The notes under the pieces: generated by a model | Databases searched by the model: none | The model's input: only the letters and a program-made list of their open reading frames with translations | What the model was told of the DNA's origin: nothing | Assembly (NCBI RefSeq): GCF_036924595.1 | Contig: NZ_JAZHRV010000001.1 | Span: 868,001 to 932,000 of the forward strand | Direction of reading: 5' to 3' | Length of the DNA stretch: 64,000 nt | From: Bradyrhizobium algeriense | GTDB lineage: Bacteria > Pseudomonadota > Alphaproteobacteria > Rhizobiales > Xanthobacteraceae | Translations under genes and position numbers: made by a program | Part shown: one piece after another, positions 1 to 64,000 of the stretch | Layout of the letters: the number at the start of each line of letters is the position of its first letter | Numbering within the stretch: position 1 is the first letter of the stretch

Positions 1-137
1 TCGCCAACCGCAAGGCGCTGTTCAGCCGCTTCGCTTACTCGCAGCAATTCTCTCAGAGCGATCCGTGGGCGGCGCGCGCCAAACGCGGTGTCGATCGCAA
101 CGAATTCACCCCGCTTGCGGAGCTGGAACTCGCATGA
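1..137 (+). CDS. nirB: Nitrite reductase large subunit NirB, C-terminal end (partial)
   Basis: Only the last 44 codons are present; the reading frame begins at base 3 and ends with TGA at 135-137. The peptide (…FSRFAYSQQFSQ…DPWAARAK…) resembles the tail of assimilatory NAD(P)H nitrite reductase large subunits, which reduce nitrite to ammonium with siroheme, an FeS cluster and FAD in the cytoplasm. The stop overlaps the ATG of nirD (ATGA), the usual nirB-nirD coupling. Identity therefore rests more on the neighbours nirD and nasA than on the short tail itself. Confidence 0.75.
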   Translation, partial: ANRKALFSRFAYSQQFSQSDPWAARAKRGVDRNEFTPLAELELA

Positions 138-469
138 GCAACTGGATTGAAATCGGGACACTGAGCGATATTCCCGTTCTCGGCTCACGCGTCGTGCGAA
201 CAGCGTCCGGAGACATTGCGGTGTTCCGGACCGCCGATGACGAGGTGTTCGCGCTCGACGATCGCTGTCCGCACAAGGGCGGACCGTTGTCGCAAGGCAT
301 CGTCCACAACAAGCGCGTCACCTGTCCGCTGCACAATTTCGTCATTGAGCTCAAGAGCGGTACGGCGGTTGCTCCCGACGAGGGATGTACGCGCGCGCAT
401 CCGACCAAGGTGGAGAACAACACTGTCTGGCTTTGCATCCAGACGGCGGCGGCCGTGCCCGCCGAGTGA
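134..469 (+). CDS. nirD: Nitrite reductase small subunit NirD (Rieske-type)
   Basis: 111 residues forming one Rieske-like domain with the cluster ligands visible: C45-x-H47 (RCPHKGGPLSQ) and C64-x2-H67 (TCPLHN). It is the small partner of NirB in cytoplasmic NAD(P)H-dependent reduction of nitrite to ammonium. The ATG at 134 overlaps the nirB stop codon and was chosen over an upstream ATG at 65, which would run inside nirB. Many NirD proteins have lost the cysteines; this one keeps all four ligands, so it may hold a [2Fe-2S] cluster. nasA follows after 6 bases, so the three genes form one operon. Confidence 0.9.
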   Translation: MSNWIEIGTLSDIPVLGSRVVRTASGDIAVFRTADDEVFALDDRCPHKGGPLSQGIVHNKRVTCPLHNFVIELKSGTAVAPDEGCTRAHPTKVENNTVWLCIQTAAAVPAE

Positions 470-475
470 GGGTGA

Positions 476-3142
476 TTGCCCGTGCCAGTGAAGACAAGCT
501 GTCCGTATTGCGGCGTCGGCTGCGGCGTCATCGCTGACAGGGATGCCTCGGGCGCCGTTACCGTTCGGGGCGATCCGCTTCATCCCGCCAATTTCGGACG
601 GCTATGCGCGAAAGGCTCGGCACTGGCCGAGACCATCGGTCTCGAGGGGCGGCTGCTCGCTCCCGTGGTCAACGGCCAGGAAACGAGCTGGGATACGGCG
701 CTCGATCATGTCGCGGAGGGCTTTGCCAGAATCGTCCGCGAGCACGGGCCGGATTCGGTCGCTTTCTATGTCTCCGGCCAGATTCTGACCGAGGACTATT
801 ACGTCATCAACAAGCTCGCCAAGGGTTTTATCGGCACCGCCAACATCGACACCAATTCCCGGCTGTGCATGGCGTCGAGCGTGGCGGGGCACAAGCGCGC
901 GTTCGGCAGCGACACCGTTCCGGGCTGCTATGAGGATCTCGAAACCGCCGACCTTCTGGTGCTCGTCGGCTCCAATGCCGCCTGGTGCCATCCGATCCTT
1001 TACCAACGCATGGTGGCCGCAAAGGCCAATAATCCTGCCTGCCGCATCGTCGTCATCGATCCGCGGCGAACTGCAACCTGCGACGGCGCCGATCTGCACC
1101 TGCCGCTTCGCTCGGGCAGCGATTCGGTGCTGTTCAACGGGTTGCTCGCGCATCTCGCGTCCAGCAACGCCATCGACCGCGCGTTTGTGGATGAATCCAC
1201 CACCGGCGCCGAAGCCGCGTTGCAACAGGTCGCCGGCCAGACGGTCGCGCAGACTGCCGACATCTGCGGCTTGGCCGAGGGCGCGGTGGCGTTGTTCTTC
1301 GACTGGTTCGCGAAAACCGAGCGGGTCGTCACGCTTTATTCGCAGGGCGTCAACCAGTCGAGCAGCGGCGTCGACAAGGTCAATGCGATCATCAACTGTC
1401 ATTTGTTGACGGGGCGTATCGGGCGACCCGGTATGGGCCCGTTCTCGTTGACCGGACAACCCAACGCCATGGGCGGCCGGGAAGTCGGCGGGTTGGCCAA
1501 TCAATTGGCCGCCCACATGGAGATCGAAAACCCGCGACACCGCGACATCGTGCAGCGCTTCTGGCAGTCGCCAATTATCGCGGACAAGCAGGGCCTCAAG
1601 GCCGTCGACATGTTCGACGCGATCGCCGATCAGCGCATCAAGGCGGTCTGGATCATGTCCACCAATCCGGTGGTCAGCCTGCCGGATGCCGATCGCGTGC
1701 GCCGCGCGCTCGATGCGTGCGAGCTCGTCGTCGTCTCCGACTGCATGCGCCATACCGACACCACGCGTCATGCGCACGTACTGCTGCCGGCGCTGACGTG
1801 GGGCGAGAAGGACGGTACCGTCACCAACTCCGAACGCCGCATCTCCCGGCAACGGCGATTCCTGCCCGCGCCCGGCGCTGCAAGGGCCGATTGGCAGACC
1901 GTCTGCGACGTCGCGCAGCGCATGGGTTTTTCGGGGTTCGACTATCCGAACGCTGCCGCGATCTTCCGCGAGCACGCGAGACTCTCCAGTTTCGAGAATG
2001 AGGGGACCCGCGATTTCGATCTGTCCGCCCTGAATACGCTCGACGATCGCGCCTACGACGCGCTTACCCCGATCCAGTGGCCGGTGACGCGCGAATATCC
2101 GACCGGCACGCCGCGGATGTTCGAAACCGGACAATTCTTCACGCCCGACCGCAAGGCGCGTTTCGTGCCGGTGACGCCGCGTGCCGCTGTGAACGCGACC
2201 AGCCGGGACTATCCGCTGGTGCTCAACACCGGGCGGGTCCGCGATCAATGGCACACCATGACGCGGACGGGAAAATCCCCACGGCTGCTGGCTCACGTTT
2301 TCGAGCCTTATGCCGAATTCCATCCCGACGATGCGCGCATGGCCGGCGTCGAGAATGGCGGGCTCGCGCGATTGACCAGCCCGTGGGGCGAGATGGTGGC
2401 GCGCGTTGTCGTCACCGCCGAGCAGCGCCGCGGCTGTGTGTTCGTGCCGATGCACTGGAACGGCGAATATGCCGGCGATGGCCGGGTCAACGCGCTGGTC
2501 AATCCGGCGACCGATCCGATCTCCGGGCAGCCGGAGTCCAAGCACACGCCGGTGAAGGCGGCAGCCTACTTGCCGAAATGGCATGCCTTCATCCTCAGCC
2601 GCCAGGAGATCGCGCGTCCCGAAGCGGGCTACTGGGTCGGCGGGCTCTCAGGGACTTGCTGGCGGATGGAACTCACCGGCGACGAGCGGCCGGCAAGCTG
2701 GCGCGACTGGGCGCGGGCGCAGCTCCGCGTCGGACAGGACGACATCGAATGGATCGCCTATCGCGATCCGAAGGTCGGCCGCTTCCGCTACGCGGCCGTT
2801 CGCGACGGCCGGCTGGAAGGTTGCGTGTTCATCGCACCCGATCACAAGCTGGTCTCGCGATCGTGGCTATCAGGGCTATTCGCAGAGCAGGCATTGTCAG
2901 CGAATGCGAGGATGTCGCTGCTGACGGGGCAGCCGCTCGATGCGGGCCAGGACGTTGGGCCGATCGTCTGCTCGTGCTTCGGCGTCGGACAGCACCAGAT
3001 ATCAGCCGAAATCAAAAAAGGGGCAGCCAGCGTCGACGAGGTCGGCCGGCGCCTGAAGGCCGGTACCAATTGTGGTGCCTGCAAGCCGGAGATCGGCAAG
3101 CTGCTGCGCGGCGCGGCCGTGCGAGATTCGCAGGCCGCATGA
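476..3142 (+). CDS. nasA: Assimilatory nitrate reductase catalytic subunit (NasA/NarB type)
   Basis: 888-residue molybdopterin oxidoreductase that reduces nitrate to nitrite in the cytoplasm, feeding NirBD. The N-terminus has the [4Fe-4S] ligands C9-x2-C12-x3-C16 and C44 (LCAKG). The middle is the Mo-bis-MGD domain, followed by a molydopterin-dinucleotide-binding domain. The C-terminus adds a BFD-like [2Fe-2S] module with C832/C834 (CSC) and C866/C869 (NCGAC), typical of NasA-type enzymes. The called start is TTG at 476; GTG at 482 or 488 would serve equally and changes only a few residues. It lies 6 bases after nirD in the same operon. Confidence 0.93.
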   Translation: MPVPVKTSCPYCGVGCGVIADRDASGAVTVRGDPLHPANFGRLCAKGSALAETIGLEGRLLAPVVNGQETSWDTALDHVAEGFARIVREHGPDSVAFYVSGQILTEDYYVINKLAKGFIGTANIDTNSRLCMASSVAGHKRAFGSDTVPGCYEDLETADLLVLVGSNAAWCHPILYQRMVAAKANNPACRIVVIDPRRTATCDGADLHLPLRSGSDSVLFNGLLAHLASSNAIDRAFVDESTTGAEAALQQVAGQTVAQTADICGLAEGAVALFFDWFAKTERVVTLYSQGVNQSSSGVDKVNAIINCHLLTGRIGRPGMGPFSLTGQPNAMGGREVGGLANQLAAHMEIENPRHRDIVQRFWQSPIIADKQGLKAVDMFDAIADQRIKAVWIMSTNPVVSLPDADRVRRALDACELVVVSDCMRHTDTTRHAHVLLPALTWGEKDGTVTNSERRISRQRRFLPAPGAARADWQTVCDVAQRMGFSGFDYPNAAAIFREHARLSSFENEGTRDFDLSALNTLDDRAYDALTPIQWPVTREYPTGTPRMFETGQFFTPDRKARFVPVTPRAAVNATSRDYPLVLNTGRVRDQWHTMTRTGKSPRLLAHVFEPYAEFHPDDARMAGVENGGLARLTSPWGEMVARVVVTAEQRRGCVFVPMHWNGEYAGDGRVNALVNPATDPISGQPESKHTPVKAAAYLPKWHAFILSRQEIARPEAGYWVGGLSGTCWRMELTGDERPASWRDWARAQLRVGQDDIEWIAYRDPKVGRFRYAAVRDGRLEGCVFIAPDHKLVSRSWLSGLFAEQALSANARMSLLTGQPLDAGQDVGPIVCSCFGVGQHQISAEIKKGAASVDEVGRRLKAGTNCGACKPEIGKLLRGAAVRDSQAA

Positions 3143-3161
3143 GCTTGCGGCAATCTGGCCG

Positions 3162-4100
3162 CTAATTCTTGATCGCATAGAGCGGCGTTCGCAGCGTTAG
3201 CTGGTACGACGGCTTCGGTGTCCAGGCGATCTGCGCGGTGATGCCGAACAGCCGGTTGTCGTCGTCATCCATGCGGTCGAGGTCGAGCCGAAGGATCGGC
3301 TGCGTGAATGCGGGAAACGGCGTCAGGTTCAGAAGCTGCGCGCCGCCGAAGTGCTGCACGCCGAAGCGGCCGGTGAACTTCCAGTTGTTGTCCCACTGAT
3401 AGTAGCCGCCGACATAGCCCATGACGTCAGGGCTGACGCGGGCGAGCGGGGTATCGACGAGGACCTTGGCGTACTGCATTCCCGCGAGCAGCCCTCGCGT
3501 CTCATCCGCATTCTGCGCGTAGCCGGCCTCCAGGATCGTGTTGTAGGTCGTGGAGGCCAGCGGAGAGTCCGAAGTCGATCGCGACACGTTGGATTGAACG
3601 GTGATGGTCGGAAACATTCCGCCGTTCTGCTGATAGATGTCGGCCTGGAATCCGAGCGTAAAGCTGAAGATCGAGAAAGCGGTCCAGGGATCAGTGCCGG
3701 CCTGCGACGTAGCGCCACTGACGCCGCCATAGACCGAGAGCCGATCGTTGACATCGACCGTCAACGGCAGGTCGATCGAGACACTTTGGCTGGAGGGTGA
3801 GGTAAGGGTTCGGAGCGCGGAAAGGTTCGCCAGCGTCGCCAGCAAAGGCGGGGCGCTAAATCCGATCGAGAGCGAGCCGGCGGGCAGCGTCGAGTAGATC
3901 GTTCTCATATCGAGATAGAAGTTCGGCAGGGCCGGTTTTGCCTTGGCCGCATCCTCCTCACCGTCGCCATCGTCTTTTCCAAGCGCAAGGCCTGTAACGC
4001 AAAACGACACCAGCATGCCGAGCGCTACGCCTCTGACGGATCGCGCTAGCGCGAGTTTCAGACGGCGCGGTGCGGTGGATCTGGTAAAGCTCGTGCTCAA
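3162..4100 (-). CDS. Putative secreted outer-membrane beta-barrel protein
   Basis: About 312 residues. A hydrophobic N-terminal segment (…ALGMLVSFCVTGLALG) reads as a signal peptide, followed by an acidic stretch (KDDGDGEED) and then alternating aromatic/glycine-rich strands up to a C-terminal 'YQLTLRTPLYAIKN'. That pattern suggests a porin-like or other outer-membrane barrel; no specific family was recognised. No ATG suits the start. TTG at 4100 has AAGGG about 9 bases upstream, and a longer form from TTG 4124 is also open. The gene converges on nasA (19-base gap), so it is not part of the nitrate operon. Function unknown. Confidence 0.6.
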   Translation of the reverse strand: MSTSFTRSTAPRRLKLALARSVRGVALGMLVSFCVTGLALGKDDGDGEEDAAKAKPALPNFYLDMRTIYSTLPAGSLSIGFSAPPLLATLANLSALRTLTSPSSQSVSIDLPLTVDVNDRLSVYGGVSGATSQAGTDPWTAFSIFSFTLGFQADIYQQNGGMFPTITVQSNVSRSTSDSPLASTTYNTILEAGYAQNADETRGLLAGMQYAKVLVDTPLARVSPDVMGYVGGYYQWDNNWKFTGRFGVQHFGGAQLLNLTPFPAFTQPILRLDLDRMDDDDNRLFGITAQIAWTPKPSYQLTLRTPLYAIKN

Positions 4101-4209
4101 CCGGCGTTGCCCTTCACTGGACAAGCTAGATCATCTGTCCGTGGCGAATACAAGCGGCGGCTGCCATGCGGACTTCGGTCTCATGGCGGGTGTGGCGCGT
4201 TTGCGCCGC

Positions 4210-5394
4210 CTATCGCGAAGCCGGAACTCCGTTCGATCGGCTGAGGGTCGCAAAAAGCAGCGCGGCGACGATGCCGGACAGCAGCGAAGCCGCGAGGACG
4301 CCGAGCCGGACCTGTTTCAGCACCGCCTCGTCGTCGAAGGCCAGCGTGCCGATGAAGAGGCTCATGGTGAAGCCAATGCCGGTCAGGATGGCGATGGCAT
4401 AAAGCTTTGCCGTTGTGGCCCCTTCCGGCATCGCAGCCAGGCCCAGCCTGATCGCGAGCAGCGATGAGCCGAAGACCCCGATCTGTTTGCCGACGAAAAG
4501 CCCTGCGATAATGCCAAGCGTTATCGGCTCCGCCAGCTTTGACAAGGTCAATCCGTGAAGCGATACGCCGGCATTCGCGAAGGCGAAAATCGGCACGATG
4601 GCGAAAATCACCCATGGCCTGAGAGCGTGTTCGGTATCTTCGAGCAGGCTGTGCCCGTCGTGTCGGGTCAGCGGCATCGCGAGACCGACGGCGACACCGG
4701 CGAGCGTCGCATGCACGCCGGATTTGAGCACGCAGACCCAGGTGAACAGCCCGGCGATGAGATAGAACGATGGTCTGCGCACATCGAGCAGATTGAGAAC
4801 CGCGAGCGCCCCCACGCCGATTCCGCCAAGCGCCAGCGCCATGATGGAGAGGTCCGCGGTATAGAAGATCGCAATGACGATGATGGCCATCAGATCGTCG
4901 ATGATTGCGAGCGCCATTAGAAATATCTTCAGCGAAGCCGGGACCTTGCGTCCCAGCATGGCGCAAACACCCAGCGCAAAGGCGATGTCGGTCGCCGCCG
5001 GGATGGCCCAGCCGCGCAATGCGTGGGCGTCGGCCCAGTTCACCGCGGCAAAGATCGCCGCTGGCGTGACAAAGCCGCCGAACGCGGCGATCACGGGCAA
5101 TGCCGCCTGCTTTGCGCTCGACAGCGGGCCCTCTAGCGCCTCGCGCTTGATCTCGAGGCCGACCAGCAGAAAGAACACCGCCATCAAGCCGTCATTGATC
5201 CAGTGATCGACGGTCTTGCTCAGTCCGATCGATCCGATTCGGACCTCGCCGGTCGTCCGTAGCAGCGCCTCGTATTGCGGCCCCAGCGGTGAGTTTGCGA
5301 CGATGAGAGCCGCGATGGCGGCAAGCCCGAGAACGACGCCTCCATAGAGGCCACTGTTGTCAGATCCGTCAGATGCCGGCGCCTCGGCCGTCAT
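4210..5394 (-). CDS. nhaA: Na+/H+ antiporter NhaA
   Basis: 394 residues with about 12 hydrophobic segments. The protein exchanges cytoplasmic Na+ (or Li+) for external protons in the inner membrane. The signature ALAIIDDL contains the paired aspartates that bind the ion in E. coli NhaA, and the family blocks NDGLMAVFFLLVGLEIKRE and GIGFTMSLFIG are present. Length matches the family. The ATG at 5394 lies 10 bases after the stop of the upstream tetR gene, with AAGG about 8 bases ahead, so the two are probably cotranscribed. Confidence 0.93.
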   Translation of the reverse strand: MTAEAPASDGSDNSGLYGGVVLGLAAIAALIVANSPLGPQYEALLRTTGEVRIGSIGLSKTVDHWINDGLMAVFFLLVGLEIKREALEGPLSSAKQAALPVIAAFGGFVTPAAIFAAVNWADAHALRGWAIPAATDIAFALGVCAMLGRKVPASLKIFLMALAIIDDLMAIIVIAIFYTADLSIMALALGGIGVGALAVLNLLDVRRPSFYLIAGLFTWVCVLKSGVHATLAGVAVGLAMPLTRHDGHSLLEDTEHALRPWVIFAIVPIFAFANAGVSLHGLTLSKLAEPITLGIIAGLFVGKQIGVFGSSLLAIRLGLAAMPEGATTAKLYAIAILTGIGFTMSLFIGTLAFDDEAVLKQVRLGVLAASLLSGIVAALLFATLSRSNGVPASR

Positions 5395-5404
5395 GAACCG
5401 GCCT

Positions 5405-6043
5405 TCATGAATCAGCCTTGCCGGCCGTATTGATGGCGACCGACAGCGCGAGTTTCGTTTCCATCACGATGTCCTCGACCAGTTCTTCCCGGCTGACATG
5501 GGCAACCTGGCCGGTAAGCAGTCCCTGTTCGGCGAGCATCACCACGCCGTGTAGCGAGGCCCAGACCTTCAGGGCGCTACGCTCGCGCAACAGCCCGACG
5601 GCCGGCGCCTCGAGCGCCTCCACCAGGAGTTCGAAGGTTTCCATTGCCGCGCTGTGCAACTCGCTGCCTTTTGGCGCGCACGCCATGGTTCGCGACGCGA
5701 ACATCAGGCGATAGATGCCGTTGCGGCGCAGGCCGAAATCAAGCGTGAGCTGCGCGAAGCGCGACAGCTTCGACTGTTTTGACGGCTTTTCGATCGCCGC
5801 ACGCATCATCGCGCTGAATTGGCGGAACGCTTCGGCCGTGACAGCGGTCAGCAACGTCTCGCGATCGGCAAAATGCTTGTATGGCGCCGGCTGCGAGACG
5901 CCGAGTTTCTTGGCAAGCGCGCTGATGCTGATCGCTTCCGGGCCGCCGAGCTCGACTTCGTGCAACGCGGCCTGAACCAGGGCATCACGAAGATCCCCAT
6001 GGTGATAGGCGTTCAGCGCTTTGCGTGCGGGTCGAGGTGGCAT
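5405..6043 (-). CDS. TetR/AcrR family transcriptional regulator
   Basis: 212 residues. The N-terminal helix-turn-helix is clear (ISISALAKKLGVSQPAPYKH, then FADRETLL), followed by an all-helical ligand domain of TetR_C/WHG type (…GIYRLMFAS…). The frame is open much further upstream, but that extension lies antisense in the ferredoxin and P450 genes. ATG 6043 starts directly before the typical 'AYHHGDLRDALVQAALHEVE' block. It is divergent from the ferredoxin-P450 genes (165-base shared region) and upstream of nhaA. It may control the P450 run, nhaA, or both; this is inference from position. Confidence 0.88.
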   Translation of the reverse strand: MPPRPARKALNAYHHGDLRDALVQAALHEVELGGPEAISISALAKKLGVSQPAPYKHFADRETLLTAVTAEAFRQFSAMMRAAIEKPSKQSKLSRFAQLTLDFGLRRNGIYRLMFASRTMACAPKGSELHSAAMETFELLVEALEAPAVGLLRERSALKVWASLHGVVMLAEQGLLTGQVAHVSREELVEDIVMETKLALSVAINTAGKADS

Positions 6044-6071
6044 TTCAATGTCATGATCTATAACTTTTGAC

Positions 6072-6101
6072 TTGACAGCACAACGGTAGCGCGAATGTAA
6101 T
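6072..6101 (+). promoter_or_regulatory. Candidate sigma-70-type promoter of the ferredoxin-P450 genes
   Basis: A perfect TTGACA (6072-6077) is followed after 18 bases by TGTAAT (6096-6101), about 107 bases before the ferredoxin ATG, in the divergent region with tetR. A direct repeat of TATAACTT (6059-6066 and 6106-6113, 47 bases apart) brackets the promoter and could be a regulator contact. The call rests on motif match only. Confidence 0.4.
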
Positions 6102-6207
6102 ACAATATAACTTCGCGGTGCGCCGGCGGGTCTGTGCCGCCGTGCCGAAGAATGCCGAAAGAAGAATACCGCGCGGCAAAGCGCGTCACAAAAAGGGAAA
6201 CGCTGCG

Positions 6208-6417
6208 ATGGCCGGAAAGCTGAAAATCCGCGTCGACCAGGACAAATGTCAGGGCCACGCGCGCTGCAAATCACTGGCACCCGAACTGTTCGACCTCGAC
6301 GAATTCGGCAATGCGCACGAAGTCGGCGACGGTTCCGTGCCCGCGGGTCTGGAAGACAAGGCCTGGCTTGCCCAGACCAACTGTCCTGAAATCGCGATCG
6401 AGGTGACCGAGGAATAG
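6208..6417 (+). CDS. Small ferredoxin with three cluster cysteines, P450-associated
   Basis: 69 residues. The cluster motif is C14-x2-H17-x2-C20 … C59-P. The second cysteine of a normal [4Fe-4S] motif is replaced by histidine, as in [3Fe-4S] ferredoxins that serve bacterial cytochromes P450. It likely passes single electrons to the P450 encoded 63 bases downstream; the matching ferredoxin reductase is not in this window. ATG 6208 was chosen over an ATG at 6118 because it starts at the conserved 'KIRVDQDKC' block and has GGGAAA upstream. It is the first gene of the run divergent from tetR. Confidence 0.88.
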   Translation: MAGKLKIRVDQDKCQGHARCKSLAPELFDLDEFGNAHEVGDGSVPAGLEDKAWLAQTNCPEIAIEVTEE

Positions 6418-6480
6418 TCCGGTCCGGAGATCGATATAGCCAAAATAGATCTGAACGAACCAAGCAGAGGATTTGCTCCG

Positions 6481-7701
6481 ATGTCCGATTCCGCCAGCAT
6501 CATGCCCGAACATCCCCCGGTCTCCGACTGGGTCAATGATTTCGACCACACCGATCCGACGTGGACGGAAAACCCGTTTCCGATCTGGGAGAAATTGCGC
6601 GAGGCTTCGCCGGTCGTTCACACCGAGCGCTTCCTCGGCTGCTACATGCCGACCACCTACCAGGCGGTAAAGGAAATCGCCTACGACACCGACCATTTTT
6701 CGTCCCGGCGCGTCATCGTGCGCGACATGCGGCCGGAGATCACGGCGCGGGCGCCGCCGATCACCTCCGATCCGCCCGAGCACAAGCCCGCCAAGCAATT
6801 GCTGTTGCCGCCGTTCACGCCGGACGCGATGAAGAAGCTCGAACCGCGGGTGCGCGCCATCTGCAACGAGCTGATCGACGAGTTCATCGCCGATGGCAAA
6901 TGCGACGCCGCCGCGCGCTACACCAAGCATGTTCCGGTCCGCGCCATCGCGCATATGCTCGGAATCCCTGAGAAGGACGGCGATCTCTTCATCAAGTGGA
7001 TTCACGGCATCCTCGAACTCGGCATCAAGGACGAAAACGCGCTGATGGAGGCGGTAAGGGAGATGACCGGCTATTTCGCCGGCCATATCGAGTATCGCAA
7101 AAACAATCCGACCGATGATCTGATCTCGACGCTGATGAACGCGAGGGACAAGGACGGAAATCCTCTGGCGGATGAGCATGTGCTGGGTTCGCTGCGGCTG
7201 CTTCTGATCGCCGGCATCGACACCACCTGGAGCGCGATCGGCTCCTCGCTGTGGCATCTGGCGAAGACGCCGGCGGACCGCGAGCGTCTCGTCAAGGAAC
7301 CGGAATTGATGCCGCTAGCGGTCGAGGAACTGCTGCGCGCCTATTCGCCGGTGACGATGGCGCGCGAGGTGATAAAGGAGACGACGATCAGCGGCTGCCC
7401 GGTCAAGGCCGGCAACATGGTGCTGCTGTCGTTCCCGGCCGCCAACCGCGATCCCGCCATGTTCCCCGACGCCGACAAGGTGGTGATCGACCGCAAGGAA
7501 AACCGCCACGCCGCGTTCGGCCTCGGCATTCACCGCTGCGTCGGCTCCAACCTGGCGCGCATGGAAATGACGGTTGCGATCGAGGAATGGCTGAAGCGGA
7601 TCCCGGATTTCAGGCTCGATCCCGCCGGCAAGGTCACCTGGTCGGAAGGCACCGTGCGCGGCCCGCGCCAGTTGCCCATGCTGTTCGGCAAGGCGAGCTG
7701 A
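6481..7701 (+). CDS. Cytochrome P450 monooxygenase
   Basis: 406 residues, the usual size of a soluble bacterial P450. I-helix oxygen-activation motif AGIDTTWS, K-helix EELLR (ExxR), and heme loop FGLGIHRCVGSNLAR with the thiolate ligand at Cys353 are all intact. It would hydroxylate, demethylate or otherwise oxidise a small hydrophobic molecule with electrons from the ferredoxin just upstream. A TetR gene is divergent and a hairpin terminator follows directly, so ferredoxin and P450 form a two-gene unit. The substrate cannot be read from the sequence; subfamily resembles CYP forms common in bradyrhizobial catabolic loci. Confidence 0.93.
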   Translation: MSDSASIMPEHPPVSDWVNDFDHTDPTWTENPFPIWEKLREASPVVHTERFLGCYMPTTYQAVKEIAYDTDHFSSRRVIVRDMRPEITARAPPITSDPPEHKPAKQLLLPPFTPDAMKKLEPRVRAICNELIDEFIADGKCDAAARYTKHVPVRAIAHMLGIPEKDGDLFIKWIHGILELGIKDENALMEAVREMTGYFAGHIEYRKNNPTDDLISTLMNARDKDGNPLADEHVLGSLRLLLIAGIDTTWSAIGSSLWHLAKTPADRERLVKEPELMPLAVEELLRAYSPVTMAREVIKETTISGCPVKAGNMVLLSFPAANRDPAMFPDADKVVIDRKENRHAAFGLGIHRCVGSNLARMEMTVAIEEWLKRIPDFRLDPAGKVTWSEGTVRGPRQLPMLFGKAS

Positions 7702-7721
7702 GCGTTCCATGAATGAGGCGG

Positions 7722-7750
7722 GGAGGGCCGATTGTCTCGGCCCTCCTTTT
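7722..7750 (+). terminator. Rho-independent terminator after the P450 gene
   Basis: A perfect 10-bp stem, GGAGGGCCGA (7722-7731) with TCGGCCCTCC (7737-7746), loop TTGTC, is followed by TTTT (7747-7750). It begins 20 bases after the P450 stop and separates that gene from the VOC gene. On the other strand the T-run is missing, so it works in the plus direction only. Confidence 0.8.
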
Positions 7751-7761
7751 GCGTTCAGCGA

Positions 7762-7905
7762 CTACTTGATCTCGATCTTCGCGTCGCTGGCGACCTTCTT
7801 CCAGGCTTCGATGTCGCGCGCGTTGATGTCGCGCTGCTGGTCTCCGGCGATGAAGTCGGTGGAGATGCCGAGTGCCAGCAGCTTCTCGAACGGCGGGACC
7901 AAGAA
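7762..7905 (-). pseudogene. Remnant of a TctC/Bug-family periplasmic binding protein gene (3' end)
   Basis: Reading leftward, about 40 codons end in TAG at 7762-7764 and give …EKLLALGISTDFIAGDQQ… then DIEAWKKVASDAKIEIK. This looks like the C-terminus of tripartite tricarboxylate transporter substrate-binding (TctC/Bug) proteins. Homology fades upstream near 7890, just before the VOC gene, and the frame that continues through that gene is only a shadow. No signal peptide or other domain remains. I read it as the tail of a deleted gene; the assignment rests on recognising a short, weakly conserved region. Confidence 0.45.
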
Positions 7906-7956
7906 GAACAAGAGGCGGGAAGTCTGTCCCGCCGACAAGCGGACCGGGAGATCGTC

Positions 7957-8490
7957 ATGAGCCGCATCTTTGGAGCAGTCTGCCAGAACGGAAATGTCGT
8001 GCGGGATATCCGCGCCGCCATGAATCACTGGGTCAATGTGATGGGCGTCGGGCCCTGGTACTATATCGACAAGGTCAAGACCGATTACTTCCGCCACCGC
8101 GGCCAGGACTCCGCCATGGAGATGAGCGTGGCGCTCGCCAATTCCGGCGATCTCCAGATCGAGCTGATCCAGCAGCGCAACGACGCGCCCTCGATGTACA
8201 AGGAGTTCCTCGACTCCGGCCGCGAAGGCTTGCAGCACATGTCGTACTGGACCCGTGATTATCAGGCCCTCTACGACCGCGCGCTGTCGCTTAGCTATAA
8301 AGTGGGGCACGAAGGCCAGATCGGCGGTGAAAAGGGCCGCTTTGCTTATTTCGATACGCAGGCCCATCCCGGCACCGTGGTGGAGATTTCAGACATCAGC
8401 GGCAGCAAGGGGAGTTTCTTCGAGCACATTCGCAAGGTCGCCGCTGGTTGGGACGGCGCCGATCCCATCCGCGAAGTCGGCGGACGCTGA
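7957..8490 (+). CDS. VOC-superfamily (glyoxalase/bleomycin-resistance-like) protein
   Basis: 177 residues with the paired beta-alpha-beta-beta-beta modules of the vicinal oxygen chelate fold. Candidate metal ligands are Glu in LQIELIQQ, His in GLQHMSYW and Glu in PGTVVEIS. Proteins of this type include glyoxalases, epimerases and ring-cleaving dioxygenases; the sequence does not say which. ATG 7957 was chosen over one at 7732 because the family block begins 'FGAVCQNGNVVRDI' and GGGAG lies just upstream; the extra N-terminus would cross the TctC remnant. The decarboxylase-like gene follows after 95 bases. Confidence 0.8.
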   Translation: MSRIFGAVCQNGNVVRDIRAAMNHWVNVMGVGPWYYIDKVKTDYFRHRGQDSAMEMSVALANSGDLQIELIQQRNDAPSMYKEFLDSGREGLQHMSYWTRDYQALYDRALSLSYKVGHEGQIGGEKGRFAYFDTQAHPGTVVEISDISGSKGSFFEHIRKVAAGWDGADPIREVGGR

Positions 8491-8585
8491 GTGATGCGCG
8501 CCCCGGCAAGTGCGAGGTAAGTTCCGGCCTGAGCGCGGAAGCGTCCGCAATAGCAACAAGAACAGCAAACGCAAGGAGAGGCCGA

Positions 8586-9149
8586 ATGGCAAGACTTCCC
8601 CTGATCGACCCGGCGGCAACCAGCGGCGACGTGCGCACGTCCTTTGACAGGATGCCGGTCGTATTGAACATCTTCCGGATGATGGCGCATGCCGAGGCCA
8701 ATTTCATTCCGGCGATGCGGTTCGCCAATTCGATCCTGCACCGCCAGAAACTCAGCCACGTCAACCGGGAATTGCTGATCCTCCAGGTCGCGCAGCTGCA
8801 GCATGGCGTCTATGAGTGGCGTCAGCACGTTCCGATCGCGCTCGGCGTCGGCGTCACGCAAAAGCAGATCGACTGCATCGAACAAGGCAAATACGAGGAC
8901 GCCGCGTTCAATGCCGCCGAACAGGCGCTGCTGGCGTTCGGCCGGGAAGTCATCGAGAACGTCCGTGTCGCCGAGCCGGTCTTCGCTGCCATGCGCACGA
9001 ATTTCAGCGAGCAGGAGATCGTCGAATCGATCCTCGCGATCGGCTTCTACATGACGATGGCGCGCCTGACGGAGGCCACCGACGTCGACCTCGACCCGGC
9101 CGCTGGCATGACCGTCTTCTTCGAGAGCAGCAAGAAGCGGTCGGGCTGA
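8586..9149 (+). CDS. Carboxymuconolactone decarboxylase family protein
   Basis: 187 residues, all helical, with the AhpD/CMD core (HVNRELLILQVAQLQHGVYE, then WRQHVPIALGVG). The Glu and His of the CMD motif (E-W-x2-H) are present but the CxxC pair of AhpD peroxidases is absent, which favours a non-redox role as in 4-carboxymuconolactone decarboxylase relatives. The start at ATG 8586 is set by AAGGAGAGG about 4 bases upstream and the conserved 'MARLPLIDP' opening. It lies among VOC and DOPA-dioxygenase-like genes, which suggests a pathway for an aromatic or cyclic compound; this is inference. Confidence 0.82.
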   Translation: MARLPLIDPAATSGDVRTSFDRMPVVLNIFRMMAHAEANFIPAMRFANSILHRQKLSHVNRELLILQVAQLQHGVYEWRQHVPIALGVGVTQKQIDCIEQGKYEDAAFNAAEQALLAFGREVIENVRVAEPVFAAMRTNFSEQEIVESILAIGFYMTMARLTEATDVDLDPAAGMTVFFESSKKRSG

Positions 9150-9240
9150 CGCCTACACATTGCCCGCGCCACATTGACCCCACGGCCAGTTGCAGCGATC
9201 ATCGACCGGTCCAAAGCAACGATAGCGTGGAGCGAATGCA

Positions 9241-9666
9241 ATGACGGGTGAGCCGGAGACAGGCGGTCCGCGACCATTGGGCGAGATCGCGAGTTACCAC
9301 GCCCATATCTATTACGATCCGGCGACGTCGCGGGCCGAGGCCGAGCAGTTGCGCGCCTGGATCGGTGAGCGGTTCTCGGTCACGCTCGGACGCTGGCACG
9401 ACGTCAAGGTCGGCCCGCATGATCAGGCCATGTACCAGGTGGCCTTTGCCCGGGAGGTATTCCCCGAGCTGGTCCCGTGGCTGATGCTCAATCATGGCAA
9501 ATTGAGCGTTCTGGTCCATCCGAATACGACCAATCCGCGCCGGGATCATGAGGCCGATCCGATCTGGATCGGGCCGGCGCTCGCCGTGCATGCCGACAAG
9601 CTGCCGGAGCACGCCGAGATGGAAGAGGCGCCCGCGCCGAATACCAACCCGGTTCTGCGGCCCTGA
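9241..9666 (+). CDS. DOPA 4,5-dioxygenase family protein
   Basis: 141 residues matching the small DOPA-dioxygenase family: an opening YHAHIYYD block with paired histidines, a central 'HDVKVGPHDQAMYQVAF', and a terminal LNHGKLSVLVHPNTTN with two more histidines. The family is related to extradiol-type dioxygenases acting on catechols, but bacterial members are often of unknown substrate. The ATG at 9241 is preceded by a purine-rich 'GGAGCG'. With the CMD-like and VOC genes just upstream it could belong to an aromatic ring-opening route downstream of the P450. Confidence 0.78.
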   Translation: MTGEPETGGPRPLGEIASYHAHIYYDPATSRAEAEQLRAWIGERFSVTLGRWHDVKVGPHDQAMYQVAFAREVFPELVPWLMLNHGKLSVLVHPNTTNPRRDHEADPIWIGPALAVHADKLPEHAEMEEAPAPNTNPVLRP

Positions 9667-9853
9667 GCGCGGCCTCGCCGGGGAATCTCGGCCTAGCTTA
9701 CCATTAGATGCTTGAATCCGTGGATTCGGCCGGTCATGATGACATCGAGCGCTTGTCTCGATTATGCCTTACTTTGGTTTGCATTATGGTGGGACTTATT
9801 CGGTGAATCCATTAGGAATCAGACGTGATTCCGAAGCGCCGAGCCGGGGACGG

Positions 9854-10834
9854 ATGGATAGAAAGACGACCAGCGCAGCCGGGCTTGCTTCGAGCCGCCG
9901 TACCCGATTGTGCCGTGAGGCGGCCTTCGGCGCGGCGGCGCTCGCCATGGCGTTGGGACTGGCCGGCTGGGTGATCGATTTCGACCCGGCCGCCTGGATC
10001 AATCCCGCATCCGCGAATGTCGGCAGCACTTCCTCGTTCGACGAGCGCTTCGGCCCGGGCTCGGTGCGCCGTTCGCTGGCCTTTAACTACCCCTGGCGTC
10101 CCGCGGCCCGTTCGAATTTCGATGCAGAGTTCGGGCACATCGAAAGCCAGTTGGGCGGACGATCGCGTGAGGAGCAGAACGTTCAGCCCGAACCGTCCGC
10201 CCCGACGGTCGAGGCGGCAATCCCGCTGCCACGAGCCCGGCCGGTCCTGGCCAATCTTCAGTCAACGGGGAGCGACCCGGCGCCGGCTTCGTCTGACAAC
10301 CGCACCATGTTCGAGAAACTCGCCGATCTGGTGCCGATGCGCTTCTCGCTGGCGTCGCTGACCCCGGGGGATGGGCTGCTCGGCGAGCGCAAGGATCTGA
10401 CGGCGCTCGGCTACGACAGTCAGACGGCGGTCTACGACATTTCGGCCCGCGCCGTTTACCTGCCGAACGGCGCCAAGCTCGAGGCACATTCGGGGCTGGG
10501 CGGCCTGATGGACAATCCGGCCCATGTCGATCAGCGGATGGTCGGCGCGACCCCGCCAAACGTCTACGACCTCAAGCCGCGTGAAAAGCTGTTTCATGGC
10601 GTCGCGGCGCTGCGCATGACGCCCGTGGGCGAAAACGAAATGCACGGGCGAACGGGTCTGCTCGTGCACAGCTACCTGCTGGGCCCAAACGGCGATTCCA
10701 ACGGCTGCGTCTCGATCAAGGAGTATGACCGGTTCCTGACGGCGTACCGCAATGGCGAGGTCAAGCGCCTCGTCGTCGTGCCGAGCCTCAAGGAAGGCCT
10801 CACCGCGTCGCGGCGTTCACCGTCCCCGTCATGA
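9854..10834 (+). CDS. DUF2778 (Tlde1-like) envelope protein with L,D-transpeptidase-type active site
   Basis: 326 residues. A basic N-terminus and one hydrophobic helix (AAFGAAALAMALGLAGWV) anchor or export it. A Pro-rich linker follows, and the last third has the DUF2778 fold: His in 'LLVHSYLLG' and SNGCVSIK with Cys285, the His/Cys pair used by YkuD-like transpeptidases and carboxypeptidases that act on peptidoglycan. The frame extends to 9764, but ATG 9854 has GGGGACGG upstream and gives a normal signal anchor. Its stop overlaps the ATG of the next small gene (ATGA). Confidence 0.75.
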   Translation: MDRKTTSAAGLASSRRTRLCREAAFGAAALAMALGLAGWVIDFDPAAWINPASANVGSTSSFDERFGPGSVRRSLAFNYPWRPAARSNFDAEFGHIESQLGGRSREEQNVQPEPSAPTVEAAIPLPRARPVLANLQSTGSDPAPASSDNRTMFEKLADLVPMRFSLASLTPGDGLLGERKDLTALGYDSQTAVYDISARAVYLPNGAKLEAHSGLGGLMDNPAHVDQRMVGATPPNVYDLKPREKLFHGVAALRMTPVGENEMHGRTGLLVHSYLLGPNGDSNGCVSIKEYDRFLTAYRNGEVKRLVVVPSLKEGLTASRRSPSPS

Positions 10835-11100
10835 ACGCAGTCGCAGGCGATGCCGCCGATTCCGACACGCCGCTGCGTGCGGTTTTCAAGATCAACCTGA
10901 ACGGCCAGACGGTGTCGATCGCCACCGTCGGCCAGGCCTACCGTTTCATCACCAATCTCAGCTCGATCGAGTGGATCGAATTCCGCGCGCTACACGCCGG
11001 TGCTGTCAGTGCACTGCAGGGCGCCGCTGATAACGCGATGCTGACCGTGCAGGCGACCAACGCCCTGCGCGCGCTGTTCGTCCGCGCGAAGCTGTTGTGA
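10831..11100 (+). CDS. Small hypothetical protein coupled to the DUF2778 gene
   Basis: 89 residues, soluble, no signal or membrane helix and no recognised domain. The ATG at 10831 overlaps the stop of the DUF2778 gene by four bases, and the SnoaL-like gene follows after 6 bases, so it is translated as part of that unit. Codon use matches the neighbours (high GC3), supporting a real gene. A role as a cytoplasmic partner or immunity-like protein of the Tlde1-like enzyme is conceivable but has no direct support. Confidence 0.65.
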   Translation: MNAVAGDAADSDTPLRAVFKINLNGQTVSIATVGQAYRFITNLSSIEWIEFRALHAGAVSALQGAADNAMLTVQATNALRALFVRAKLL

Positions 11101-11106
11101 GTCCCC

Positions 11107-11718
11107 ATGCCTGCAAGCGACAGCGAAATCGAAGATGACCGCCTGATCCGGGAATTGTTGCAGAACTGGGCGATCTGGCGCGATGCCGGCGACTGGGAGC
11201 GTTTTCGCACGGTCTGGCATCCCGACGGCCGCATGATGGCGACCTGGACGCAGGGCACCGGCGACGAGTTCATCGAAATCAGCAAGCAGGCCTGGGCCAA
11301 GGGCGTCAGCATCCTGCATTTCCTCGGCGGTATCTCGGTCGACCTTGCAGGACAGCGCGCCATCTCGCAGACCAAGATGACGATCTCGCAGCGCGCCGAG
11401 GTCGAGGGCGTACTGTGCGACGTGCTTTGCACCGGCCGGTTCTACGACTTTCTCGAAAAGCGGGAGGGACGCTGGGGCATCGTGCTGCGCCAGCCGATCT
11501 ATGAGAAGGACCGCATGGACCCCGTCACGCCGGGCACCGCGCCCGTCCTCGACAAGGCGCTGCTCGAACGGTTTCCGCCGGGCTACCGGCATCTCGCTTA
11601 TCTGCAGACCCGCATCGGTTACACGGTGAAGCCCGACATGCCGGGCCTGAAGGGGCCCGAAGTCGAGGCCTTGTATGCGCGCGGTGCGGCGTGGCTGCAG
11701 GGCAAGCCGCTTGGCTGA
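11107..11718 (+). CDS. SnoaL-like / NTF2-fold family protein
   Basis: 203 residues. The N-terminal two thirds have the NTF2/SnoaL_4 pattern: IRELLQNWAIWRDAGDWERF, the 'VWHPDGRMMATW' strand and a central 'GRFYDFLEKREGRWGI' hairpin. Such cone-shaped domains form dehydratases, isomerases or ring hydroxylase partners. The C-terminal 60 residues (…PPGYRHLAYLQTRIGY…) extend beyond the core and occur in a subgroup of these proteins. Its position 6 bases after the preceding gene suggests cotranscription; it converges on the MetE-like gene. Confidence 0.78.
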   Translation: MPASDSEIEDDRLIRELLQNWAIWRDAGDWERFRTVWHPDGRMMATWTQGTGDEFIEISKQAWAKGVSILHFLGGISVDLAGQRAISQTKMTISQRAEVEGVLCDVLCTGRFYDFLEKREGRWGIVLRQPIYEKDRMDPVTPGTAPVLDKALLERFPPGYRHLAYLQTRIGYTVKPDMPGLKGPEVEALYARGAAWLQGKPLG

Positions 11719-11724
11719 TCTCGC

Positions 11725-12765
11725 TTAGCTGATCTCCTTGCGGACGGCGGCGGCCGCGTCGCACATCGCCTTCAGTTTTCCGAACGCTGTCTGGCGCGGC
11801 ATGTATTTCATGCCGCAGTCGGGGGCGACGACAAGGCGATCCGCGGCGACGTGCTTCAGCCCGTTGCGGATCCGGTCGGCCACCACATCGACGGATTCGA
11901 TCTCGGGATTGCCGAGGTCGAGCACGCCGAGCATGATCTTCTTCGACGACAGATCCTTGAGCACGCCGAGATCGAGCTTCGGCTGCGCCGCCTCGATCGA
12001 GATCTGCTCGGCCCTGGTGTCAGCGAGTTCGGCGAGGAAGGAATAGCCGGCCGGCTTGGTCGAGCCGGGCACGACGGCGGCATAGCCGAAGCACAGATGC
12101 ACCACCGTCGGCACGGTGATGCCCTCGAGCGCGCGGTTGATCGCCTTTACGGCGTAGCGGCGGGCAAGGTCCGGATTGTTGCGCACCCAGGGCTCGTCGA
12201 GCTGGATCACGTCGGCGCCGGCCTTTTGCAGGTCGAGCGCCTCGGCGTTGACGGCGGCGGCGAAGGCCATCGCCAGTTCCTCGTCGTCCTTATAGAATTC
12301 GTTCTTGGCCTGCTGGCTCATCGTGAACGGGCCGGGCAGGGTGATTTTTGCTGCGCGATCAGTGTTCTGGCGCAGGAATTTCATGTCGTGCAGCTCGACC
12401 GGGCCGCGGCGCTTCACCGGGCCTGTGACGCGCGGCACCGGCGTCTGGTGTCCGCTGCGCGAGGTGATCATGGCCGGATTTTCGTCATCGATGCCTTCGA
12501 GCGCCGTCGCAAATCGGTTGGAGTAGCTCTCGCGGCGGATTTCGCCGTCGGTCACGATGTCGATGCCGGCGCGCTCCATGTCCCTGATGGCGACAATAGT
12601 GGCGTCGTCCTGCGCCTCCTCCAGGTGCTCGGCCGGCAGCCGCCACATCGCATGCAGGCGCGTGCGCGGCACCACCTTGGACAGCATCGCGCGGTCGACC
12701 AGCCATTCCGGCTGCGGATAGCTGCCGACGACGGTGGTCGGCAGCAGGTGCTTTGGCAGGTTCAT
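11725..12765 (-). CDS. Cobalamin-independent methionine-synthase-like (MetE C-terminal family) protein
   Basis: 346 residues corresponding to the catalytic half of MetE. Zn/thiol ligand positions are present: His-x-Cys in VVHLCFGYA, Glu in ISIEAAQPK, and Cys in VAPDCGMKY. Without the N-terminal MetE half it is unlikely to be the main methionine synthase; relatives transfer methyl groups from other donors or act in catabolism. Its RBS AAGGAGAT lies just ahead of the ATG at 12765. It is the last gene of a minus-strand run with the FAH hydrolase and the ABC importer, suggesting a role in processing the imported compound. Confidence 0.85.
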   Translation of the reverse strand: MNLPKHLLPTTVVGSYPQPEWLVDRAMLSKVVPRTRLHAMWRLPAEHLEEAQDDATIVAIRDMERAGIDIVTDGEIRRESYSNRFATALEGIDDENPAMITSRSGHQTPVPRVTGPVKRRGPVELHDMKFLRQNTDRAAKITLPGPFTMSQQAKNEFYKDDEELAMAFAAAVNAEALDLQKAGADVIQLDEPWVRNNPDLARRYAVKAINRALEGITVPTVVHLCFGYAAVVPGSTKPAGYSFLAELADTRAEQISIEAAQPKLDLGVLKDLSSKKIMLGVLDLGNPEIESVDVVADRIRNGLKHVAADRLVVAPDCGMKYMPRQTAFGKLKAMCDAAAAVRKEIS

Positions 12766-12801
12766 GAGTATCTCCTTGCTCTTGTTATTTTCCCGCTCAC
12801 G

Positions 12802-13671
12802 TCAGGCAGCACGTGTCGCTGCGGCCGCAACCTCATCCCTGACCGGATTGCGCAGCACGCCGATGCCGGAGACCTCCACCTCAACCACGTCGCCATCCTT
12901 CATCCAGAGCGGCGGCGTGCGGTAGGCGCCGACGCCGCCGGTGGTGCCGGTCACGATGACGTCGCCGGGCACGAGCTCGGTGAAGGTCGAGCAGTAGGCG
13001 ATCAGGGCAGCGACGTCGAACACGAGGTCCGAGATTGGTGCGGCCTGCACCTCGACGCCGTTAAGGCGGGTCGCAATCGTCTGCTTGCTAATGTCGGGGA
13101 TTTCGTCCGTCGTGACCATCCACGGCCCGAACGCGCCGGTACCCACAAAATTCTTGCCCGGTGCGAATTGCGAGGTGTGGCGCTGCCAGTCGCGGATGCT
13201 GCCGTCATTGTAGCAGGCATAGCCAGCCACATGCGCCGGCGCTGCCTCGCGCGGAATGCGGCGGCCGGCCTTGCCGATGATGACGGCCATTTCGCCCTCA
13301 TAGTCGAAGCGCTCCGACTCCAGCGGCCGGATCATCGGTTGGCCGCTGCCGACCTGGCTGTTGGCAAAGCGGGTGAAAATCATCGGGTGCGGCGGTGTAG
13401 GATGGCCGCTTTCGGCGAGATGCGTGGCGTAATTGACGCCGATGCAGAAGATCTTGTCCGGATCGGGAACGGTCGGCAGCAGCTCAATTTCGGCGAACGC
13501 GTAGTCCGGCCGTTCGCCTTGCAGCGCGCTCAAGGCATCGAGCGATCCGCTCGCGAGCAGCGCCTTCAGGGTTGGCCGATCCTTCAGCCGCTTGCCGGCG
13601 TCAATGATGCCGTCTTTTATCACCAGGCCGTATGTTGCTGTTGGACCCGCCTTGAAACTTGCGATCTTCAT
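12802..13671 (-). CDS. Fumarylacetoacetate hydrolase (FAH) family protein
   Basis: 289 residues with the FAH fold. Metal-binding acidic residues are visible in FDYEGEMAVIIGK (E-x-E) and YNDGSIRDWQ (Asp), and the core blocks 'KIFCIGVNYATHLAESG' and 'PGDVIVTGTTGGVG' are intact. Family members hydrolyse C-C bonds or decarboxylate/isomerise 2-oxo acids in catabolic routes. ATG 13671 overlaps the stop of the upstream NodB-domain gene (TAATG), so translation is coupled; an open upstream extension is only the antisense of nothing recognisable. The MetE-like gene follows after 36 bases. Confidence 0.88.
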   Translation of the reverse strand: MKIASFKAGPTATYGLVIKDGIIDAGKRLKDRPTLKALLASGSLDALSALQGERPDYAFAEIELLPTVPDPDKIFCIGVNYATHLAESGHPTPPHPMIFTRFANSQVGSGQPMIRPLESERFDYEGEMAVIIGKAGRRIPREAAPAHVAGYACYNDGSIRDWQRHTSQFAPGKNFVGTGAFGPWMVTTDEIPDISKQTIATRLNGVEVQAAPISDLVFDVAALIAYCSTFTELVPGDVIVTGTTGGVGAYRTPPLWMKDGDVVEVEVSGIGVLRNPVRDEVAAAATRAA

Positions 13672-14333
13672 TATTCGGCACTTTCTTCGATGGAGGAAAC
13701 ATAGGGTTCGATGGATTGTACGATCTCGCCCGAACGGATCGGAACGCAATCGGGTGGAAAGTCCTGATGGAAACGCGCGCCGGCTTTTCCGGCGTGGTCG
13801 ATAAAGCGCTCGAGATGGTTCATCGCGCCACTCGGCAGATCGTGCAGAACCATCAGGCTCCACGGCTGCGACCGGCACTGCTCCAGGGCCCGGTCGGCCC
13901 AGCCGTCCGGATCGTCCCAGTCGCGCGGGATCGCGTTCCAGAGCACGCAACTATGCTTGTTGCGCGTGAGATATTCGACCACGGAAGGCTTCAGCAGCCG
14001 CGCGTCGAGATTGCCGCCGCCGCCGAACGGCCGGAACCAGCGATTGGCGTGCGCGAGGTTGCCGATCGCATCCTGCGTCCGGCCGATCTCGTTTTGCGCC
14101 GTGTCCGCATCGCGCTGCTGCCCGAGCGGTACCGTGTGCGTAAAAGTGTGATTGCCGATCCAGTGGCCTTCGTCATGGGCCCGCGCCGCAAGCTGGCGGC
14201 GTTCGGGGTCGCCAAGCTTCTCGCCGATCACGAAGAAGGTCGTCTTGATGCCGCGCTCGCGCAAAATATCGAGCACGCGCGGCGTCACGCCGGGCTCGGG
14301 ACCATTGTCGAATGTCAGCGTCAGGTCGAACAC
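13671..14333 (-). CDS. Polysaccharide-deacetylase (NodB-domain, CE4) family protein with altered metal motif
   Basis: About 220 residues of one NodB-homology domain. Motif 1 reads TFDNGP instead of TFDDGP, so the metal-ligand Asp is Asn. Motif 2 HTFTH is intact, and motif 3 RPFGG stands for RxPY. No signal peptide, so it probably acts in the cytoplasm, perhaps on an amide or ureide of the imported compound rather than on a polysaccharide. No ATG exists between the permease stop and motif 1. GTG 14333 is called; a CTG at 14348 overlapping the permease TGA (CTGA) would add five residues. It overlaps the FAH gene by one codon boundary. Confidence 0.8.
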   Translation of the reverse strand: MFDLTLTFDNGPEPGVTPRVLDILRERGIKTTFFVIGEKLGDPERRQLAARAHDEGHWIGNHTFTHTVPLGQQRDADTAQNEIGRTQDAIGNLAHANRWFRPFGGGGNLDARLLKPSVVEYLTRNKHSCVLWNAIPRDWDDPDGWADRALEQCRSQPWSLMVLHDLPSGAMNHLERFIDHAGKAGARFHQDFPPDCVPIRSGEIVQSIEPYVSSIEESAE

Positions 14334-14344
14334 GCGCTGCTCCG

Positions 14345-15145
14345 TCAGGTCGCGGGCTGCAGGGTAGTCGTTGAGATTTCTTCCGCAGCGTTTTGTCCGG
14401 CGCGCGTCCCCGTCTGCCAGATCGCGGCCTTGCGCTCGATCCATTTGATGGCGGCGTTGAAGGCAATCGCCATCGCCAGCACCAGCAGCACGCCGGCGAA
14501 GACATGCGGACTGTCGAGGATGGTGCGATAGCGCGAAATCAGATAGCCGATGCCGGCGGACGAGATCAGCATCTCCGACACCACGACGCCGACGATCACG
14601 AGCGCGCCACCCACACGCAGTCCCGACAGCACGGTCGGGATCGCCGCCGGAATGATCACGCGAACCAGCCGCTGGCTCAGCGTCGCGCCCATGCTGCGTG
14701 CGGCGAGCAGCAATTGCGGATCGATGGTTTGGATGCCGGCGGCGGTCGCCAGCATCGTCGGCAGGAAGCCATAGATCGAGGCGAACGCGATCTTGGATTC
14801 CGAGCCGATGCCGAGCCAGACCGTGAACACCGGATAGAGGATGACCAGCGGCACCGCATAGAGGCTCGAGACCATCGGCATGATCAGGATACGCGGCCGC
14901 GGCAGGCTGCCGACGATGGCCCCTAACAGGATGCCGCCGCCACAGGCGAACGCCATCGAAATCGCGACCTCGTAGAGCGTGACGGCAAGGGCATGGCCGT
15001 ATTCGCCCGCCTCGTTCCAGCCGGCCGCGAGCGTCGACGACAGCGACGGCAGGAACAGCTCGGGAATGAGGCCTGCGCGCGGCAGGAGTTCCCACAGCGC
15101 AATGAGCCCGATCACGATCAATCTGCGAAGCGTCGCCGCGGTCAT
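14345..15145 (-). CDS. ABC transporter permease (SsuC/TauC type)
   Basis: 266 residues with six predicted membrane helices and the BPD_transp_1 coupling loop (MGATLSQRLVRVIIPAAIPT, the EAA region). It forms half of the inner-membrane channel of an importer of the nitrate/sulfonate/taurine/NMT1 class. The stop overlaps the start region of the NodB-domain gene, and the ATPase gene ends only 7 bases ahead of its start. A second, different permease is encoded upstream, so the channel is probably a heterodimer, which is less usual for this class. Confidence 0.9.
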   Translation of the reverse strand: MTAATLRRLIVIGLIALWELLPRAGLIPELFLPSLSSTLAAGWNEAGEYGHALAVTLYEVAISMAFACGGGILLGAIVGSLPRPRILIMPMVSSLYAVPLVILYPVFTVWLGIGSESKIAFASIYGFLPTMLATAAGIQTIDPQLLLAARSMGATLSQRLVRVIIPAAIPTVLSGLRVGGALVIVGVVVSEMLISSAGIGYLISRYRTILDSPHVFAGVLLVLAMAIAFNAAIKWIERKAAIWQTGTRAGQNAAEEISTTTLQPAT

Positions 15146-15152
15146 CTCTGCC

Positions 15153-15950
15153 TCACGCTGATTTGCGGATGTGCCGCCAGATACGGTCGCGCAGGGTGCC
15201 GAACGCGTCGCCGCTCAGCATTTCATAGGTACGCGGGCGGGGCAGCGAGACCTGCAGGTGATCGACGATGCGGCCGGGCCGCGGCGACATCACGATCACC
15301 TCGTCGGCGAGATAGACCGCCTCTGTCAGGCTGTGGGTGACGAACACCACGGTCTTGCCGGTGGCAGCCCAGATCCGCAGCAGTTCGTCGCCCATGGTCA
15401 TGCGGGTCTGTTCGTCGAGCGCGGCAAACGGTTCGTCCATCAGCAGCACCGGAGGGTCCTGCACCAGCCCGCGCGCGATCGAGACGCGCTGCTTCATGCC
15501 GCCGGACAATTCATGCGGATGGCGCTTGCCGAAACCGTCGAGGCCGACGAGTTTGAGCGCGTCCTGCGCCTTGGCGCGGCGTTCGCTCTTGGCGACGCGG
15601 CGCAGCGCCAGCGGAAACTCGACATTCTCTTCCGCCGTCAGCCAGGGAAACAGGCTGGCTTCCTGAAACACCACGCCGACGCGATTTGGATCGGGCTCGG
15701 GAATCGGTGCCCCGCTGATGGTGATGGTGCCCGAGGTCTGCTGGCGGAGGCCCGCCATCATCATCAGAAGCGTGGACTTGCCGCAGCCGCTCGGGCCGAC
15801 TAGCACGACGAAACGGCCGGGCTTGACGTCGAGCGAGACGTCTTCGAGCGCTATGACGTCCTGCGTCGTGGTCTTGAAGATCTGCCCGACATTGCGGACC
15901 TCGATCGCGCCGGCCGGCTTCAGCGGGGTTATGTTCGCCAATGGCTGCAT
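15153..15950 (-). CDS. ABC transporter ATP-binding protein (SsuB/TauB type)
   Basis: About 265 residues with all nucleotide-binding motifs: Walker A GPSGCGKST, Q-loop VFQEASLFPW, signature LSGGMKQRV, Walker B VLLMDEPFAALD, and switch His in VFVTHSLTEA. It energises import through the two permeases encoded on either side. Two starts are possible: ATG 15965, and ATG 15950 which has GGTGGA six bases ahead and is preferred. Either start lies inside the end of the upstream permease gene (overlap of 22-37 bases), so the two are translationally coupled. Confidence 0.92.
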   Translation of the reverse strand: MQPLANITPLKPAGAIEVRNVGQIFKTTTQDVIALEDVSLDVKPGRFVVLVGPSGCGKSTLLMMMAGLRQQTSGTITISGAPIPEPDPNRVGVVFQEASLFPWLTAEENVEFPLALRRVAKSERRAKAQDALKLVGLDGFGKRHPHELSGGMKQRVSIARGLVQDPPVLLMDEPFAALDEQTRMTMGDELLRIWAATGKTVVFVTHSLTEAVYLADEVIVMSPRPGRIVDHLQVSLPRPRTYEMLSGDAFGTLRDRIWRHIRKSA

Positions 15951-16681
15951 CGTGTTTCCACCCATCTGACCAGTTCATTGAAGGCAATCGCGATCACGGC
16001 GATCATCAGCACGCCGGCCAGCAACTGCTTCATCTGAAAATTTTCGCCCCAGGTCGCGATCTGATGGCCGATGCCGTCGCGCGAGGCGTACATTTCGGCG
16101 AGGATCACGCCGGTGAGATTGAAGATCATCGAGATCCGCAGCGCCTCCAGCAGAACGGGGAGCATGCTCGGCAGATAGACGCGAAACGCGGTTTGCATCG
16201 GCGTTGCGCCATAGGAGCGGGCGACGGTCAAATGCTCGACCTTGACCGACTCCACCGCCGTCGTGGTCGACATGATCACGATGAAGATGGTCGAGAAGAA
16301 TCCGAAGCCGACCTTCTGCGCGAAGCCGACGCCGAACACCAGGATGAACATCGGCAGGAAGATCGATTTCGGGATGCTGAAGGCGAAGAACAGCAGCGGC
16401 TTTGCCACGTCGGCAAAATAGCGGTTCTCCGCGATCAGGAAGCCGATCAGCGCGCCGACGGGAACGGCGAGCGCGAAGGCTGTCACCACCTCGGTCGCGG
16501 TGACGGCGAGGTCCTTGCGCACGCTCGCTCGCTGCAGGAGCTCGCCGAGCGTTGCCAGCGTGTCGGAGGCGGAAGGGAGCAGGCGCGGATTGACGATGCC
16601 ACTGCGCGACAGGATTTCCCATATCGCAAACAGCGCCACCACAATCGCGATTCGTGCCGCCTTTACGCCTAATCCACGCAT
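15929..16681 (-). CDS. ABC transporter permease (SsuC/TauC type)
   Basis: 250 residues, six hydrophobic helices, with the cytoplasmic EAA-type loop 'YGATPMQTAFRVYLPSMLP'. It pairs with the permease encoded at 14345-15145 in one importer. The sequence differs enough from that permease to suggest an old divergence, not a recent duplication. It starts 9 bases after the substrate-binding protein gene and overlaps the ATPase gene, giving the order binding protein, permease, ATPase, permease. Confidence 0.9.
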   Translation of the reverse strand: MRGLGVKAARIAIVVALFAIWEILSRSGIVNPRLLPSASDTLATLGELLQRASVRKDLAVTATEVVTAFALAVPVGALIGFLIAENRYFADVAKPLLFFAFSIPKSIFLPMFILVFGVGFAQKVGFGFFSTIFIVIMSTTTAVESVKVEHLTVARSYGATPMQTAFRVYLPSMLPVLLEALRISMIFNLTGVILAEMYASRDGIGHQIATWGENFQMKQLLAGVLMIAVIAIAFNELVRWVETRCSHWRT

Positions 16682-16690
16682 CGCGCCGCC

Positions 16691-17662
16691 TCAGGGCTTG
16701 GTCGGAACCGGCTTGAACTGCGTCGAGATGATCTCGGCGGCAGGCCCAAGGTCCTTCATGCCGCCGGCCTTGGCCATGTCGAGCGCGAGCTGGAGCTGCT
16801 CCGGAATCTTCGCACCGTCCATGCTGCCGTCGGTTTCCAGCTTCAGAATCGTGTTTTCATATTCCAGCGCCGCGATCTCGGCGGGAATTTCATAGAGTTC
16901 GGTGATCAGCTTGACGGAGGCGTCCTTGTTGGCGCGCATGAACATCAGCGCGCCATACAGCGCGTTCAGCGTCTTCTGCACCATCTGCGGCTTGTCCTGC
17001 ACGTATTTGTCGAGCGCGATCCAGCCTGCGGCTAGGTTCGGCGGCACCTCTTTGGAGAAGTCGAGGATGGTGCGCGCTTCGCCCGATTTGGAAATCTGGA
17101 AGCTCAGCGGCGAATAGACCACGGCCGCGTCGACATTGCCGGCGAGCAGGTTCGGCACCAGGCCGCCACCGCCGACGGGCACGCGGGTGAATTCGATCTT
17201 CTTGTCCTGCTGGGTCCACAGCGCCAGCAGGTCGGAACCGGAGCCCGCGGAGGTGATCGCGACCTTCTTGCCGGCCAAATCCTTCACCCCGAGCGTCGAT
17301 TTCGAAAGCGTCATCAACTGCCAGCCGTAATAGCCCGTGGCGGCACTGGCGAGCACTTTGGAGTTCACGCCCTTCTTGCGTCCGGCCGACACCAGCGAGG
17401 TGGCGTCGAGAATGACGTCGGCGGCACCCGCCGCCATCGCCTCGAACGTCTCGGCGCCGCCGCGATAGATCGTAAGCTCCGCTGCGATGCCTTCCTTCTC
17501 GAACAATTTCTGCCGCACCGCGGTTTCCGCGATCGTGGTCGGCCAGTAGGTTTTGGTCGGAAGCCCGATGCGGACGGTGTCGGCGGCTTGCGCGTAGCCG
17601 GATGCGCCAAGCACGGTGGCTGCCGTGATCGTTGCCAGGATGTGGCGTCGCGTGATCTTCAT
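16691..17662 (-). CDS. ABC transporter substrate-binding protein (NMT1/SsuA-like)
   Basis: 323 residues. The N-terminus MKITRRHILATITAATVLGA is a signal peptide, possibly Tat-compatible (TRRHIL), ending near SGYAQA. The mature part has the periplasmic binding fold of the NMT1/THI5/SsuA group (VRIGLPTKTYWPTTIAET, 'GGAETFEAMAAGAADVILDA'). Ligands of relatives include sulfonates, nitrate, pyrimidines and aromatic acids; the ligand here is unknown. The RBS AAGGGGAAA precedes ATG 17662. It is the first transporter gene after the GntR regulator and probably the most highly expressed. Confidence 0.9.
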   Translation of the reverse strand: MKITRRHILATITAATVLGASGYAQAADTVRIGLPTKTYWPTTIAETAVRQKLFEKEGIAAELTIYRGGAETFEAMAAGAADVILDATSLVSAGRKKGVNSKVLASAATGYYGWQLMTLSKSTLGVKDLAGKKVAITSAGSGSDLLALWTQQDKKIEFTRVPVGGGGLVPNLLAGNVDAAVVYSPLSFQISKSGEARTILDFSKEVPPNLAAGWIALDKYVQDKPQMVQKTLNALYGALMFMRANKDASVKLITELYEIPAEIAALEYENTILKLETDGSMDGAKIPEQLQLALDMAKAGGMKDLGPAAEIISTQFKPVPTKP

Positions 17663-17709
17663 TGTGACGTTTCCCCTTGATTTTTCTTGATTGGTTTGGT
17701 TTCGAGCGG

Positions 17710-18438
17710 TCAGGCGGTGTTGCCACCTCCAAACGTTTTCGGCGTGGCAAGTTCGACGAGGTGCATGGTCGTCATGAAATGCTTCGAGAGCGCCGCGACC
17801 GCGGCATCGGCATCGCGCTTGAGCGTGGCATGCACGATTGCCGCGTGTTCGGCCTCGACGTTGCGGGATTTTTCGCTGTTGCGCCGGATCGCGAGCCTCC
17901 GATAGCGCTCGCTCTGCTCATGCAGCACATCGCGAAACCCGAGCAGCCATTGCGAGCCGCAGGCGTTCACCAGCGTGCGATGGAAGACGCGGTGCCGCAC
18001 CACCCATTCCTCATAGTGATGGGTCGGATCGTCGGGATAGGTATGGGGAACGGCGCAGAGCGCTGCGAACGATTTTTCCACCGAGGCAAGCCATGCCGCG
18101 TCGCCACGCTCGATCGAGCGCCGCAGCGCCAGCCCTTCGATATCGACACGGGTCTGCGTCACGTCCCGAAGATCGGCTGATGATACCGGGCTGACGCGAA
18201 AGCCACGCTGGTCGGATGCCTGCACCAGCCCGTCCGCGACCAGCCGCGACAGCGCTTCGCGCACCGCGGCGAGGCTGACCGAGAACTGTTTGGCGAGACC
18301 GGCAATATGCAGCTTCTGGCCGGGCAGCAGCCGGGTCGAGAGAATATCCGCGCGCAGCCGCTCCTGAACGGCTGATGTCAGGCTTCGAGGCCGTTCGTCG
18401 GCAAGGCTCTCACCAAAACTCAACCCGATACTGCTCAT
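17710..18438 (-). CDS. GntR family regulator (FadR/FCD subfamily)
   Basis: 242 residues. N-terminal winged helix (LHIAGLAKQFSVSLAAVREA, LSRLVADGLV) followed by an all-helical FCD ligand domain with metal-binding histidines (EEWVVRHRVFHRTLV, and H in HAAIVHATL). It heads the minus-strand ABC/FAH/MetE-like run with 47 bases between its stop and the binding-protein ATG, so it likely senses the imported compound or a breakdown product. A 15-bp palindrome at 18474-18488, 36 bases before its ATG, is a candidate autoregulatory operator. Confidence 0.9.
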   Translation of the reverse strand: MSSIGLSFGESLADERPRSLTSAVQERLRADILSTRLLPGQKLHIAGLAKQFSVSLAAVREALSRLVADGLVQASDQRGFRVSPVSSADLRDVTQTRVDIEGLALRRSIERGDAAWLASVEKSFAALCAVPHTYPDDPTHHYEEWVVRHRVFHRTLVNACGSQWLLGFRDVLHEQSERYRRLAIRRNSEKSRNVEAEHAAIVHATLKRDADAAVAALSKHFMTTMHLVELATPKTFGGGNTA

Positions 18439-18473
18439 GGCGGCGCAGATTGGCGAGGGAAGGCGATGTCGTC

Positions 18474-18488
18474 AATCGAAAATCGATT
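18474..18488. promoter_or_regulatory. Candidate GntR operator
   Basis: AATCGA-AAA-TCGATT is a perfect 6-bp inverted repeat with a 3-base centre, 36 bases upstream of the GntR gene and in an AT-richer segment than the surroundings. Size and position fit an FCD-type GntR dimer site that would control the whole minus-strand operon. No footprint or second copy was seen in the window. Confidence 0.4.
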
Positions 18489-18619
18489 TTTTATCCAAGC
18501 TGCTGCCAAGGCTTCGGTTTCTGGTTTGGTGGCCGCCATGCGCTGTCTAGCCCTGAATACCTCGCGGCGCGTCCGCACTAAAAATCACCGTGACAACTTG
18601 CCGGTGGTGACATAGATAG

Positions 18620-18631
18620 TTCGCATGCGAA
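18620..18631. promoter_or_regulatory. Candidate MarR operator
   Basis: TTCGCATGCGAA is a perfect 12-bp palindrome 19 bases before the MarR ATG, set in an AT-rich patch (TAG before, ATAAATTAG after). Aromatic-acid-responsive MarR proteins bind similar TTCGC/GCGAA palindromes over their own promoter, so this fits an autoregulatory site for the MarR/enoyl-CoA hydratase pair. Confidence 0.45.
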
Positions 18632-18650
18632 ATAAATTAGCTTCATCGGC

Positions 18651-19091
18651 ATGAGCCCGCGGCGCGAGCACCGGCTGGTTTTCCTGCTCAGCGTCGCGCA
18701 GCGCCGGCTGCAGCGCTGGATGGCGGCGCGGACGCAAGCCAGCGGCGTTACCGCCGCGCAGTCCGGCTTGCTGTTCATCCTGGGCCAGCGGGACGGCGTG
18801 CTGATGGGCGAGGCGGGCGCGGCGCTTGATCTCGGCCCGCCCGGCATCAGCGGACTGGTGGACCGGATGACGGCTGCGGACCTGATCAAGCGCCGTGCCG
18901 ATCCGGATGACGGGCGCGCGTGGCGGCTCTGGCTGACGCCGGCCGGCCGCGCGGCGATGGCGCAGTCGAAGGCAGGGCTCGCCGAGGTCAATGCGCGCCT
19001 CACGGAAGGCTTCACCGAGGCCGAGATCGATGTCGTCGCGCGCTGGCTCACCACCATGCAAACCAGATTTCCCAGAGGAGAAGATGAATGA
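18651..19091 (+). CDS. MarR family transcriptional regulator
   Basis: 146 residues with the MarR winged helix: TAAQSGLLFILGQRDGVLMG, recognition helix near 'LGPPGISGLVDRM', and the DPDDGRAWRLWLT wing that touches DNA. It ends in a dimerisation helix. The stop overlaps the ATG of the enoyl-CoA hydratase gene (ATGA), so regulator and enzyme are coupled; control by the acyl-CoA substrate of that enzyme is a reasonable inference. A 12-bp palindrome lies immediately upstream. Confidence 0.9.
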   Translation: MSPRREHRLVFLLSVAQRRLQRWMAARTQASGVTAAQSGLLFILGQRDGVLMGEAGAALDLGPPGISGLVDRMTAADLIKRRADPDDGRAWRLWLTPAGRAAMAQSKAGLAEVNARLTEGFTEAEIDVVARWLTTMQTRFPRGEDE

Positions 19092-19864
19092 CCGAGCATA
19101 TCAAGATCGAGAAGAGCGACGGGATTTTGAGCCTGACGATGGCTCGCCCGGACAAGAAGAACGCGCTGACCAATGCGATGTACGGCGCGCTGGCCGACGC
19201 AATCGAAGGCGCGGAGACTGATCCATCCGTCCGCGTTCTCCTGATCCGCGGCGAGGGCGACATGTTCACCGCCGGCAACGACGTCGGCGAGTTCGCCGCC
19301 ATTGCGACAGGCGCGGTTCAGGGCGAGCGGCATGTCGGACGTTTCCTGCAGGCGCTCGCCAGATCGAGCCGTCCGCTGGTCGCGGCCGTTCAAGGACGCG
19401 CCGTCGGCATCGGCACCACGATGCTGCTGCATTGCGATCTGGTCGTGCTGGCCGAGAACGCGCTGCTCTCGACGCCGTTCGTCAATCTGGCGTTGGTTCC
19501 CGAAGCGGCCTCCAGCCTGTTGATGCCGCTCCGTATCGGCTATGCGCGCGCCTTCGAAATGTTCTCGCTTGGTGAAGCTGTCGATGCCAAATCGGCGTTG
19601 GCCTGGGGGCTCGCCAATCGGGTGGTGCCACTGGACAAGCTCGACGCCGAAGCAAGAGCGCTCGCGTCCCGGCTGGCGAAACAGCCGGCGGGTGCCGTCA
19701 GCACGACGAAGCGGCTGATGCGCAATCCGGAACTGCTCATGGCGCAGATCAAGGCGGAAAGCGAGCAGTTCGCGGCAAGGCTGAAGACCGTGGAGGCGCG
19801 CGAAGCTTTCACCGCCTTCGCCGAACGCCGGCCGCCGGACTTTTTGAAACTCGCCGCAAGCTGA
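19088..19864 (+). CDS. Enoyl-CoA hydratase/isomerase family protein
   Basis: 258 residues of the crotonase fold. The oxyanion-hole block MFTAGNDVGEF and the second one 'GRAVGIGTTMLLHCDLVV' are present. At the catalytic region 'FVNLALVPEAASSLLMP' one Glu is kept. Crotonases hydrate, isomerise or hydrolyse CoA thioesters in fatty-acid or aromatic degradation; the exact substrate is unknown. It overlaps the marR stop by four bases. The GMC oxidoreductase gene follows after 86 bases and may be cotranscribed. Confidence 0.88.
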   Translation: MTEHIKIEKSDGILSLTMARPDKKNALTNAMYGALADAIEGAETDPSVRVLLIRGEGDMFTAGNDVGEFAAIATGAVQGERHVGRFLQALARSSRPLVAAVQGRAVGIGTTMLLHCDLVVLAENALLSTPFVNLALVPEAASSLLMPLRIGYARAFEMFSLGEAVDAKSALAWGLANRVVPLDKLDAEARALASRLAKQPAGAVSTTKRLMRNPELLMAQIKAESEQFAARLKTVEAREAFTAFAERRPPDFLKLAAS

Positions 19865-19950
19865 GCGGCCTCTCCCCGCCCGCGACCGGGAGGTGATTGA
19901 CCGCCCGTGGCGGCCCCGCTACCTCTTTCGGGTTGCGTGCGGGGAAACAA

Positions 19951-21564
19951 ATGAACAAGAACAATGAAGCTTCCGAATTCGACTACGTCATCGTCGGCGC
20001 CGGCTCAGCCGGATGCGTGCTCGCCAATCGCCTGAGCGCCGACGGCAAGCATTCCGTGTTGTTGCTGGAGGCCGGACCGAAAGACAGCAATCTCTGGATC
20101 CACGTGCCGCTCGGCTACGGAAAACTGTTCAAGGAAAAATCCGTCAACTGGATGTACCAGACTGAGCCAGAACCAGGCTTGAACGGCAGGCAGGTGTTCC
20201 AGCCACGCGGAAAAGTGCTCGGCGGCTCGAGCTCGATCAACGGCCTGCTCTATGTGCGGGGCCAGCACGAGGACTACGATCGCTGGCGCCAGCGTGGCAA
20301 TGCCGGCTGGGGCTACGACGACGTGCTGCCCTATTTCAGGAAGGCTGAGAACCAGCAGCGCGGAGACGACAAGTATCACGGCACGGGCGGGCCGTTGCCG
20401 GTGTCGGACTGGCGGCATCACGATCCATTGTCGGAAGCCTTCGTCGTCGCCGCCGCCGAAACCGGCATTCCGACCAATCCGGATTTCAACGGCGCTACGC
20501 AGGAAGGTGCGGGATTTTTCCAGATCACAACAAGTCGTGGCCGGCGCGCCAGCACGGCGTTCTCGTACCTGCGTCCGGCGAAGAGCCGCAGCAATTTGCA
20601 TATCGAGACTTCGGCGCTGGCGCAGCGCATCCTGTTCGAAGGGCGGCGCGCCAAGGCGGTCGAATACAAGCGGGAAGGCCGTGCTCGCACGGCGCGGGCG
20701 CGCAAGGAAATCCTGGTCTCCAGCGGCGCGTATAACTCGCCGCAATTGCTGCAGCTCTCCGGCGTCGGTCCGGCGGACCTTCTGAAGCAGCACGGCATCG
20801 AGATCGTGCTCGACGCGCCCGGCGTCGGCAATGATCTGCAGGATCACATGCAGGTCCGCCTGATCACGCGCTGCGCGCAAAAGGTCACGCTCAACGACGT
20901 GGTCAACAATCCGGTACGCCGGGTGATGGCGGGCATTCAGTACGCCGCCCTGCGAAAAGGGCCGCTGACGATTGCCGCCGGCACCTCGGGCGCATTCTTC
21001 AAGACCAGTCCTCGGCTGGCGTCGCCCGATATCCAGATTCACTTCCTGCCGTTCTCGACCGACAAGATGGGTGAGAAGCTTCACGCACTTTCCGGTTTTA
21101 CCGCTTCGGTCTGCCAGTTGCGCCCGGAAAGCCGCGGTTCGCTGCGCATCAAAAGCGCCGATGCTTCTGTGCCGCCGGAAATCCGCATCAACTATCTCGC
21201 GACCGAAACCGATCGCCGCGCCTTCATCGACGGCATCCGCATCCTGCGCAAGATCCTCGCCGCGCCAGCGCTGAAGGCTTACGCGGTGGGGGAAGTCGAT
21301 CCCGGTCCGAAAGTGCAGAGCGACGACGAATTGCTCGATTTCTGTCGCCGTACCGGCAGCACGGTCTATCACCCGACCTCGACCTGCCGCATGGGCAGCG
21401 ATGCGCTCGCCGTCGTCGATCAGCGCTTGCGCGTGCGCGGCATCGAAGGCCTGCGCGTAGTCGATGCGTCTGTTATGCCGGACCTGATGTCAGGCAATAC
21501 CAACGCGCCGACCATCATGATTGCTGAGAAAGCGTCGGATATGATCCTGGAGGACGCAAGGTAG
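19951..21564 (+). CDS. GMC family FAD-dependent oxidoreductase (choline/alcohol dehydrogenase-like)
   Basis: 537 residues. FAD-binding VIVGAGSAGCVLANRLS near the N-terminus, GMC signature 1 GGSSSINGLLYVRG, signature 2 'SSGAYNSPQLLQLSGVGPA', catalytic His in YHPTSTCRMG and the closing NTNAPTIMIAEKASDMI are all intact. It would oxidise a primary alcohol to aldehyde, as AlkJ or BetA do, probably near the inner membrane. ATG 19951, preceded by a purine-rich GGGGAAACAA, begins the family N-terminus; an upstream GTG-type start would add 18 unrelated residues. Confidence 0.9.
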   Translation: MNKNNEASEFDYVIVGAGSAGCVLANRLSADGKHSVLLLEAGPKDSNLWIHVPLGYGKLFKEKSVNWMYQTEPEPGLNGRQVFQPRGKVLGGSSSINGLLYVRGQHEDYDRWRQRGNAGWGYDDVLPYFRKAENQQRGDDKYHGTGGPLPVSDWRHHDPLSEAFVVAAAETGIPTNPDFNGATQEGAGFFQITTSRGRRASTAFSYLRPAKSRSNLHIETSALAQRILFEGRRAKAVEYKREGRARTARARKEILVSSGAYNSPQLLQLSGVGPADLLKQHGIEIVLDAPGVGNDLQDHMQVRLITRCAQKVTLNDVVNNPVRRVMAGIQYAALRKGPLTIAAGTSGAFFKTSPRLASPDIQIHFLPFSTDKMGEKLHALSGFTASVCQLRPESRGSLRIKSADASVPPEIRINYLATETDRRAFIDGIRILRKILAAPALKAYAVGEVDPGPKVQSDDELLDFCRRTGSTVYHPTSTCRMGSDALAVVDQRLRVRGIEGLRVVDASVMPDLMSGNTNAPTIMIAEKASDMILEDAR

Positions 21565-21576
21565 GCTTCTTCTTAT

Positions 21577-21706
21577 CTCGCCCCGCTTGCGGGGAGAGGT
21601 CGGCGCGAAGCGCCGGGTGAGGGGGTACCGGACCATCAGCGAACGCTAGTGCAAGCGGATAGAGATGCCCCTCACCCCAACCCTCTCCCCGCAAGAGCGG
21701 GGCGAG
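21577..21706. repeat. Intergenic palindromic repeat element
   Basis: The left arm (21577-21599, CTCGCCCCGCTTGCGGGG then AGAGG) is answered by its reverse complement at 21682-21706, which carries two extra bases. An inner pair, GGTGAGGGG near 21616 and CCCCTCACC near 21668, nests inside. The element fills almost the whole gap between the convergent GMC and hemE genes and could act as a bidirectional terminator. Similar elements are scattered in bradyrhizobial genomes. Confidence 0.8.
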
Positions 21707-21717
21707 GGAGTGGCCGA

Positions 21718-22809
21718 TCATCCCCTATACGCCCGCACCCGCTTCAGCATCTGCTCGACATGGGCGATCGGGGTTTCCGGCTGAATGCCATGGCCGAGGT
21801 TGAAGATCAGCCGTCCTTCTGCGTAATTCGCCAGCACGTCGTCGACGGCGCGGTCGAGCGCGGCGCCGCCCGCGATCAACGCCAGCGGATCGAGATTGCC
21901 CTGCACGGCGACGCGGCTCTGCACGCGCTCGCGGATCATTGACGGCTCGGCTGCCCAGTCGATGCTGACGGCATCGACGCCGGTCGCTTCGACATAGGCC
22001 GGCAGCAGCGCGCCCGCGCCGCGGGGAAAGCCGATGATTTTCGCTTCAGGCGCTTTCGCGCGCACGCCGGCGACGATGCGTTTCGCAGGCTCGATCGACC
22101 AGCGCTCGAATTCACGCGGCGGCAGCACGCCGGCCCAGGTATCGAAGATCTGCAACGCGTCCGCGCCGGCCTTGAGCTGGCCGAGCAGGTATTGGATCGA
22201 GTTCTCGACCAGCACGTCGATGATTTCAGCGAACGTCTCCGGGTGACGATAGGCCATCATCCGCGCCGGCGCCTGGTCGGGTGTGCCTTGTCCCGCAACC
22301 ATGTAGGTCGCGACCGTCCATGGCGCGCCGCAGAAGCCGATCAGCGCGATCTCAGGCGCGAGTTCGCGCTTCACGCGGCGCAGTGCTTCATAGACCGGCT
22401 CGAGCTTGCCGAAATCGGCGTGGCGCGCCAGTGTGGTCACCTGCTCCGGTGTATTCAGCGGATCGAGCCGCGGGCCTTCGCCGGCCTCGAAGCGCACGGA
22501 ACGGCCGAGCGCGTAGGGGATGACGAGAATGTCGGAAAAGATGATCGCAGCGTCGAAGTTGAAGCGGCGGATCGGCTGCAGCGTCACCTCGGCGGCATAG
22601 TCCGGCGTGAAGCAGAGGTCGAGAAAGCTCCCGGCCTTGGCGCGCAACTCGCGATACTCCGGCAGATAGCGCCCGGCCTGCCGCATCATCCAGATCGGCG
22701 GCACCTGCTGGCGGCGGCCGGACAGCACTTCGAGAAATGGTTTTGCGACGGATTTCTGAGACAATCGAAGGGTTCCTGCGGGCGGCTGATATTTGTGCCT
22801 CTGATACAC
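21718..22809 (-). CDS. hemE: Uroporphyrinogen decarboxylase HemE
   Basis: Up to 363 residues. HemE removes four carboxyl groups from uroporphyrinogen III to give coproporphyrinogen III in heme synthesis. Signature 1 [17 protein letters not shown], the catalytic Asp block [12 protein letters not shown] and signature 2 '[16 protein letters not shown]' are intact. GTG 22809 has GGAGGG at good distance and is called, but the first 15 residues are unlike other HemE proteins. TTG 22764 ([14 protein letters not shown]), with AGGAA upstream, gives a more typical N-terminus. It is divergent from a small hypothetical gene. Confidence 0.93.
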
Positions 22810-22865
22810 GCAGGTTCCCTCCGGGCCAAGGACGGATACCAGGGGCGAACGTGGAACCGGCGTAA

Positions 22866-23120
<255 letters not shown>

Positions 23121-23126
23121 CGCAAA

Positions 23127-23342
23127 TCAGTAATGCGGCGGCGGCTCGTTCGCGGGACCCGGCGCGTTGCTTTCGGCTTCCTGAAGGCGCTCCTTCAGTT
23201 CAGCGACCTGGCGCGTCAGCCTGTCGATCTCAACCCACTGCGCGGTGATCGTCTGGTTTAATGTCTCGATGGTCACATCCTGATAGGTCAGCCGCATTTC
23301 CAGCGCGTCGATGCGCTCGCTTAAGTCGTCGGCATCACTCAT
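23127..23342 (-). CDS. slyX: SlyX family protein
   Basis: 71 residues forming one long coiled coil (RIDALEMRLTYQDVTIETLN, then RLTRQVAELKERLQEAE) and ending with the family's proline-rich …PPPHY tail. Length matches SlyX. Its biochemical role is not established. ATG 23342 lies inside the last codons of the upstream trhO gene, so it is translationally coupled; longer frames above it are the trhO gene read out of frame. Confidence 0.85.
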   Translation of the reverse strand: MSDADDLSERIDALEMRLTYQDVTIETLNQTITAQWVEIDRLTRQVAELKERLQEAESNAPGPANEPPPHY

Positions 23343-24087
23343 GGGAGCCATCGTTCGGTCGTCGCTGCCGCAGCCCGTGGCCCAGCGCCACACGTTCGTC
23401 GAATACAAAACACTCGCCGCGCCAGCGGCTCTCTTGCTCCGGCACGCCTTCGAGATACCGCAGGATGCCGCCCTTGAGGTGATAGACCTCACCAAACCCC
23501 AGCGCCAGCAGATAGGCGCTGGCTTTCTCGCACCGGATACCTCCGGTGCAGAACATCGCGATCCTCTTGTGCTTCGCCGGGTCGAGTTTCTCCGCGGCGA
23601 ATTCCTTGAACTGCCCAAAACTCTTGATGCCGGGATCGACCGCGCCCTCGAAAGTGCCCATCGCCACCTCGAACGCATTGCGGGTGTCGATGACAAGCGT
23701 ATCGGGCGCGGCAATCAGTTCGTTCCAGTCCGACGGCTCGACATAGGTCCCGACCTGCCGCCTCGGATCCGCGGTGGTATCTCCGAGCGTGACGATTTCC
23801 TTTTTCGGCCGAATCTTCAGCCGCTGGAACGGCATCTCGGTAGCGCTCGAAAACTTGAGTTCGAGATTGTCGAGCCGGCCAGCGAAGAGGGGGCCGTGCT
23901 GCAGCTCCCGGACGAACGCGTCGATGCCCTCATCGCCACCCGCAACGGTGCCATTGATGCCCTCGTGGGCCAGCAGCACGCTACCCTTGATCCCAAGGCC
24001 TGCAGCAAGCGCGCGCAGCGGCTCGCGCAGCTCCCGGAAGTCCGGCAGGGCGGCGAATTGGTAGAGGGCGGCGACCTTGAACGGCAT
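23335..24087 (-). CDS. trhO: Rhodanese-like tRNA uridine hydroxylase TrhO
   Basis: 250 residues: an N-terminal acylphosphatase-like domain (VLLAHEGINGTVAG) and a central rhodanese domain with the active Cys180 in MFCTGGIRCEKAS. The family (YceA/TrhO) hydroxylates U34 of certain tRNAs in an oxygen-dependent way as the first step to 5-methoxy-type wobble modification. The C-terminus lacks the long zinc-binding extension of E. coli YceA and is short, as in other alphaproteobacterial members. It is coupled to slyX downstream by an 8-base overlap. Confidence 0.9.
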   Translation of the reverse strand: MPFKVAALYQFAALPDFRELREPLRALAAGLGIKGSVLLAHEGINGTVAGGDEGIDAFVRELQHGPLFAGRLDNLELKFSSATEMPFQRLKIRPKKEIVTLGDTTADPRRQVGTYVEPSDWNELIAAPDTLVIDTRNAFEVAMGTFEGAVDPGIKSFGQFKEFAAEKLDPAKHKRIAMFCTGGIRCEKASAYLLALGFGEVYHLKGGILRYLEGVPEQESRWRGECFVFDERVALGHGLRQRRPNDGSHE

Positions 24088-24291
24088 GGCGACCGTTTAT
24101 CAGGCGGGCCGGGCAGGGGAAACCCCGCAAAGCCCTGCGTATTCCGCGTATTGCCACCGCGAGACCTTGGCATGCCAGCCATTGCCCAGTTGGGGATGAA
24201 TATGCCAAAGAACCGTCTGTAAACTCACCCGATCGTCCCCAGCGGGATGCCCAAGAAATATTGAAGAAACGCTGAAAAGAAAGCACTCGCG

Positions 24292-25878
24292 ATGAGGAAT
24301 TTCCATTTCGCCGGCCGCTCCACGGTCCATGCCCAGAACGCGATGGTGGCGACGTCGCACCCGGAGGCCGCGCTTGTCGCCATCGACGTGATGCGCGCGG
24401 GCGGTACGGCTGCGGACGCCGCGGTTGCGGCCTGCGCGCTGCTCGGCGTCATCGAGCCGCAATCGACCGGCATCGGCGGCGATTGTTTTGCGCTGATCCA
24501 GCCGAAGGGCGAGGGCAAGATAACGGCCTATAACGGCTCCGGCCGCGCGCCGATGGCGGCAACGGCCGAATGGTATCTCGAGCGCAAGATCCATTCGGTG
24601 CCGCTGACATCGGCCCATGCGGTGAGCATTCCCGGCGCGATCGACGCCTGGGATACGATCCTGCGCGACCATGGCAAGATGGGGCTCGACACGCTGCTGC
24701 AGCCCGCGATCAAGGCGGCCGAAGAAGGCTATGTCGTCGCGCCGCGCATCGCCTTCGACTGGAAGAACCAGTTCGAGAAGCTGAAGAACGGCACCAACAC
24801 CGAACGCTATCTTTTGCCGCACGGCAAGCCGGCGGTCGCCGGCGATGTGATCCATCAGCCGGAACTCGGCAAGACACTGCGCGCAATCGCCAAGAACGGT
24901 CGCGACGCGTTCTATGCCGGCGAGATCGCGGCCGACATGGTGGAGACCTTGCGCGGCATCGGCGGCCTGCACACGCTGGAAGATTTCGCCGCGCATTCGA
25001 CCGAAACCACGTCGCCGATCGGCACGATGTATAAGGGCCATGATGTCTGGCAGTGCCCGCCAAATGGCCCGGGCATCACCATGCTGGTGATGCTGAATAT
25101 CCTCTCTCGCTTCGACCTGACGAAGTTCGCGCCGCTCAGCGTCGAGCGCTTCCATCTCGAGGCGGAAGCCGCGCGCATCGCCTACATGATGCGCGAGCAG
25201 TACATTGGCGATCCGCAGCAGGTTCACGTCGACGTTGCCGGCATTCTCGCGAAGGAATTCGCCGAGGAGCACATCAAAAACATCAGGATGGATCGGCTGC
25301 TGGATCTCCCGAATGTTGCGCCGCCGATGAATCCGTCCACGGTCTACATCACCGTGGTCGACAAGGACCGCAACGTCTGCTCGTTCATCAACTCGATCGC
25401 GCATTCCTTCGGCTCGGCGATCGTGTCCGACAAGACCGGCATCCTGCTGCAGAACCGCGCCGGCGGTTTCCGGATCCAGCCCGGCCATCCCAATTGCATC
25501 GCGCCGGGCAAGCGGCCGCTGCACACCATTATTCCCTCACTCGCCACCAAGAATGGTCGCGCGTTGATGCCGTTCGGCGTGATGGGCGGACAGTATCAGC
25601 CGGTGGGCCAGACCCGCGTGCTGACCAACATGCTCGACTATGGCTGCGACGTGCAGGAAGCCATCGATATGCCGCGCGGCCTGCATTATGAAGGCGTCTA
25701 CCAGCTCGAGGACAGCGTGCCGGCCGAGATCGTCGAGGGCCTGAAGAAGATCGGCCACAAGACCACCAGCGTGGTCGGCCCGCTCGGCGGCGGCCAGGCG
25801 ATCTGGATCGACTGGGACAAGGGCACACTGACCGGCGGTTCCGATCCCCGCAAGGACGGTTGCGCGCTGGGCTATTGA
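24292..25878 (+). CDS. Gamma-glutamyltransferase family protein
   Basis: 528 residues of the Ntn-hydrolase GGT family, which autocleaves into two subunits. N-terminal blocks (AQNAMVATSHPEAALVAIDV, GGTAADAAVAACALLGVIEP, STGIGGDCF) are typical. The expected nucleophile is a Thr in NPSTVYITVVD, about residue 350. No signal peptide is visible, so it may be cytoplasmic. Relatives include glutathione-degrading GGTs and acyl- or aminoester-specific amidases, so substrate is open. The FKBP gene follows after 40 bases. Confidence 0.9.
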   Translation: MRNFHFAGRSTVHAQNAMVATSHPEAALVAIDVMRAGGTAADAAVAACALLGVIEPQSTGIGGDCFALIQPKGEGKITAYNGSGRAPMAATAEWYLERKIHSVPLTSAHAVSIPGAIDAWDTILRDHGKMGLDTLLQPAIKAAEEGYVVAPRIAFDWKNQFEKLKNGTNTERYLLPHGKPAVAGDVIHQPELGKTLRAIAKNGRDAFYAGEIAADMVETLRGIGGLHTLEDFAAHSTETTSPIGTMYKGHDVWQCPPNGPGITMLVMLNILSRFDLTKFAPLSVERFHLEAEAARIAYMMREQYIGDPQQVHVDVAGILAKEFAEEHIKNIRMDRLLDLPNVAPPMNPSTVYITVVDKDRNVCSFINSIAHSFGSAIVSDKTGILLQNRAGGFRIQPGHPNCIAPGKRPLHTIIPSLATKNGRALMPFGVMGGQYQPVGQTRVLTNMLDYGCDVQEAIDMPRGLHYEGVYQLEDSVPAEIVEGLKKIGHKTTSVVGPLGGGQAIWIDWDKGTLTGGSDPRKDGCALGY

Positions 25879-25918
25879 GCGTCTAGAAGCTCCGTCTCTC
25901 CAAGAAGAGGTTCAACAG

Positions 25919-26377
25919 ATGCGCTTCTCGCGACGCACGTTCATCCGGACCGCTACTGCCGCCATGGCGGCGGCGGTTGCCACGCCCGTTGCCATCAGGA
26001 TGGCATCGGCCCAGACCGCAGGAAAACCCATGACCACAGCATCAGGCTTGCAGATCATCGACAGCAAGGTCGGCACCGGCGCGTCGCCGACGACCGGGCA
26101 GACCTGCGTCATGCATTATACCGGATGGCTCTACGAGAACGGCCAGAAGGGCAAGAAGTTCGACTCCTCTGTTGATCGTAACGAGCCGTTCGAGTTTCCG
26201 ATCGGCCAGCGTCAGGTGATCGCCGGCTGGGACGAGGGCGTTGCCTCCATGAAGGTCGGCGGCAAGCGCACGCTGATCATTCCGCCCGCGCTTGGTTATG
26301 GTGCGCGGGGCGCCGGCGGCGTCATCCCGCCGAATGCGACGCTGATGTTCGACGTCGAATTGCTGGCGGTGAAGTAA
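25919..26377 (+). CDS. FKBP-type peptidyl-prolyl isomerase, exported (Tat signal)
   Basis: 152 residues. The first 30 form a twin-arginine signal (FSRRTFIR, then an alanine-rich hydrophobic stretch and ASAQ). The mature part is one FKBP domain with [28 protein letters not shown] and ALGYGARG, which line the proline-binding pocket. It should help fold periplasmic proteins. The Tat route is less common for FKBPs. It lies 40 bases after the GGT gene and 22 bases before the dehydrogenase gene, so all three may share a transcript. Confidence 0.92.
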
Positions 26378-26399
26378 CGCGCAACGGGGGAGGCGCATC

Positions 26400-27380
26400 G
26401 TGAAGGTCTCGATCCTCGACGACTATTTCGACACGCTGCGCACCCTCGATTGCTTCGGCAAGCTCGCCGGCCACAACGTTACCATCTGGAACGATCACGT
26501 CCAGGATATCGATGTGCTGGCGGAACGGCTGCGTGATACCGAAGCGCTGGTGCTGATCCGGGAGCGCACGCAGATTCGCACGCCGCTGCTGGAGCGCCTG
26601 CCGAAACTGAAACTGATCAGCCAGCGCAGCGTCTTTCCACATATCGATATCGATACCTGCACCCGGCTTGGCATCGTCGTGTCGTCGAGCCAGCACGCCG
26701 ACACGCCGTCTTACGCGACCGCCGAGTTCACCTGGGGTCTGATCCTGGCGGCGATGCGCGCTATCCCGCAGCAGATGGCGGCGCTCAAGGCCGGCAAATG
26801 GCAGATTGGCGTCGGCAACACGCTCCGCGGCAAGACGCTCGGCATCTATGGTTACGGGCGGATCGGCGCCGTCGTCGCCGGCTACGGCAAGGCGTTCGGC
26901 ATGAACGTGCTGGTATGGGCGCGCGAACCGGCCATGGCGAAGGCCCGCGCCGACGGATACGAGACCGCCGCCAGCAAGGCTGATTTCTTCGAACGATGCG
27001 ACGTGCTTTCGCTGCACATGCGCCTGGTCGATGCCACGCGCGGCATCGTCAAGGCAGAAGACCTCGCGCGCATGAAACCCTCGGCGCTTCTGGTCAATAC
27101 CAGCCGTGCGCCGCTGATCGAGCCGAACGCGCTGGTCGATGCGCTGCGTGCCGGCCGGCCCGGCATGGCGGCGGTGGATGTGTACGAGAAAGAGCCGCTG
27201 CGCGACGTCAACGATCCCTTGCTGACCATGGACAATGTGGTCTGCACGCCGCATCTCGGCTACGTCTCGCGCGACGAGTACGAAATCCAGTTCACGGATA
27301 TCTTTGACCAGATACTGGCCCATGCCGCGGGCACGCCGACCAATGTCGTCAATCCGGATGTGATGTCCAGACGGCGCTGA
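26400..27380 (+). CDS. D-2-hydroxyacid dehydrogenase, NAD(P)-dependent
   Basis: 326 residues. The nucleotide-binding [14 protein letters not shown] lies in the second domain. The catalytic set is Arg in NTSRAPLI, Glu in VYEKEPL, and His in CTPHLGYV. Family members reduce 2-oxo acids or oxidise D-2-hydroxy acids, and include phosphoglycerate and formate dehydrogenase relatives; substrate unknown. The start is GTG 26400 with a strong GGGGGAGG six bases upstream. Confidence 0.9.
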
Positions 27381-27535
27381 TGCGCGGCAAGCGCGAGGGG
27401 CGTGGATAGGCGAGGGACGTGCCCGGCCATGACGAAAACCGGGGCGCCCATGCGCCGCAGGCTCTCTTAATCCTCTGGTTTGCGGCCCTACTTTTCGATA
27501 CCGTTCGGACCAACGATATTCCGAGAAGGCGCACA

Positions 27536-28060
27536 ATGACCGGCACGCACGACCACAGCCATTCCCACGATCACGATCATTCGCACGGCGATACTGAGCG
27601 CTGGAAGCATGACGGCGTCCGCGTCATTCCAGGCAACCAGCTCGATCCCAACGTGCCGTCAACCGCGGGCATGGACCGCAAGGCCGCGATCAATTTCGCT
27701 CGCGTCGGCGCCCAGAAATTGTGGGCGGGGACGGTGACGATCCGCCCCGACGCCAAGACCGGGGCGCATCATCACGGCCATCTCGAGAGCATCATCTATG
27801 TCGTGAAGGGCAAGGCGCGGATGCGCTGGGGCGAGCATCTGCAGTTCACCGCGGAAGCCGGCCCCGGCGATTTCATCTTCGTGCCGCCCTACGTGCCGCA
27901 TCAGGAGATCAACGCCAGCCGCGACGAAGCGCTGGAATGCGTGCTGGTGCGCAGCGACGGCGAGGCGGTGGCCATCAACCTCGATATCGAGCCGGTGGAA
28001 AAGCCGGAGACCGTGCTGTGGATCGATCCGGTGCACCGCGATCCCGCCGAGAAGAAGTAA
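27536..28060 (+). CDS. Cupin-domain protein with histidine-rich N-terminus
   Basis: 174 residues. A His/Asp-rich opening (THDHSHSHDHDHSHGD) precedes one cupin barrel with the metal motif TGAHHHGHLESIIYVVKG (motif 1) and PPYVPHQEIN (motif 2). The His-rich tail may bind Ni, Zn or Co, or feed metal to the cupin site. Function is unknown; many cupins are dioxygenases or sugar isomerases. ATG 27536 was chosen over 27419 because it starts at the His-rich block; AGAAGG lies just upstream. The enoyl-CoA hydratase gene follows after 46 bases. Confidence 0.82.
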   Translation: MTGTHDHSHSHDHDHSHGDTERWKHDGVRVIPGNQLDPNVPSTAGMDRKAAINFARVGAQKLWAGTVTIRPDAKTGAHHHGHLESIIYVVKGKARMRWGEHLQFTAEAGPGDFIFVPPYVPHQEINASRDEALECVLVRSDGEAVAINLDIEPVEKPETVLWIDPVHRDPAEKK

Positions 28061-28106
28061 AAACAACAACCGCCGCCGCCGTGCGGATGTCGCGGGGGGA
28101 AATCCT

Positions 28107-28844
28107 ATGAAGCTTGTTCGCTACGAGAGCGCGGGCCACGTCGCCACCATCACCATGGATCGCGCTTCGGCGCACAACGCGCTCAATAATGCGTTGTGTG
28201 ACGAACTGCGCGAAGCCTGGCTCCGCTTTCACGAAAGCGACGACCGCGTTGCGGTGCTCGCTTCGTCCGAAGAAAAATATTTCTCGGTCGGCGCCGATGT
28301 CAGGGATCTTCCCGTCAACATGTGGCACGCGGTGCCTGGATTGGGCGTCGAACTCGACAAGCCGGTCATCGCCGCGACATCCGGATGGGTGGTCGGCGGC
28401 GCCTTCGTGCTGGTGCAGATGGCGGACATGTGCGTGGCGTCGGAGACGACGCGCTTCATCTACCCCGAGGGCAAGATCGGCACCACCGCCGGCGGCATCT
28501 CCTCGGTGATGGCGCGTATGCCGCACAAGATCGCCATGGAGTTTTTGCTGGTCGGCGAGGAAATGTCGGCGGAGCGTGCCTGGCAGATCGGCTTTGTGAA
28601 CAAGGTCGCGCCGAAGGGGCAGCATGTCGCACTCGCCCAGGAGATGGCGGCCAAAATCGCCGCCAACGCGCCGCTGGTGGTCCGGGCGCTGAAGAAACTG
28701 GCCCGCGACGCCATGCCCAGGGGGCCGCTGGAAGGGGTCGCTGAAGTGCGGCGGCTGCTCGATGCCGTCAGGGACAGCGAAGACCTGAAGGAAGGCGTCA
28801 AGGCGTTCGCCGAAAAGCGCAAGCCTCACTTCAAGGGCCGATAG
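28107..28844 (+). CDS. Enoyl-CoA hydratase/isomerase family protein
   Basis: 245 residues, crotonase fold. Oxyanion-hole segments are KYFSVGADVRDL and 'SGWVVGGAFVLVQMADMCVA', followed by 'FIYPEGKIGTTAGGIS' carrying a Glu in the active-site region. It acts on a CoA thioester; substrate not deducible. GGGGGG upstream of ATG 28107 provides the RBS. It differs clearly from the hydratase at 19088-19864, so the two probably belong to different routes. Confidence 0.88.
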   Translation: MKLVRYESAGHVATITMDRASAHNALNNALCDELREAWLRFHESDDRVAVLASSEEKYFSVGADVRDLPVNMWHAVPGLGVELDKPVIAATSGWVVGGAFVLVQMADMCVASETTRFIYPEGKIGTTAGGISSVMARMPHKIAMEFLLVGEEMSAERAWQIGFVNKVAPKGQHVALAQEMAAKIAANAPLVVRALKKLARDAMPRGPLEGVAEVRRLLDAVRDSEDLKEGVKAFAEKRKPHFKGR

Positions 28845-28972
28845 CGGCCATTCGCCCCCGGATGCCGGTCGCGGTACGCCGTTTCGCCGCCTGAAAAAAT
28901 TTGAAAGAGTATGTCGGATCCGTCTCCGCGCGTTCGTCCTTGGCTCGAAGCCCCTGGAAAAGGAACCCGATT

Positions 28973-29404
28973 ATGGCCAAAATGATCTTCGTCAACCTGC
29001 CTGTCAGCGACCTCGCCCGCTCGACCGCCTTCTATCAGGCGATCGGCGGCGAAAAGAACCCGCAATTCTCCGATGACACGGCGTCCTGCATGGTGTTTTC
29101 CGAGAGCATCTACGTGATGTTGCTGACCCACGACAAGTATCGGCAGTTCACCTCGAAGAAGATCGCCGACGCCAAGGCCACAAGCCAGGTCCTGATCTGC
29201 CTGTCCGCCGACGGCCGCGATGCGGTGGACGACATGGTCGCCAAGGCGCAAGGCGCGGGCGGCGGCGCCGATCCGGGCCCGAAGCAGGATTACGGCTTCA
29301 TGTATGGCCGCAGCTTTGAAGATCCGGATGGTCACCACTGGGAAGTGATGTGGATGGATGTTGCGGCGGCAACCGCTGCGCCGTCAGCCACGGCCGCCGC
29401 CTGA
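28973..29404 (+). CDS. VOC/glyoxalase-like family protein
   Basis: 143 residues of the PhnB/YdcJ-like VOC group (MIFVNLPVSDLARSTAFYQA, …FEDPDGHHWEVMWMD). Such lactoylglutathione-lyase-like proteins bind a metal or small ligand in a shared cavity; no specific reaction can be given. AAAAGGAA about 8 bases before ATG 28973 sets the start. The tail is Ala/Thr/Pro rich and likely disordered. It stands alone before a palindromic repeat. Confidence 0.83.
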   Translation: MAKMIFVNLPVSDLARSTAFYQAIGGEKNPQFSDDTASCMVFSESIYVMLLTHDKYRQFTSKKIADAKATSQVLICLSADGRDAVDDMVAKAQGAGGGADPGPKQDYGFMYGRSFEDPDGHHWEVMWMDVAAATAAPSATAAA

Positions 29405-29454
29405 GCGCTCACGCAACCGGAGTTTATCCATGTCCAAGATTTCTTCCTAGAATC

Positions 29455-29575
29455 GTAGGGCAAAGCCAACGGGTCGCGCGAACGCGCGCCCGATGACAGG
29501 CTCCGCGTGCCCACCATTCACGATACAGTCTGACGGGAGATGGTGGGCACGGCGCTCGCGCGCCTTTGCCCACCC
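29455..29575. repeat. Intergenic palindromic repeat element
   Basis: Two nested inverted repeats: outer GGGCAAAG (29458-29465) with CTTTGCCC (29564-29571), and inner GTGCCCACCAT (29507-29517) with ATGGTGGGCAC (29540-29550). The region between is GC-rich. It sits between the VOC gene and the barrel pseudogene and matches the style of repeats spread through bradyrhizobial genomes. Confidence 0.75.
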
Positions 29576-29586
29576 CACATTCCCAT

Positions 29587-30720
29587 CTAATAATTGATCC
29601 GCAATCCTACGCCGCCGTGAAGCGTGTTGCCGACCGGCTGCGGGCCGGCGGTGCCGTTGAGGAAGAGGTCGGCGACCCAGCCCTTGGTGATGCGGAAGCC
29701 GAGCCGGCCGCCATATTCGAATCAGCCCTGGTTGCTGATGACAGGCACGATCGTGCCGTCGCCGGTCACGCTGGCGACGATGCCGGATCGCGACCCGAAG
29801 GATTGCACCCATCCGCCGTTGATGTTGGCGTCGACGCTTGTGCCGAACAGGTGCGTCCACTGTCCGCCGACCTTGACGAGGTTGGTGCGGTCGGTGCCAT
29901 CGGCGATCGAGGCGTCGAACGGATTAAAGGCCGCGGCGGGGTCCGTGTAGCCCTTCACCCGCTGCCATAGCTGCCAGACCTCGACGGAAGCCGCCACCTC
30001 ATTGCGCGGCGACAGCCGGCTCATCCAGCCGGCGCGGCCATAGACGGCGTAATTCTCGCTCGTGGTCGAACTTTCGAGCGATACCGCGCCGAGGCTCGTC
30101 GTGTAGCTGCGCGAGTAGCGCACCTTCTGGAATGGCGACAGGATCGTGCCGATATCGAAAAACGGCCGCGACGATCCCCAGTCAACGAAATCGTAGCGCA
30201 GCGCGAACGCGCCGATCGGCGAACTGGTGACGCGGTAACCGCCTTCATTGTACTGCGCGTATGCGATGCCGGCGAGCAGCGACAGATTAGGCGTCAGGTT
30301 CTTGCGGCCGTGAATGCCGGCCGAGAACGAACCCGCCGAACCGAACGCGCTGATGCAATCGTTGCAATTGACCTGCTCGTTGACCCCCAGCAGCACGTTG
30401 CCGAGCACGCGGTTGGTGATCATCTGGTTGAAGCGCTGTCCGGCCAGGTCGTTGATCGATCCGGCGCTCGAGCCGGACCCGGCCACCGGCGGCGCGTTGG
30501 TGCCCGATGTCGATGTGGGGCTTGGCGTTGGCGACGGAGAAGCCGAAGGCGTCGGGGTGGCGGAAGGACTCGGCGTTGGCGTCGGCGGATAGCACTCGAC
30601 ACATTCTTCTACCGGTGTCGGCGAGGGCGACTGCGCCCACGCCGACGATTGCAGCAGCGAGAGCGAGGCCATGGCTGCGAGCGCGGCCGATAGAGCGAGG
30701 CTGCGAACGTGTCTTGCCAT
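29587..30720 (-). pseudogene. Outer-membrane beta-barrel (autotransporter-type) protein gene with in-frame stop
   Basis: A signal peptide (MARHVRSLALSAALAAMASL… AWA) is followed by a Pro/Ser/Thr-rich linker (TPTPSPSATPTPSASPSP) and a barrel of alternating aromatic strands. The frame hits TGA at 29722-29724 after about 333 codons. It continues in the same frame for 44 codons (FEYGGRLGFRITKGWVADLF… VGLRINY) to TAG at 29587-29589, ending in an aromatic residue as outer-membrane barrels do. One G-to-A change of a TGG codon would explain the stop. ATG 30720 lies 2 bases after the natural end of the FecR gene, so the two formed an operon. Confidence 0.7.
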
Positions 30721-30722
30721 GG

Positions 30723-31449
30723 TCAGCGCCCGCACAGCATGCCGGTGGGATCGCTGCCGTCATCGACGATGACGGGGGCCGCGTCCGCATATTGCGTCTT
30801 GCTGCAAAGCCCTGCCGCCGCGCTACAGGTTGCGGCAAACGTCCAGGGCGGAGTGTTGGTCTTTTTGATCGTCGATCTTCCGCCCGCCCGAGGTGATGAT
30901 GGCGGTGTCGCCGGGGCGGGTGAGCTGGATGCATTCAAAGCTGATCGTGCAGACCGAGGCTGCGCCTTCCTGCAGATTGACGATGGTCCGGCCGCGCTGT
31001 GACAGGATATCGAGCGTGGTGCCGCGCACGCCGATGGTCGCCAGCGGCGTCGTGATCTTGTAGGCGGCCTTGTCCGAATGGCCGGTGACGAAACGAAACG
31101 CGCCCGACGTCATGCGCACCGCGACTTCGCGATAATGATGCTCATCGTCGAAAACGGTGCGGTCGAACTTGAGCGTCGCGTTGGGTCCGAGCGAGAGGTT
31201 GGTGCTGTCGGCCATCACCAGACGCGTTGCGCTGTCGATCCCGGTGCGCACGGTTTCGTCACGAACCAGTCCATCGCCGACCTTGATCTGAATGGTCGAA
31301 GGTCCGGCAACGCGGAGTACTTCATTCTTGACGACAGCCGCTTCGCCGACGCGCGTTTGCGCATACGCGGGAGCAGCCAACGCAGTTACCAGGCCAGCAG
31401 TTACCAAGCCAATGGCAAATAGCAAACGAAAGCAGTTACAGAAATTCAT
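30723..31449 (-). pseudogene. FecR-domain periplasmic protein gene with a frameshift
   Basis: From ATG 31449 the frame gives a signal peptide (…FAIGLVTAGLVTALAAPAYA) and a FecR domain (AAVVKNEVLRVAG, LVMADSTNLSLGPNATLKFD, TPLATIGVRGTTLDI). After 'ITSGGRK' near 30885 this frame reads only 18 more codons to a stop at 30823. The +1 frame instead continues as STIKKTNTPPWTFAATC… and 'DDGSDPTGMLCGR' to TGA at 30723-30725, two bases before the barrel gene ATG. The two frames together look like one complete protein carrying one extra base. If the shift is a sequencing error, the gene is intact. Confidence 0.65.
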
Positions 31450-31650
31450 TTCAAAGCCGATCGATTTATCCCGACATCGCACCGGATCGCGCGCGCGTGC
31501 GATGTGGCAGAATTATCACTTGCGTGGCCTACTCGCCCGTCGGTTAGTGATGGCGGAATCGAAATGCGTTCAACGCGATGGACATAGAAATCTGGAGCCA
31601 TCACACTCAATTTTGCCGCAATGTCATTTTGTCCCTGATTCAGTGTCAGA

Positions 31651-32961
31651 TTGTCCGTGAAGCAAGCAACTCCATTACATTCTGTTCTGCCCGCTTCGAT
31701 GATGCGCACGGGCGTCATCGCGGCAGTCATTTTTGTTCTCGCGCATTTCGCGATGCTGATCGGCGTCACCACGCCGGAGAAATTCTATTTCGACGAGGTG
31801 CATTACGTGCCGGCTGCGCGGCAGATGCTCGAGCCGGTGATGCGAGAGCCGATGCTCAACTCAATGCATCCGCCGCTGGCCAAGCAGTTCATCGCGCTGT
31901 CGATCCACTTGTTCGGCGACGAGCCGCTGGGCTGGCGCTATCCGGGTGTCCTGTTCGGATCGCTCGCGATCGTCGCGGTGTATCTCTGCGGCCTGGCGCT
32001 GTTCGCGGCGCAAGGGCCGGCCATCGCCGCGAGCCTGCTCGCCTTTTTCAACCAGATGCTGTTCGTGCAATCGCGGATCGCGATGCTGGATATTTTCGCG
32101 CTCACCTTCAGCCTGTTCGCGATCGCGGCGTTCATCCATGGCTTTCGAAAGCAGCGGCCGCATCTGTGGTTCGCGCTTGCCGGGATCGGCTTCGGCCTGT
32201 CAACCGCTTGCAAATGGAGCGGGCTGTTCGTGCTCGCGGTCTGCATCGTCATCGTCGCCGTGATCCGCCTGATGCAAGGCTGGCGCACCCAATTCGCCGA
32301 CGCCCGGCCCGATGACTGGTACCGGCCCGATCTTTGGCCTGGCTTCAAGGCCTGGCATTTCACGGCGTGCTTCATTTTGATTCCGGCCGCCGTCTATCTC
32401 GCGACATTCATTCCGCTGTACGGATTTTCCGTCCCGGATATTCTGGAAGCGCAACGGCGGATCTTTGGCGATAACACCACGACCGCGATCGCGGGCCACA
32501 CCTATATGAGTTCATGGCCGTCCTGGCCGTTCCTGGTGCGCCCGGTCTGGTATCTCTTCGACAAGATCGGCGACGACCGGATCGCCGCCGTGGTCTTCCT
32601 CGGCAATCCGCTGATCCTGTGGCCGGCGCTGATTGCGGTCGCGATCTGCCTGCGCGACTGGATCGTGACGCGGCGCCTGGACGCGTTCCTCGTGCTGGCG
32701 TTCTACTTCGGTCCCTATCTCGCATGGGCGCTGCTGCCGCGAACGTTAGGGTTTATTTACTATTACCTGCCGGCCGCGACTTCGGCGAGCTTTGCGCTGG
32801 TGTATGCCTTGAAACGCGGCAGCATGCCGGGATGGCTGCTATGGGCTTATGTTGCGATCGGTTTTGCCGGTTTTGTCCTAATGTTGCCGATATCGGCCGC
32901 GTTCATAGCTACCTCGATGGCGACGTTCAGCCGCCTGATGATCTTCCAGAATTGGATCTGA
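31651..32961 (+). CDS. PMT-family (GT39) glycosyltransferase, membrane protein
   Basis: About 436 residues with 9-11 hydrophobic helices. The first periplasmic loop holds the acidic pair FYFDEVHYVPAARQ, the catalytic D-E of dolichyl/undecaprenyl-phosphate-sugar transferases, and 'SMHPPLAKQFIA' follows as in PMT proteins. It would move a sugar from a lipid-phosphate donor to a protein or glycolipid acceptor on the periplasmic side. No ATG lies at the start; TTG 31651 is called, with GTG 31657 and ATG 31699 as alternatives. It stands alone between divergent FecR and the kinase gene. Confidence 0.82.
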   Translation: MSVKQATPLHSVLPASMMRTGVIAAVIFVLAHFAMLIGVTTPEKFYFDEVHYVPAARQMLEPVMREPMLNSMHPPLAKQFIALSIHLFGDEPLGWRYPGVLFGSLAIVAVYLCGLALFAAQGPAIAASLLAFFNQMLFVQSRIAMLDIFALTFSLFAIAAFIHGFRKQRPHLWFALAGIGFGLSTACKWSGLFVLAVCIVIVAVIRLMQGWRTQFADARPDDWYRPDLWPGFKAWHFTACFILIPAAVYLATFIPLYGFSVPDILEAQRRIFGDNTTTAIAGHTYMSSWPSWPFLVRPVWYLFDKIGDDRIAAVVFLGNPLILWPALIAVAICLRDWIVTRRLDAFLVLAFYFGPYLAWALLPRTLGFIYYYLPAATSASFALVYALKRGSMPGWLLWAYVAIGFAGFVLMLPISAAFIATSMATFSRLMIFQNWI

Positions 32962-33082
32962 GACCGCCCAAGACGCTTAAGGAGTAGTTACCCGGCAAGT
33001 CTACTTGTACGGGTCATTGGCTCGCCGTAGATTCGTCGTTGCGTTGAGTCTTGTCGGATTCCCGCTCAAAGGAACGACTGGC

Positions 33083-34713
33083 ATGTGGGCCTTCTTCGAA
33101 CGTCTGCTCGATTCATCGATGTTCGCACCGCACGGAATATGCCTGCTGTGGGAACCGCAACTGATCTGGCTGCACGTTGCGTCGGATGTCGTCATTGCTT
33201 CTGCCTATTTTTCTATTCCCGTGGCGCTGTCGATCTTCGTCTCGAAGCGCCGCGACGTCGATTTCGGATGGGTGTTCTGGGCGTTCGCGCTCTTCATCAT
33301 GGCGTGCGGTGTTGGACACGTGATGTCGATCGTCACGCTTTGGTATCCGGTCTACGGCATCGAAGGCATCGTCAAGGCGATGACGGCCGCGGCGTCGATC
33401 GTGACGGCGGCGATGTTGTGGCCGCTGTTGCCGAAGGTGCTGGCGTTGCCCTCGCCGTCGCAGCTTCGTGCCGCTGAAGTGGCCCTGGCGCAGGAAGGCA
33501 TGTACCGGCGCGAAGCCGAAGACATGGTTCGGCAGTCGCAGAAGATGGAAGCGATCGGACAATTGACCGGCGGCGTGGCGCACGATTTCAACAATCTGCT
33601 CACGATCATCAGCGGCAATCTCGAGATCGCCGATCGCTGCCTGCAGACATGGAGCGAGGCCGCGCGCGAGCGGTTGATGCGGGTGATCGCCAACGCCGCG
33701 AACGGCGCGCAGCGCGCGGCGATGCTGACGCAGCGCTTGCTGGCGTTTGCGCGAAGGCAGCCGCTCGATCCCAAACTGACCAATGTCGGTCAATTGATCG
33801 GCGGCATGTCGGATTTCTTCAGACGTACGCTGGGCGAGAACGTCGATCTCGAGGTCGTGGAGGGAGCCGGCCTATGGCAGATCGAGGTCGACCCTAGCCA
33901 GTTGGAAGCGGCGATTCTCAATCTTGTCGTCAACGCCAAGGACGCCATGAACGCCAGTAATGCCAAAATCTCGGGCCGATGGCCAACAGCGGCAAGCTGA
34001 AGATCGAAACCAGCAACGTTTCCGTCGACGAGGGCTATCGGCAACAGAACGCAGGCGTGCCGGCCGGGCAATATGTATTGATCGTGGTGAGCGATACCGG
34101 TTCTGGAATGCCGCGGGAAGTCCAGGAGAAAGCGTTCGATCCGTTTTTCACGACCAAGCAACCGGGGCAGGGCACCGGCCTCGGATTGAGCCAGGTCTAT
34201 GGCTTCGTCAAGCAATCCGGCGGCGAGATCAAGATATACAGCAAGGTCGGGCACGGAACCACAATCAGGATCTACCTGCCGCGCGCCGCTACCGCTCCCG
34301 AGACCGTCGGACAGAGCGAGGCGCCTCTGGTCGGCAGTTCGGGGAGCGAGACCGTCCTGGTCGTCGAGGACGAATACGATGTGAGGTCGTATCTGGTCGA
34401 GACGCTAAAGGACCTGAACTACCGGGTTCGCGAGGCGGCGAACGGGGCGGCCGCACTGGCACAGTTCGACGCCAATCCGTTCCGGATCGATCTGTTGCTG
34501 ACCGACATCGTGATGCCTGGCCTGAACGGCCGCGAGCTGGCCGATCAACTGCATCATCGCCAATCCGGCCTGAGGGTCTTGTTCATGACCGGGTATTCGC
34601 GGGATGCGATCGTGCATCAGGGCCGGCTGGATGCCGGCGTGTCACTGCTGCAGAAGCCCGTTACCCAGGCCTTGCTGGCGGCAAGGATCCGGGAAATTCT
34701 CGACAAGTCGTAG
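33083..34713 (+). pseudogene. Hybrid histidine kinase with ETR1-like ethylene-binding membrane domain, frame broken
   Basis: From ATG 33083 (GGA 9 bases upstream): three membrane helices, residues 28-110, resembling the plant ethylene receptor. Asp35, Tyr42, Ile45, Pro46, Ile72, Cys75 and His79 match ETR1 Asp25, Tyr32, Ile35, Pro36, Ile62, Cys65 and His69 at a constant offset of ten. Next come a HisKA domain with phospho-His in GGVAHDFNNLL and the N-box NLVVNAKDAM. Here 32 extra bases (33947-33978, between two ATGs) shift the frame to a stop at 34000. The next frame continues with MANSGKLKIETSN, G-boxes DTGSGMP and [12 protein letters not shown], and a receiver domain (LLLTDIVMPG) to 34713. 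Without the 32 bases the gene is one open frame. Confidence 0.8.
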
Positions 34714-34763
34714 ATTGCCACGGACGGCGGGCCGTCATGTCGTGTATCGCGATCGCGGCAAAT

Positions 34764-34792
34764 GAAAATCCGCCTGCCGCAAGCGGCAGGCG
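34764..34792 (-). terminator. Rho-independent terminator of ompA
   Basis: A 9-bp stem CGCCTGCCG (34771-34779) with CGGCAGGCG (34784-34792) and a 4-base loop is followed, on the minus strand, by GGATTTT. It lies 17 bases beyond the OmpA-family stop and separates it from the convergent kinase gene. Confidence 0.75.
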
Positions 34793-34808
34793 ATTGGCCA
34801 TCAAGACC

Positions 34809-35441
34809 TCACTTGGACGCGGTCTTGGTGTCCATGTTGACGACCTGAACGCGGCGGTTGGCCGGGTCCATCGGCGCATTCGCATCCTTCGGCTTGGTCT
34901 TGCCGTAACCGACGGTCACGAGATTGGAGCCGGTGATGCCGTACTTCTCGGTCAGGTACTTCTTGATCGTGTCGGCGCGGCGCTCGGACAGATCCTGGTT
35001 ATACGCCTCGCCGCCGATCGCGTCGGTATGACCGGCAACCACGAAGGTCGAACCCTTCAGGCTCGCATCGGAGAGCGCCTTGCCGAGTTCCTGCACGGCG
35101 CTCACCGAGCCCTTGCTGATGTCGGCCGAGTTGTAGTCGAACTGGATTTCGAGATCGATCTTCGGCTTGCTCGCGGCAAGTTCCGCAATCTCCTGGCGCT
35201 CGCCGAGCGACAGCGACCGCGTCTTGCGGTTGCGCAGCGTGTTGACGAAGCCGGCTTCCTTGGCCTGTACGGCGGCGTCCACCGGCTGCTGCGGGCCGGT
35301 CGAAAGGCCGCGGGTCACGCCCGGCTTCGGCTTCAGGGCGTCCAGGATTTTATCGGCCGAGACGGTGTCGCCGGCGACAGCCAGGCCCGCTGTCATCGAC
35401 AGCGCGGCGCTGATAGTCATGATCGAAAGGTAGCGGGTCAT
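34809..35441 (-). CDS. OmpA-family peptidoglycan-associated outer-membrane protein
   Basis: 210 residues. Signal peptide (…TISAALSMTAGLAVAG), a linker of about 80 residues, and a C-terminal OmpA domain with 'GHTDAIGGEAYNQDLSERRA', the block that holds diaminopimelate of peptidoglycan, and 'ANRRVQVVNM'. It tethers the envelope to the cell wall; there is no N-terminal barrel, so it is a soluble or periplasmic form. ATG 35441 has GAGGA seven bases ahead. A CRP-type palindrome lies 89 bases upstream and a hairpin terminator follows. Confidence 0.87.
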   Translation of the reverse strand: MTRYLSIMTISAALSMTAGLAVAGDTVSADKILDALKPKPGVTRGLSTGPQQPVDAAVQAKEAGFVNTLRNRKTRSLSLGERQEIAELAASKPKIDLEIQFDYNSADISKGSVSAVQELGKALSDASLKGSTFVVAGHTDAIGGEAYNQDLSERRADTIKKYLTEKYGITGSNLVTVGYGKTKPKDANAPMDPANRRVQVVNMDTKTASK

Positions 35442-35529
35442 TGTCTTAATCCTCACTGTTAACGCCCTGCAAAGCTGGCGTGCATGACGTTTTGATGCTG
35501 CGAAGATAGGACGGGTTCAAAATGGGCAA

Positions 35530-35545
35530 TGTGATTCAAGTCACA
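35530..35545. promoter_or_regulatory. Candidate CRP/FNR-family binding site upstream of ompA-type gene
   Basis: TGTGA-TTCAAG-TCACA matches the CRP consensus TGTGA-N6-TCACA exactly, about 89 bases before the OmpA-family ATG. A related palindrome, GTGATT-TG-AATCAC, lies at 35671-35684. Two such sites within 150 bases are suggestive of control by a CRP/FNR/FixK-type regulator. Motif evidence only. Confidence 0.4.
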
Positions 35546-36178
35546 TTGATAACGCCAGCTTTCTGACTAGGGCTGGCTTTGAGCCGGCATCGCAGGGTGT
35601 TTGACGCCGATACGCCGTCATTTTACGTCTCGCGGCATCTTCGGCAGACCAATCATCCAATCTTGCTTGCGTGATTTGAATCACCTCTTCGATCAGCGAC
35701 CGGAACAGGTCGCCTCCCGCGGACGCTGGCCAGGCCGGAACCGTCTCGGCCTCAACCTGCCGCCGCGATGTCGGGTGCCGTCCGGCCCGCCTCGACTTCG
35801 ACATCAGGGCTTCCGGCAAGTTCGGTGGAGGCGACTCGCGCTGCGTTGCGCGGCGATCTCAATGTCGCGCAGCACAACGCACTGCAGTGACAGGACGGTG
35901 CGGGCTGGCATCCGGAGTTTTGCGGGACAAGCGACCGCTGCATCACTTCCCGCAGCTCGCTTCAGAAAAGAAAAACTGTGTGCCGTCGCGCCAGCGCCGA
36001 TCTGTGGACAACAAATCGGCAAGATGCGCGTCTAGCAAAACGACTCACAAAAAATCTGAAGAAGAATTGGTTCGGGGCAACCAAACGGGCGGGCCGGGTG
36101 TTACAGTCAGTCAAACGTCAGCGTGAGTACCAAGGTTATCGTACCAGCGCATCGGAGCCAGCCGGTTCCGGAAGTTCA
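35546..36178. other. Intergenic region with no supported gene
   Basis: More than 600 bases without a convincing gene. An open frame of 92 codons on the minus strand (35541-35819) has a low-complexity Arg/Ser/Ala composition and no recognisable domain. The base composition from about 35960 to 36110 is more AT-rich than the surroundings. A CRP-like second palindrome at 35671-35684 is the only other signal seen. It may hold long 5' regulatory sequence or gene debris. Confidence 0.4.
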
Positions 36179-36409
36179 ATGCCAACACTGATCGGCGCGG
36201 CGATGATCGCCGCTGCAATTTTGTTGTCGACGCTGATCAACGCGCTCGGCAGCCGCTACGCCGGGTTCGAAAGCCCGACGGAGGAGAGCGCGTGGCTGGT
36301 CGATCGTCTGACCGGCACAGTCTACAAATGCAGTGCGCCCCAGCCCGGCCGCGCCTCTTGTGAGGCCGAGATCGCAACCGGCAGTGTCGGGGACCGGCCG
36401 AAGCGGTGA
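36179..36409 (+). CDS. Small membrane-anchored hypothetical protein
   Basis: 76 residues. One N-terminal transmembrane helix (LIGAAMIAAAILLSTLINAL) followed by a short soluble part with two cysteines (VYKCSAPQPGRASCEAEIATG) that could pair in the periplasm. Similar one-helix proteins are frequent in bradyrhizobia; function unknown. GGAAG six bases before ATG 36179 sets the start; longer frames upstream are not coding-like. Confidence 0.65.
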   Translation: MPTLIGAAMIAAAILLSTLINALGSRYAGFESPTEESAWLVDRLTGTVYKCSAPQPGRASCEAEIATGSVGDRPKR

Positions 36410-36486
36410 GGTGAATTCGCGCCGCGAGCCGGCGACCATGGAACCGGGACTCCCCCTGCGCGCGAATCCCGCTACATTGCCGCGCA

Positions 36487-37665
36487 ATGCCCCGCGCGAC
36501 TGAACCCCGCCCCCTGACCAAGACCGAAGCCCGGCGAATCTGGCTGCAGGCCCAGCGGCTCGATACGATCGAGCCGTTCGGCGCCGGGCCGCAGGCGGTT
36601 GCGGCGGCGGTGGACCATCTCGGCTATGTGCAGATCGACACCATTCACGTCATCGAGCGCTGCCATCACCACATTCTCTATAGCCGCATCCCGGCCTACG
36701 CCCGCGCCGACCTGCGCCAGGCGCAGAGCGTCGACAAGAGCGTGTTCGAATACTGGACGCATGCGCTGTCCTATGTGCCGGCGAAGGATTTTCGTTTCTT
36801 CGTCCCGGCGATGCGGGAACACCGGCGCGAGGGCCACCGATGGTTCGCTTCCGTCAAGCCGGAGGACACCCGCAAGGTGATGCGGCTGTTGCGGCGTGAC
36901 GGCGCGCTGACGATCCGCGACATCGAGGATGACGTTCTGACCGAGAAGGAACATCTCTGGCAGAGCCGCAAACCCTCGAAGCGGGCGCTGCAGCTTGCCT
37001 TCTACACCGGCGAGGTGACGATCTCCGAACGAACCGGCATGCTCAAGACCTATGAGCTGATGACGCGGCATTTCGGCTGGGACAAGCCGCCGAAGCCGGC
37101 TCCCTCGGCGGAAATCACCGCCTACCTGCTCGACCGCGCGTTACGTTCGCAAGGCGTCGTCAGCCTCGATTCCATCTGCCATCTCGACGCGCCGAGCAAG
37201 GGGGCGGTGCGGCGATTGATCGACGCGCGGGTGCGGCGCGGGGAATTGGCGCCGGTCGCGCTTGAAGGTGCCGGCAAGCAGGAGCATTGGGTCCAGCCGG
37301 AAGTACTGGAGGCGAATGGGGCGGTGGCGGGTGGCGAGGGCGATGGCCTGGTGCACATCCTCTCGCCGTTCGATCCGCTTGTTATCCAGCGCAAGCGCAC
37401 CGAATTGTTCTTCGATTACGGCCACCGCTTCGAGGCCTATGTGCCGAAGGAAAAACGCCTGTTCGGCTATTTCGCGCTCCCGGTTCTGGTCGGCGAAGAT
37501 ATCGTCGCCGCCATCGACCTGAAGACCGATCGCCAGAACAAGAAGTTGCTGATGCAGAAATGGAGCTGGGTCGGCAAGGGCGCGGCGCGGAGCGCGCGCA
37601 AGGATTACAAGCGCCGCATCGAGGAAGAACTTGATCGTTTCGAGCGGTTTCAGCTGGCGGAGTAG
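36487..37665 (+). CDS. Winged-helix DNA glycosylase of the AlkX/AlkZ (YcaQ, HTH_42) family
   Basis: 392 residues of tandem winged-helix modules. The catalytic segment is GYVQIDTIHVIERCHHH, with Q49-I-D51. That Q-phi-D pattern is the one of E. coli YcaQ/AlkX, whereas Streptomyces AlkZ has Q-phi-Q. Enzymes of this family excise alkylated bases and unhook interstrand DNA crosslinks. The C-terminal LSPFDPLVIQRKRTELFFDY and 'YEAYVP'-like block (FEAYVPKEKR) are typical. The gene stands alone and converges on the CobW-type gene. Confidence 0.87.
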   Translation: MPRATEPRPLTKTEARRIWLQAQRLDTIEPFGAGPQAVAAAVDHLGYVQIDTIHVIERCHHHILYSRIPAYARADLRQAQSVDKSVFEYWTHALSYVPAKDFRFFVPAMREHRREGHRWFASVKPEDTRKVMRLLRRDGALTIRDIEDDVLTEKEHLWQSRKPSKRALQLAFYTGEVTISERTGMLKTYELMTRHFGWDKPPKPAPSAEITAYLLDRALRSQGVVSLDSICHLDAPSKGAVRRLIDARVRRGELAPVALEGAGKQEHWVQPEVLEANGAVAGGEGDGLVHILSPFDPLVIQRKRTELFFDYGHRFEAYVPKEKRLFGYFALPVLVGEDIVAAIDLKTDRQNKKLLMQKWSWVGKGAARSARKDYKRRIEEELDRFERFQLAE

Positions 37666-37697
37666 GGTATCCGTTCGGCAACCCGGCCCCGGCTGGT

Positions 37698-38762
37698 TCA
37701 AGCTGCCGCGCGGCCTGCCTGCCATAGCGCGAGCACCTCTTCGCGCGCGATGCCGCGGGTAATGAACACGATGCGCGAGCGGCGGTCGGCGTCGGGCCAT
37801 TCGGGGAGCGCCACCGGCGGATGGAAGACATGGTGGACGCCGTGGATCACGACCGGCGTCGGCTCCCCGCGGAGATTGAGAATCCCCTTGACCCGCAGCA
37901 GGTCCTCGCCGCGCATGCTGCGAAGATAGGCGAGCCAATGCGAAACGGCCATCCAGTCGAGCGGTTCGTCGAATGCGAGCACGAAGCTGGTGATCGATGT
38001 ATCGTGGCTGTGATGGGCGTGATGGCCATGATTGGCGTGGTCGTGGTGCTCGTGCGCCGGCTCGCAGGATCCTGCGAACGCCTGCTCGTTGAGCCAGCGC
38101 CCAACGTCGATCGCTTTTTTCTCGGGATCGACCAGGCCGGCACCGAATAACCCCGCCGGATCGATCTCGCCATGCATCACGCTTTCGATCCTGGCACCGG
38201 GGTTGAGCCGACGGAGACGCGACTCCAATGCGACAATGTTGCTGACCAAATCACGCTTGGTGATCAACAGCCGATCGGCAAGCGCCACCTGCTTCACCGC
38301 TTCATATTGATGGTCGAGCTGATGAACTGCATTGGCGGCATCCACCGTCGTCACGACGGTATCGAGCCGCAGGAAATGCGAGACCAATGGATTGTTCAGC
38401 AGGAGCTGCACGATCGGCGCAGGATCTGCCAGACCCGTGGTCTCGACGAGAATACGACGAAATGGCGGCACCTCGCCGCGATCGCGTTTCACCAGGAGCG
38501 TGCGCAGCGCCTCCTCGAGGTCGCTGCGGATTGTGCAGCAAATACAACCGCTCGCGAGTACAGCCACCTCGCCATCGACGCGCTCGACGAGGAGATGGTC
38601 GAGACTGACTTCCCCGTATTCGTTGATAACGACAGCGCTGTCCCTCATGGCGTCGTGGCGCAGCAAGCGATTGAGCAGCGTGGTCTTGCCGCTGCCGAGA
38701 AAGCCGGTGATCAACGATACCGGCAGCCGGTCGGCTGACTTGTCGTTCTCGAAGAGGCTCAT
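37698..38762 (-). CDS. COG0523 (CobW/ZNG-type) GTPase, metal chaperone
   Basis: 354 residues. Walker A GFLGSGKTT (20-28), metal motif G72-C73-I-C75-C76, Walker B-type ETTGLADP, and guanine-specificity TKRD are all visible. A histidine-rich stretch (HEHHDHANHGHHAHHSHD) about residue 240 precedes the CobW C-terminal domain. Such GTPases insert Zn, Co or Fe into client proteins. The longer open frame upstream to 40136 lies antisense over the cyclase gene and is not coding. ATG 38762 begins directly before the P-loop domain. Confidence 0.9.
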   Translation of the reverse strand: MSLFENDKSADRLPVSLITGFLGSGKTTLLNRLLRHDAMRDSAVVINEYGEVSLDHLLVERVDGEVAVLASGCICCTIRSDLEEALRTLLVKRDRGEVPPFRRILVETTGLADPAPIVQLLLNNPLVSHFLRLDTVVTTVDAANAVHQLDHQYEAVKQVALADRLLITKRDLVSNIVALESRLRRLNPGARIESVMHGEIDPAGLFGAGLVDPEKKAIDVGRWLNEQAFAGSCEPAHEHHDHANHGHHAHHSHDTSITSFVLAFDEPLDWMAVSHWLAYLRSMRGEDLLRVKGILNLRGEPTPVVIHGVHHVFHPPVALPEWPDADRRSRIVFITRGIAREEVLALWQAGRAAA

Positions 38763-38879
38763 CGGCGCCCTCACTTCAATCGTCTTATTTTTGTCGCTGG
38801 ACAGCAGCCTAGCGGAGGAGGAGCATGCCGAAAATAATTTTTTAAGCCCAGCGTCTGGGCACAACCCTGGGAGGGAACA

Positions 38880-39977
38880 ATGGACGACGAAGTCAGGGAC
38901 GAAGAGCAGAAAGGCGGGATGGCAGCAACCGATCGCCGGACGTTGCTCCGCACAGCCGGCCTGGCCGGCGCTGCGGGGGCGGCGCTCGCGGGCGCGATGC
39001 ATGGCAAGTTCTCGCTCGCGCCGGTCACCGCAGCGCAGGCGCAGACCACCGCCGCCATGCCCAAGGGTGTCGACAAGCCATGGTGGCCCTCGAAATGGGG
39101 CAAGGACGACGAGGCCGGCGCATCCAACCACATCACGCCGGCGAAGGTCCTCGACGCGGCGAAATGGATCAAGGACGGCAAGATCTACAAGATCGGCCGC
39201 GTTTACGAGCAGGGCATGCCGCTGTTCGGCGCGCGTGCGTTCTCGCTGCGCATTCCCGGTGGTCCGACCGGCGGCCCGTTCGGCGACAACAAGCTTGTGT
39301 ATCATGACGATTTTCTCGCCACTGAGATCAGCCAGACCGGCACGCAATTCGACGGCCTCGGTCATATCGGCATCCAGATGGGCAAGGACGGCGACAAGAG
39401 CGAGATGCGGTTCTACAACGGCTTCACCGCCGCAGAGATCAGCGACGCATACGGTCTCAAGAAGCTCGGCGCCGAGAAGCTGAAGCCGCTCTTCACCCGC
39501 GCTCATCTGATCGACATGGTCGCGCTCAAGGGCGGGATGATGGACGCCGGTCAGGAGATTACTACAGCCGACATCAAGGCGGCGCTGCAGAAGCAGAACA
39601 TCCCCGAGAGCGACATCAAGGCCGGGGACGCGATCATGTTCCATACGGGCTGGGGCTCGCTGTGGATGAAAAACAATGATCGCTTTAACAGCGGAGAGCC
39701 GGGCATCGGCCTCGACGCTGCCCGATGGGTGATCGAAAAGGACCTCGCGCTCACCGCGGCCGACACCTGGGCGGTCGAGGTGGTCCCGAATCCCGACAAG
39801 TCGCTCGCCTTCGCGGTCCATGCCGAGCTGCAGACGAAGCACGGCATACTCAACCACGAGAACCTGATATTCGACGAGCTCGTCGCCGAGAAGAAGTACC
39901 AGTTCGTCTATTGCTTCACCCCGGCTCCAATCAAGGGCGCCACGGGAAGCAACGGCTCTCCGATCGCGATCACGTGA
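38880..39977 (+). CDS. Cyclase-family (kynurenine-formamidase-like) protein, Tat-exported
   Basis: 365 residues. A twin-arginine signal (TDRRTLLRTAGLAGAAGAAL… AQAQ) precedes a cyclase domain (PF04199 type). In kynurenine formamidases the metal motif reads HxGTHxDxxxH; here it is SQTGTQFDGLGHIG, with both first histidines replaced and Asp and last His kept. This occurs in a subgroup of exported relatives whose reaction is unknown. ATG 38880 has GGGAGGG just upstream. It is divergent from the CobW-type gene with about 117 bases between. Confidence 0.82.
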   Translation: MDDEVRDEEQKGGMAATDRRTLLRTAGLAGAAGAALAGAMHGKFSLAPVTAAQAQTTAAMPKGVDKPWWPSKWGKDDEAGASNHITPAKVLDAAKWIKDGKIYKIGRVYEQGMPLFGARAFSLRIPGGPTGGPFGDNKLVYHDDFLATEISQTGTQFDGLGHIGIQMGKDGDKSEMRFYNGFTAAEISDAYGLKKLGAEKLKPLFTRAHLIDMVALKGGMMDAGQEITTADIKAALQKQNIPESDIKAGDAIMFHTGWGSLWMKNNDRFNSGEPGIGLDAARWVIEKDLALTAADTWAVEVVPNPDKSLAFAVHAELQTKHGILNHENLIFDELVAEKKYQFVYCFTPAPIKGATGSNGSPIAIT

Positions 39978-39992
39978 CCAGGGCGCATCTGC

Positions 39993-40017
39993 GCGTGGGC
40001 GGACGTCCCGCCCACGC
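39993..40017. terminator. Hairpin downstream of the cyclase gene
   Basis: GCGTGGGCGG (39993-40002) pairs perfectly with CCGCCCACGC (40008-40017) around loop ACGTC, 15 bases after the cyclase stop. There is no T-run, so it may slow or protect the transcript 3' end and not be a classic terminator. Confidence 0.4.
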
Positions 40018-40225
40018 CGGCACTCCGGGCTTCGGCGTCGAAGCGGCCGCCCAATGAGTGTTGCCCGGACGGGGCTCAACACCAGAACGAGTTGCTGCCG
40101 GGCAGCGTTCTTCGTTGCGAATGGCAGCCTGGGCAATAGCCGACTCCATGTCCCAAGGCGACGATGTCAGATAAGATCGTTGCCAGATCGAGCGAACTCG
40201 CAAAAAACGGTCAGGGAGAAACGTC

Positions 40226-41560
40226 ATGTCTAGGTGGAAAATATTAGCAGCGACGACGGCATTGGCTGCGATGGTGCTCGCCACGACAGTGTCGCTACCA
40301 GCCTGCGCACGCGAACTCCAGCCGCTCGCCACGGCAACGCCTGAACAGGTGGGGATGTCGCCCGAGCGCCTTGGGCGCATTACCTCAATGCTAAAGAAGG
40401 AGATTGCCGACGGTAAGTTGCCAGGGGCGGTAGTCATGGTCGCCCGCAAGGGGAAGATCGTCTATTCGGACGCCATCGGCTTCCAGGACAAGGGCGCGAA
40501 TACGCCGATGAAGCCCGACTCGATTTTCCGCATTTACTCAATGACGAAGCCGCTTGTTTCGGTGGCGGCAATGATGCTGGTCGAAGATGGCGTCATCCAG
40601 CTGACCGATCCCATCTCCAAATTCCTGCCAGCCTTCAAGGACATGCAAGTGAGTGTGGCAACCCCCGGACCCGATGGTAAGGCCACCTACACCAACGTTC
40701 CGGCTGCGAGGCCGATCATCGTGCAGGACCTTCTGCGGCACAGCGCGGGTCTCGCCTATGCGGAGATTACCAAGAACGAGCCCGTGAAGACGGCCTACGT
40801 CGAGGCTAAGTTCTCCCAGCCGGGCGTCCACGAGTACGACTCCCGCGGCATGACACCGGCCGAGCAAGTCGAGCGCATCGCCAAGGCGCCCTTGATTCAC
40901 CAGCCCGGCACGATGTGGGAATACAGCATGGCTGTCGATATTCTCGGCCGTGTCGTCGAGGCTGCGTCGGGCAAGCGGCTTGCCGTCTTTTTGGATGAGC
41001 GGATGTTCACGCCGCTCAAGATGGTAGACACGAGTTTTTGGCTTCCTGCGTCAAAGATGCCGCGCCTCGCGCAACCATTGCCGGTCGACCCGGCGTCGGG
41101 CCAGAAAGTAAGCGTAATCGATGTGTCTGCGGAGCCGGGGAACGATTCCGGCGGTGCCGGAGGTCTTTCAACCGCCAATGATTATTTGCGGTTCGGACAG
41201 ATGCTAATGAATGGTGGCGAGCTCGACGGTGTGCGCGTGATGAGCCGCTCCACCATCAAACTGATGACCTCAGACCATCTCGGCACGCGCGTCGCAGCAC
41301 CATTGCAGCCGGGTGAGCTTCTGCTGGGTACGCCGGGCTATACATTCGGCCTGGGCTTTGCAGTGCGCCAGAATGACGGGATTGCTGGCGTGTCCGGCTC
41401 CGCGGGCGAGTTCATGTGGGCTGGTTACGCCGGCACTTACTTCTGGGTAGATCCCAAGGAAGAAATCGTCGGTGTATACATGACACAGGCACCGAGCCCG
41501 ATACGCGCGTACTACCGCAAGATGTTCAAGTCGCTCGTCTATCAGGCACTCGTGGACTGA
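40226..41560 (+). CDS. Serine hydrolase of the beta-lactamase class C / family VIII esterase type
   Basis: 444 residues with a signal peptide (…ATTALAAMVLATTVSLPACA). The nucleophile motif S105-M-T-K108 is intact, and the second motif reads WEYSMAVDILG. Y-S-M replaces the Y-x-N of true beta-lactamases, as in family VIII esterases. It is therefore more likely a periplasmic esterase or transesterase than a resistance enzyme. A strong hairpin follows, so it forms a single-gene unit. Its codon use is slightly less GC3-rich than that of nearby genes. Confidence 0.88.
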   Translation: MSRWKILAATTALAAMVLATTVSLPACARELQPLATATPEQVGMSPERLGRITSMLKKEIADGKLPGAVVMVARKGKIVYSDAIGFQDKGANTPMKPDSIFRIYSMTKPLVSVAAMMLVEDGVIQLTDPISKFLPAFKDMQVSVATPGPDGKATYTNVPAARPIIVQDLLRHSAGLAYAEITKNEPVKTAYVEAKFSQPGVHEYDSRGMTPAEQVERIAKAPLIHQPGTMWEYSMAVDILGRVVEAASGKRLAVFLDERMFTPLKMVDTSFWLPASKMPRLAQPLPVDPASGQKVSVIDVSAEPGNDSGGAGGLSTANDYLRFGQMLMNGGELDGVRVMSRSTIKLMTSDHLGTRVAAPLQPGELLLGTPGYTFGLGFAVRQNDGIAGVSGSAGEFMWAGYAGTYFWVDPKEEIVGVYMTQAPSPIRAYYRKMFKSLVYQALVD

Positions 41561-41589
41561 AGTCGTCACCCTATCCCCCGTCGGACTCC

Positions 41590-41627
41590 GAATAGCGAGG
41601 CAGCGGCTTCTCGCTGCCTCGCTATTC
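41590..41627 (+). terminator. Strong hairpin after the serine hydrolase gene
   Basis: A perfect 16-bp stem, GAATAGCGAGGCAGCG (41590-41605) with its complement at 41612-41627, loop GCTTCT, lies 30 bases past the stop. The flanks lack a proper T-run, but the stem is the longest seen in the window apart from the repeat elements. Confidence 0.6.
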
Positions 41628-42118
41628 AATATCCGAGCAGATGTGAGCCCGGCTTCGACCGCCGAGGCTTGAGCACCGCCCTTACCACGACATGAACTCT
41701 GACCCGCGACGGGTCAAGGTATTGAATACCAAAGCTCCGAAGGCGAGCAGGCCGGATTCATTTTAGATTCTGCCCTCGGGCAAGATACGGCACACCAGCT
41801 GCGGCCCCTTAGTATGATGCACATTTGGAGACGCTGCTGCGACCGGTCTGCACATCCTGACCTGTCCCGCTTGGGAATTCGCAGGACATTCGCTTGTGGC
41901 GGCACTTTTCGGACCTCACGCGATGTCCGACTTGCGCCCGGAATACGCACCAAAGCGGAGGTCCGCCGACCAGTCTGAATTTATGGGTTTGCGCCCTCGT
42001 TCGCCCGGCCCGCCTGATACTGGTGGCGCATCGAGGCTTTCCACAACAAGCCCCTCGTCCACGGAATGCCCGCGTTACCCCAGCGCGGGCATCTTGCGTT
42101 GCAAGCGGTGACCGCATC
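41628..42118. other. Non-coding or scrambled region before a truncated MFS gene
   Basis: About 490 bases without a supported gene. The frame that leads into the MFS gene is open here but reads as Cys/Pro/Arg-rich nonsense with no membrane helices. It probably replaced the original 5' end of the transporter gene through a deletion or insertion that left no recognisable insertion sequence. Confidence 0.45.
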
Positions 42119-43156
42119 ATGGTGACCTGGGGCATCATCTCGGCCGCGATGGCGATGGTGAGCGGCGAGTTGAGCTTTTACGTGCTGCGTTTCCTGCTCG
42201 GCGTCGCGGAGGCCGGTTTCTTTCCCGGTATCATTCTTTATCTGACCTATTGGTACCCGGCTGAATATCGCGCACGGTTCCTCGCCGCCTTCGCCATCGC
42301 TGTTCCCGTCTCCACCGTGATCGGCGCGCCGGTCTCGGGGCTGCTGCTTGGGCTCGACGGCGTGATGGGCCTGAAGGGATGGCAATGGCTGTTTATCCTC
42401 GAAGGCATCCCCTCGGTGCTGCTCGGCATCGTCACCTGGTTCTATCTGACCGACCGGCCCGAAAGGGCGGACTGGCTCACAAAAGAGCAGAAGGCATGGC
42501 TCGCGGCGAAGCTGCAGGCAGAGATCGCGGCCAAACAGGCAGCAAAACACCTGACGCTCGGGGAGGCGCTGTCCTCGCCGAAAGTGATCACGTTGAGCCT
42601 GATCTATTTCGGCTTCGTCGGCGCGCTCTACGGCATGCAGTTCTGGCTGCCGCAGATCGTAAAGGCTTTTGGCCTCACCAACGCGCAGACCGGCTTCGTC
42701 ACGGCGATCCCCTATCTGTTCGGCACCATCGCCATGATTCTGTGGGCGCGGCATTCCGATGCCACGCGCGAGCGCGTCGCCCATGTCGGCGGGCCGCTAT
42801 TGCTCACCGCCGTTGCGCTTGGTGTCTCCAGCTACATTACCGATCCCGCCATCACCATGATCGTGCTGACGGTCGCCGCTATCGGGATCTTCTGCACCTT
42901 TGCAGTGTTCTGGACCCTGCCGACAGCATGGCTGTCCGGCACGGCCGCGGCCGGCGGGATCGCGCTGATCAATTCGATCGGCAACCTCGCGGGTTTCGGC
43001 GGGCCGTACCTGATCGGCTGGGTGAAGGAAGCGACCGGCAACACCTCGACGGGATTGCTGGTGCTGTCGCTATTGCCGCTCGCGGCGGGCCTGCTCGTCT
43101 TCCTTGGTGGCCACGAGACGAAGACGGAGTTCGCCGGCGTGGGGAAGGCGCGATAG
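42119..43156 (+). pseudogene. MFS transporter (ACS family) gene lacking its 5' end
   Basis: From 'IMVTWGIISAAMAMV' the protein follows anion:cation symporter-type MFS carriers for organic acids, with helices 3 to 12 and the loop motif 'ILYLTYWYPAEYRARFLA'. The normal N-terminus (about 80-100 residues, helices 1-2 and the first signature loop) is missing. Upstream sequence in frame is unrelated. An ATG at 42119 could start a shortened product of about 345 residues, but a carrier without its first helices should not work. The remaining frame is intact to its stop, so the loss may be recent. Confidence 0.7.
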
Positions 43157-43169
43157 CGCACTCTCTATC

Positions 43170-43282
43170 CGTCGCCCCCGCGGACGCGGGAGCCCGCAGG
43201 CCGCGGCCCTGGGAATGGGCACGCGGGCGGATATTCTTCTCTTTGTCGGCATCGGGTCGGTCCCGCGTCCGCGGGAGCGACG
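43170..43282. repeat. Intergenic inverted repeat element
   Basis: The 22-base arm at 43170-43191 (CGTCGCCCCCGCGGACGCGG…) matches the reverse complement of 43261-43282 with one mismatch, with about 70 bases between. The arms are themselves partly palindromic (CCCGCGGACGCGGG). It lies between the MFS remnant and the RND operon. Confidence 0.75.
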
Positions 43283-43337
43283 ATTTCAGGGAAAGCAATT
43301 ACCTCTTAACCCCATTTTCCATCACGAAATGATGACC

Positions 43338-43363
43338 ACTGACGAATGTTGACATTCGTCAGT
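43338..43363. promoter_or_regulatory. TetR-type operator in front of the RND efflux operon
   Basis: ACTGACGAATGT (43338-43349) and ACATTCGTCAGT (43352-43363) form a perfect 12-bp inverted repeat with a 2-base centre, 44 bases before the adaptor ATG. This is the size and symmetry of AcrR/TtgR-like operators. The TetR gene at the other end of the operon is the natural candidate to bind it. Confidence 0.7.
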
Positions 43364-43406
43364 GAGCATTCAATACTCCTCATCAGATCCTGCGATGGAG
43401 AGTCCA

Positions 43407-44513
43407 ATGTTCGCCCGGTCCATTTTCTCTAGCTATTACAGGCTCTTGACGGGAGCGTCGTTAGCATTTGCGGTGTTCGCGCTGGCCGGCTGCAATGAAA
43501 AGGCGGCGGAAACGGCGGCCCCGGGGCGCCCCGTGTTGGTCGCTACCGTGCATTATGGGGCCGAGACGCCGGAACGCAGTTTCGTCGGCACTATCCGGCC
43601 CCGGATCGAGACCGATATGGGCTTCCGGGTTCCCGGCAAGGTCGCGAGGCGCCTGGTCGAGGTTGGCCAGACCGTCGATATCGGCCAGCCGCTCGCCACT
43701 CTCGACGAGGTTGATCTGAAACTGCAGGCCGAGCAGGCGGAGGCCGAATTCCGCGCCGCCACCGGCGTGCTGGCGCAGGCTGGCGCCGCCGAGCAGCGCG
43801 CCAAGGATCTGCGCGCCAAGGGCTGGACCACCGACGCCCAGATGGATCAGAGCCGCGCCGCCGCCGATGAAGCGCGCGCGCGCCTCAATCGCGCCGAGCG
43901 GCAGGTCGAACTCACCAAGAACTCTCTCTCTTATGCGACGCTGCTGGCCGACAGCCGCGGCGTCGTCACCGCCACCCTGATCGATCCGGGTCAGGTCGTG
44001 GCCTCCGGCCAGACCGCAATCCGCGTCGCGCGCTTCGCCGAAAAGGAGGCTGTGGTCGCGATCCCCGAGACGCTGGTCGGGCGCGCCAAGTCCGGCACCG
44101 CGAGCGTGACGCTGTGGTCGGATTCGGAAAAGAAATATACCGCGAAGCTGCGCGAGATCGCGCCCTCGGCCGATCCGGCGACGCGCACCTATCTTGCAAA
44201 ATTCTCGTTGCCGGAAGCCGACGACAAGGTTTCGCTCGGCATGACTGCGACGCTGACGCTGGCGGATGCCGCCACCGAGCGCGTGGCAAAGCTGCCGCTG
44301 TCGGCGCTGTTCAGCCAGGGTAGCAATCCCTCGCTCTATATCGTCGACGATTCCGGCGCGGTGATGCTCAAGCCGGTGATTGTGAAGTCCTACGAGAGCA
44401 ATTCCGTTGTGATCTCCGGCGGCGTCAATGAGGGCGCCAAGGTGGTCGCGCTCGGCGTGCAGAAGATCGATCCGGCCCAGAAGGTCCGGGTGGTCTCGTC
44501 GCTGTCGTTTTAG
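43407..44513 (+). CDS. RND efflux periplasmic adaptor lipoprotein (AcrA/MexA type)
   Basis: 368 residues. The signal ends in a lipobox FALAGC with Cys29 to be lipidated. It is followed by the split lipoyl/barrel-sandwich domain (MGFRVPGKVARRLVEVGQTV), an alpha hairpin (…QAGAAEQRAKDLRAKGWTTD), and beta-barrel and membrane-proximal domains. It links the RND pump in the inner membrane to an outer-membrane channel, which is not encoded here. GGAGA six bases ahead fixes ATG 43407 over upstream ATGs. Repression via the palindrome at 43338-43363 is likely. Confidence 0.9.
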   Translation: MFARSIFSSYYRLLTGASLAFAVFALAGCNEKAAETAAPGRPVLVATVHYGAETPERSFVGTIRPRIETDMGFRVPGKVARRLVEVGQTVDIGQPLATLDEVDLKLQAEQAEAEFRAATGVLAQAGAAEQRAKDLRAKGWTTDAQMDQSRAAADEARARLNRAERQVELTKNSLSYATLLADSRGVVTATLIDPGQVVASGQTAIRVARFAEKEAVVAIPETLVGRAKSGTASVTLWSDSEKKYTAKLREIAPSADPATRTYLAKFSLPEADDKVSLGMTATLTLADAATERVAKLPLSALFSQGSNPSLYIVDDSGAVMLKPVIVKSYESNSVVISGGVNEGAKVVALGVQKIDPAQKVRVVSSLSF

Positions 44514-44516
44514 TTC

Positions 44517-44597
44517 GTCGTTGCGAGCGAAGCGAAGCAATCCATCGTGCTGCAAAGAAAGTATGGATTGCTTCGTCGCTTCGCTCCTCGCAATGAC
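44517..44597. repeat. Palindromic repeat between adaptor and pump genes
   Basis: GTTGCGAGCGAAGCGAAGCA (from 44519) followed by ATCCAT is answered by ATGGATTGCTTCGTCGCTTC… through GCAATGAC at 44563-44597, an imperfect inverted repeat of about 28 bases per arm. The element lies inside the operon, so it can lower pump expression relative to the adaptor or stabilise the upstream mRNA. It has the form of a repeat common in bradyrhizobial genomes. Confidence 0.82.
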
Positions 44598-44628
44598 AAG
44601 GCATAGTCTTTTGGATCTGGAGAGTGAC

Positions 44629-47600
44629 ATGAAGCGCTTCAATCTCTCGGGCTGGGCGGTGAGCCATCCGACCCTGATCCTGTTCCTGATGATCATGCTG
44701 GGCGCTGCCGGTTTCTTCTCATACCAGCGGCTTGGCCGCGCCGAGGATCCGTTCTTCACGGTGAAGGTGGTGAACGTCTCCGCGATCTGGCCGGGCGCGA
44801 CCGCGCAGGAAATGCAGACCCAGGTCGCCGACCCCATCGAGAAGAAGCTGCAGGAACTGCCGTTCTTCGAGAAGGTGCAGACCTATTCAAAACCGTCGTT
44901 CTCGGCGATGCAGGTTACGTTTAAGGATTCGACCCCACCAAAGGACGTGCCTTATCTGTTTTATCTGTTGCGCAAGAAGCTCGCCGACGTGCAGGGCCAG
45001 TTGCCCGCAGGCCTGCTCGGCCCGAACGTCAACGACGAATTCTCCGACGTAGATTCCATTCTCTACATGATGACCGGCGACGGCGCCGACTACGCGCAGT
45101 TGAAGAAGACCGCCGAAGGCATGCGCCAGCGGCTCTTGAAGGTGCCTGGCGTCACCAAGGTCAATCTCTACGGCGCCCAGGACGAGCGCATCTTCGTCGA
45201 GTTCTCGCACGCCAAGCTGGCGACGCTCGGCATCACGCCGCAGGCGCTGTTTGATTCGCTGGCCAAGCAGAATAACGTCACGCCCGCCGGCACGGTGGAA
45301 ACCTCCTCGCAGCGCGTGCCGCTGCGTGTCACCGGCGCGCTTGACGGCGCCAAGGCGGTGGCCGAGACCCCGGTCGAAAGCAACGGCCGCGTGTTCCGGC
45401 TCGGCGATATCGCGACCGTCACGCATGGTTTCGTCGATCCGCCGACCTTCGTCGCCCGCCAGGAAGGCAAGCCTGCGCTAGGCATCGGCGTGGTCACCAC
45501 CAAGGGCGCCAACATCCTCGAACTCGGCAAGGAGGTCGAGAAGGCGACCAACGATTTCATGAAGGCGGTGCCGCAGGGTATCGAGGTCGAACAGATCGCC
45601 GACCAGCCGAAGGTGGTCGAGCGCGCCGTCGGCGAGTTCGTGCATTCCTTCATCGAGGCGCTCGCGATCGTGCTGTTCGTCTCCTTCGTGGCGCTCGGCT
45701 GGCGCACGGGCATCGTGGTCGCGACGTCGGTGCCGCTGGTGCTCGCCATCGTCTTCATCGTCATGAACGCGATGTCGATCGACCTGCACCGCATCACGCT
45801 CGGCGCGCTGATCATCGCGCTCGGCCTTCTGGTCGACGACGCCATCATCGCCGTCGAGATGATGGTGGTGAAAATGGAGCAGGGCTGGGACCGCGTTCGC
45901 GCGGCCGCCTTTGCCTGGGAATCAACTGCGTTTCCGATGCTCACGGGAACGCTGGTCACGGCCGCTGGCTTCCTCCCCATCGGCTTTGCCAATTCGGCGG
46001 TTGGCGAATATGCCGGCGGCATCTTCTGGATCGTGGCGATCGCGCTGGTCGCCTCCTGGTTCGTCGCGGTGATCTTCACGCCCTATATCGGTGTCAAGCT
46101 GCTGCCGAACATCAAGGTCCACCACAACCACGATCCGCACGCGGTCTATGAGACGCGGATGTATCGCGTCCTGCGCAGCATGGTTCAGTGGTGCGTCGAC
46201 CACCGGGTCAAGGTGGTGGTGGCGACCGTCGGCGTGTTCGTGCTCTCGATCGTCGGCTTCGGCAACGTGCAGCAGCAGTTCTTCCCGCTGTCGGAGCGGC
46301 CCGAACTGTTCCTGCAGTTGCGCCTGCCGGAAGGCACCGCCTTCAACGTCACCGAGAACTCCGTGAAGAAGGCAGAGGCGCTGCTGAAGGACGACAAGGA
46401 TATCGCGACCTATACCGCCTATGTCGGCCAGGGCTCGCCGCGGTTCTGGCTCGGTCTCAATCCGCAACTGCCGAACGAGGCCTTTGCCGAGATCGTGATC
46501 GTTTCCAAGGATGTCGAAGCCCGCGAGCGGATCAAGGCGCGGCTGGAGAAGGCGGTCGCCGAAGGCGATCTGTCTGAAGCACGCGTGCGCATCGACCGCT
46601 TCAATTTCGGCCCGCCCGTCGGCTTCCCGGTGCAGTTCCGTGTGATCGGCCCCGACGCCAACACCGTGCGCGACATCTCCTACAAGGTGCGCGACGTCAT
46701 GAAGCAGAATCCCAACGTCGTGGAGCCGCAGCTCGACTGGAACGAGCAGTCGCCTTACCTGAAGCTCGTGGTCGATCAGGATCGCGCCCGCGCGCTCGGC
46801 CTGACCCCGCAGGACGTCTCGCAGGCGCTGGCCATGCTGATCTCGGGCGCGCAGGTCACGACCATCCGTGACGGCATCGAGAAGGTCGGCGTGGTCGCGC
46901 GCGCAGTCCCGTCCGAACGGCTCGATCTCAAGAGCGTCGGTGACCTCACTGTGACGTCACGCAACGGCGTCGCCGTGCCGCTGCAGCAGATTGCCAAGAT
47001 CGAGTATTCCCACGAGGAGCCGATCATGTGGCGGCGCAACCGCGACATGGCGATCACGGTGCGCACCGACGTCGTCGACGGCGTCCAGGCGCCCGACGTC
47101 ACCAGCCAGATCTGGCCCAAGCTGAAGGAAATCCGCGACCATCTCGAACCGGCCTACCGGATCGAGCCGGGCGGCGCATTCGAGGAATCCGAGAAGGGCA
47201 ACGCTTCGATCGCCCTGCTGTTTCCGCTGATGGCGCTGGTGATGCTTACCCTGCTGATGATCCAGTTGCAGAGCTTCTCGCGCCTGATCCTGGTGTTCCT
47301 GACCGCGCCGCTCGGCATCGTCGGCGCCTCGCTCGGCCTCAATGTCGCCAACCAGCCGTTCGGCTTCGTGGCGCTGCTCGGCCTGATCGCGCTGGCCGGC
47401 ATGATCATGCGCAACGCGGTGATCCTGGTCGACCAGATCGAGGCCGACGTTTCCCAGGGCCTGACGCGCAAGGAGGCCATCGTCGAGGCCACTGTCCGAC
47501 GTGCCCGCCCGGTGGTGCTGACCGCGCTGGCAGCGATCCTGGCCATGATTCCGCTGTCACGCTCCGCCTTCTGGGGCCCGATGGCGATCACCATCATGGG

Positions 47601-47769
47601 CGGTTTGTTCGTTGCAACCTTCCTGACCTTGCTGTACCTGCCGGGTCTTTACGCCCTGTGGTTCAGGAAGAGCCTGGAAGAAAGCGGCCAGGCCGGGCAG
47701 CCTGATCTCGCGCCGCAACATCAGATCAAGGGCCCGCACGCAATTCCGCTTGCCGACGCGGCAGAATAA
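44629..47769 (+). CDS. RND (HAE1/AcrB-type) efflux pump
   Basis: 1046 residues with two repeats of one plus five membrane helices and large periplasmic loops. The proton-relay aspartates are in LLVDDAIIAVEMMV, and the typical 'FPLMALVMLTLLMIQLQSFS' and 'GLIALAGMIMRNAVILVDQI' helices are present. The protein exports hydrophobic compounds by proton antiport as a trimer with the adaptor encoded upstream. ATG 44629 (GGAGAG 7 bases ahead) was chosen; the open frame above it runs through the repeat and the adaptor end. tetR follows after 19 bases. Confidence 0.93.
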   Translation: MKRFNLSGWAVSHPTLILFLMIMLGAAGFFSYQRLGRAEDPFFTVKVVNVSAIWPGATAQEMQTQVADPIEKKLQELPFFEKVQTYSKPSFSAMQVTFKDSTPPKDVPYLFYLLRKKLADVQGQLPAGLLGPNVNDEFSDVDSILYMMTGDGADYAQLKKTAEGMRQRLLKVPGVTKVNLYGAQDERIFVEFSHAKLATLGITPQALFDSLAKQNNVTPAGTVETSSQRVPLRVTGALDGAKAVAETPVESNGRVFRLGDIATVTHGFVDPPTFVARQEGKPALGIGVVTTKGANILELGKEVEKATNDFMKAVPQGIEVEQIADQPKVVERAVGEFVHSFIEALAIVLFVSFVALGWRTGIVVATSVPLVLAIVFIVMNAMSIDLHRITLGALIIALGLLVDDAIIAVEMMVVKMEQGWDRVRAAAFAWESTAFPMLTGTLVTAAGFLPIGFANSAVGEYAGGIFWIVAIALVASWFVAVIFTPYIGVKLLPNIKVHHNHDPHAVYETRMYRVLRSMVQWCVDHRVKVVVATVGVFVLSIVGFGNVQQQFFPLSERPELFLQLRLPEGTAFNVTENSVKKAEALLKDDKDIATYTAYVGQGSPRFWLGLNPQLPNEAFAEIVIVSKDVEARERIKARLEKAVAEGDLSEARVRIDRFNFGPPVGFPVQFRVIGPDANTVRDISYKVRDVMKQNPNVVEPQLDWNEQSPYLKLVVDQDRARALGLTPQDVSQALAMLISGAQVTTIRDGIEKVGVVARAVPSERLDLKSVGDLTVTSRNGVAVPLQQIAKIEYSHEEPIMWRRNRDMAITVRTDVVDGVQAPDVTSQIWPKLKEIRDHLEPAYRIEPGGAFEESEKGNASIALLFPLMALVMLTLLMIQLQSFSRLILVFLTAPLGIVGASLGLNVANQPFGFVALLGLIALAGMIMRNAVILVDQIEADVSQGLTRKEAIVEATVRRARPVVLTALAAILAMIPLSRSAFWGPMAITIMGGLFVATFLTLLYLPGLYALWFRKSLEESGQAGQPDLAPQHQIKGPHAIPLADAAE

Positions 47770-47788
47770 TTGAACATTGAGAGCTGAC

Positions 47789-48394
47789 ATGACGCTGATT
47801 TCGGAGCACATCGAGACTGACACCCGGGAAAGGATTCTTGTGGTGGCGGAGCGTCTGTTCCGGCAGATCGGCTACCAGAAGACCACGGTCGCCGACATCG
47901 CCAAGGAGCTCAAAATGAGCCCCGCCAACGTCTATCGCTTCTTCGATTCGAAGAAGTCGATTCACGAGGGCGTGGCGCGAACCTTGATGGGCGAGGTCGA
48001 GGTCGAGGCGCGACGGATCGCGCAGGCGCCTGGGCCGGCGAAACCTCGCCTGCGCGAGCTGCTCAAGACCATCAATCGGATGAATACCGAGCGTTATGTC
48101 GGCGATTCCAAGCTGCACGAGATGGTCGAGATCGCGATGGAGGAGGATTGGGACGTCTGCGTTGCCCATATCGAATGCTGCACCGGCATCATCGGCGAGG
48201 TGATCGCGCAGGGCGTGGCGTCCGGCGAGTTCGAGGCCCCGGACCTGCCGTTGGCGGCGCTCTGTACCTGCACCGGCATGATCCGCTTTTTCCACCCGCA
48301 GATGATCGCGCAGGCCGTCAACAAGCCCAGCGCAACGATCGACCAGATGATCGATTTCCTTTTCAAGGCCCTTGAGCCGCGTAAGGCGAATTGA
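47789..48394 (+). CDS. TetR family repressor of the RND operon
   Basis: 201 residues. Helix-turn-helix TTVADIAKELKMSPANVYRF followed by FDSKKSIHEGV, then a helical ligand domain with several cysteines (CVAHIECC, LCTCTG). It is encoded 19 bases after the pump gene in the same direction and probably represses the operon via the 26-bp palindrome at 43338-43363. A degenerate TGACG-N4-CGTCA sequence overlaps its own stop codon (48392-48405). Confidence 0.9.
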   Translation: MTLISEHIETDTRERILVVAERLFRQIGYQKTTVADIAKELKMSPANVYRFFDSKKSIHEGVARTLMGEVEVEARRIAQAPGPAKPRLRELLKTINRMNTERYVGDSKLHEMVEIAMEEDWDVCVAHIECCTGIIGEVIAQGVASGEFEAPDLPLAALCTCTGMIRFFHPQMIAQAVNKPSATIDQMIDFLFKALEPRKAN

Positions 48395-48424
48395 CGCGTT
48401 CGTCAGTTGACCGATTATCCCGAA

Positions 48425-48470
48425 CTTCGTAGCCCGGATGGAGCCACCGGGCTCCATCCGGGCTACGAAG
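48425..48470. repeat. Perfect 20-bp inverted repeat
   Basis: CTTCGTAGCCCGGATGGAGC (48425-48444) is perfectly complementary to 48451-48470 with loop CACCGG. It may end the RND-tetR transcript, though no T-run follows. Repeats with this TAGCCCGGATGGAGC core are frequent in related genomes. Confidence 0.82.
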
Positions 48471-48488
48471 AGCAAGGATAATGCCAGC

Positions 48489-49112
48489 GTGACCGAAAAA
48501 GACCTGCATTTCTACGAGCCGAAAAACGGCCACGGCCTCAAGCACGACCCCTTCAACGCCATCATCGCCCCGCGGCCGATCGGGTGGATTTCCTCGCGCG
48601 ACGGCAAGAGCAACATCAATCTGGCGCCCTATAGCTTCTTCAACGCCTTCTGCTATCACCCGCCGATCATCGGCTTCTCCTCGACCAACTGGAAGGACAG
48701 CGCGGGTAATATCCAGGACACCGGCGAATTCGTCTGGAATCTCGCCACCATGGATCTGGCGAAGCAGATGAACGCAACAGCAGCGCACGTTGCCCGCGAT
48801 GTCGATGAGTTCAAGATCGCAGGGCTGACAGCTGCGCCCTGCAAGCTCGTCAACGTGCCCCGCGTCGCGGAAAGCCCGGTCGCCTTCGAATGCAAGGTGA
48901 CGCAGATCGTCCAGTTGCAGGGTGCCAATGGCGACAAGGCGCAGGCCTGGCTGACGCTGGGCGAGGTCGTCGCCGTGCACATCGACAAGGCCTTCATCCA
49001 GGACGGCGTCTACCAGACCGGGCTCGCCCATCCGATCGTCCGCGCCGGCCGCCGCGGCGACTATTTTGAGATCAAGCCGGAAAACATGTTCGAGATGATC
49101 CGGCCGGATTGA
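48489..49112 (+). CDS. Flavin reductase family (FMN-binding split-barrel) protein
   Basis: 207 residues. The FMN-binding split barrel shows IIAPRPIGWISSRD, 'NLAPYSFFNAFCYHPPIIGF' and the C-terminal 'HPIVRAGRRGDYF'. Family members reduce FMN for partner oxygenases or act as flavoprotein oxidoreductases. No ATG is usable (the one at 48481 runs into a stop); GTG 48489 begins the conserved part, with AAGGA about 11 bases ahead. It follows the repeat element and is not tightly linked to neighbours. Confidence 0.85.
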   Translation: MTEKDLHFYEPKNGHGLKHDPFNAIIAPRPIGWISSRDGKSNINLAPYSFFNAFCYHPPIIGFSSTNWKDSAGNIQDTGEFVWNLATMDLAKQMNATAAHVARDVDEFKIAGLTAAPCKLVNVPRVAESPVAFECKVTQIVQLQGANGDKAQAWLTLGEVVAVHIDKAFIQDGVYQTGLAHPIVRAGRRGDYFEIKPENMFEMIRPD

Positions 49113-49186
49113 GCGGCCGGCCGGTCTACCTCAAGGAACTCCGGCCCGTCCAAATCTTTATCAGACAGTGTTTTGGAGATTTCCCG

Positions 49187-50179
49187 ATGGGCCGCTTGTT
49201 TGCTGGGCTGATGCTGCTGGTCTGTCTCTCCCCTCCAGCCTTCGCGGGCCTTGATGCGGCGGCGATCAACAACGCCGAATTCAAAGGCAAGCTGCCGGCC
49301 GACGACAAGATCAATCCCGCAATCGTCAAGGCGCAGGTGCTGCTCGCCCGCACCAGCTTTTCGCCCGGTGAGATCGACGGCAAGCTGGGCGAGAACGCCG
49401 AAAAAGCCCTGAGGGCGTTCGCCGAATCCAAAGGCCTGGCCGTGAGCAAACAGCCGCTGACGTCCGAAGTCTGGGGTGCCTTGCTGGCTACCGGATCGGA
49501 CCCGATCGTCGTCGACTACAAGATCACGGAGAAGGACGTCAAAGGGCCGTTTCTGAAGAAACTGCCGGCGAAGATGGAAGACTTGAAGGGTCTCAAATCG
49601 CTCGACTACACCAGCCCGCGCGAGGCCATCGCCGAAAGGTTTCACATGAGCGAGGCTTTGCTTGCGGCTCTCAACCCCGGCAAGAAATTCGACGAGGCCG
49701 GTCAAACGATCGCGGTGATAAACGTCGCGATCAAGGAGAGCAAGTCAGCCGTGACGCGTGTCGAGGTCGACAAGATGTCCCAAACCGTCAAGGCCTTCGC
49801 GAATTCCGAACTGATCGCGTTCTTTCCCGCGACCGTGGGAAGCGAGGAGAAGCCGAGCCCCGGCGGCGTTCTCAAGGTAATCTCGATCGATGCAAATCCG
49901 TATTATCGCTACAACCCGGATTACAAGTTCAAGGGAGTCAAATCCAAACGAGCCTTCAAGATCAAGCCCGGCCCCAACAATCCCGTAGGCTCCCAATGGA
50001 TCGGACTTTCAGCGGAAGGATATGGCATTCACGGCACTCCCAACCCGTCGAAAGTCAGCAAGTCGGAGTCGAATGGCTGCGTGCGCCTCACCAACTGGGA
50101 CGCCGACCGGCTGGCAAGGCTCCTGAAGAAGGGCGTAGAGGTCGCCTTTATCGAGCGCGAGGCGGCCAACAAGAAGTGA
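49187..50179 (+). CDS. L,D-transpeptidase (YkuD) with peptidoglycan-binding region
   Basis: 330 residues: signal peptide (LFAGLMLLVCLSPPAFA), a peptidoglycan-binding-like helical domain (AQVLLARTSFSPGEIDGKLG), a LysM-like linker segment (FHMSEALLAALNPGKKF), and the YkuD domain with catalytic GIHGTPNPS and SNGCVRL (Cys298). It would make 3-3 crosslinks in peptidoglycan or anchor proteins in the periplasm. ATG 49187 (GGAGA 8 bases ahead) was chosen; the longer frame from 49109 overlaps no RBS. A second YkuD-like protein is encoded at 9854-10834. Confidence 0.9.
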   Translation: MGRLFAGLMLLVCLSPPAFAGLDAAAINNAEFKGKLPADDKINPAIVKAQVLLARTSFSPGEIDGKLGENAEKALRAFAESKGLAVSKQPLTSEVWGALLATGSDPIVVDYKITEKDVKGPFLKKLPAKMEDLKGLKSLDYTSPREAIAERFHMSEALLAALNPGKKFDEAGQTIAVINVAIKESKSAVTRVEVDKMSQTVKAFANSELIAFFPATVGSEEKPSPGGVLKVISIDANPYYRYNPDYKFKGVKSKRAFKIKPGPNNPVGSQWIGLSAEGYGIHGTPNPSKVSKSESNGCVRLTNWDADRLARLLKKGVEVAFIEREAANKK

Positions 50180-50272
50180 TATCCTGGTTGACGCGGCAGT
50201 CTGAAATGAAATCGTCATCATCGACACGAAGCATCATTTGCAATGATCTGTGTGAACGGTGAAAATGACGCT

Positions 50273-51049
50273 ATGTCATTTGCTTCCATCCAGAAGAATG
50301 TCCGGCGCCTCTACGAGGGCGCTACGACGCAGGGCGTCCGATTTCGCTATGCACTGCTGGTGTTCGATATCGTCACTGTCCTCTTCATCATTGCGACGTC
50401 GTTTCTTCCTTCCAACGACGTCACCGAAGCGCTCGATGTGCTGTTTGGCGTCGTGATCCTCGCTGATTTTTCCGCGCGGCTGCTCGTCAGCCGGCATCGG
50501 CTGCTTGAGTTTACCCGCTTCTCGACCTGGACCGATATCGTCGCGATCATTTCATTCCTGGCGCCGCTCGCGGGAGAAGCTGGCGGGTTTCTTCGTATCT
50601 TGCGAACATTGCGGCTGCTCCGCGACTACCAGATGCTGGCGCGGATGCGCGAAGACAGCACGTTCTTCCGGCGCAATGAGGAAGTCATTTTCGCCGTCAC
50701 CAACCTTGCGGTATTCATCTTCGTGATGACCGCGATCGTTTACGAAACGCAGAAGTTTCGCAATCCTCTGATCGCGAATTATGCGGACGCACTGTATTTC
50801 ACCGTGACGGCGCTGACGACGACCGGCTTCGGCGACATCACCCTGTCGGGAACGACCGGCCGCCTGATCACGGTCGTCATCATGATTTTCGGCGTCACCC
50901 TGTTCTTCAATCTCGCCCGCGCGCTGCTCTCGCCCAACAAGGTGCGGTTTGCGTGCCCGACCTGCGGACTGCAGCGCCATGACAGCGATGCGGTTCACTG
51001 CAAGGCGTGTGGCACGGTGTTGAATATTCCCGACGAAGGTTTGATGTAA
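50273..51049 (+). CDS. Voltage-gated-type potassium channel with C-terminal zinc ribbon
   Basis: 258 residues. Six membrane helices. An S4-like helix carries regularly spaced arginines (FLRILRTLRLLRDYQMLARM), and the pore has the filter TTTGFGD (182-188), TxGFGD being a K+ selectivity variant. After the last helix a zinc ribbon appears: C228-P-T-C231 and C243-K-A-C246. No RCK or cyclic-nucleotide domain follows. ATG 50273 is preferred; ATG 50243 would add ten residues. The gene stands alone. Confidence 0.88.
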   Translation: MSFASIQKNVRRLYEGATTQGVRFRYALLVFDIVTVLFIIATSFLPSNDVTEALDVLFGVVILADFSARLLVSRHRLLEFTRFSTWTDIVAIISFLAPLAGEAGGFLRILRTLRLLRDYQMLARMREDSTFFRRNEEVIFAVTNLAVFIFVMTAIVYETQKFRNPLIANYADALYFTVTALTTTGFGDITLSGTTGRLITVVIMIFGVTLFFNLARALLSPNKVRFACPTCGLQRHDSDAVHCKACGTVLNIPDEGLM

Positions 51050-51272
51050 GCGCTGCCGGCCTATTCCGGTGGGCAAGCGCCCAAGCCACTCGCCGGCCGC
51101 GCGTGGCAGAGCCTCCCGATGGACATGAGTTGGACGAGGTAACGCCATCTTGCATTGCAAGCCTCACGCGCGGAAAAAAATGTAAAGCAGCTCTCGCCAC
51201 CGGCGACGGAGCAGAATAACCTTGAGTTGCCAGGCCGGGATCAACGGTCGGCGTACACATTGGGAGGATGCG

Positions 51273-52523
51273 ATGACACGCCAAGAGCGCCGCGATCCAC
51301 AACGGCTGCGCGATCCAGAAGTCTCGATATCACGACGAACGCTTGTCCACGGCCTGGCCGCCTGTGCCGGCGCCACCGTGGCCGGGGTCAGCGGCGCGCT
51401 GGCCCAAGGCAGCCCTCAAGGGCCAGTGGCGCCGCCGTCGACGATCACCAGCCCACCGCGCGATTTCAGTCCGCGCGGCGCCCCGACCACCTATTTCTGG
51501 GACCCCGACATCATCGCGGTCGATCCGTCCTTCAACGACCTCGCCCAGCCCAACACGGCGATCAAGCGCCTCCACACCGGGCTGTTGTGGGCCGAAGGCC
51601 CGGCCTGGAGCGCGCAGGGGCGCTACCTGCTGTGGAGCGACATTCCCAACAACAGGCAGATGCGATGGTCGGAAGATGATGGTCACATCAGCGTCTTCCG
51701 CACGCCGTCCAACAACTCAAACGGCAACTCGTTTGATTTCCAGGGCCGCCAGCTCTCCTGCGAACATCTCACCCGCCGCGTGGTGCGCTATGAACACGAC
51801 GGCACCGCGACGGTGCTGGCCGATTCCTATAACGGCAAGAAGCTCAACTCACCCAACGACGTCGTCGCCCATCCGGACGGCAGCTACTGGTTCACCGATC
51901 CGCCCTATGGCGGGCAGCTCTATGAGGGTGAGCCAGACGTCGCAGGTGGCCCGAGCAATTCCGGCGGCAAGCTCAATCCGCGGATCGGACAGCCGGCCGG
52001 CTTCGTGCCGGGCAAGCGCGAACTGCCGACCAATTGCTATCGCATCGATCCCTCCGGCCGCGTCGACCTCGTGGTGACCGAGGAGCAGGTGCCCGATCCC
52101 AACGGCCTCTGCTTCTCGCCCGACTACAAGAAGCTGTATGTTGCCTCTACCGGCAAGGGGCCGGGCGATACCGGTCCGGGCGGCAAGGGCGACATGTTCG
52201 TGTTCGACGTCGGCACCGACAACAAGCTCACCAACCACAAGCGGTTCAGCGATTTCATGGTCGACGGCGTGAAATGCGGACCGGATGGCGTGCGCTGCGA
52301 CGTCAGCGGCAACGTCTGGTGTTCGAGCAACGCCGGGCGTGCGGTGGGTTATAGCGGCGTGACGGTGTGGTCGCCGGAAGGCAAACTGATCGGCCGCATC
52401 CGCCTGCCCGAAGTGTGCGGCAATATCTGCTTCGGCGGCCCCAAGCGTAACCGCCTGTTCATGGCCGCCAGCCAGTCGCTCTACGCCGTGTATACGGCAA
52501 CGCAGGGCGCAGGACCGGGTTGA
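51273..52523 (+). CDS. SMP-30/gluconolactonase-family protein, Tat-exported
   Basis: 416 residues. A twin-arginine signal (SISRRTLVHGLAACAGATVA… ALAQ) leads into a six-bladed propeller with LLWAEGPAWS (metal Glu), NSPNDVVAHPDGSYWFTDPP (metal Asn), and 'PDPNGLCFSPDYKKLYVA'. Members hydrolyse sugar lactones or similar esters with a divalent metal, here in the periplasm. GGGAGG eight bases before ATG 51273 sets the start. A strong terminator follows, so it is a single transcription unit. Confidence 0.9.
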   Translation: MTRQERRDPQRLRDPEVSISRRTLVHGLAACAGATVAGVSGALAQGSPQGPVAPPSTITSPPRDFSPRGAPTTYFWDPDIIAVDPSFNDLAQPNTAIKRLHTGLLWAEGPAWSAQGRYLLWSDIPNNRQMRWSEDDGHISVFRTPSNNSNGNSFDFQGRQLSCEHLTRRVVRYEHDGTATVLADSYNGKKLNSPNDVVAHPDGSYWFTDPPYGGQLYEGEPDVAGGPSNSGGKLNPRIGQPAGFVPGKRELPTNCYRIDPSGRVDLVVTEEQVPDPNGLCFSPDYKKLYVASTGKGPGDTGPGGKGDMFVFDVGTDNKLTNHKRFSDFMVDGVKCGPDGVRCDVSGNVWCSSNAGRAVGYSGVTVWSPEGKLIGRIRLPEVCGNICFGGPKRNRLFMAASQSLYAVYTATQGAGPG

Positions 52524-52553
52524 CGACTGGCTCTGCAGATTGCTCGATACGGC

Positions 52554-52593
52554 GATCAGGCGTCGGCGCAACCCGCCGACGCCTGATCATTTT
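52554..52593 (+). terminator. Rho-independent terminator after the SMP-30 gene
   Basis: A perfect 15-bp stem (GATCAGGCGTCGGCG, 52554-52568; complement 52574-52588), 5-base loop CAACC, then ATTTT. It starts 31 bases after the stop codon. Confidence 0.85.
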
Positions 52594-52789
52594 GGAGCCG
52601 CTCGTCCGCAGCCTGAAGCCGAGGAATCATCAGCTCCAGCCTGCCGGCATAGCGGTGTTTCGATACCGCAAGCCTTTCTGTTCTCCAGCTGCGTGCTTTT
52701 CCGGCGCAAAACGAGGCTCGGCGCTTGCTCCTTCGCTAAACTCAAGCAGACTGGTTCGGTCGGTCGATGGAGTCTTAGGGGGCAGAAAT

Positions 52790-53887
52790 TTGTTTGACGT
52801 TCGAAAGCTCGAGGATGCCGGCAAACGCCTCGGCGATGCCGTCCTGGACCCATTGGTCTGGACCGAACTGATGGAGGACATATGCCAGGCCGCCGATGCC
52901 AAGGGCGCGGCCATGCTCCAAGGCGACGTGCGAACCGAGGACATTCCAAGGACCGAAGCCATCTCCGAATATATCGACAACTACTTTCACCATAAATTCC
53001 ACGTGGCCGACGTAAGGGCCGCGCGAGGTGTTCCGCTTCTTCAGGCAGGCGCTGACGTGGTTACGGATGCCGATTTGTTCAAATCGGAAGCCGAGATGCT
53101 GCGCGATCCGCTTTACGCAAATCTCGCTGGATATCGATTGAAGTGGTTTGCCGCGGTCGGTTTCAGGGCTGGTCCGGCCCTATGGGGACTATCTCTTCAG
53201 CGCACCCCTCAAGAAGGAATGTTCGAGCGCGACGAGGTGAAAGCGTTGTCGCAGCTTTCGCGCCGCCTTACAGAAGTCGCGACGCTTTCCAACGCGGTTG
53301 GCCGGGCCGCAATCCTGAACGTGACGAACGCCCTTGATCTTGTGCAACGACCTGCATTGGCGATTGATCGCCATGGAGGATTGCTTGGCTTGAACCGGCG
53401 GATGGAGGCCTATGTCGGCCACGAAATCCTCGTTCGAAACAATCGGCTGGTGCTTCACGACAGCCGCGCCAATTCCGAATTGTCCGAAGTGATCGACCGG
53501 CTTAAAGAGACGTCGGACCTGCAGGCTTGTCGGTTCGATCCGATCATCGTAAGGCGAGAGAGCAAACGGCCTCTGGTGCTGAAGGCGCTACCCGTTCCGC
53601 CGGCGGCGCGAAGTCCGTTTCTTGGCGCGCGCGCCGTGCTCGTACTGAACGATCTCGAAGGCGCTGCGACGGTCAATCCGGATATGCTTGGGAAAGTCTT
53701 TGAGCTCACGCCGGCACAAGCCAATTTGGCGGGAAAGCTAGCGACAGGCAGTTCTATGGAGACGGCTGCGGCCGAACTGGGTGTCACGGTGGAAACAGCC
53801 CGAAGTCATCTCAAGTCAATTTTCAACAGAACCGGCACGCATCGCCAGGGCGAACTCGTGGCGCTCCTTAACAGGCTGTCTCGTTAA
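52790..53887 (+). CDS. LuxR-type helix-turn-helix transcriptional regulator
   Basis: 365 residues. The first 250 form a PAS/GAF-like sensory region without an obvious cofactor motif. The last 65 are a GerE/LuxR helix-turn-helix (FELTPAQANLAGKLATGSSM, TAAAELGVTVETARSHLKSI). There is no receiver domain, so input is probably a small ligand bound by the N-terminal part. TTG 52790, with GGGGG seven bases ahead and followed by FDVRKLEDAG, is the best start; the frame above it crosses the terminator. Regulated genes cannot be read from here. Confidence 0.83.
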   Translation: MFDVRKLEDAGKRLGDAVLDPLVWTELMEDICQAADAKGAAMLQGDVRTEDIPRTEAISEYIDNYFHHKFHVADVRAARGVPLLQAGADVVTDADLFKSEAEMLRDPLYANLAGYRLKWFAAVGFRAGPALWGLSLQRTPQEGMFERDEVKALSQLSRRLTEVATLSNAVGRAAILNVTNALDLVQRPALAIDRHGGLLGLNRRMEAYVGHEILVRNNRLVLHDSRANSELSEVIDRLKETSDLQACRFDPIIVRRESKRPLVLKALPVPPAARSPFLGARAVLVLNDLEGAATVNPDMLGKVFELTPAQANLAGKLATGSSMETAAAELGVTVETARSHLKSIFNRTGTHRQGELVALLNRLSR

Positions 53888-54105
53888 TCAATTTTTCAAT
53901 CTGATTTTTCGCCAGCTTTGGCGGGGCTCGACACGAATTTCCGTGAGACACCCATCTCCACGGTCGTCCGCGGCGGTTCTTTAAAATTCGTCACAATCTG
54001 GCAATCCGCAGCCAACCGTTTGGGCAAAAGCTGGGCACGTCTAAACCCGGCTTTTATGGCGCGTGGCGCACCCTCCTTTTCCAGAAAGGGAGAGCCTGTG
54101 CACCA

Positions 54106-54372
54106 ATGCCCGTATTCAAATATTTTGCCGTCGTAGGATCGACGCTGTTCGTTTTTCTATTTATTTCGAATGCTTATCTTACCGATGACGAGAGCAATTT
54201 GCGGTTTGACGGATCGCTGTACGCCAGCGCGCTCTACGCGCCTCGCGTGGAGGAAACCCGGACAACCGCGGAGCTTCGCTTTACCCGCGATGTCACGCCT
54301 GCCGTTCGCGTCAAGGAAGTGTTTGCCGTGTTCGTCCCCAACGAGCGACGGCGCAACAAGCGTGATTCATAG
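54106..54372 (+). CDS. Small conserved hypothetical protein with N-terminal membrane helix
   Basis: 88 residues: one hydrophobic segment (YFAVVGSTLFVFLFISNAYL), followed by a soluble part with 'FDGSLYASALYAPR' and a basic end (PNERRRNKRDS). Proteins with the same layout (…DESNLRFDGSLYxSALYAP…) recur in bradyrhizobia; function unknown. It lies between the LuxR gene and the beta-oxidation operon with more than 200 bases on either side. GGGAGAG upstream supports translation. Confidence 0.68.
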   Translation: MPVFKYFAVVGSTLFVFLFISNAYLTDDESNLRFDGSLYASALYAPRVEETRTTAELRFTRDVTPAVRVKEVFAVFVPNERRRNKRDS

Positions 54373-54625
54373 CGCTGGTGTGCCCGCGGCTGAGACCGGC
54401 GGGCACGCCAGACGGCAACCATCCGGTAACGTCGCCAATTTCTAAAGGCTGGATAATGCGGTCATATTGGAACGGGTCCGGGACCTCCGCCGTTATCTCC
54501 CGGTTTATCAATTTCGCTTCATTCCCGGCGCGAAACGTCCCCCAATCCCGTGCTTTCAGCTAGAATGAGCCGTCGTTTGGCACAGGTGGGGCGCGACCTA
54601 GCGCCGTAGACCAGGAGGGTTCGCC

Positions 54626-56893
54626 ATGAGCTTCCGCCGCGATTTCATCAGCAAGCCGATCTTCGCTTTCGCGCGTGGCGCCATGCCCGCGATGTCCGAC
54701 ACCGAGCGCGAGGCGCTCGAGGCGGGCGATGTCTGGTGGGACGCGGATCTCTTCACCGGCAATCCCGACTGGTCGAAGTTGCTGGCTGTTGCGCCGGCCA
54801 CTTTGACTGAAGAAGAAAAGGCCTTTCTCAACGGCCCCGTCGACGAGCTCTGCGCCATGCTCGACGAGTGGAAGATCAATTGGGAATGGCGCGATCTGCC
54901 GCCCGAGGCGTGGGCCTTCATCAAGCGCCACAAATTCTTCGGCATGATCATCCCCAAGGAATTTGGCGGGCTCGGTTTCTCGCCCTATGCGCATTCGGAT
55001 GTGGTGCGAAAACTTTCCTCGCGCTCGCTGATCGCGGCTGTCACCGTGATGGTGCCGAACTCGCTTGGGCCCGGCGAACTGTTGATGCGTTTCGGCACCA
55101 AGGAGCAACAGGATAGATGGCTGCCGCGTCTGGCCGAAGGCGCCGACATTCCCTGCTTCGGCCTGACCAGCCCGGAAGCGGGCTCAGATGCGGCGTCGAT
55201 GGTCGATACCGGCATCATCTGCAAGGGTAATTTCGAAGGCCGCGAAGTGCTGGGCTTAAGACTGAACTGGCATAAGCGTTACATCACGCTGGGGCCGGTC
55301 GCGACGCTGCTCGGTCTCGCCTTCAAGGCCTATGACCCCGATCATCTCGTGGGAGATCAGGAAGAGCTCGGCATTACCGTGGCCCTGATCCCGACCCATC
55401 TGCCCGGCGTCGAGATCGGCCGCAGGCATCTGCCGGCGATGCAGGTGTTCCAGAACGGCCCGAACCGGGGGCGCGACGTGTTCATCCCGATGGACTACAT
55501 CATCGGCGGACAAGAACGCCTCGGGCAGGGCTGGAAGATGCTGATGACGGCGCTCGCCGCCGGCCGCGGCATCTCGCTGCCGTCGCTCTCCGCCGCAGGT
55601 GCTGCCTATGCGGCGCGCACCAGCGGCGCCTATGCCCGCATCCGCGAGCAATTCGGCATTTCCATCGGCAAGTTCGAAGGCATCGAGGAGCCGCTCGCCC
55701 GCATCGCCGGCACCGCCTATCTGCTCGACGCCGCGCGTCGGTTGACCTGTGCGGCGCTCAATCAGGGGCACCATCCCGCCGTCATCTCCGCCATCATGAA
55801 GCTGCACGCCACCGAGCGGATGCGGATTGCGATCGATGACGCCATGGACATCCATGGCGGCAAGACCGTGATCGACGGGCCGCAAAACTATCTCGGCAAT
55901 CTCTATCGCTCGGTGCCGGTCGGCATCACCGTCGAAGGCGCCAATATCCTGACGCGCAATCTGATCGTGTTCGGGCAGGGCGCAATCCGCGCGCATCCCT
56001 ATCTCCTCGACGAGATGAACGCGCTCGGCGAAGCCGATCGCGCCAACGGGCTCGACGCTTTTGACAAGGCCTTCTGGAACCATGTCGGCCACAGTTTTAA
56101 AACCATGTTCCGCGCCTGGGGCCGAAGCTGGACCTTTGGCCTGTTCGCACCGGCGCCCCATGCCGGCGATGCAACGCGGTTCTATCGCCAGCTTTCGCGC
56201 TACTCCTCGGCGTTCGCGCTATGCGCCGACATGGCGCTGCTGACGCTCGGCGGCGCGCTCAAGCGCAAGGAAATGCTCTCGGCCCGGTTCGGCGACATCC
56301 TGTCCGAACTCTATCTGTTGTCGGCGGCGCTGAAACGCTGGCAGGACGAGGGACGGCAGCAAGCCGATTTCGCGGCGCTCGAATGGTGCATGGCGAGCGG
56401 CTTCAAGACCATCGAGAACCGCTTTGCCGAAATCCTCGCCAACCTGCCGAACCGGTTCGTGGCAATCATCCTGAAATTCCTGATCCAGCCGTTCGGCGCA
56501 AGGGTGACCGGTCCGTCCGACCGCGTCGTGCATCGATGCGCGCAGCTCGTGCTGGAGCCGTCGGCCGCGCGCGACCGGTTGACATCAGATCTTTCCGCGG
56601 TCGACGACGATGGCGGCATCGCCCGGCTGGAGAAGGCGTTCCTTCTGGTCACGGCGGCAGAAGATGTTTCCAAGCAGATGCGCGCCGCGCGCCTGCATGA
56701 CTGGAAAGAGGCGGTCAAGAAGGGCGTCATCACGCAGGCCGACGGCGAGAAGCTGCAGGCTGCGCATGAAGCCGTTGCGAAGGTGATCGAGGTCGACGAT
56801 TTCGCAGCCGAAGCGCTGTCGCCGATTTACAGGAAGGGCGCCGACGTGCATCAGTTCTTTCAGGAACTGGGTGAACAGAGGGCGGCGAGCTGA
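54626..56893 (+). CDS. fadE: Acyl-CoA dehydrogenase FadE-type
   Basis: 755 residues, the long gammaproteobacterial FadE form: an acyl-CoA dehydrogenase core (MIIPKEFGGLGFSPYAHSDV, CFGLTSPEAGSDAASM, MDIHGGKTVIDGPQN) plus a C-terminal DUF1974 extension of about 280 residues. It oxidises acyl-CoA to trans-2-enoyl-CoA, passing electrons via FAD to ETF. CAGGAGGG eight bases ahead fixes ATG 54626. Its TGA shares a base with the fadI ATG, and fadJ and a thioesterase follow: a complete beta-oxidation operon. Confidence 0.93.
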   Translation: MSFRRDFISKPIFAFARGAMPAMSDTEREALEAGDVWWDADLFTGNPDWSKLLAVAPATLTEEEKAFLNGPVDELCAMLDEWKINWEWRDLPPEAWAFIKRHKFFGMIIPKEFGGLGFSPYAHSDVVRKLSSRSLIAAVTVMVPNSLGPGELLMRFGTKEQQDRWLPRLAEGADIPCFGLTSPEAGSDAASMVDTGIICKGNFEGREVLGLRLNWHKRYITLGPVATLLGLAFKAYDPDHLVGDQEELGITVALIPTHLPGVEIGRRHLPAMQVFQNGPNRGRDVFIPMDYIIGGQERLGQGWKMLMTALAAGRGISLPSLSAAGAAYAARTSGAYARIREQFGISIGKFEGIEEPLARIAGTAYLLDAARRLTCAALNQGHHPAVISAIMKLHATERMRIAIDDAMDIHGGKTVIDGPQNYLGNLYRSVPVGITVEGANILTRNLIVFGQGAIRAHPYLLDEMNALGEADRANGLDAFDKAFWNHVGHSFKTMFRAWGRSWTFGLFAPAPHAGDATRFYRQLSRYSSAFALCADMALLTLGGALKRKEMLSARFGDILSELYLLSAALKRWQDEGRQQADFAALEWCMASGFKTIENRFAEILANLPNRFVAIILKFLIQPFGARVTGPSDRVVHRCAQLVLEPSAARDRLTSDLSAVDDDGGIARLEKAFLLVTAAEDVSKQMRAARLHDWKEAVKKGVITQADGEKLQAAHEAVAKVIEVDDFAAEALSPIYRKGADVHQFFQELGEQRAAS

Positions 56894-58176
56894 TGGCAAG
56901 ACCGGTCTTTATTGTCGACGGCAGCCGGACGCCGTTCCTGAAAGCGCGTTCCGGTCCCGGCCCGTTCACGCCGGTCGATCTCGCCGTACAATGCGGCCGG
57001 CCGCTGCTGGCGCGGCAGCCTTTCGCGCCCAACGCTTTCGATCAGGTCATTCTCGGCTGCGTCAACGTCATTGCCGACGAGATGAATCCGGCCCGCGTCG
57101 CCGCGCTGCGGCTCGGCATGGGCGAGAAGATGGTCGCTTTCACCGTGCAGATCAATTGCGGTTCCGGCATGCAGTCGATCGACACGGCTTACCGCTATAT
57201 CCGGGAGGGCGTCTCTGACCTGATCCTGGCCGGCGGCGCGGAAGCGCTGAGCCACGCGCCGCTGGTGTGGCCGCAACAGGGCGTGCGCTGGTTCGCAGGC
57301 CTTGCCGGTGCCAAGGGCATCGGCGCAAAAATCATGGCGGCGCTGAAGGTGAAGCCCAGCTATTTCAAGCCGATCATCGGGCTGGAACGGGGGCTCACCG
57401 ATCCCGTCACCGAACTCAACATGGGCCAGACCGCCGAAGTGGTCGGCCATCTCTTCGGCGTTACGCGCGCGCAGTCGGATGCCTATGCCGCCGAAAGCCA
57501 CAAGCGGCTGGCAAGAGCGCAATCGGAAGGCTGGCTCAAGGGCGAGGTCGAAACCGCGTTCGCCCGCGATGGGAAATTTTATGATCACGACGACGGCGTG
57601 CGGCCGGACTCGACGGCGGAGAGCTTGGCAAAACTGAAGCCGGTGTTCGAGCGTCCGTGGGGCAAGGTCACCGCCGGCAATTCCTCGCAGATCACCGACG
57701 GCGCGTCCTGGGTGATCCTCGCGTCCGAAGAAGCCGTCGCAAAACACGGCCTGACGCCGAAGGCAGTCATTCTCGACAGCCAGTGGTCGGCGCTCGATCC
57801 CGGCATCATGGGACTCGGCCCGGTGCTGTCGGCGACCGAGCTTTTGAAGCGCAACGAGCTGACGCTTTCCGATATCGAGACCTGGGAATTGAACGAGGCG
57901 TTTGCGACGCAGGTGCTGGGCTGCCTCGCCGCCTGGAACGACGAAAAATTCTGTAAAGAAATTCTCGGAATCGATGGCGCGGCCGGCGAACTCGACCAGA
58001 GCAAGTTGAATGTCGACGGCGGCGCGATCAGCCTCGGCCATCCCGTGGGCTGCAGCGGCAACCGTATCGTGCTGCACCTCGTCAATGCCATGAAGCGGCT
58101 GGGCACACGGCGCGGCATCGCTACCGAATGTATCGGCGGCGGGCAGGGCGGCGCGATGCTGATAGAGACGGTGTGA
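56893..58176 (+). CDS. fadI: Acetyl-CoA C-acyltransferase (thiolase) FadI-type
   Basis: 427 residues. Catalytic Cys in INCGSGMQSID, His in GGAISLGHPVGCSGNR, second Cys in ECIGGGQGGAM, and the LNEAFATQVLG block are intact. It cleaves 3-ketoacyl-CoA with CoA to acetyl-CoA and a shortened acyl-CoA, ending each beta-oxidation cycle. ATG 56893 overlaps the fadE stop, and fadJ starts 2 bases after its own stop, so the three are coupled. Length and context favour the FadI type that pairs with FadJ. Confidence 0.92.
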   Translation: MARPVFIVDGSRTPFLKARSGPGPFTPVDLAVQCGRPLLARQPFAPNAFDQVILGCVNVIADEMNPARVAALRLGMGEKMVAFTVQINCGSGMQSIDTAYRYIREGVSDLILAGGAEALSHAPLVWPQQGVRWFAGLAGAKGIGAKIMAALKVKPSYFKPIIGLERGLTDPVTELNMGQTAEVVGHLFGVTRAQSDAYAAESHKRLARAQSEGWLKGEVETAFARDGKFYDHDDGVRPDSTAESLAKLKPVFERPWGKVTAGNSSQITDGASWVILASEEAVAKHGLTPKAVILDSQWSALDPGIMGLGPVLSATELLKRNELTLSDIETWELNEAFATQVLGCLAAWNDEKFCKEILGIDGAAGELDQSKLNVDGGAISLGHPVGCSGNRIVLHLVNAMKRLGTRRGIATECIGGGQGGAMLIETV

Positions 58177-58178
58177 TC

Positions 58179-60272
58179 ATGGATTCACAGATCATGAACG
58201 TTCTCGGCGATCGCGTGCTCGAACTCGGGCCGAAGCCCGATGCTGAAGGGCCGTACAAGAACTTCAAATTGACCCGCGATGCCGACGGCGTCGCCTGGCT
58301 GTTGTTCGACCGCGAAGGCACCAGCGCCAACACGCTTTCGGCGGACCTGATCGAGGAACTCGACAAGGTGCTGGCGGAGCTGGAAGGCCAGCGTCCCACC
58401 GGCCTCGTTATTCGTTCCGCCAAAAAATCCGGCTTCATTGCCGGCGCCGACGTTAATGCGTTTCGCGGCGCGACCGATGTGGCGGCCGTCGAGACCGAGA
58501 TCGGCCGTGCGCATGCGGTGATCGACCGGCTAGAGGCTCTGCGGGTTCCGAGCGTGGCTGTGATCCATGGCTTCTGCCTCGGCGGCGGCCTCGAAGTGGC
58601 GCTGGCCTGCCAGATGCGGATTGCGATCGAGGACGCGCGGTTTGGTTTCCCCGAGGTGATGCTCGGCCTGCATCCCGGCCTCGGCGGCACCGTGCGGTTC
58701 ACGCAGCTCGTCAATCCGATGCAGTCGATGCCGCTGATGCTGACCGGCAAGACCATCGATGCGCGCAAGGCAAAATCGCTCGGGCTGGTCGACGCCGTGA
58801 CGCAGGAGCGGCATGTTCGCAACGCCGTGAAAGACGCCGTGTCCGGCCGCTTGAAACGCTCGCGGCCCGGGATGCTCAACAATGTTCTCAGCCTCGGTCC
58901 CGTCAGAGGTTTCCTCGCCGGCCGCATGCGCAGTGAGGCCGCCAAGGTCGCGCCGGAAGCGCATTATCCCGCGCCTTACGCGCTGATCGATCTCTGGGAG
59001 AAGCATGGCGGCGACCGCCGGGCGATGTTGAGCGCGGAGAAGACGTCCTTTGCCAGGCTGATGGTGACGCCGACCGCACAAAACCTGATCCGCGTCTTCT
59101 TCCTGCGCGAGCAGATGAAGAAGCTCGCCGGCAGCGGCAACAAGATCGAGCACGTTCACGTCATCGGCGCGGGCGCGATGGGTGGTGACATCGCCGCCTG
59201 GTGCGCCGGCCAGGATTTTCGGGTGACGCTCGCCGACATGAAGCCGGAGCCGATCGCGGGCGCGATCAAGCGCGCCGCTGATCTCTACGGAAAAATTCTA
59301 CGCAAGCGTACCGCAGTGCGCGATGCGCTCGACCGGCTGATGCCGGACATACAGGCCGAGGGCGTCCGCAACGCGGACCTCATCATCGAGGCGGTGCCGG
59401 AAAAACTGGAGCTGAAGCAGAAGGTCTATGCCGGGCTCGAGCCTGTCATGAAGCCGGGCGCGATCCTCGCCACCAACACCTCGAGCATTCCATTGCAGGA
59501 CCTGCGCACCACGCTCTCGAGGCCCGAGCGGCTGCTCGGCCTGCACTTCTTTAATCCGGTCTCGCGGCTGCAACTCGTCGAGGTCGTCAGCCATGACGGC
59601 ACGGATGCGCAATTGTTGAAAGAGGCGCTGGCCTTTGTCGGCGCCATTGATCGCCTGCCGCTGCCCGTGAAATCCTCGCCCGGCTTTCTCGTCAACCGCG
59701 CGCTGACGCCGTACATGCTGGAGGCGATGGTGATGCTGGACGAGAAGATCGACAAGACCGTCATCGACGCCGCCGCGAAAAAGTTCGGCATGCCGATGGG
59801 GCCCATTGAATTGGCCGACCAGGTCGGTCTCGATATCTGCCTCGATGTCGGCGACATGCTGCGCTCGAAGTTCGGCGACATGCTGCCGCCGACGCCGGCC
59901 TGGTTGCGCGAGAAAGTCGCCAAGGGCGAACTCGGCCGCAAGACCGGCAAGGGCTTTTACACATGGAAGGACGGCAAGGCCGACACCGGCGGCATGTCCG
60001 CGATCTCGGAACCATCAGCGGAAATGATCGACCGGCTGATGCTGCCGATGTCGAATGTCTGCGTCGCCTGCCTGCGCGAGGGGATCGTCGACAATGCCGA
60101 CGTGGTCGACGGCGCTGTCATCTTCGGCACCGGCTACGCGCCGTTCCGTGGCGGTCCTCTGAACTACGCGCGAACCCGTGGTGTGGACAATGTCGTCTCG
60201 ACGCTGGATGCCCTGACCGACAAGTTCGGCAGGAGGTTCACGCCAGATGCGGGCTGGGAGAATTTCAAGTGA
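58179..60272 (+). CDS. fadJ: Bifunctional enoyl-CoA hydratase / 3-hydroxyacyl-CoA dehydrogenase FadJ-type
   Basis: 697 residues. The N-terminal crotonase domain carries SGFIAGADVNAF and both catalytic Glu regions (GFPEVMLGLHPGLGGTVR). A C-terminal 3HCDH domain has the NAD-binding VHVIGAGAMGGDIAAW, 'SSIPLQDLRTTLSRPERLLG' and the catalytic His/Glu region (LHFFNPVSRLQLVEVV). It carries out the two middle steps of beta-oxidation and forms a complex with FadI. ATG 58179 follows the fadI stop by 2 bases. The stop overlaps the GTG of the thioesterase gene. Confidence 0.92.
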   Translation: MDSQIMNVLGDRVLELGPKPDAEGPYKNFKLTRDADGVAWLLFDREGTSANTLSADLIEELDKVLAELEGQRPTGLVIRSAKKSGFIAGADVNAFRGATDVAAVETEIGRAHAVIDRLEALRVPSVAVIHGFCLGGGLEVALACQMRIAIEDARFGFPEVMLGLHPGLGGTVRFTQLVNPMQSMPLMLTGKTIDARKAKSLGLVDAVTQERHVRNAVKDAVSGRLKRSRPGMLNNVLSLGPVRGFLAGRMRSEAAKVAPEAHYPAPYALIDLWEKHGGDRRAMLSAEKTSFARLMVTPTAQNLIRVFFLREQMKKLAGSGNKIEHVHVIGAGAMGGDIAAWCAGQDFRVTLADMKPEPIAGAIKRAADLYGKILRKRTAVRDALDRLMPDIQAEGVRNADLIIEAVPEKLELKQKVYAGLEPVMKPGAILATNTSSIPLQDLRTTLSRPERLLGLHFFNPVSRLQLVEVVSHDGTDAQLLKEALAFVGAIDRLPLPVKSSPGFLVNRALTPYMLEAMVMLDEKIDKTVIDAAAKKFGMPMGPIELADQVGLDICLDVGDMLRSKFGDMLPPTPAWLREKVAKGELGRKTGKGFYTWKDGKADTGGMSAISEPSAEMIDRLMLPMSNVCVACLREGIVDNADVVDGAVIFGTGYAPFRGGPLNYARTRGVDNVVSTLDALTDKFGRRFTPDAGWENFK

Positions 60273-60697
60273 CGGAGACGCATGTGCACGCCCCGCCCTC
60301 AACCGAAACCGAGCCGCGCGGCGATCTCTGCATCCGCACGTTGGCGATGCCGGCCGATACCAACGCCAATGGCGATATCTTCGGCGGCTGGCTATTGAGC
60401 CAGATGGATATCGGCGGCGGCGTGTTCGCCTCCAAGATCGCGAAATCCCGCACCGTGACGGTCGCTATCGAGGCGATGAACTTTCGCAAAGCCGTCTATG
60501 TCGGCGATCTCGTCTCCGTCTACGGCCATCTGGTGCGGGTCGGACGCACCTCGATCACAGTCCATCTCGAGGCCTGGGTCGTGCGCCGCAAGGAGTTGCA
60601 GTCGATCCTGGTGACCGACGGCAACTTCACCTACGTCTCGATCGACGATGACGGCCGGCCGCAGGCGGTGCGGCCGGATGGTGCCATACAGACCTGA
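60269..60697 (+). CDS. Acyl-CoA thioesterase (YciA-type hotdog)
   Basis: 142 residues of one hotdog domain. The YciA signature NANGDIFGGWLLSQMD carries the catalytic Asp, followed by 'VTVAIEAMNFRKAVYVGD'. It hydrolyses acyl-CoA to free acid and CoA, probably relieving CoA sequestration during beta-oxidation. GTG 60269 overlaps the fadJ TGA and has GGGAG eight bases ahead; the longer open frame above is inside fadJ. It is the last gene of the fadE operon and converges on the glycine-zipper gene (3-base gap). Confidence 0.9.
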   Translation: MTETHVHAPPSTETEPRGDLCIRTLAMPADTNANGDIFGGWLLSQMDIGGGVFASKIAKSRTVTVAIEAMNFRKAVYVGDLVSVYGHLVRVGRTSITVHLEAWVVRRKELQSILVTDGNFTYVSIDDDGRPQAVRPDGAIQT

Positions 60698-60700
60698 ACC

Positions 60701-61135
60701 TTACGGGCAGGGACGCTCGTAGCCGTCACGGCCGATGAACGTGCCACGGCGCGGATTATAGCTCGAATAGCGCATGCAGCGCGGCGTGTCGTCATAATAC
60801 TGGGGCGGCGGCGGTGCGTATTGCGCCTGGACACCACAATAGCGCGGCGAAACTTCCTGCCAGCCGCCGGGCTGCTCCACGTAGCAGCCGCCTTGATAGT
60901 AGCGATAACCGCCAGGCCGCGGCTCGCCCTGGGCGCCGATTGCCGCGCCCGTGCCTGCGCCGACGATGGCGCCGATCGCAGCCCCGCGGCCGCCGCCGAG
61001 CGCGCCGCCGACAATGGCGCCCGCGGCGCCGCCGAACAGCGCGCCCCCGAGCGTGCTTTCCTGCGCCGCAGCCTCCTGGAGCGGCGCGCAAACCGCAAGG
61101 GCAACCAGCAGCGAGAGCGCGAATTTCGGCATCAT
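60701..61135 (-). CDS. Glycine-zipper envelope protein
   Basis: 144 residues: signal peptide (LSLLVALAVCAPLQEAAAQ), a glycine-zipper helix pair (LGGALFGGAAGAIVGGALGG, GRGAAIGAIVGAGTGAAIGA) that can span or pack in the outer membrane, and a Tyr/Pro-rich C-terminal half with four cysteines. Similar YMGG-like proteins are common in alphaproteobacteria; function unknown. ATG 61135 or the next codon may be used. It converges on the thioesterase gene. Confidence 0.78.
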   Translation of the reverse strand: MMPKFALSLLVALAVCAPLQEAAAQESTLGGALFGGAAGAIVGGALGGGRGAAIGAIVGAGTGAAIGAQGEPRPGGYRYYQGGCYVEQPGGWQEVSPRYCGVQAQYAPPPPQYYDDTPRCMRYSSYNPRRGTFIGRDGYERPCP

Positions 61136-61277
61136 GTCAGTTCTCCGGCCATTTGAACGATTCGCTCGCTATTCCGCGACCAGCTTTGACATAATTTGGC
61201 CTCACGGCGCAACGGTGGAGGCGGAACAATTCTCCGTGCAACCCGTTGGAAGCCCGGAAGAAATCAGAGGCTGGGCC

Positions 61278-61466
61278 ATGTCGGACACCTTTATCATCGA
61301 AGTCGGCTCGCAGCCGGCCGGGATCATTGTGCGCTGTCCGGACGGCTATCGGTTCTTCGCCGCCTCGCATCGTTTCGACCGGCTGGAAGGGCAGCTATTC
61401 CGCAACCCACGCGAGGCCGAGCGTGCGGCCCGGCGGCTAGCCAGCGGGATGCCGCTGGCGGCGTAA
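61278..61466 (+). CDS. Small conserved hypothetical protein
   Basis: 62 residues, soluble: 'IIVRCPDGYRFFAASHRFDRLEGQ' followed by a basic helix (EAERAARRLASG). Short proteins of this pattern recur in bradyrhizobia; function unknown. GAGG eight bases before ATG 61278 supports the start. Longer frames above it run antisense through the glycine-zipper gene. Confidence 0.62.
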   Translation: MSDTFIIEVGSQPAGIIVRCPDGYRFFAASHRFDRLEGQLFRNPREAERAARRLASGMPLAA

Positions 61467-61490
61467 CCGCCAGCGACCGGCTTGCAAAGG

Positions 61491-61946
61491 TCAGAGCTTG
61501 GTGGCCGCCCGAGACAGCAGTTTCCAGTCCGAGCCCTGCTTCTGCCAGTTCATCAGGATGTGCAGGTTCTGCGGCGTCTTCTTGCCGTCGTTGAACTCCT
61601 GCTCGCCGACGAAGTTGAAGCGCACGATGGCGGTCGGGCCGACGACGCGGATCGTGGGATCCTTGTATTCGAGCGACGTCCATTTGTAGTTGGCCTTGGC
61701 GATGCCATCGAGAAGCGCCGCCTTGGTGTCGACCTTGGCGTTCGAGTGGCTGTAGCTGAGTTCCTCGGCGCAGAGCGAGGCGATCGCCTCGGCATTGCCG
61801 GCTGCCTGCCCCGCACGGAAGGCTTCGACGTTCTTCGCAATGGCATCCTCGTCCGCACCGGCAAAAGCCGGGACGGCGCTCATGAGCCCAATCCCAAGCC
61901 CAAGTGCGAGTACGGGCAAGGCGAGCTGGCGACGATCGATGTTCAT
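61491..61946 (-). CDS. Secreted NTF2/SnoaL-like protein
   Basis: 151 residues: signal peptide (LALPVLALGLGIGLMSAVPA, FAGA) followed by an NTF2-like domain (DEDAIAKNVEAFRAGQAAGN, …CAEELSYSHSNAKVDTK, 'ILMNWQKQGSDWKLLSRAAT') of the DUF4440/SnoaL_3 type. Such domains may bind or isomerise small molecules; the role is open. GGAGG five bases ahead fixes ATG 61946. It is divergent from the DeoR gene with a 203-base gap. Confidence 0.82.
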   Translation of the reverse strand: MNIDRRQLALPVLALGLGIGLMSAVPAFAGADEDAIAKNVEAFRAGQAAGNAEAIASLCAEELSYSHSNAKVDTKAALLDGIAKANYKWTSLEYKDPTIRVVGPTAIVRFNFVGEQEFNDGKKTPQNLHILMNWQKQGSDWKLLSRAATKL

Positions 61947-62149
61947 GGTTTCCTCCATTCGTTTCTGGTTGTGTTTACAGTGTTGCAGCGACAAATTGCC
62001 TTGTCGAGCGGCCGCGCATGGTGCGGCTCGCACGGCTTCGGGGGCGGTTGCCTTAACCAGGATTCGTTGTTTCGCCCTGCCAAACGCCCCTGCGGCCAAT
62101 CTCCCTCGTTGACCGCAGCCCCAATCAGCCGCACCATAACGGCAACTTT

Positions 62150-63028
62150 GTGCCCCAGGCCCATATCTCAAGTCCATATCTCAAGGGTGCCGCCGTGGCC
62201 GGACTGTCCCATCGTCAGACTGAAATCCTCAACATCGCTCGTGCCTTTGGCCGGGTGATGGTGGAGGACCTCGCCAAGCGTTTCGAGGTTTCGGCGCAGA
62301 CCATCCGCAAGGATCTCAACGACCTCTGCGACCAGCGCTCGCTGACCCGCATTCACGGTGGCGCCATCATCGCGTCCGGCGTCGAGAACCTAGCCTATGA
62401 GGCGCGGCGCTTCGTGGCGGCGGAGGAGAAGCGGGCCATCGGTATCGCCGCCGCGTCGCGGATCCCGAACGGCTGCTCGCTGTTCATCAACATCGGTACC
62501 ACGACGGAAGAAGTCGCGAGCGCACTGACCTCGCATGAGGACCTGCTCGTCATCACCAACAACCTCAACGTCGCGATGCTGTTGTATCGGCACCCGCGCA
62601 TCGAGGTGATCGTGGCGGGCGGCGCGGTGCGCCGTGCCGACGGCGCCGTGATCGGCTCGACCGCGATCAGCCTGATCGGGCAGTTCAAGGTCGACTACGC
62701 CATCATCGGCGCATCCGCGATCGACGAGGAGGGCGCGCTGCTCGACTTCGACTATCGCGAGGTGCAGGCGGCGCAGGCGATCATCGCCAATGCGCGCAGC
62801 GTCATGCTGGTCGCGGATTCGACCAAACTTCGCCGCAGCGCGCCGGTGCGCATCGCCCATCTCAGCCAGATCCAGACCTTTGTGACCGACGCGCCGCTGC
62901 CGGCGGGCCTTGCCAGCATCTGCAGCCATCGCGGCATCGAGGTAGTCGAGGCGATGGACAAGCCGGCGGCGGATATCGATGAGCCGGGCGAGCCGCTTCC
63001 TCCTCCCGCCGCCGTTCGATTGCGATAG
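62150..63028 (+). CDS. DeoR/GlpR family transcriptional regulator
   Basis: 292 residues. DeoR helix-turn-helix (LSHRQTEILNIARAFGRVMV, EDLAKRFEVSAQTIRKDLND, then LTRIHGGAI) and a C-terminal sugar-phosphate sensor domain (FINIGTTTEEVASAL, GGAVRRADGAVIG, 'VDYAIIGASAIDEEGALLDF', MLVADSTKL). It likely senses a sugar or glycerol phosphate. GTG 62150 is called; GTG 62195 with GGGTG ahead begins closer to the family start (AGLSHRQTEIL). No sugar operon is adjacent within the window. Confidence 0.88.
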   Translation: MPQAHISSPYLKGAAVAGLSHRQTEILNIARAFGRVMVEDLAKRFEVSAQTIRKDLNDLCDQRSLTRIHGGAIIASGVENLAYEARRFVAAEEKRAIGIAAASRIPNGCSLFINIGTTTEEVASALTSHEDLLVITNNLNVAMLLYRHPRIEVIVAGGAVRRADGAVIGSTAISLIGQFKVDYAIIGASAIDEEGALLDFDYREVQAAQAIIANARSVMLVADSTKLRRSAPVRIAHLSQIQTFVTDAPLPAGLASICSHRGIEVVEAMDKPAADIDEPGEPLPPPAAVRLR

Positions 63029-63038
63029 CGCTTCGCCT

Positions 63039-63236
63039 CTATTGCGTCGCGCATCGCCATCGCCGTTGCTTTTCGCGATTTCCGCACCCTTTCATGCTGC
63101 ACCATTGCCGACGCCGGCCCTTGCTGGTGTCGAGGTAGTAGACGTCGCAGTCTGAGGCTCCGCATTTGCGAATTCTTTTGCGCGGCTCGTCAACGAGCAG
63201 ACGCTCGATCGCGAGCGCACAGCATGCAAGGGAGTT
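63039..63236 (-). pseudogene. CGNR zinc-finger domain remnant
   Basis: Reading leftward from a stop at 63237-63239, the frame gives …RKRIRKCGASDCDVYYLDTSKG and RRRQWCSMKGCGNREKQRR before TAG at 63039-63041. This is the C-terminal CGNR zinc finger (C-x4-C … WCSMxxCGNR) of a regulator family, with all four cysteines kept. No start codon and no N-terminal ABATE domain remain in this frame, so it is a truncated or frameshifted gene. It converges on the DeoR gene. Confidence 0.68.
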
Positions 63237-63409
63237 TCAGGCGCCAGCGCAGGAGACCAGCGGCGGTTGGCCAAGCCGGGAGAGGGCAATGCGACCAGCG
63301 TCCGAGCCGCGTGTGCCGCCCGGATCGCAGCAGATAGTGCGTCGAGATCGGGTTGCCGCGCTGGCCGTTCCGAATTTGCGACATGCCCGCCGGGACGGTA
63401 TGGAAAGGC

Positions 63410-64000
63410 ATGCACGCGATCCTGAAATATCCGCGCACCCGCCACCTGGCCGGGTCGGCGCTGCAGAAGGGCGATGAGGACGACCGTCTGTCGATGGCGT
63501 CGCTGAAGGGTCGCGATCTGTTGTTCGTCTGGGAGGAGAAGGCCGACGGCGCCAATGCCGGGCTGTCGTTCGCCCCCGCCGAGGGCGACATGGTACTGCA
63601 ATCGCGCGGTCACTCGCTGAACGGCGGCAGCCGCGAGCGGCAGTTCGATATGTACAAGGCCTGGGCCCAGACCTTCGAGAGCGATTTTCGCGACGCGCTC
63701 GGCAAGCGCTACGTCCTATATGGGGAATGGATGGCCGCCAAGCACAGCGCGGCGTACGACAACCTGCCGCATTTGCTGCTCACATACGATTTGTACGATC
63801 GCGAACGGAATGTCTTCCTCTCGACGAAGGCCCGCGCGAGCGTGCTCGACGGCTTGCCGATCGTTCCGGTCCACGTCGTTCACGAAGGCTGGGTGGCGGA
63901 CCGTGACGTGCCGAAGCTGGTCCGCAATTCGGTCTACAAGACGCCAAATTGGCGCGAATCGTTGAAGACGGCGGCCACCGCGGCCGGCGTCGATCCCGCC
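63410..64000 (+). CDS. RNA-ligase-family (nucleotidyltransferase) protein, 5' part
   Basis: The frame is open from ATG 63410 to the end of the window (197 codons, no stop). The adenylation motif is VWEEKADGAN with Lys44 (KxDG), followed by LQSRGHSLNGG, GEWMAAKHSAAYD and LLLTYDLYDR, as in T4 Rnl2-type RNA ligases and bacterial relatives. It would form an enzyme-AMP at Lys44 and seal or cap nucleic-acid ends. GGAAAG just ahead supports this ATG; ATG 63383 is also in frame. An antisense open frame covers it but has no domain. The missing 3' part may hold a second domain. Confidence 0.82.
   Translation, partial: MHAILKYPRTRHLAGSALQKGDEDDRLSMASLKGRDLLFVWEEKADGANAGLSFAPAEGDMVLQSRGHSLNGGSRERQFDMYKAWAQTFESDFRDALGKRYVLYGEWMAAKHSAAYDNLPHLLLTYDLYDRERNVFLSTKARASVLDGLPIVPVHVVHEGWVADRDVPKLVRNSVYKTPNWRESLKTAATAAGVDPA

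Follow-up and report, generated by a model that had tools for sequence, protein, structure and literature searches.

Does the membrane sensor gene that begins at position 33083 of a 64,000-nucleotide stretch of the Bradyrhizobium algeriense genome (this whole stretch is called the window here) still encode an ethylene receptor? Ethylene restrains nodulation, and the wider question behind this gene is whether rhizobia sense the hormone directly. According to PMC11819568, studies of ethylene between plants and microbes have mostly dealt with the plant side; ethylene receptors of proteobacteria, predicted in many plant-associated species, are already known (PMC11819568; PMC7700396). As judged from its sequence, the window gene is a new member of this known group, and a broken one. 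We think it likely that it is a bacterial ETR1-type hybrid kinase of the AzoEtr1 type, with orthologues in other Bradyrhizobium, broken by a recent frameshift and with its ethylene signalling probably lost.

A preliminary description of the segment 33083..33412 had called it an ethylene-receptor-type membrane domain and named seven residues shared with the plant receptor ETR1. Both points hold: all seven (Asp35, Tyr42, Ile45, Pro46, Ile72, Cys75 and His79) were found at their positions in the translation from 33083 (110 residues), and a profile search assigned the sensor of the first open reading frame, ORF1, to Pfam ETR1_N (PF25487; 133.2 bits vs. a cut-off of 27, E 4.2e-39). Translation probably starts at the ATG at 33083: orthologues begin MWAFFERLLD, and in one of them, L005, the frame stays open upstream of this point for no more than four codons. 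The ethylene-binding-type domain covers residues 27-122 (33161..33448, plus strand); the span first described stops within the sensor and the gene continues past it. Three N-terminal membrane helices are predicted, the hydropathy peaks agreeing with the helices of an AlphaFold2 model (25-55, 62-85 and 91-121; mean pLDDT 74.6, moderate confidence). In the PDB, Foldseek found nothing at E 0.001 or better, and a sequence search of solved chains was empty up to E 10; the sensor fold is a predicted one.

The binding-site residues lie in four short stretches of the plus strand: the Asp35 codon (33185..33187), Tyr42-Pro46 with Tyr42, Ile45 and Pro46 (33206..33220), Ile72-His79 with Ile72, Cys75 and His79 (33296..33319), and Lys98 in helix 3 (33374..33376), an eighth residue that is kept in the window copy according to the alignment. 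We take the first seven to be the counterparts of ETR1 Asp25, Tyr32, Ile35, Pro36, Ile62, Cys65 and His69, and Lys98 to align with ETR1 Lys91. The offset to ETR1, described earlier as ten throughout, is indeed ten across helices 1 and 2 but shifts in the loop between helices 2 and 3 and is seven at Lys98. The copper ligands in ETR1 are Cys65 and His69, as stated in PMC13012798 and PMC6586836. In AzoEtr1, where the lysine is also Lys98, modelling predicted that the Asp and the Lys are bonded and that the Lys takes part in output, according to PMC11819568. By profile and residues, the window segment is an ETR1-type sensor that would bind copper and ethylene.

AzoEtr1 of Azospirillum brasilense Sp7 is presented as a proven ethylene receptor in PLoS Genet 2025 (PMC11819568). 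We took its sequence from plasmid NZ_CP012915.1 (locus L139, 525 aa). Both proteins are alphaproteobacterial, their ETR1_N domains align without gaps at 54% identity, and D35, C75, H79 and K98 have the same numbers in the two. AzoEtr1 differs in that it includes a PAS domain and works with a response regulator encoded by an adjacent gene, as described in PMC11819568, whereas the Bradyrhizobium protein has its own receiver attached and is broken in the window copy. No response regulator gene was seen adjoining the receptor in the window, where the Pfam-matched neighbours are PMT, OmpA, FecR, glyoxalase and AlkZ-like genes.

In a domain tree of 38 rows, with the plant row on a long branch and four cyanobacterial domains in place of Slr1212, the window gene fell among alphaproteobacteria, AzoEtr1 included (94/89, a little short of the values that the tree program marks as firm). 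The alignment and tree that had been called for place the gene with AzoEtr1 and apart from plants and cyanobacteria. Plant ETR1 and cyanobacterial receptors such as SynEtr1 (Slr1212) share the three-helix sensor and the binding residues but form their own branch of the tree, to which the window gene does not belong. A plant-derived gene was considered and rejected, since the tree puts the gene among alphaproteobacteria.

All eight residues occur in 273 of the 291 rows of a census that consists mostly of near relatives, counts some genomes twice and includes the window and ETR1. At the window's locus all 17 intact copies have the full set, as do 47 of 47 rows of a 659-residue type (A2; some genomes twice). 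An ATPase-less type, to which we return below, has it in 16 of 17 rows (some genomes twice), P0135 carrying Ser in place of Cys; among more distant members of the order it is complete in 18 of 24 rows, and among degenerate paralogues in 0 of 6. On this census the residue match is the norm of the family and marks no particular closeness to plant ETR1. The A2 kinases of Bradyrhizobium (about 659 aa), encoded elsewhere in the genome, share the eight residues but are longer, have a PAS-like segment by eye and, in those fetched, lie beside neither of the marker genes of the window's locus. Among 243 Bradyrhizobium genomes with a completeness of 95% or more, 170 have a match to the domain at E 1e-10, a figure that also counts degenerate paralogues and the window's own match; PF25487 was found in 33 of 297 genomes of the order at E 1e-8 vs. 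0 of 14 control genomes. Of 35 named loci with the domain, 34 are from Bradyrhizobium or Bradyrhizobiaceae and one is from a cyanobacterium (Okeania); in Bradyrhizobium algeriense RST91 the domain is 100% identical to that of the window. As it is the residues that point to binding, the domain could also bind copper and sense another signal, be it the metal itself, oxygen or a different small alkene. We regard this as quite improbable, given that all eight residues match AzoEtr1, reported to bind ethylene through this domain (PMC11819568).

Downstream of the sensor the gene has the parts of a hybrid kinase, in two frames of the plus strand. ORF1 (33083..34000, 305 aa) comprises ETR1_N and the HisKA (DHp) domain (33557..33760), with the phospho-acceptor His167 in GGVAHDFNN at 33581-33583; it then enters the ATPase domain, of which it holds the N-box, and ends early. 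ORF2 (33979..34713), in another frame, encodes what is left of HATPase_c, with the G1, F and G2 boxes, and a receiver, the Response_reg domain occupying 34354..34692 with its putative phospho-Asp codon at 34504-34506. A frame break near 33,975 (zone 33970..33980) thus parts the sensor, DHp and N-box from the remainder of the ATPase domain and the receiver. The kinase core of the Bradyrhizobium protein scores best against the PRK13557 and CckA models, both below their cut-offs.

In relatives the gene is a single frame of about 540 residues, and a Pfam scan of one of them (L003) found ETR1_N, HisKA, HATPase_c and Response_reg in one protein. DHp, ATPase and receiver, which make a hybrid kinase when in one frame, are so arranged in the relatives and not in the window copy. 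All four relatives compared (G019, G031, G023 and G024) read through at the position of the window's break, the stretch just before it differing in length among them, and a genome of the same species (G334) has an intact copy of 543 aa. The G334 locus is identical over 600 bases to the B. algeriense record, in keeping with the species of the window. A programmed frameshift was rejected, as no good slippery site was seen by eye and the relatives are in one frame. The comparison also lists one possible frame break in G031, two in G024 and, on the evidence of one relative, a further one near 8,500 in the window.

Compared with G334, the sensor of the window copy differs by 9 synonymous changes and no nonsynonymous one; the respective counts are 10 and 2 for residues 126-295 and 2 and 2 for ORF2. 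Neither piece of the gene has decayed with respect to G334, which suggests that the break is young. The synonymous rate is uneven along the gene, however (0.105 vs. 0.011, respectively, in the sensor and ORF2), which hints at recombination and makes the dating unsure. The near identity of ORF2 to the same-species copy and the intactness of that copy would also fit an error of sequencing or assembly, in which case the strain would have an ordinary intact ETR1-type hybrid kinase. A second break bears on this: the FecR-domain gene at 30726-31482 (minus strand), about 3 kb upstream of the receptor break, is also frame-broken, the proteins of all four relatives mapping to it in two pieces and three of them passing a stricter test, which leaves some probability to an assembly error in the receptor gene too. 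The genome, on the other hand, is a single contig of 8.10 Mb (100% complete, 0.18% contamination), there is by eye no long homopolymer near the break, and two other strains have different breaks of the gene, one of them a frame break that might itself be an error. We give an artefact some weight, though clearly less than a genuine mutation.

By analogy with AzoEtr1 and ETR1 we infer how an intact copy would work. In the dimer, Cys75 and His79 of helix 2 would hold a Cu(I) ion to which ethylene binds, and Asp35 and Lys98 would link this binding to the helices; autophosphorylation of His167 would change as a result, and with it the transfer to the attached receiver. Because the frameshift falls in the middle of the ATP-binding domain, the most that the window gene can make is a membrane sensor joined to part of a kinase, and ethylene signalling by way of this gene has probably been lost in the strain. 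One could imagine that both frames yield protein and that the two products assemble into a split kinase: ORF1 and ORF2 overlap by 22 bases, ORF2 has an ATG at 33979 and it holds the G boxes and the receiver. The cut falls inside one folded ATPase domain, however, that ATG corresponds to an internal Met in the relatives, no clear ribosome site is seen by eye, and the four changes of ORF2 vs. the same-species copy are too few to show selection. We consider a split kinase very improbable.

Is the window copy an isolated accident? The locus can be followed by two markers, a PMT-family glycosyltransferase gene upstream (31651..32961, plus strand) and an OmpA-family gene downstream (34809..35456, minus strand), both identified by Pfam and synteny. 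In a sample of 23 fetched Bradyrhizobium genomes with at least one marker neighbour (a likely member, G487, is left out), the frame is intact in 15 (G334, G019, G031, G480, G023, G463, G024, G446, G001, G514, G508, G521, G503, G412 and G411). Three copies are broken, namely that of the window, that of G403, with a frame break in the ATPase domain, and that of G473, with a large deletion in the kinase; the remaining five (G441, G345, G468, G357 and G418) have no ATPase domain. In a 42-row tree, the neighbour of each broken copy is an intact copy, with a support of 99/91 in the case of the window, 100/90 in that of G403 and no more than 90/72 in that of G473; the ten ATPase-less rows form one clade (100/100). 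This makes at least four catalytic losses or breaks at this locus. In G473 (L112; an exact DNA match to L079, Bradyrhizobium sp. 190) the deletion is out of frame and leaves a lone ETR1_N with a meaningless tail.

Breaks appeared to be in excess at the locus, with 3 of 18 copies broken vs. 2 of 112 elsewhere (67-76% identity; Fisher p 0.019). The 112 other rows were counted by hand, and the two are open frames of under 530 residues (G401 and G360). With three rows of other identity added, two broken (L134 and L135) and one intact (L120), the figures become 3 of 18 vs. 4 of 115 (p 0.052). It should be noted that both tests are post hoc and ignore shared descent, and that most of the other rows were judged by how long their open frame is. 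As the p value weakens in this way, we treat the excess as unsure and base no claim on it. A simple link between nodulation and loss of the receptor was examined and rejected: nodA is above the cut-off in 5/5 ATPase-less genomes, 2/2 other broken ones, 0/1 for the window and 8/15 intact ones. Bradyrhizobium manausense SZCCT0118 (G391) has a second ETR1_N gene (L106/L135) that is broken inside the sensor, with 99 residues open and neither marker gene found beside it; its genome also has a copy of the 659-residue type (L084).

The ATPase-less proteins have about 354-370 residues and combine PF25487, PF00512 and PF00072. Three of them were scanned for HATPase_c and gave no match even at E 10. A protein search with one ATPase-less protein as query matched 967 proteins at E 1e-60; among the 120 matches listed, 12 (P0125-P0136) are without PF02518, and some of these twelve are named response regulator (Bradyrhizobium sp. 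Leo121, BRP22 and USDA 10063, and B. cenepequi). The HDFNN box of the DHp and the receiver Asp and Lys are kept in all 17 ATPase-less rows, none of which shows the N-box or G2-box pattern looked for; short stretches ahead of the H-box are missing as well. These proteins are encoded at the window's locus (PMT match in 5/5 genomes, OmpA in 4/5), and nodA is above the cut-off in all five genomes. In four of the five they are the sole ETR1_N protein (E 1e-4), G468 having an extra short degenerate one. A full-length model has a low mean pLDDT (56), but its helices and strands follow the order expected of three membrane helices, a DHp hairpin and a receiver. For five ATPase-less copies, pairwise dN/dS averaged 0.073 in the sensor, 0.158 in the linker plus DHp and 0.125 in the receiver (vs. 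0.050, 0.061 and 0.072, respectively, in ten intact copies, whose ATPase domain gave 0.145). These low values mark the ATPase-less genes as maintained by purifying selection.

We propose that the ATPase-less clade sets the phosphorylation of its own receiver, or of a partner, by phosphotransfer or dephosphorylation. More tentatively, the locus may keep its ethylene sensor while shedding the catalytic domain repeatedly; the nodA-positive ATPase-less clade would then be the fixed end-point, with a kinase-less ethylene receptor, and the window copy a gene either at the first stage of this path or dying. The truncated window product could, by the same token, be useful without a kinase, as a phosphatase, a phosphotransfer relay or a partner of another kinase, like the ETR1_N-DHp-REC relatives. 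The selection on sensor, linker plus DHp and receiver in the ATPase-less clade, the recurrence of this make-up among the listed matches and the repeated catalytic losses at one locus all speak for such a use. The window lesion is recent, however, and unlike the natural form ORF1 keeps the N-box and has lost the receiver; no partner is known, and four of the five ATPase-less genomes have no other ETR1_N protein. We find a useful truncated product unlikely, and loss of signalling through the window gene remains our preferred reading.

The comparison we draw for the ATPase-less proteins is with DivL, which we take to be the repurposed pseudokinase of Caulobacter. DivL keeps its catalytic domain and is not an ethylene sensor, whereas in the ATPase-less Bradyrhizobium relatives the whole catalytic domain is absent. 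The alphaproteobacterial pseudokinase described in PMC4211667 sets a precedent, as it resembles a kinase but does not employ its catalytic part for catalysis. The ATPase-less architecture appears to be a new part, as far as the literature searched shows: among the papers listed, titles and the openings of abstracts mentioned no Bradyrhizobium or ATPase-less bacterial ethylene receptor, and papers outside this search may list Bradyrhizobium genes.

The only other ETR1_N protein of the host genome (L002; C1:629182-629574, minus strand, outside the window) is unbroken and has kinase and receiver domains by Pfam, but five residues of the binding site (Tyr, Ile, Pro, Ile and His) are replaced in the alignment. 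Because L002 lacks the site, the full binding site of this genome is found only in the broken gene. Ethylene sensing of the kind suggested in the preliminary description is backed by the type of the domain and by AzoEtr1, the nearest tested relative, which binds ethylene, but it finds no support in this strain, where the gene with the full site has a frameshift and the paralogue lacks the site. Across 14 copies of the degenerate paralogue in the genus, Tyr, Pro and His are absent in every one and Cys is kept in 13; one copy (L149) is truncated. Its dN/dS (11 of the 14 copies) is 0.36 in the sensor vs. 0.13 in the rest of the protein, and the sensor perhaps serves a different ligand.

A search of the host genome for nodA gave no match at E 0.001, and one for nifH gave none above the cut-off and two weak matches below it. 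The same searches in five relatives found both genes above the cut-off in four (G334 included) and neither in G031. The sensing of nodule ethylene that had been suggested is thus unlikely in this strain, although its genome, despite this result, does have an ACC deaminase gene (C1:7581726-7582730).

The full site in all intact copies of the locus and in all A2 rows makes direct ethylene sensing testable in a genus of legume symbionts, for which the natural broken, degenerate and ATPase-less variants are ready controls. The ATPase-less clade would show whether a bacterial ethylene receptor works without kinase activity; if it does, it would parallel plant receptors that signal without histidine-kinase activity. 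Outside the genus, on plasmid p2 of Novosphingobium sp. ES2-1, an ETR1_N-type kinase gene (L152) overlaps a response regulator gene, recalling the arrangement of AzoEtr1; this plasmid is typed as conjugative, and a Cas9 gene lies near the kinase.
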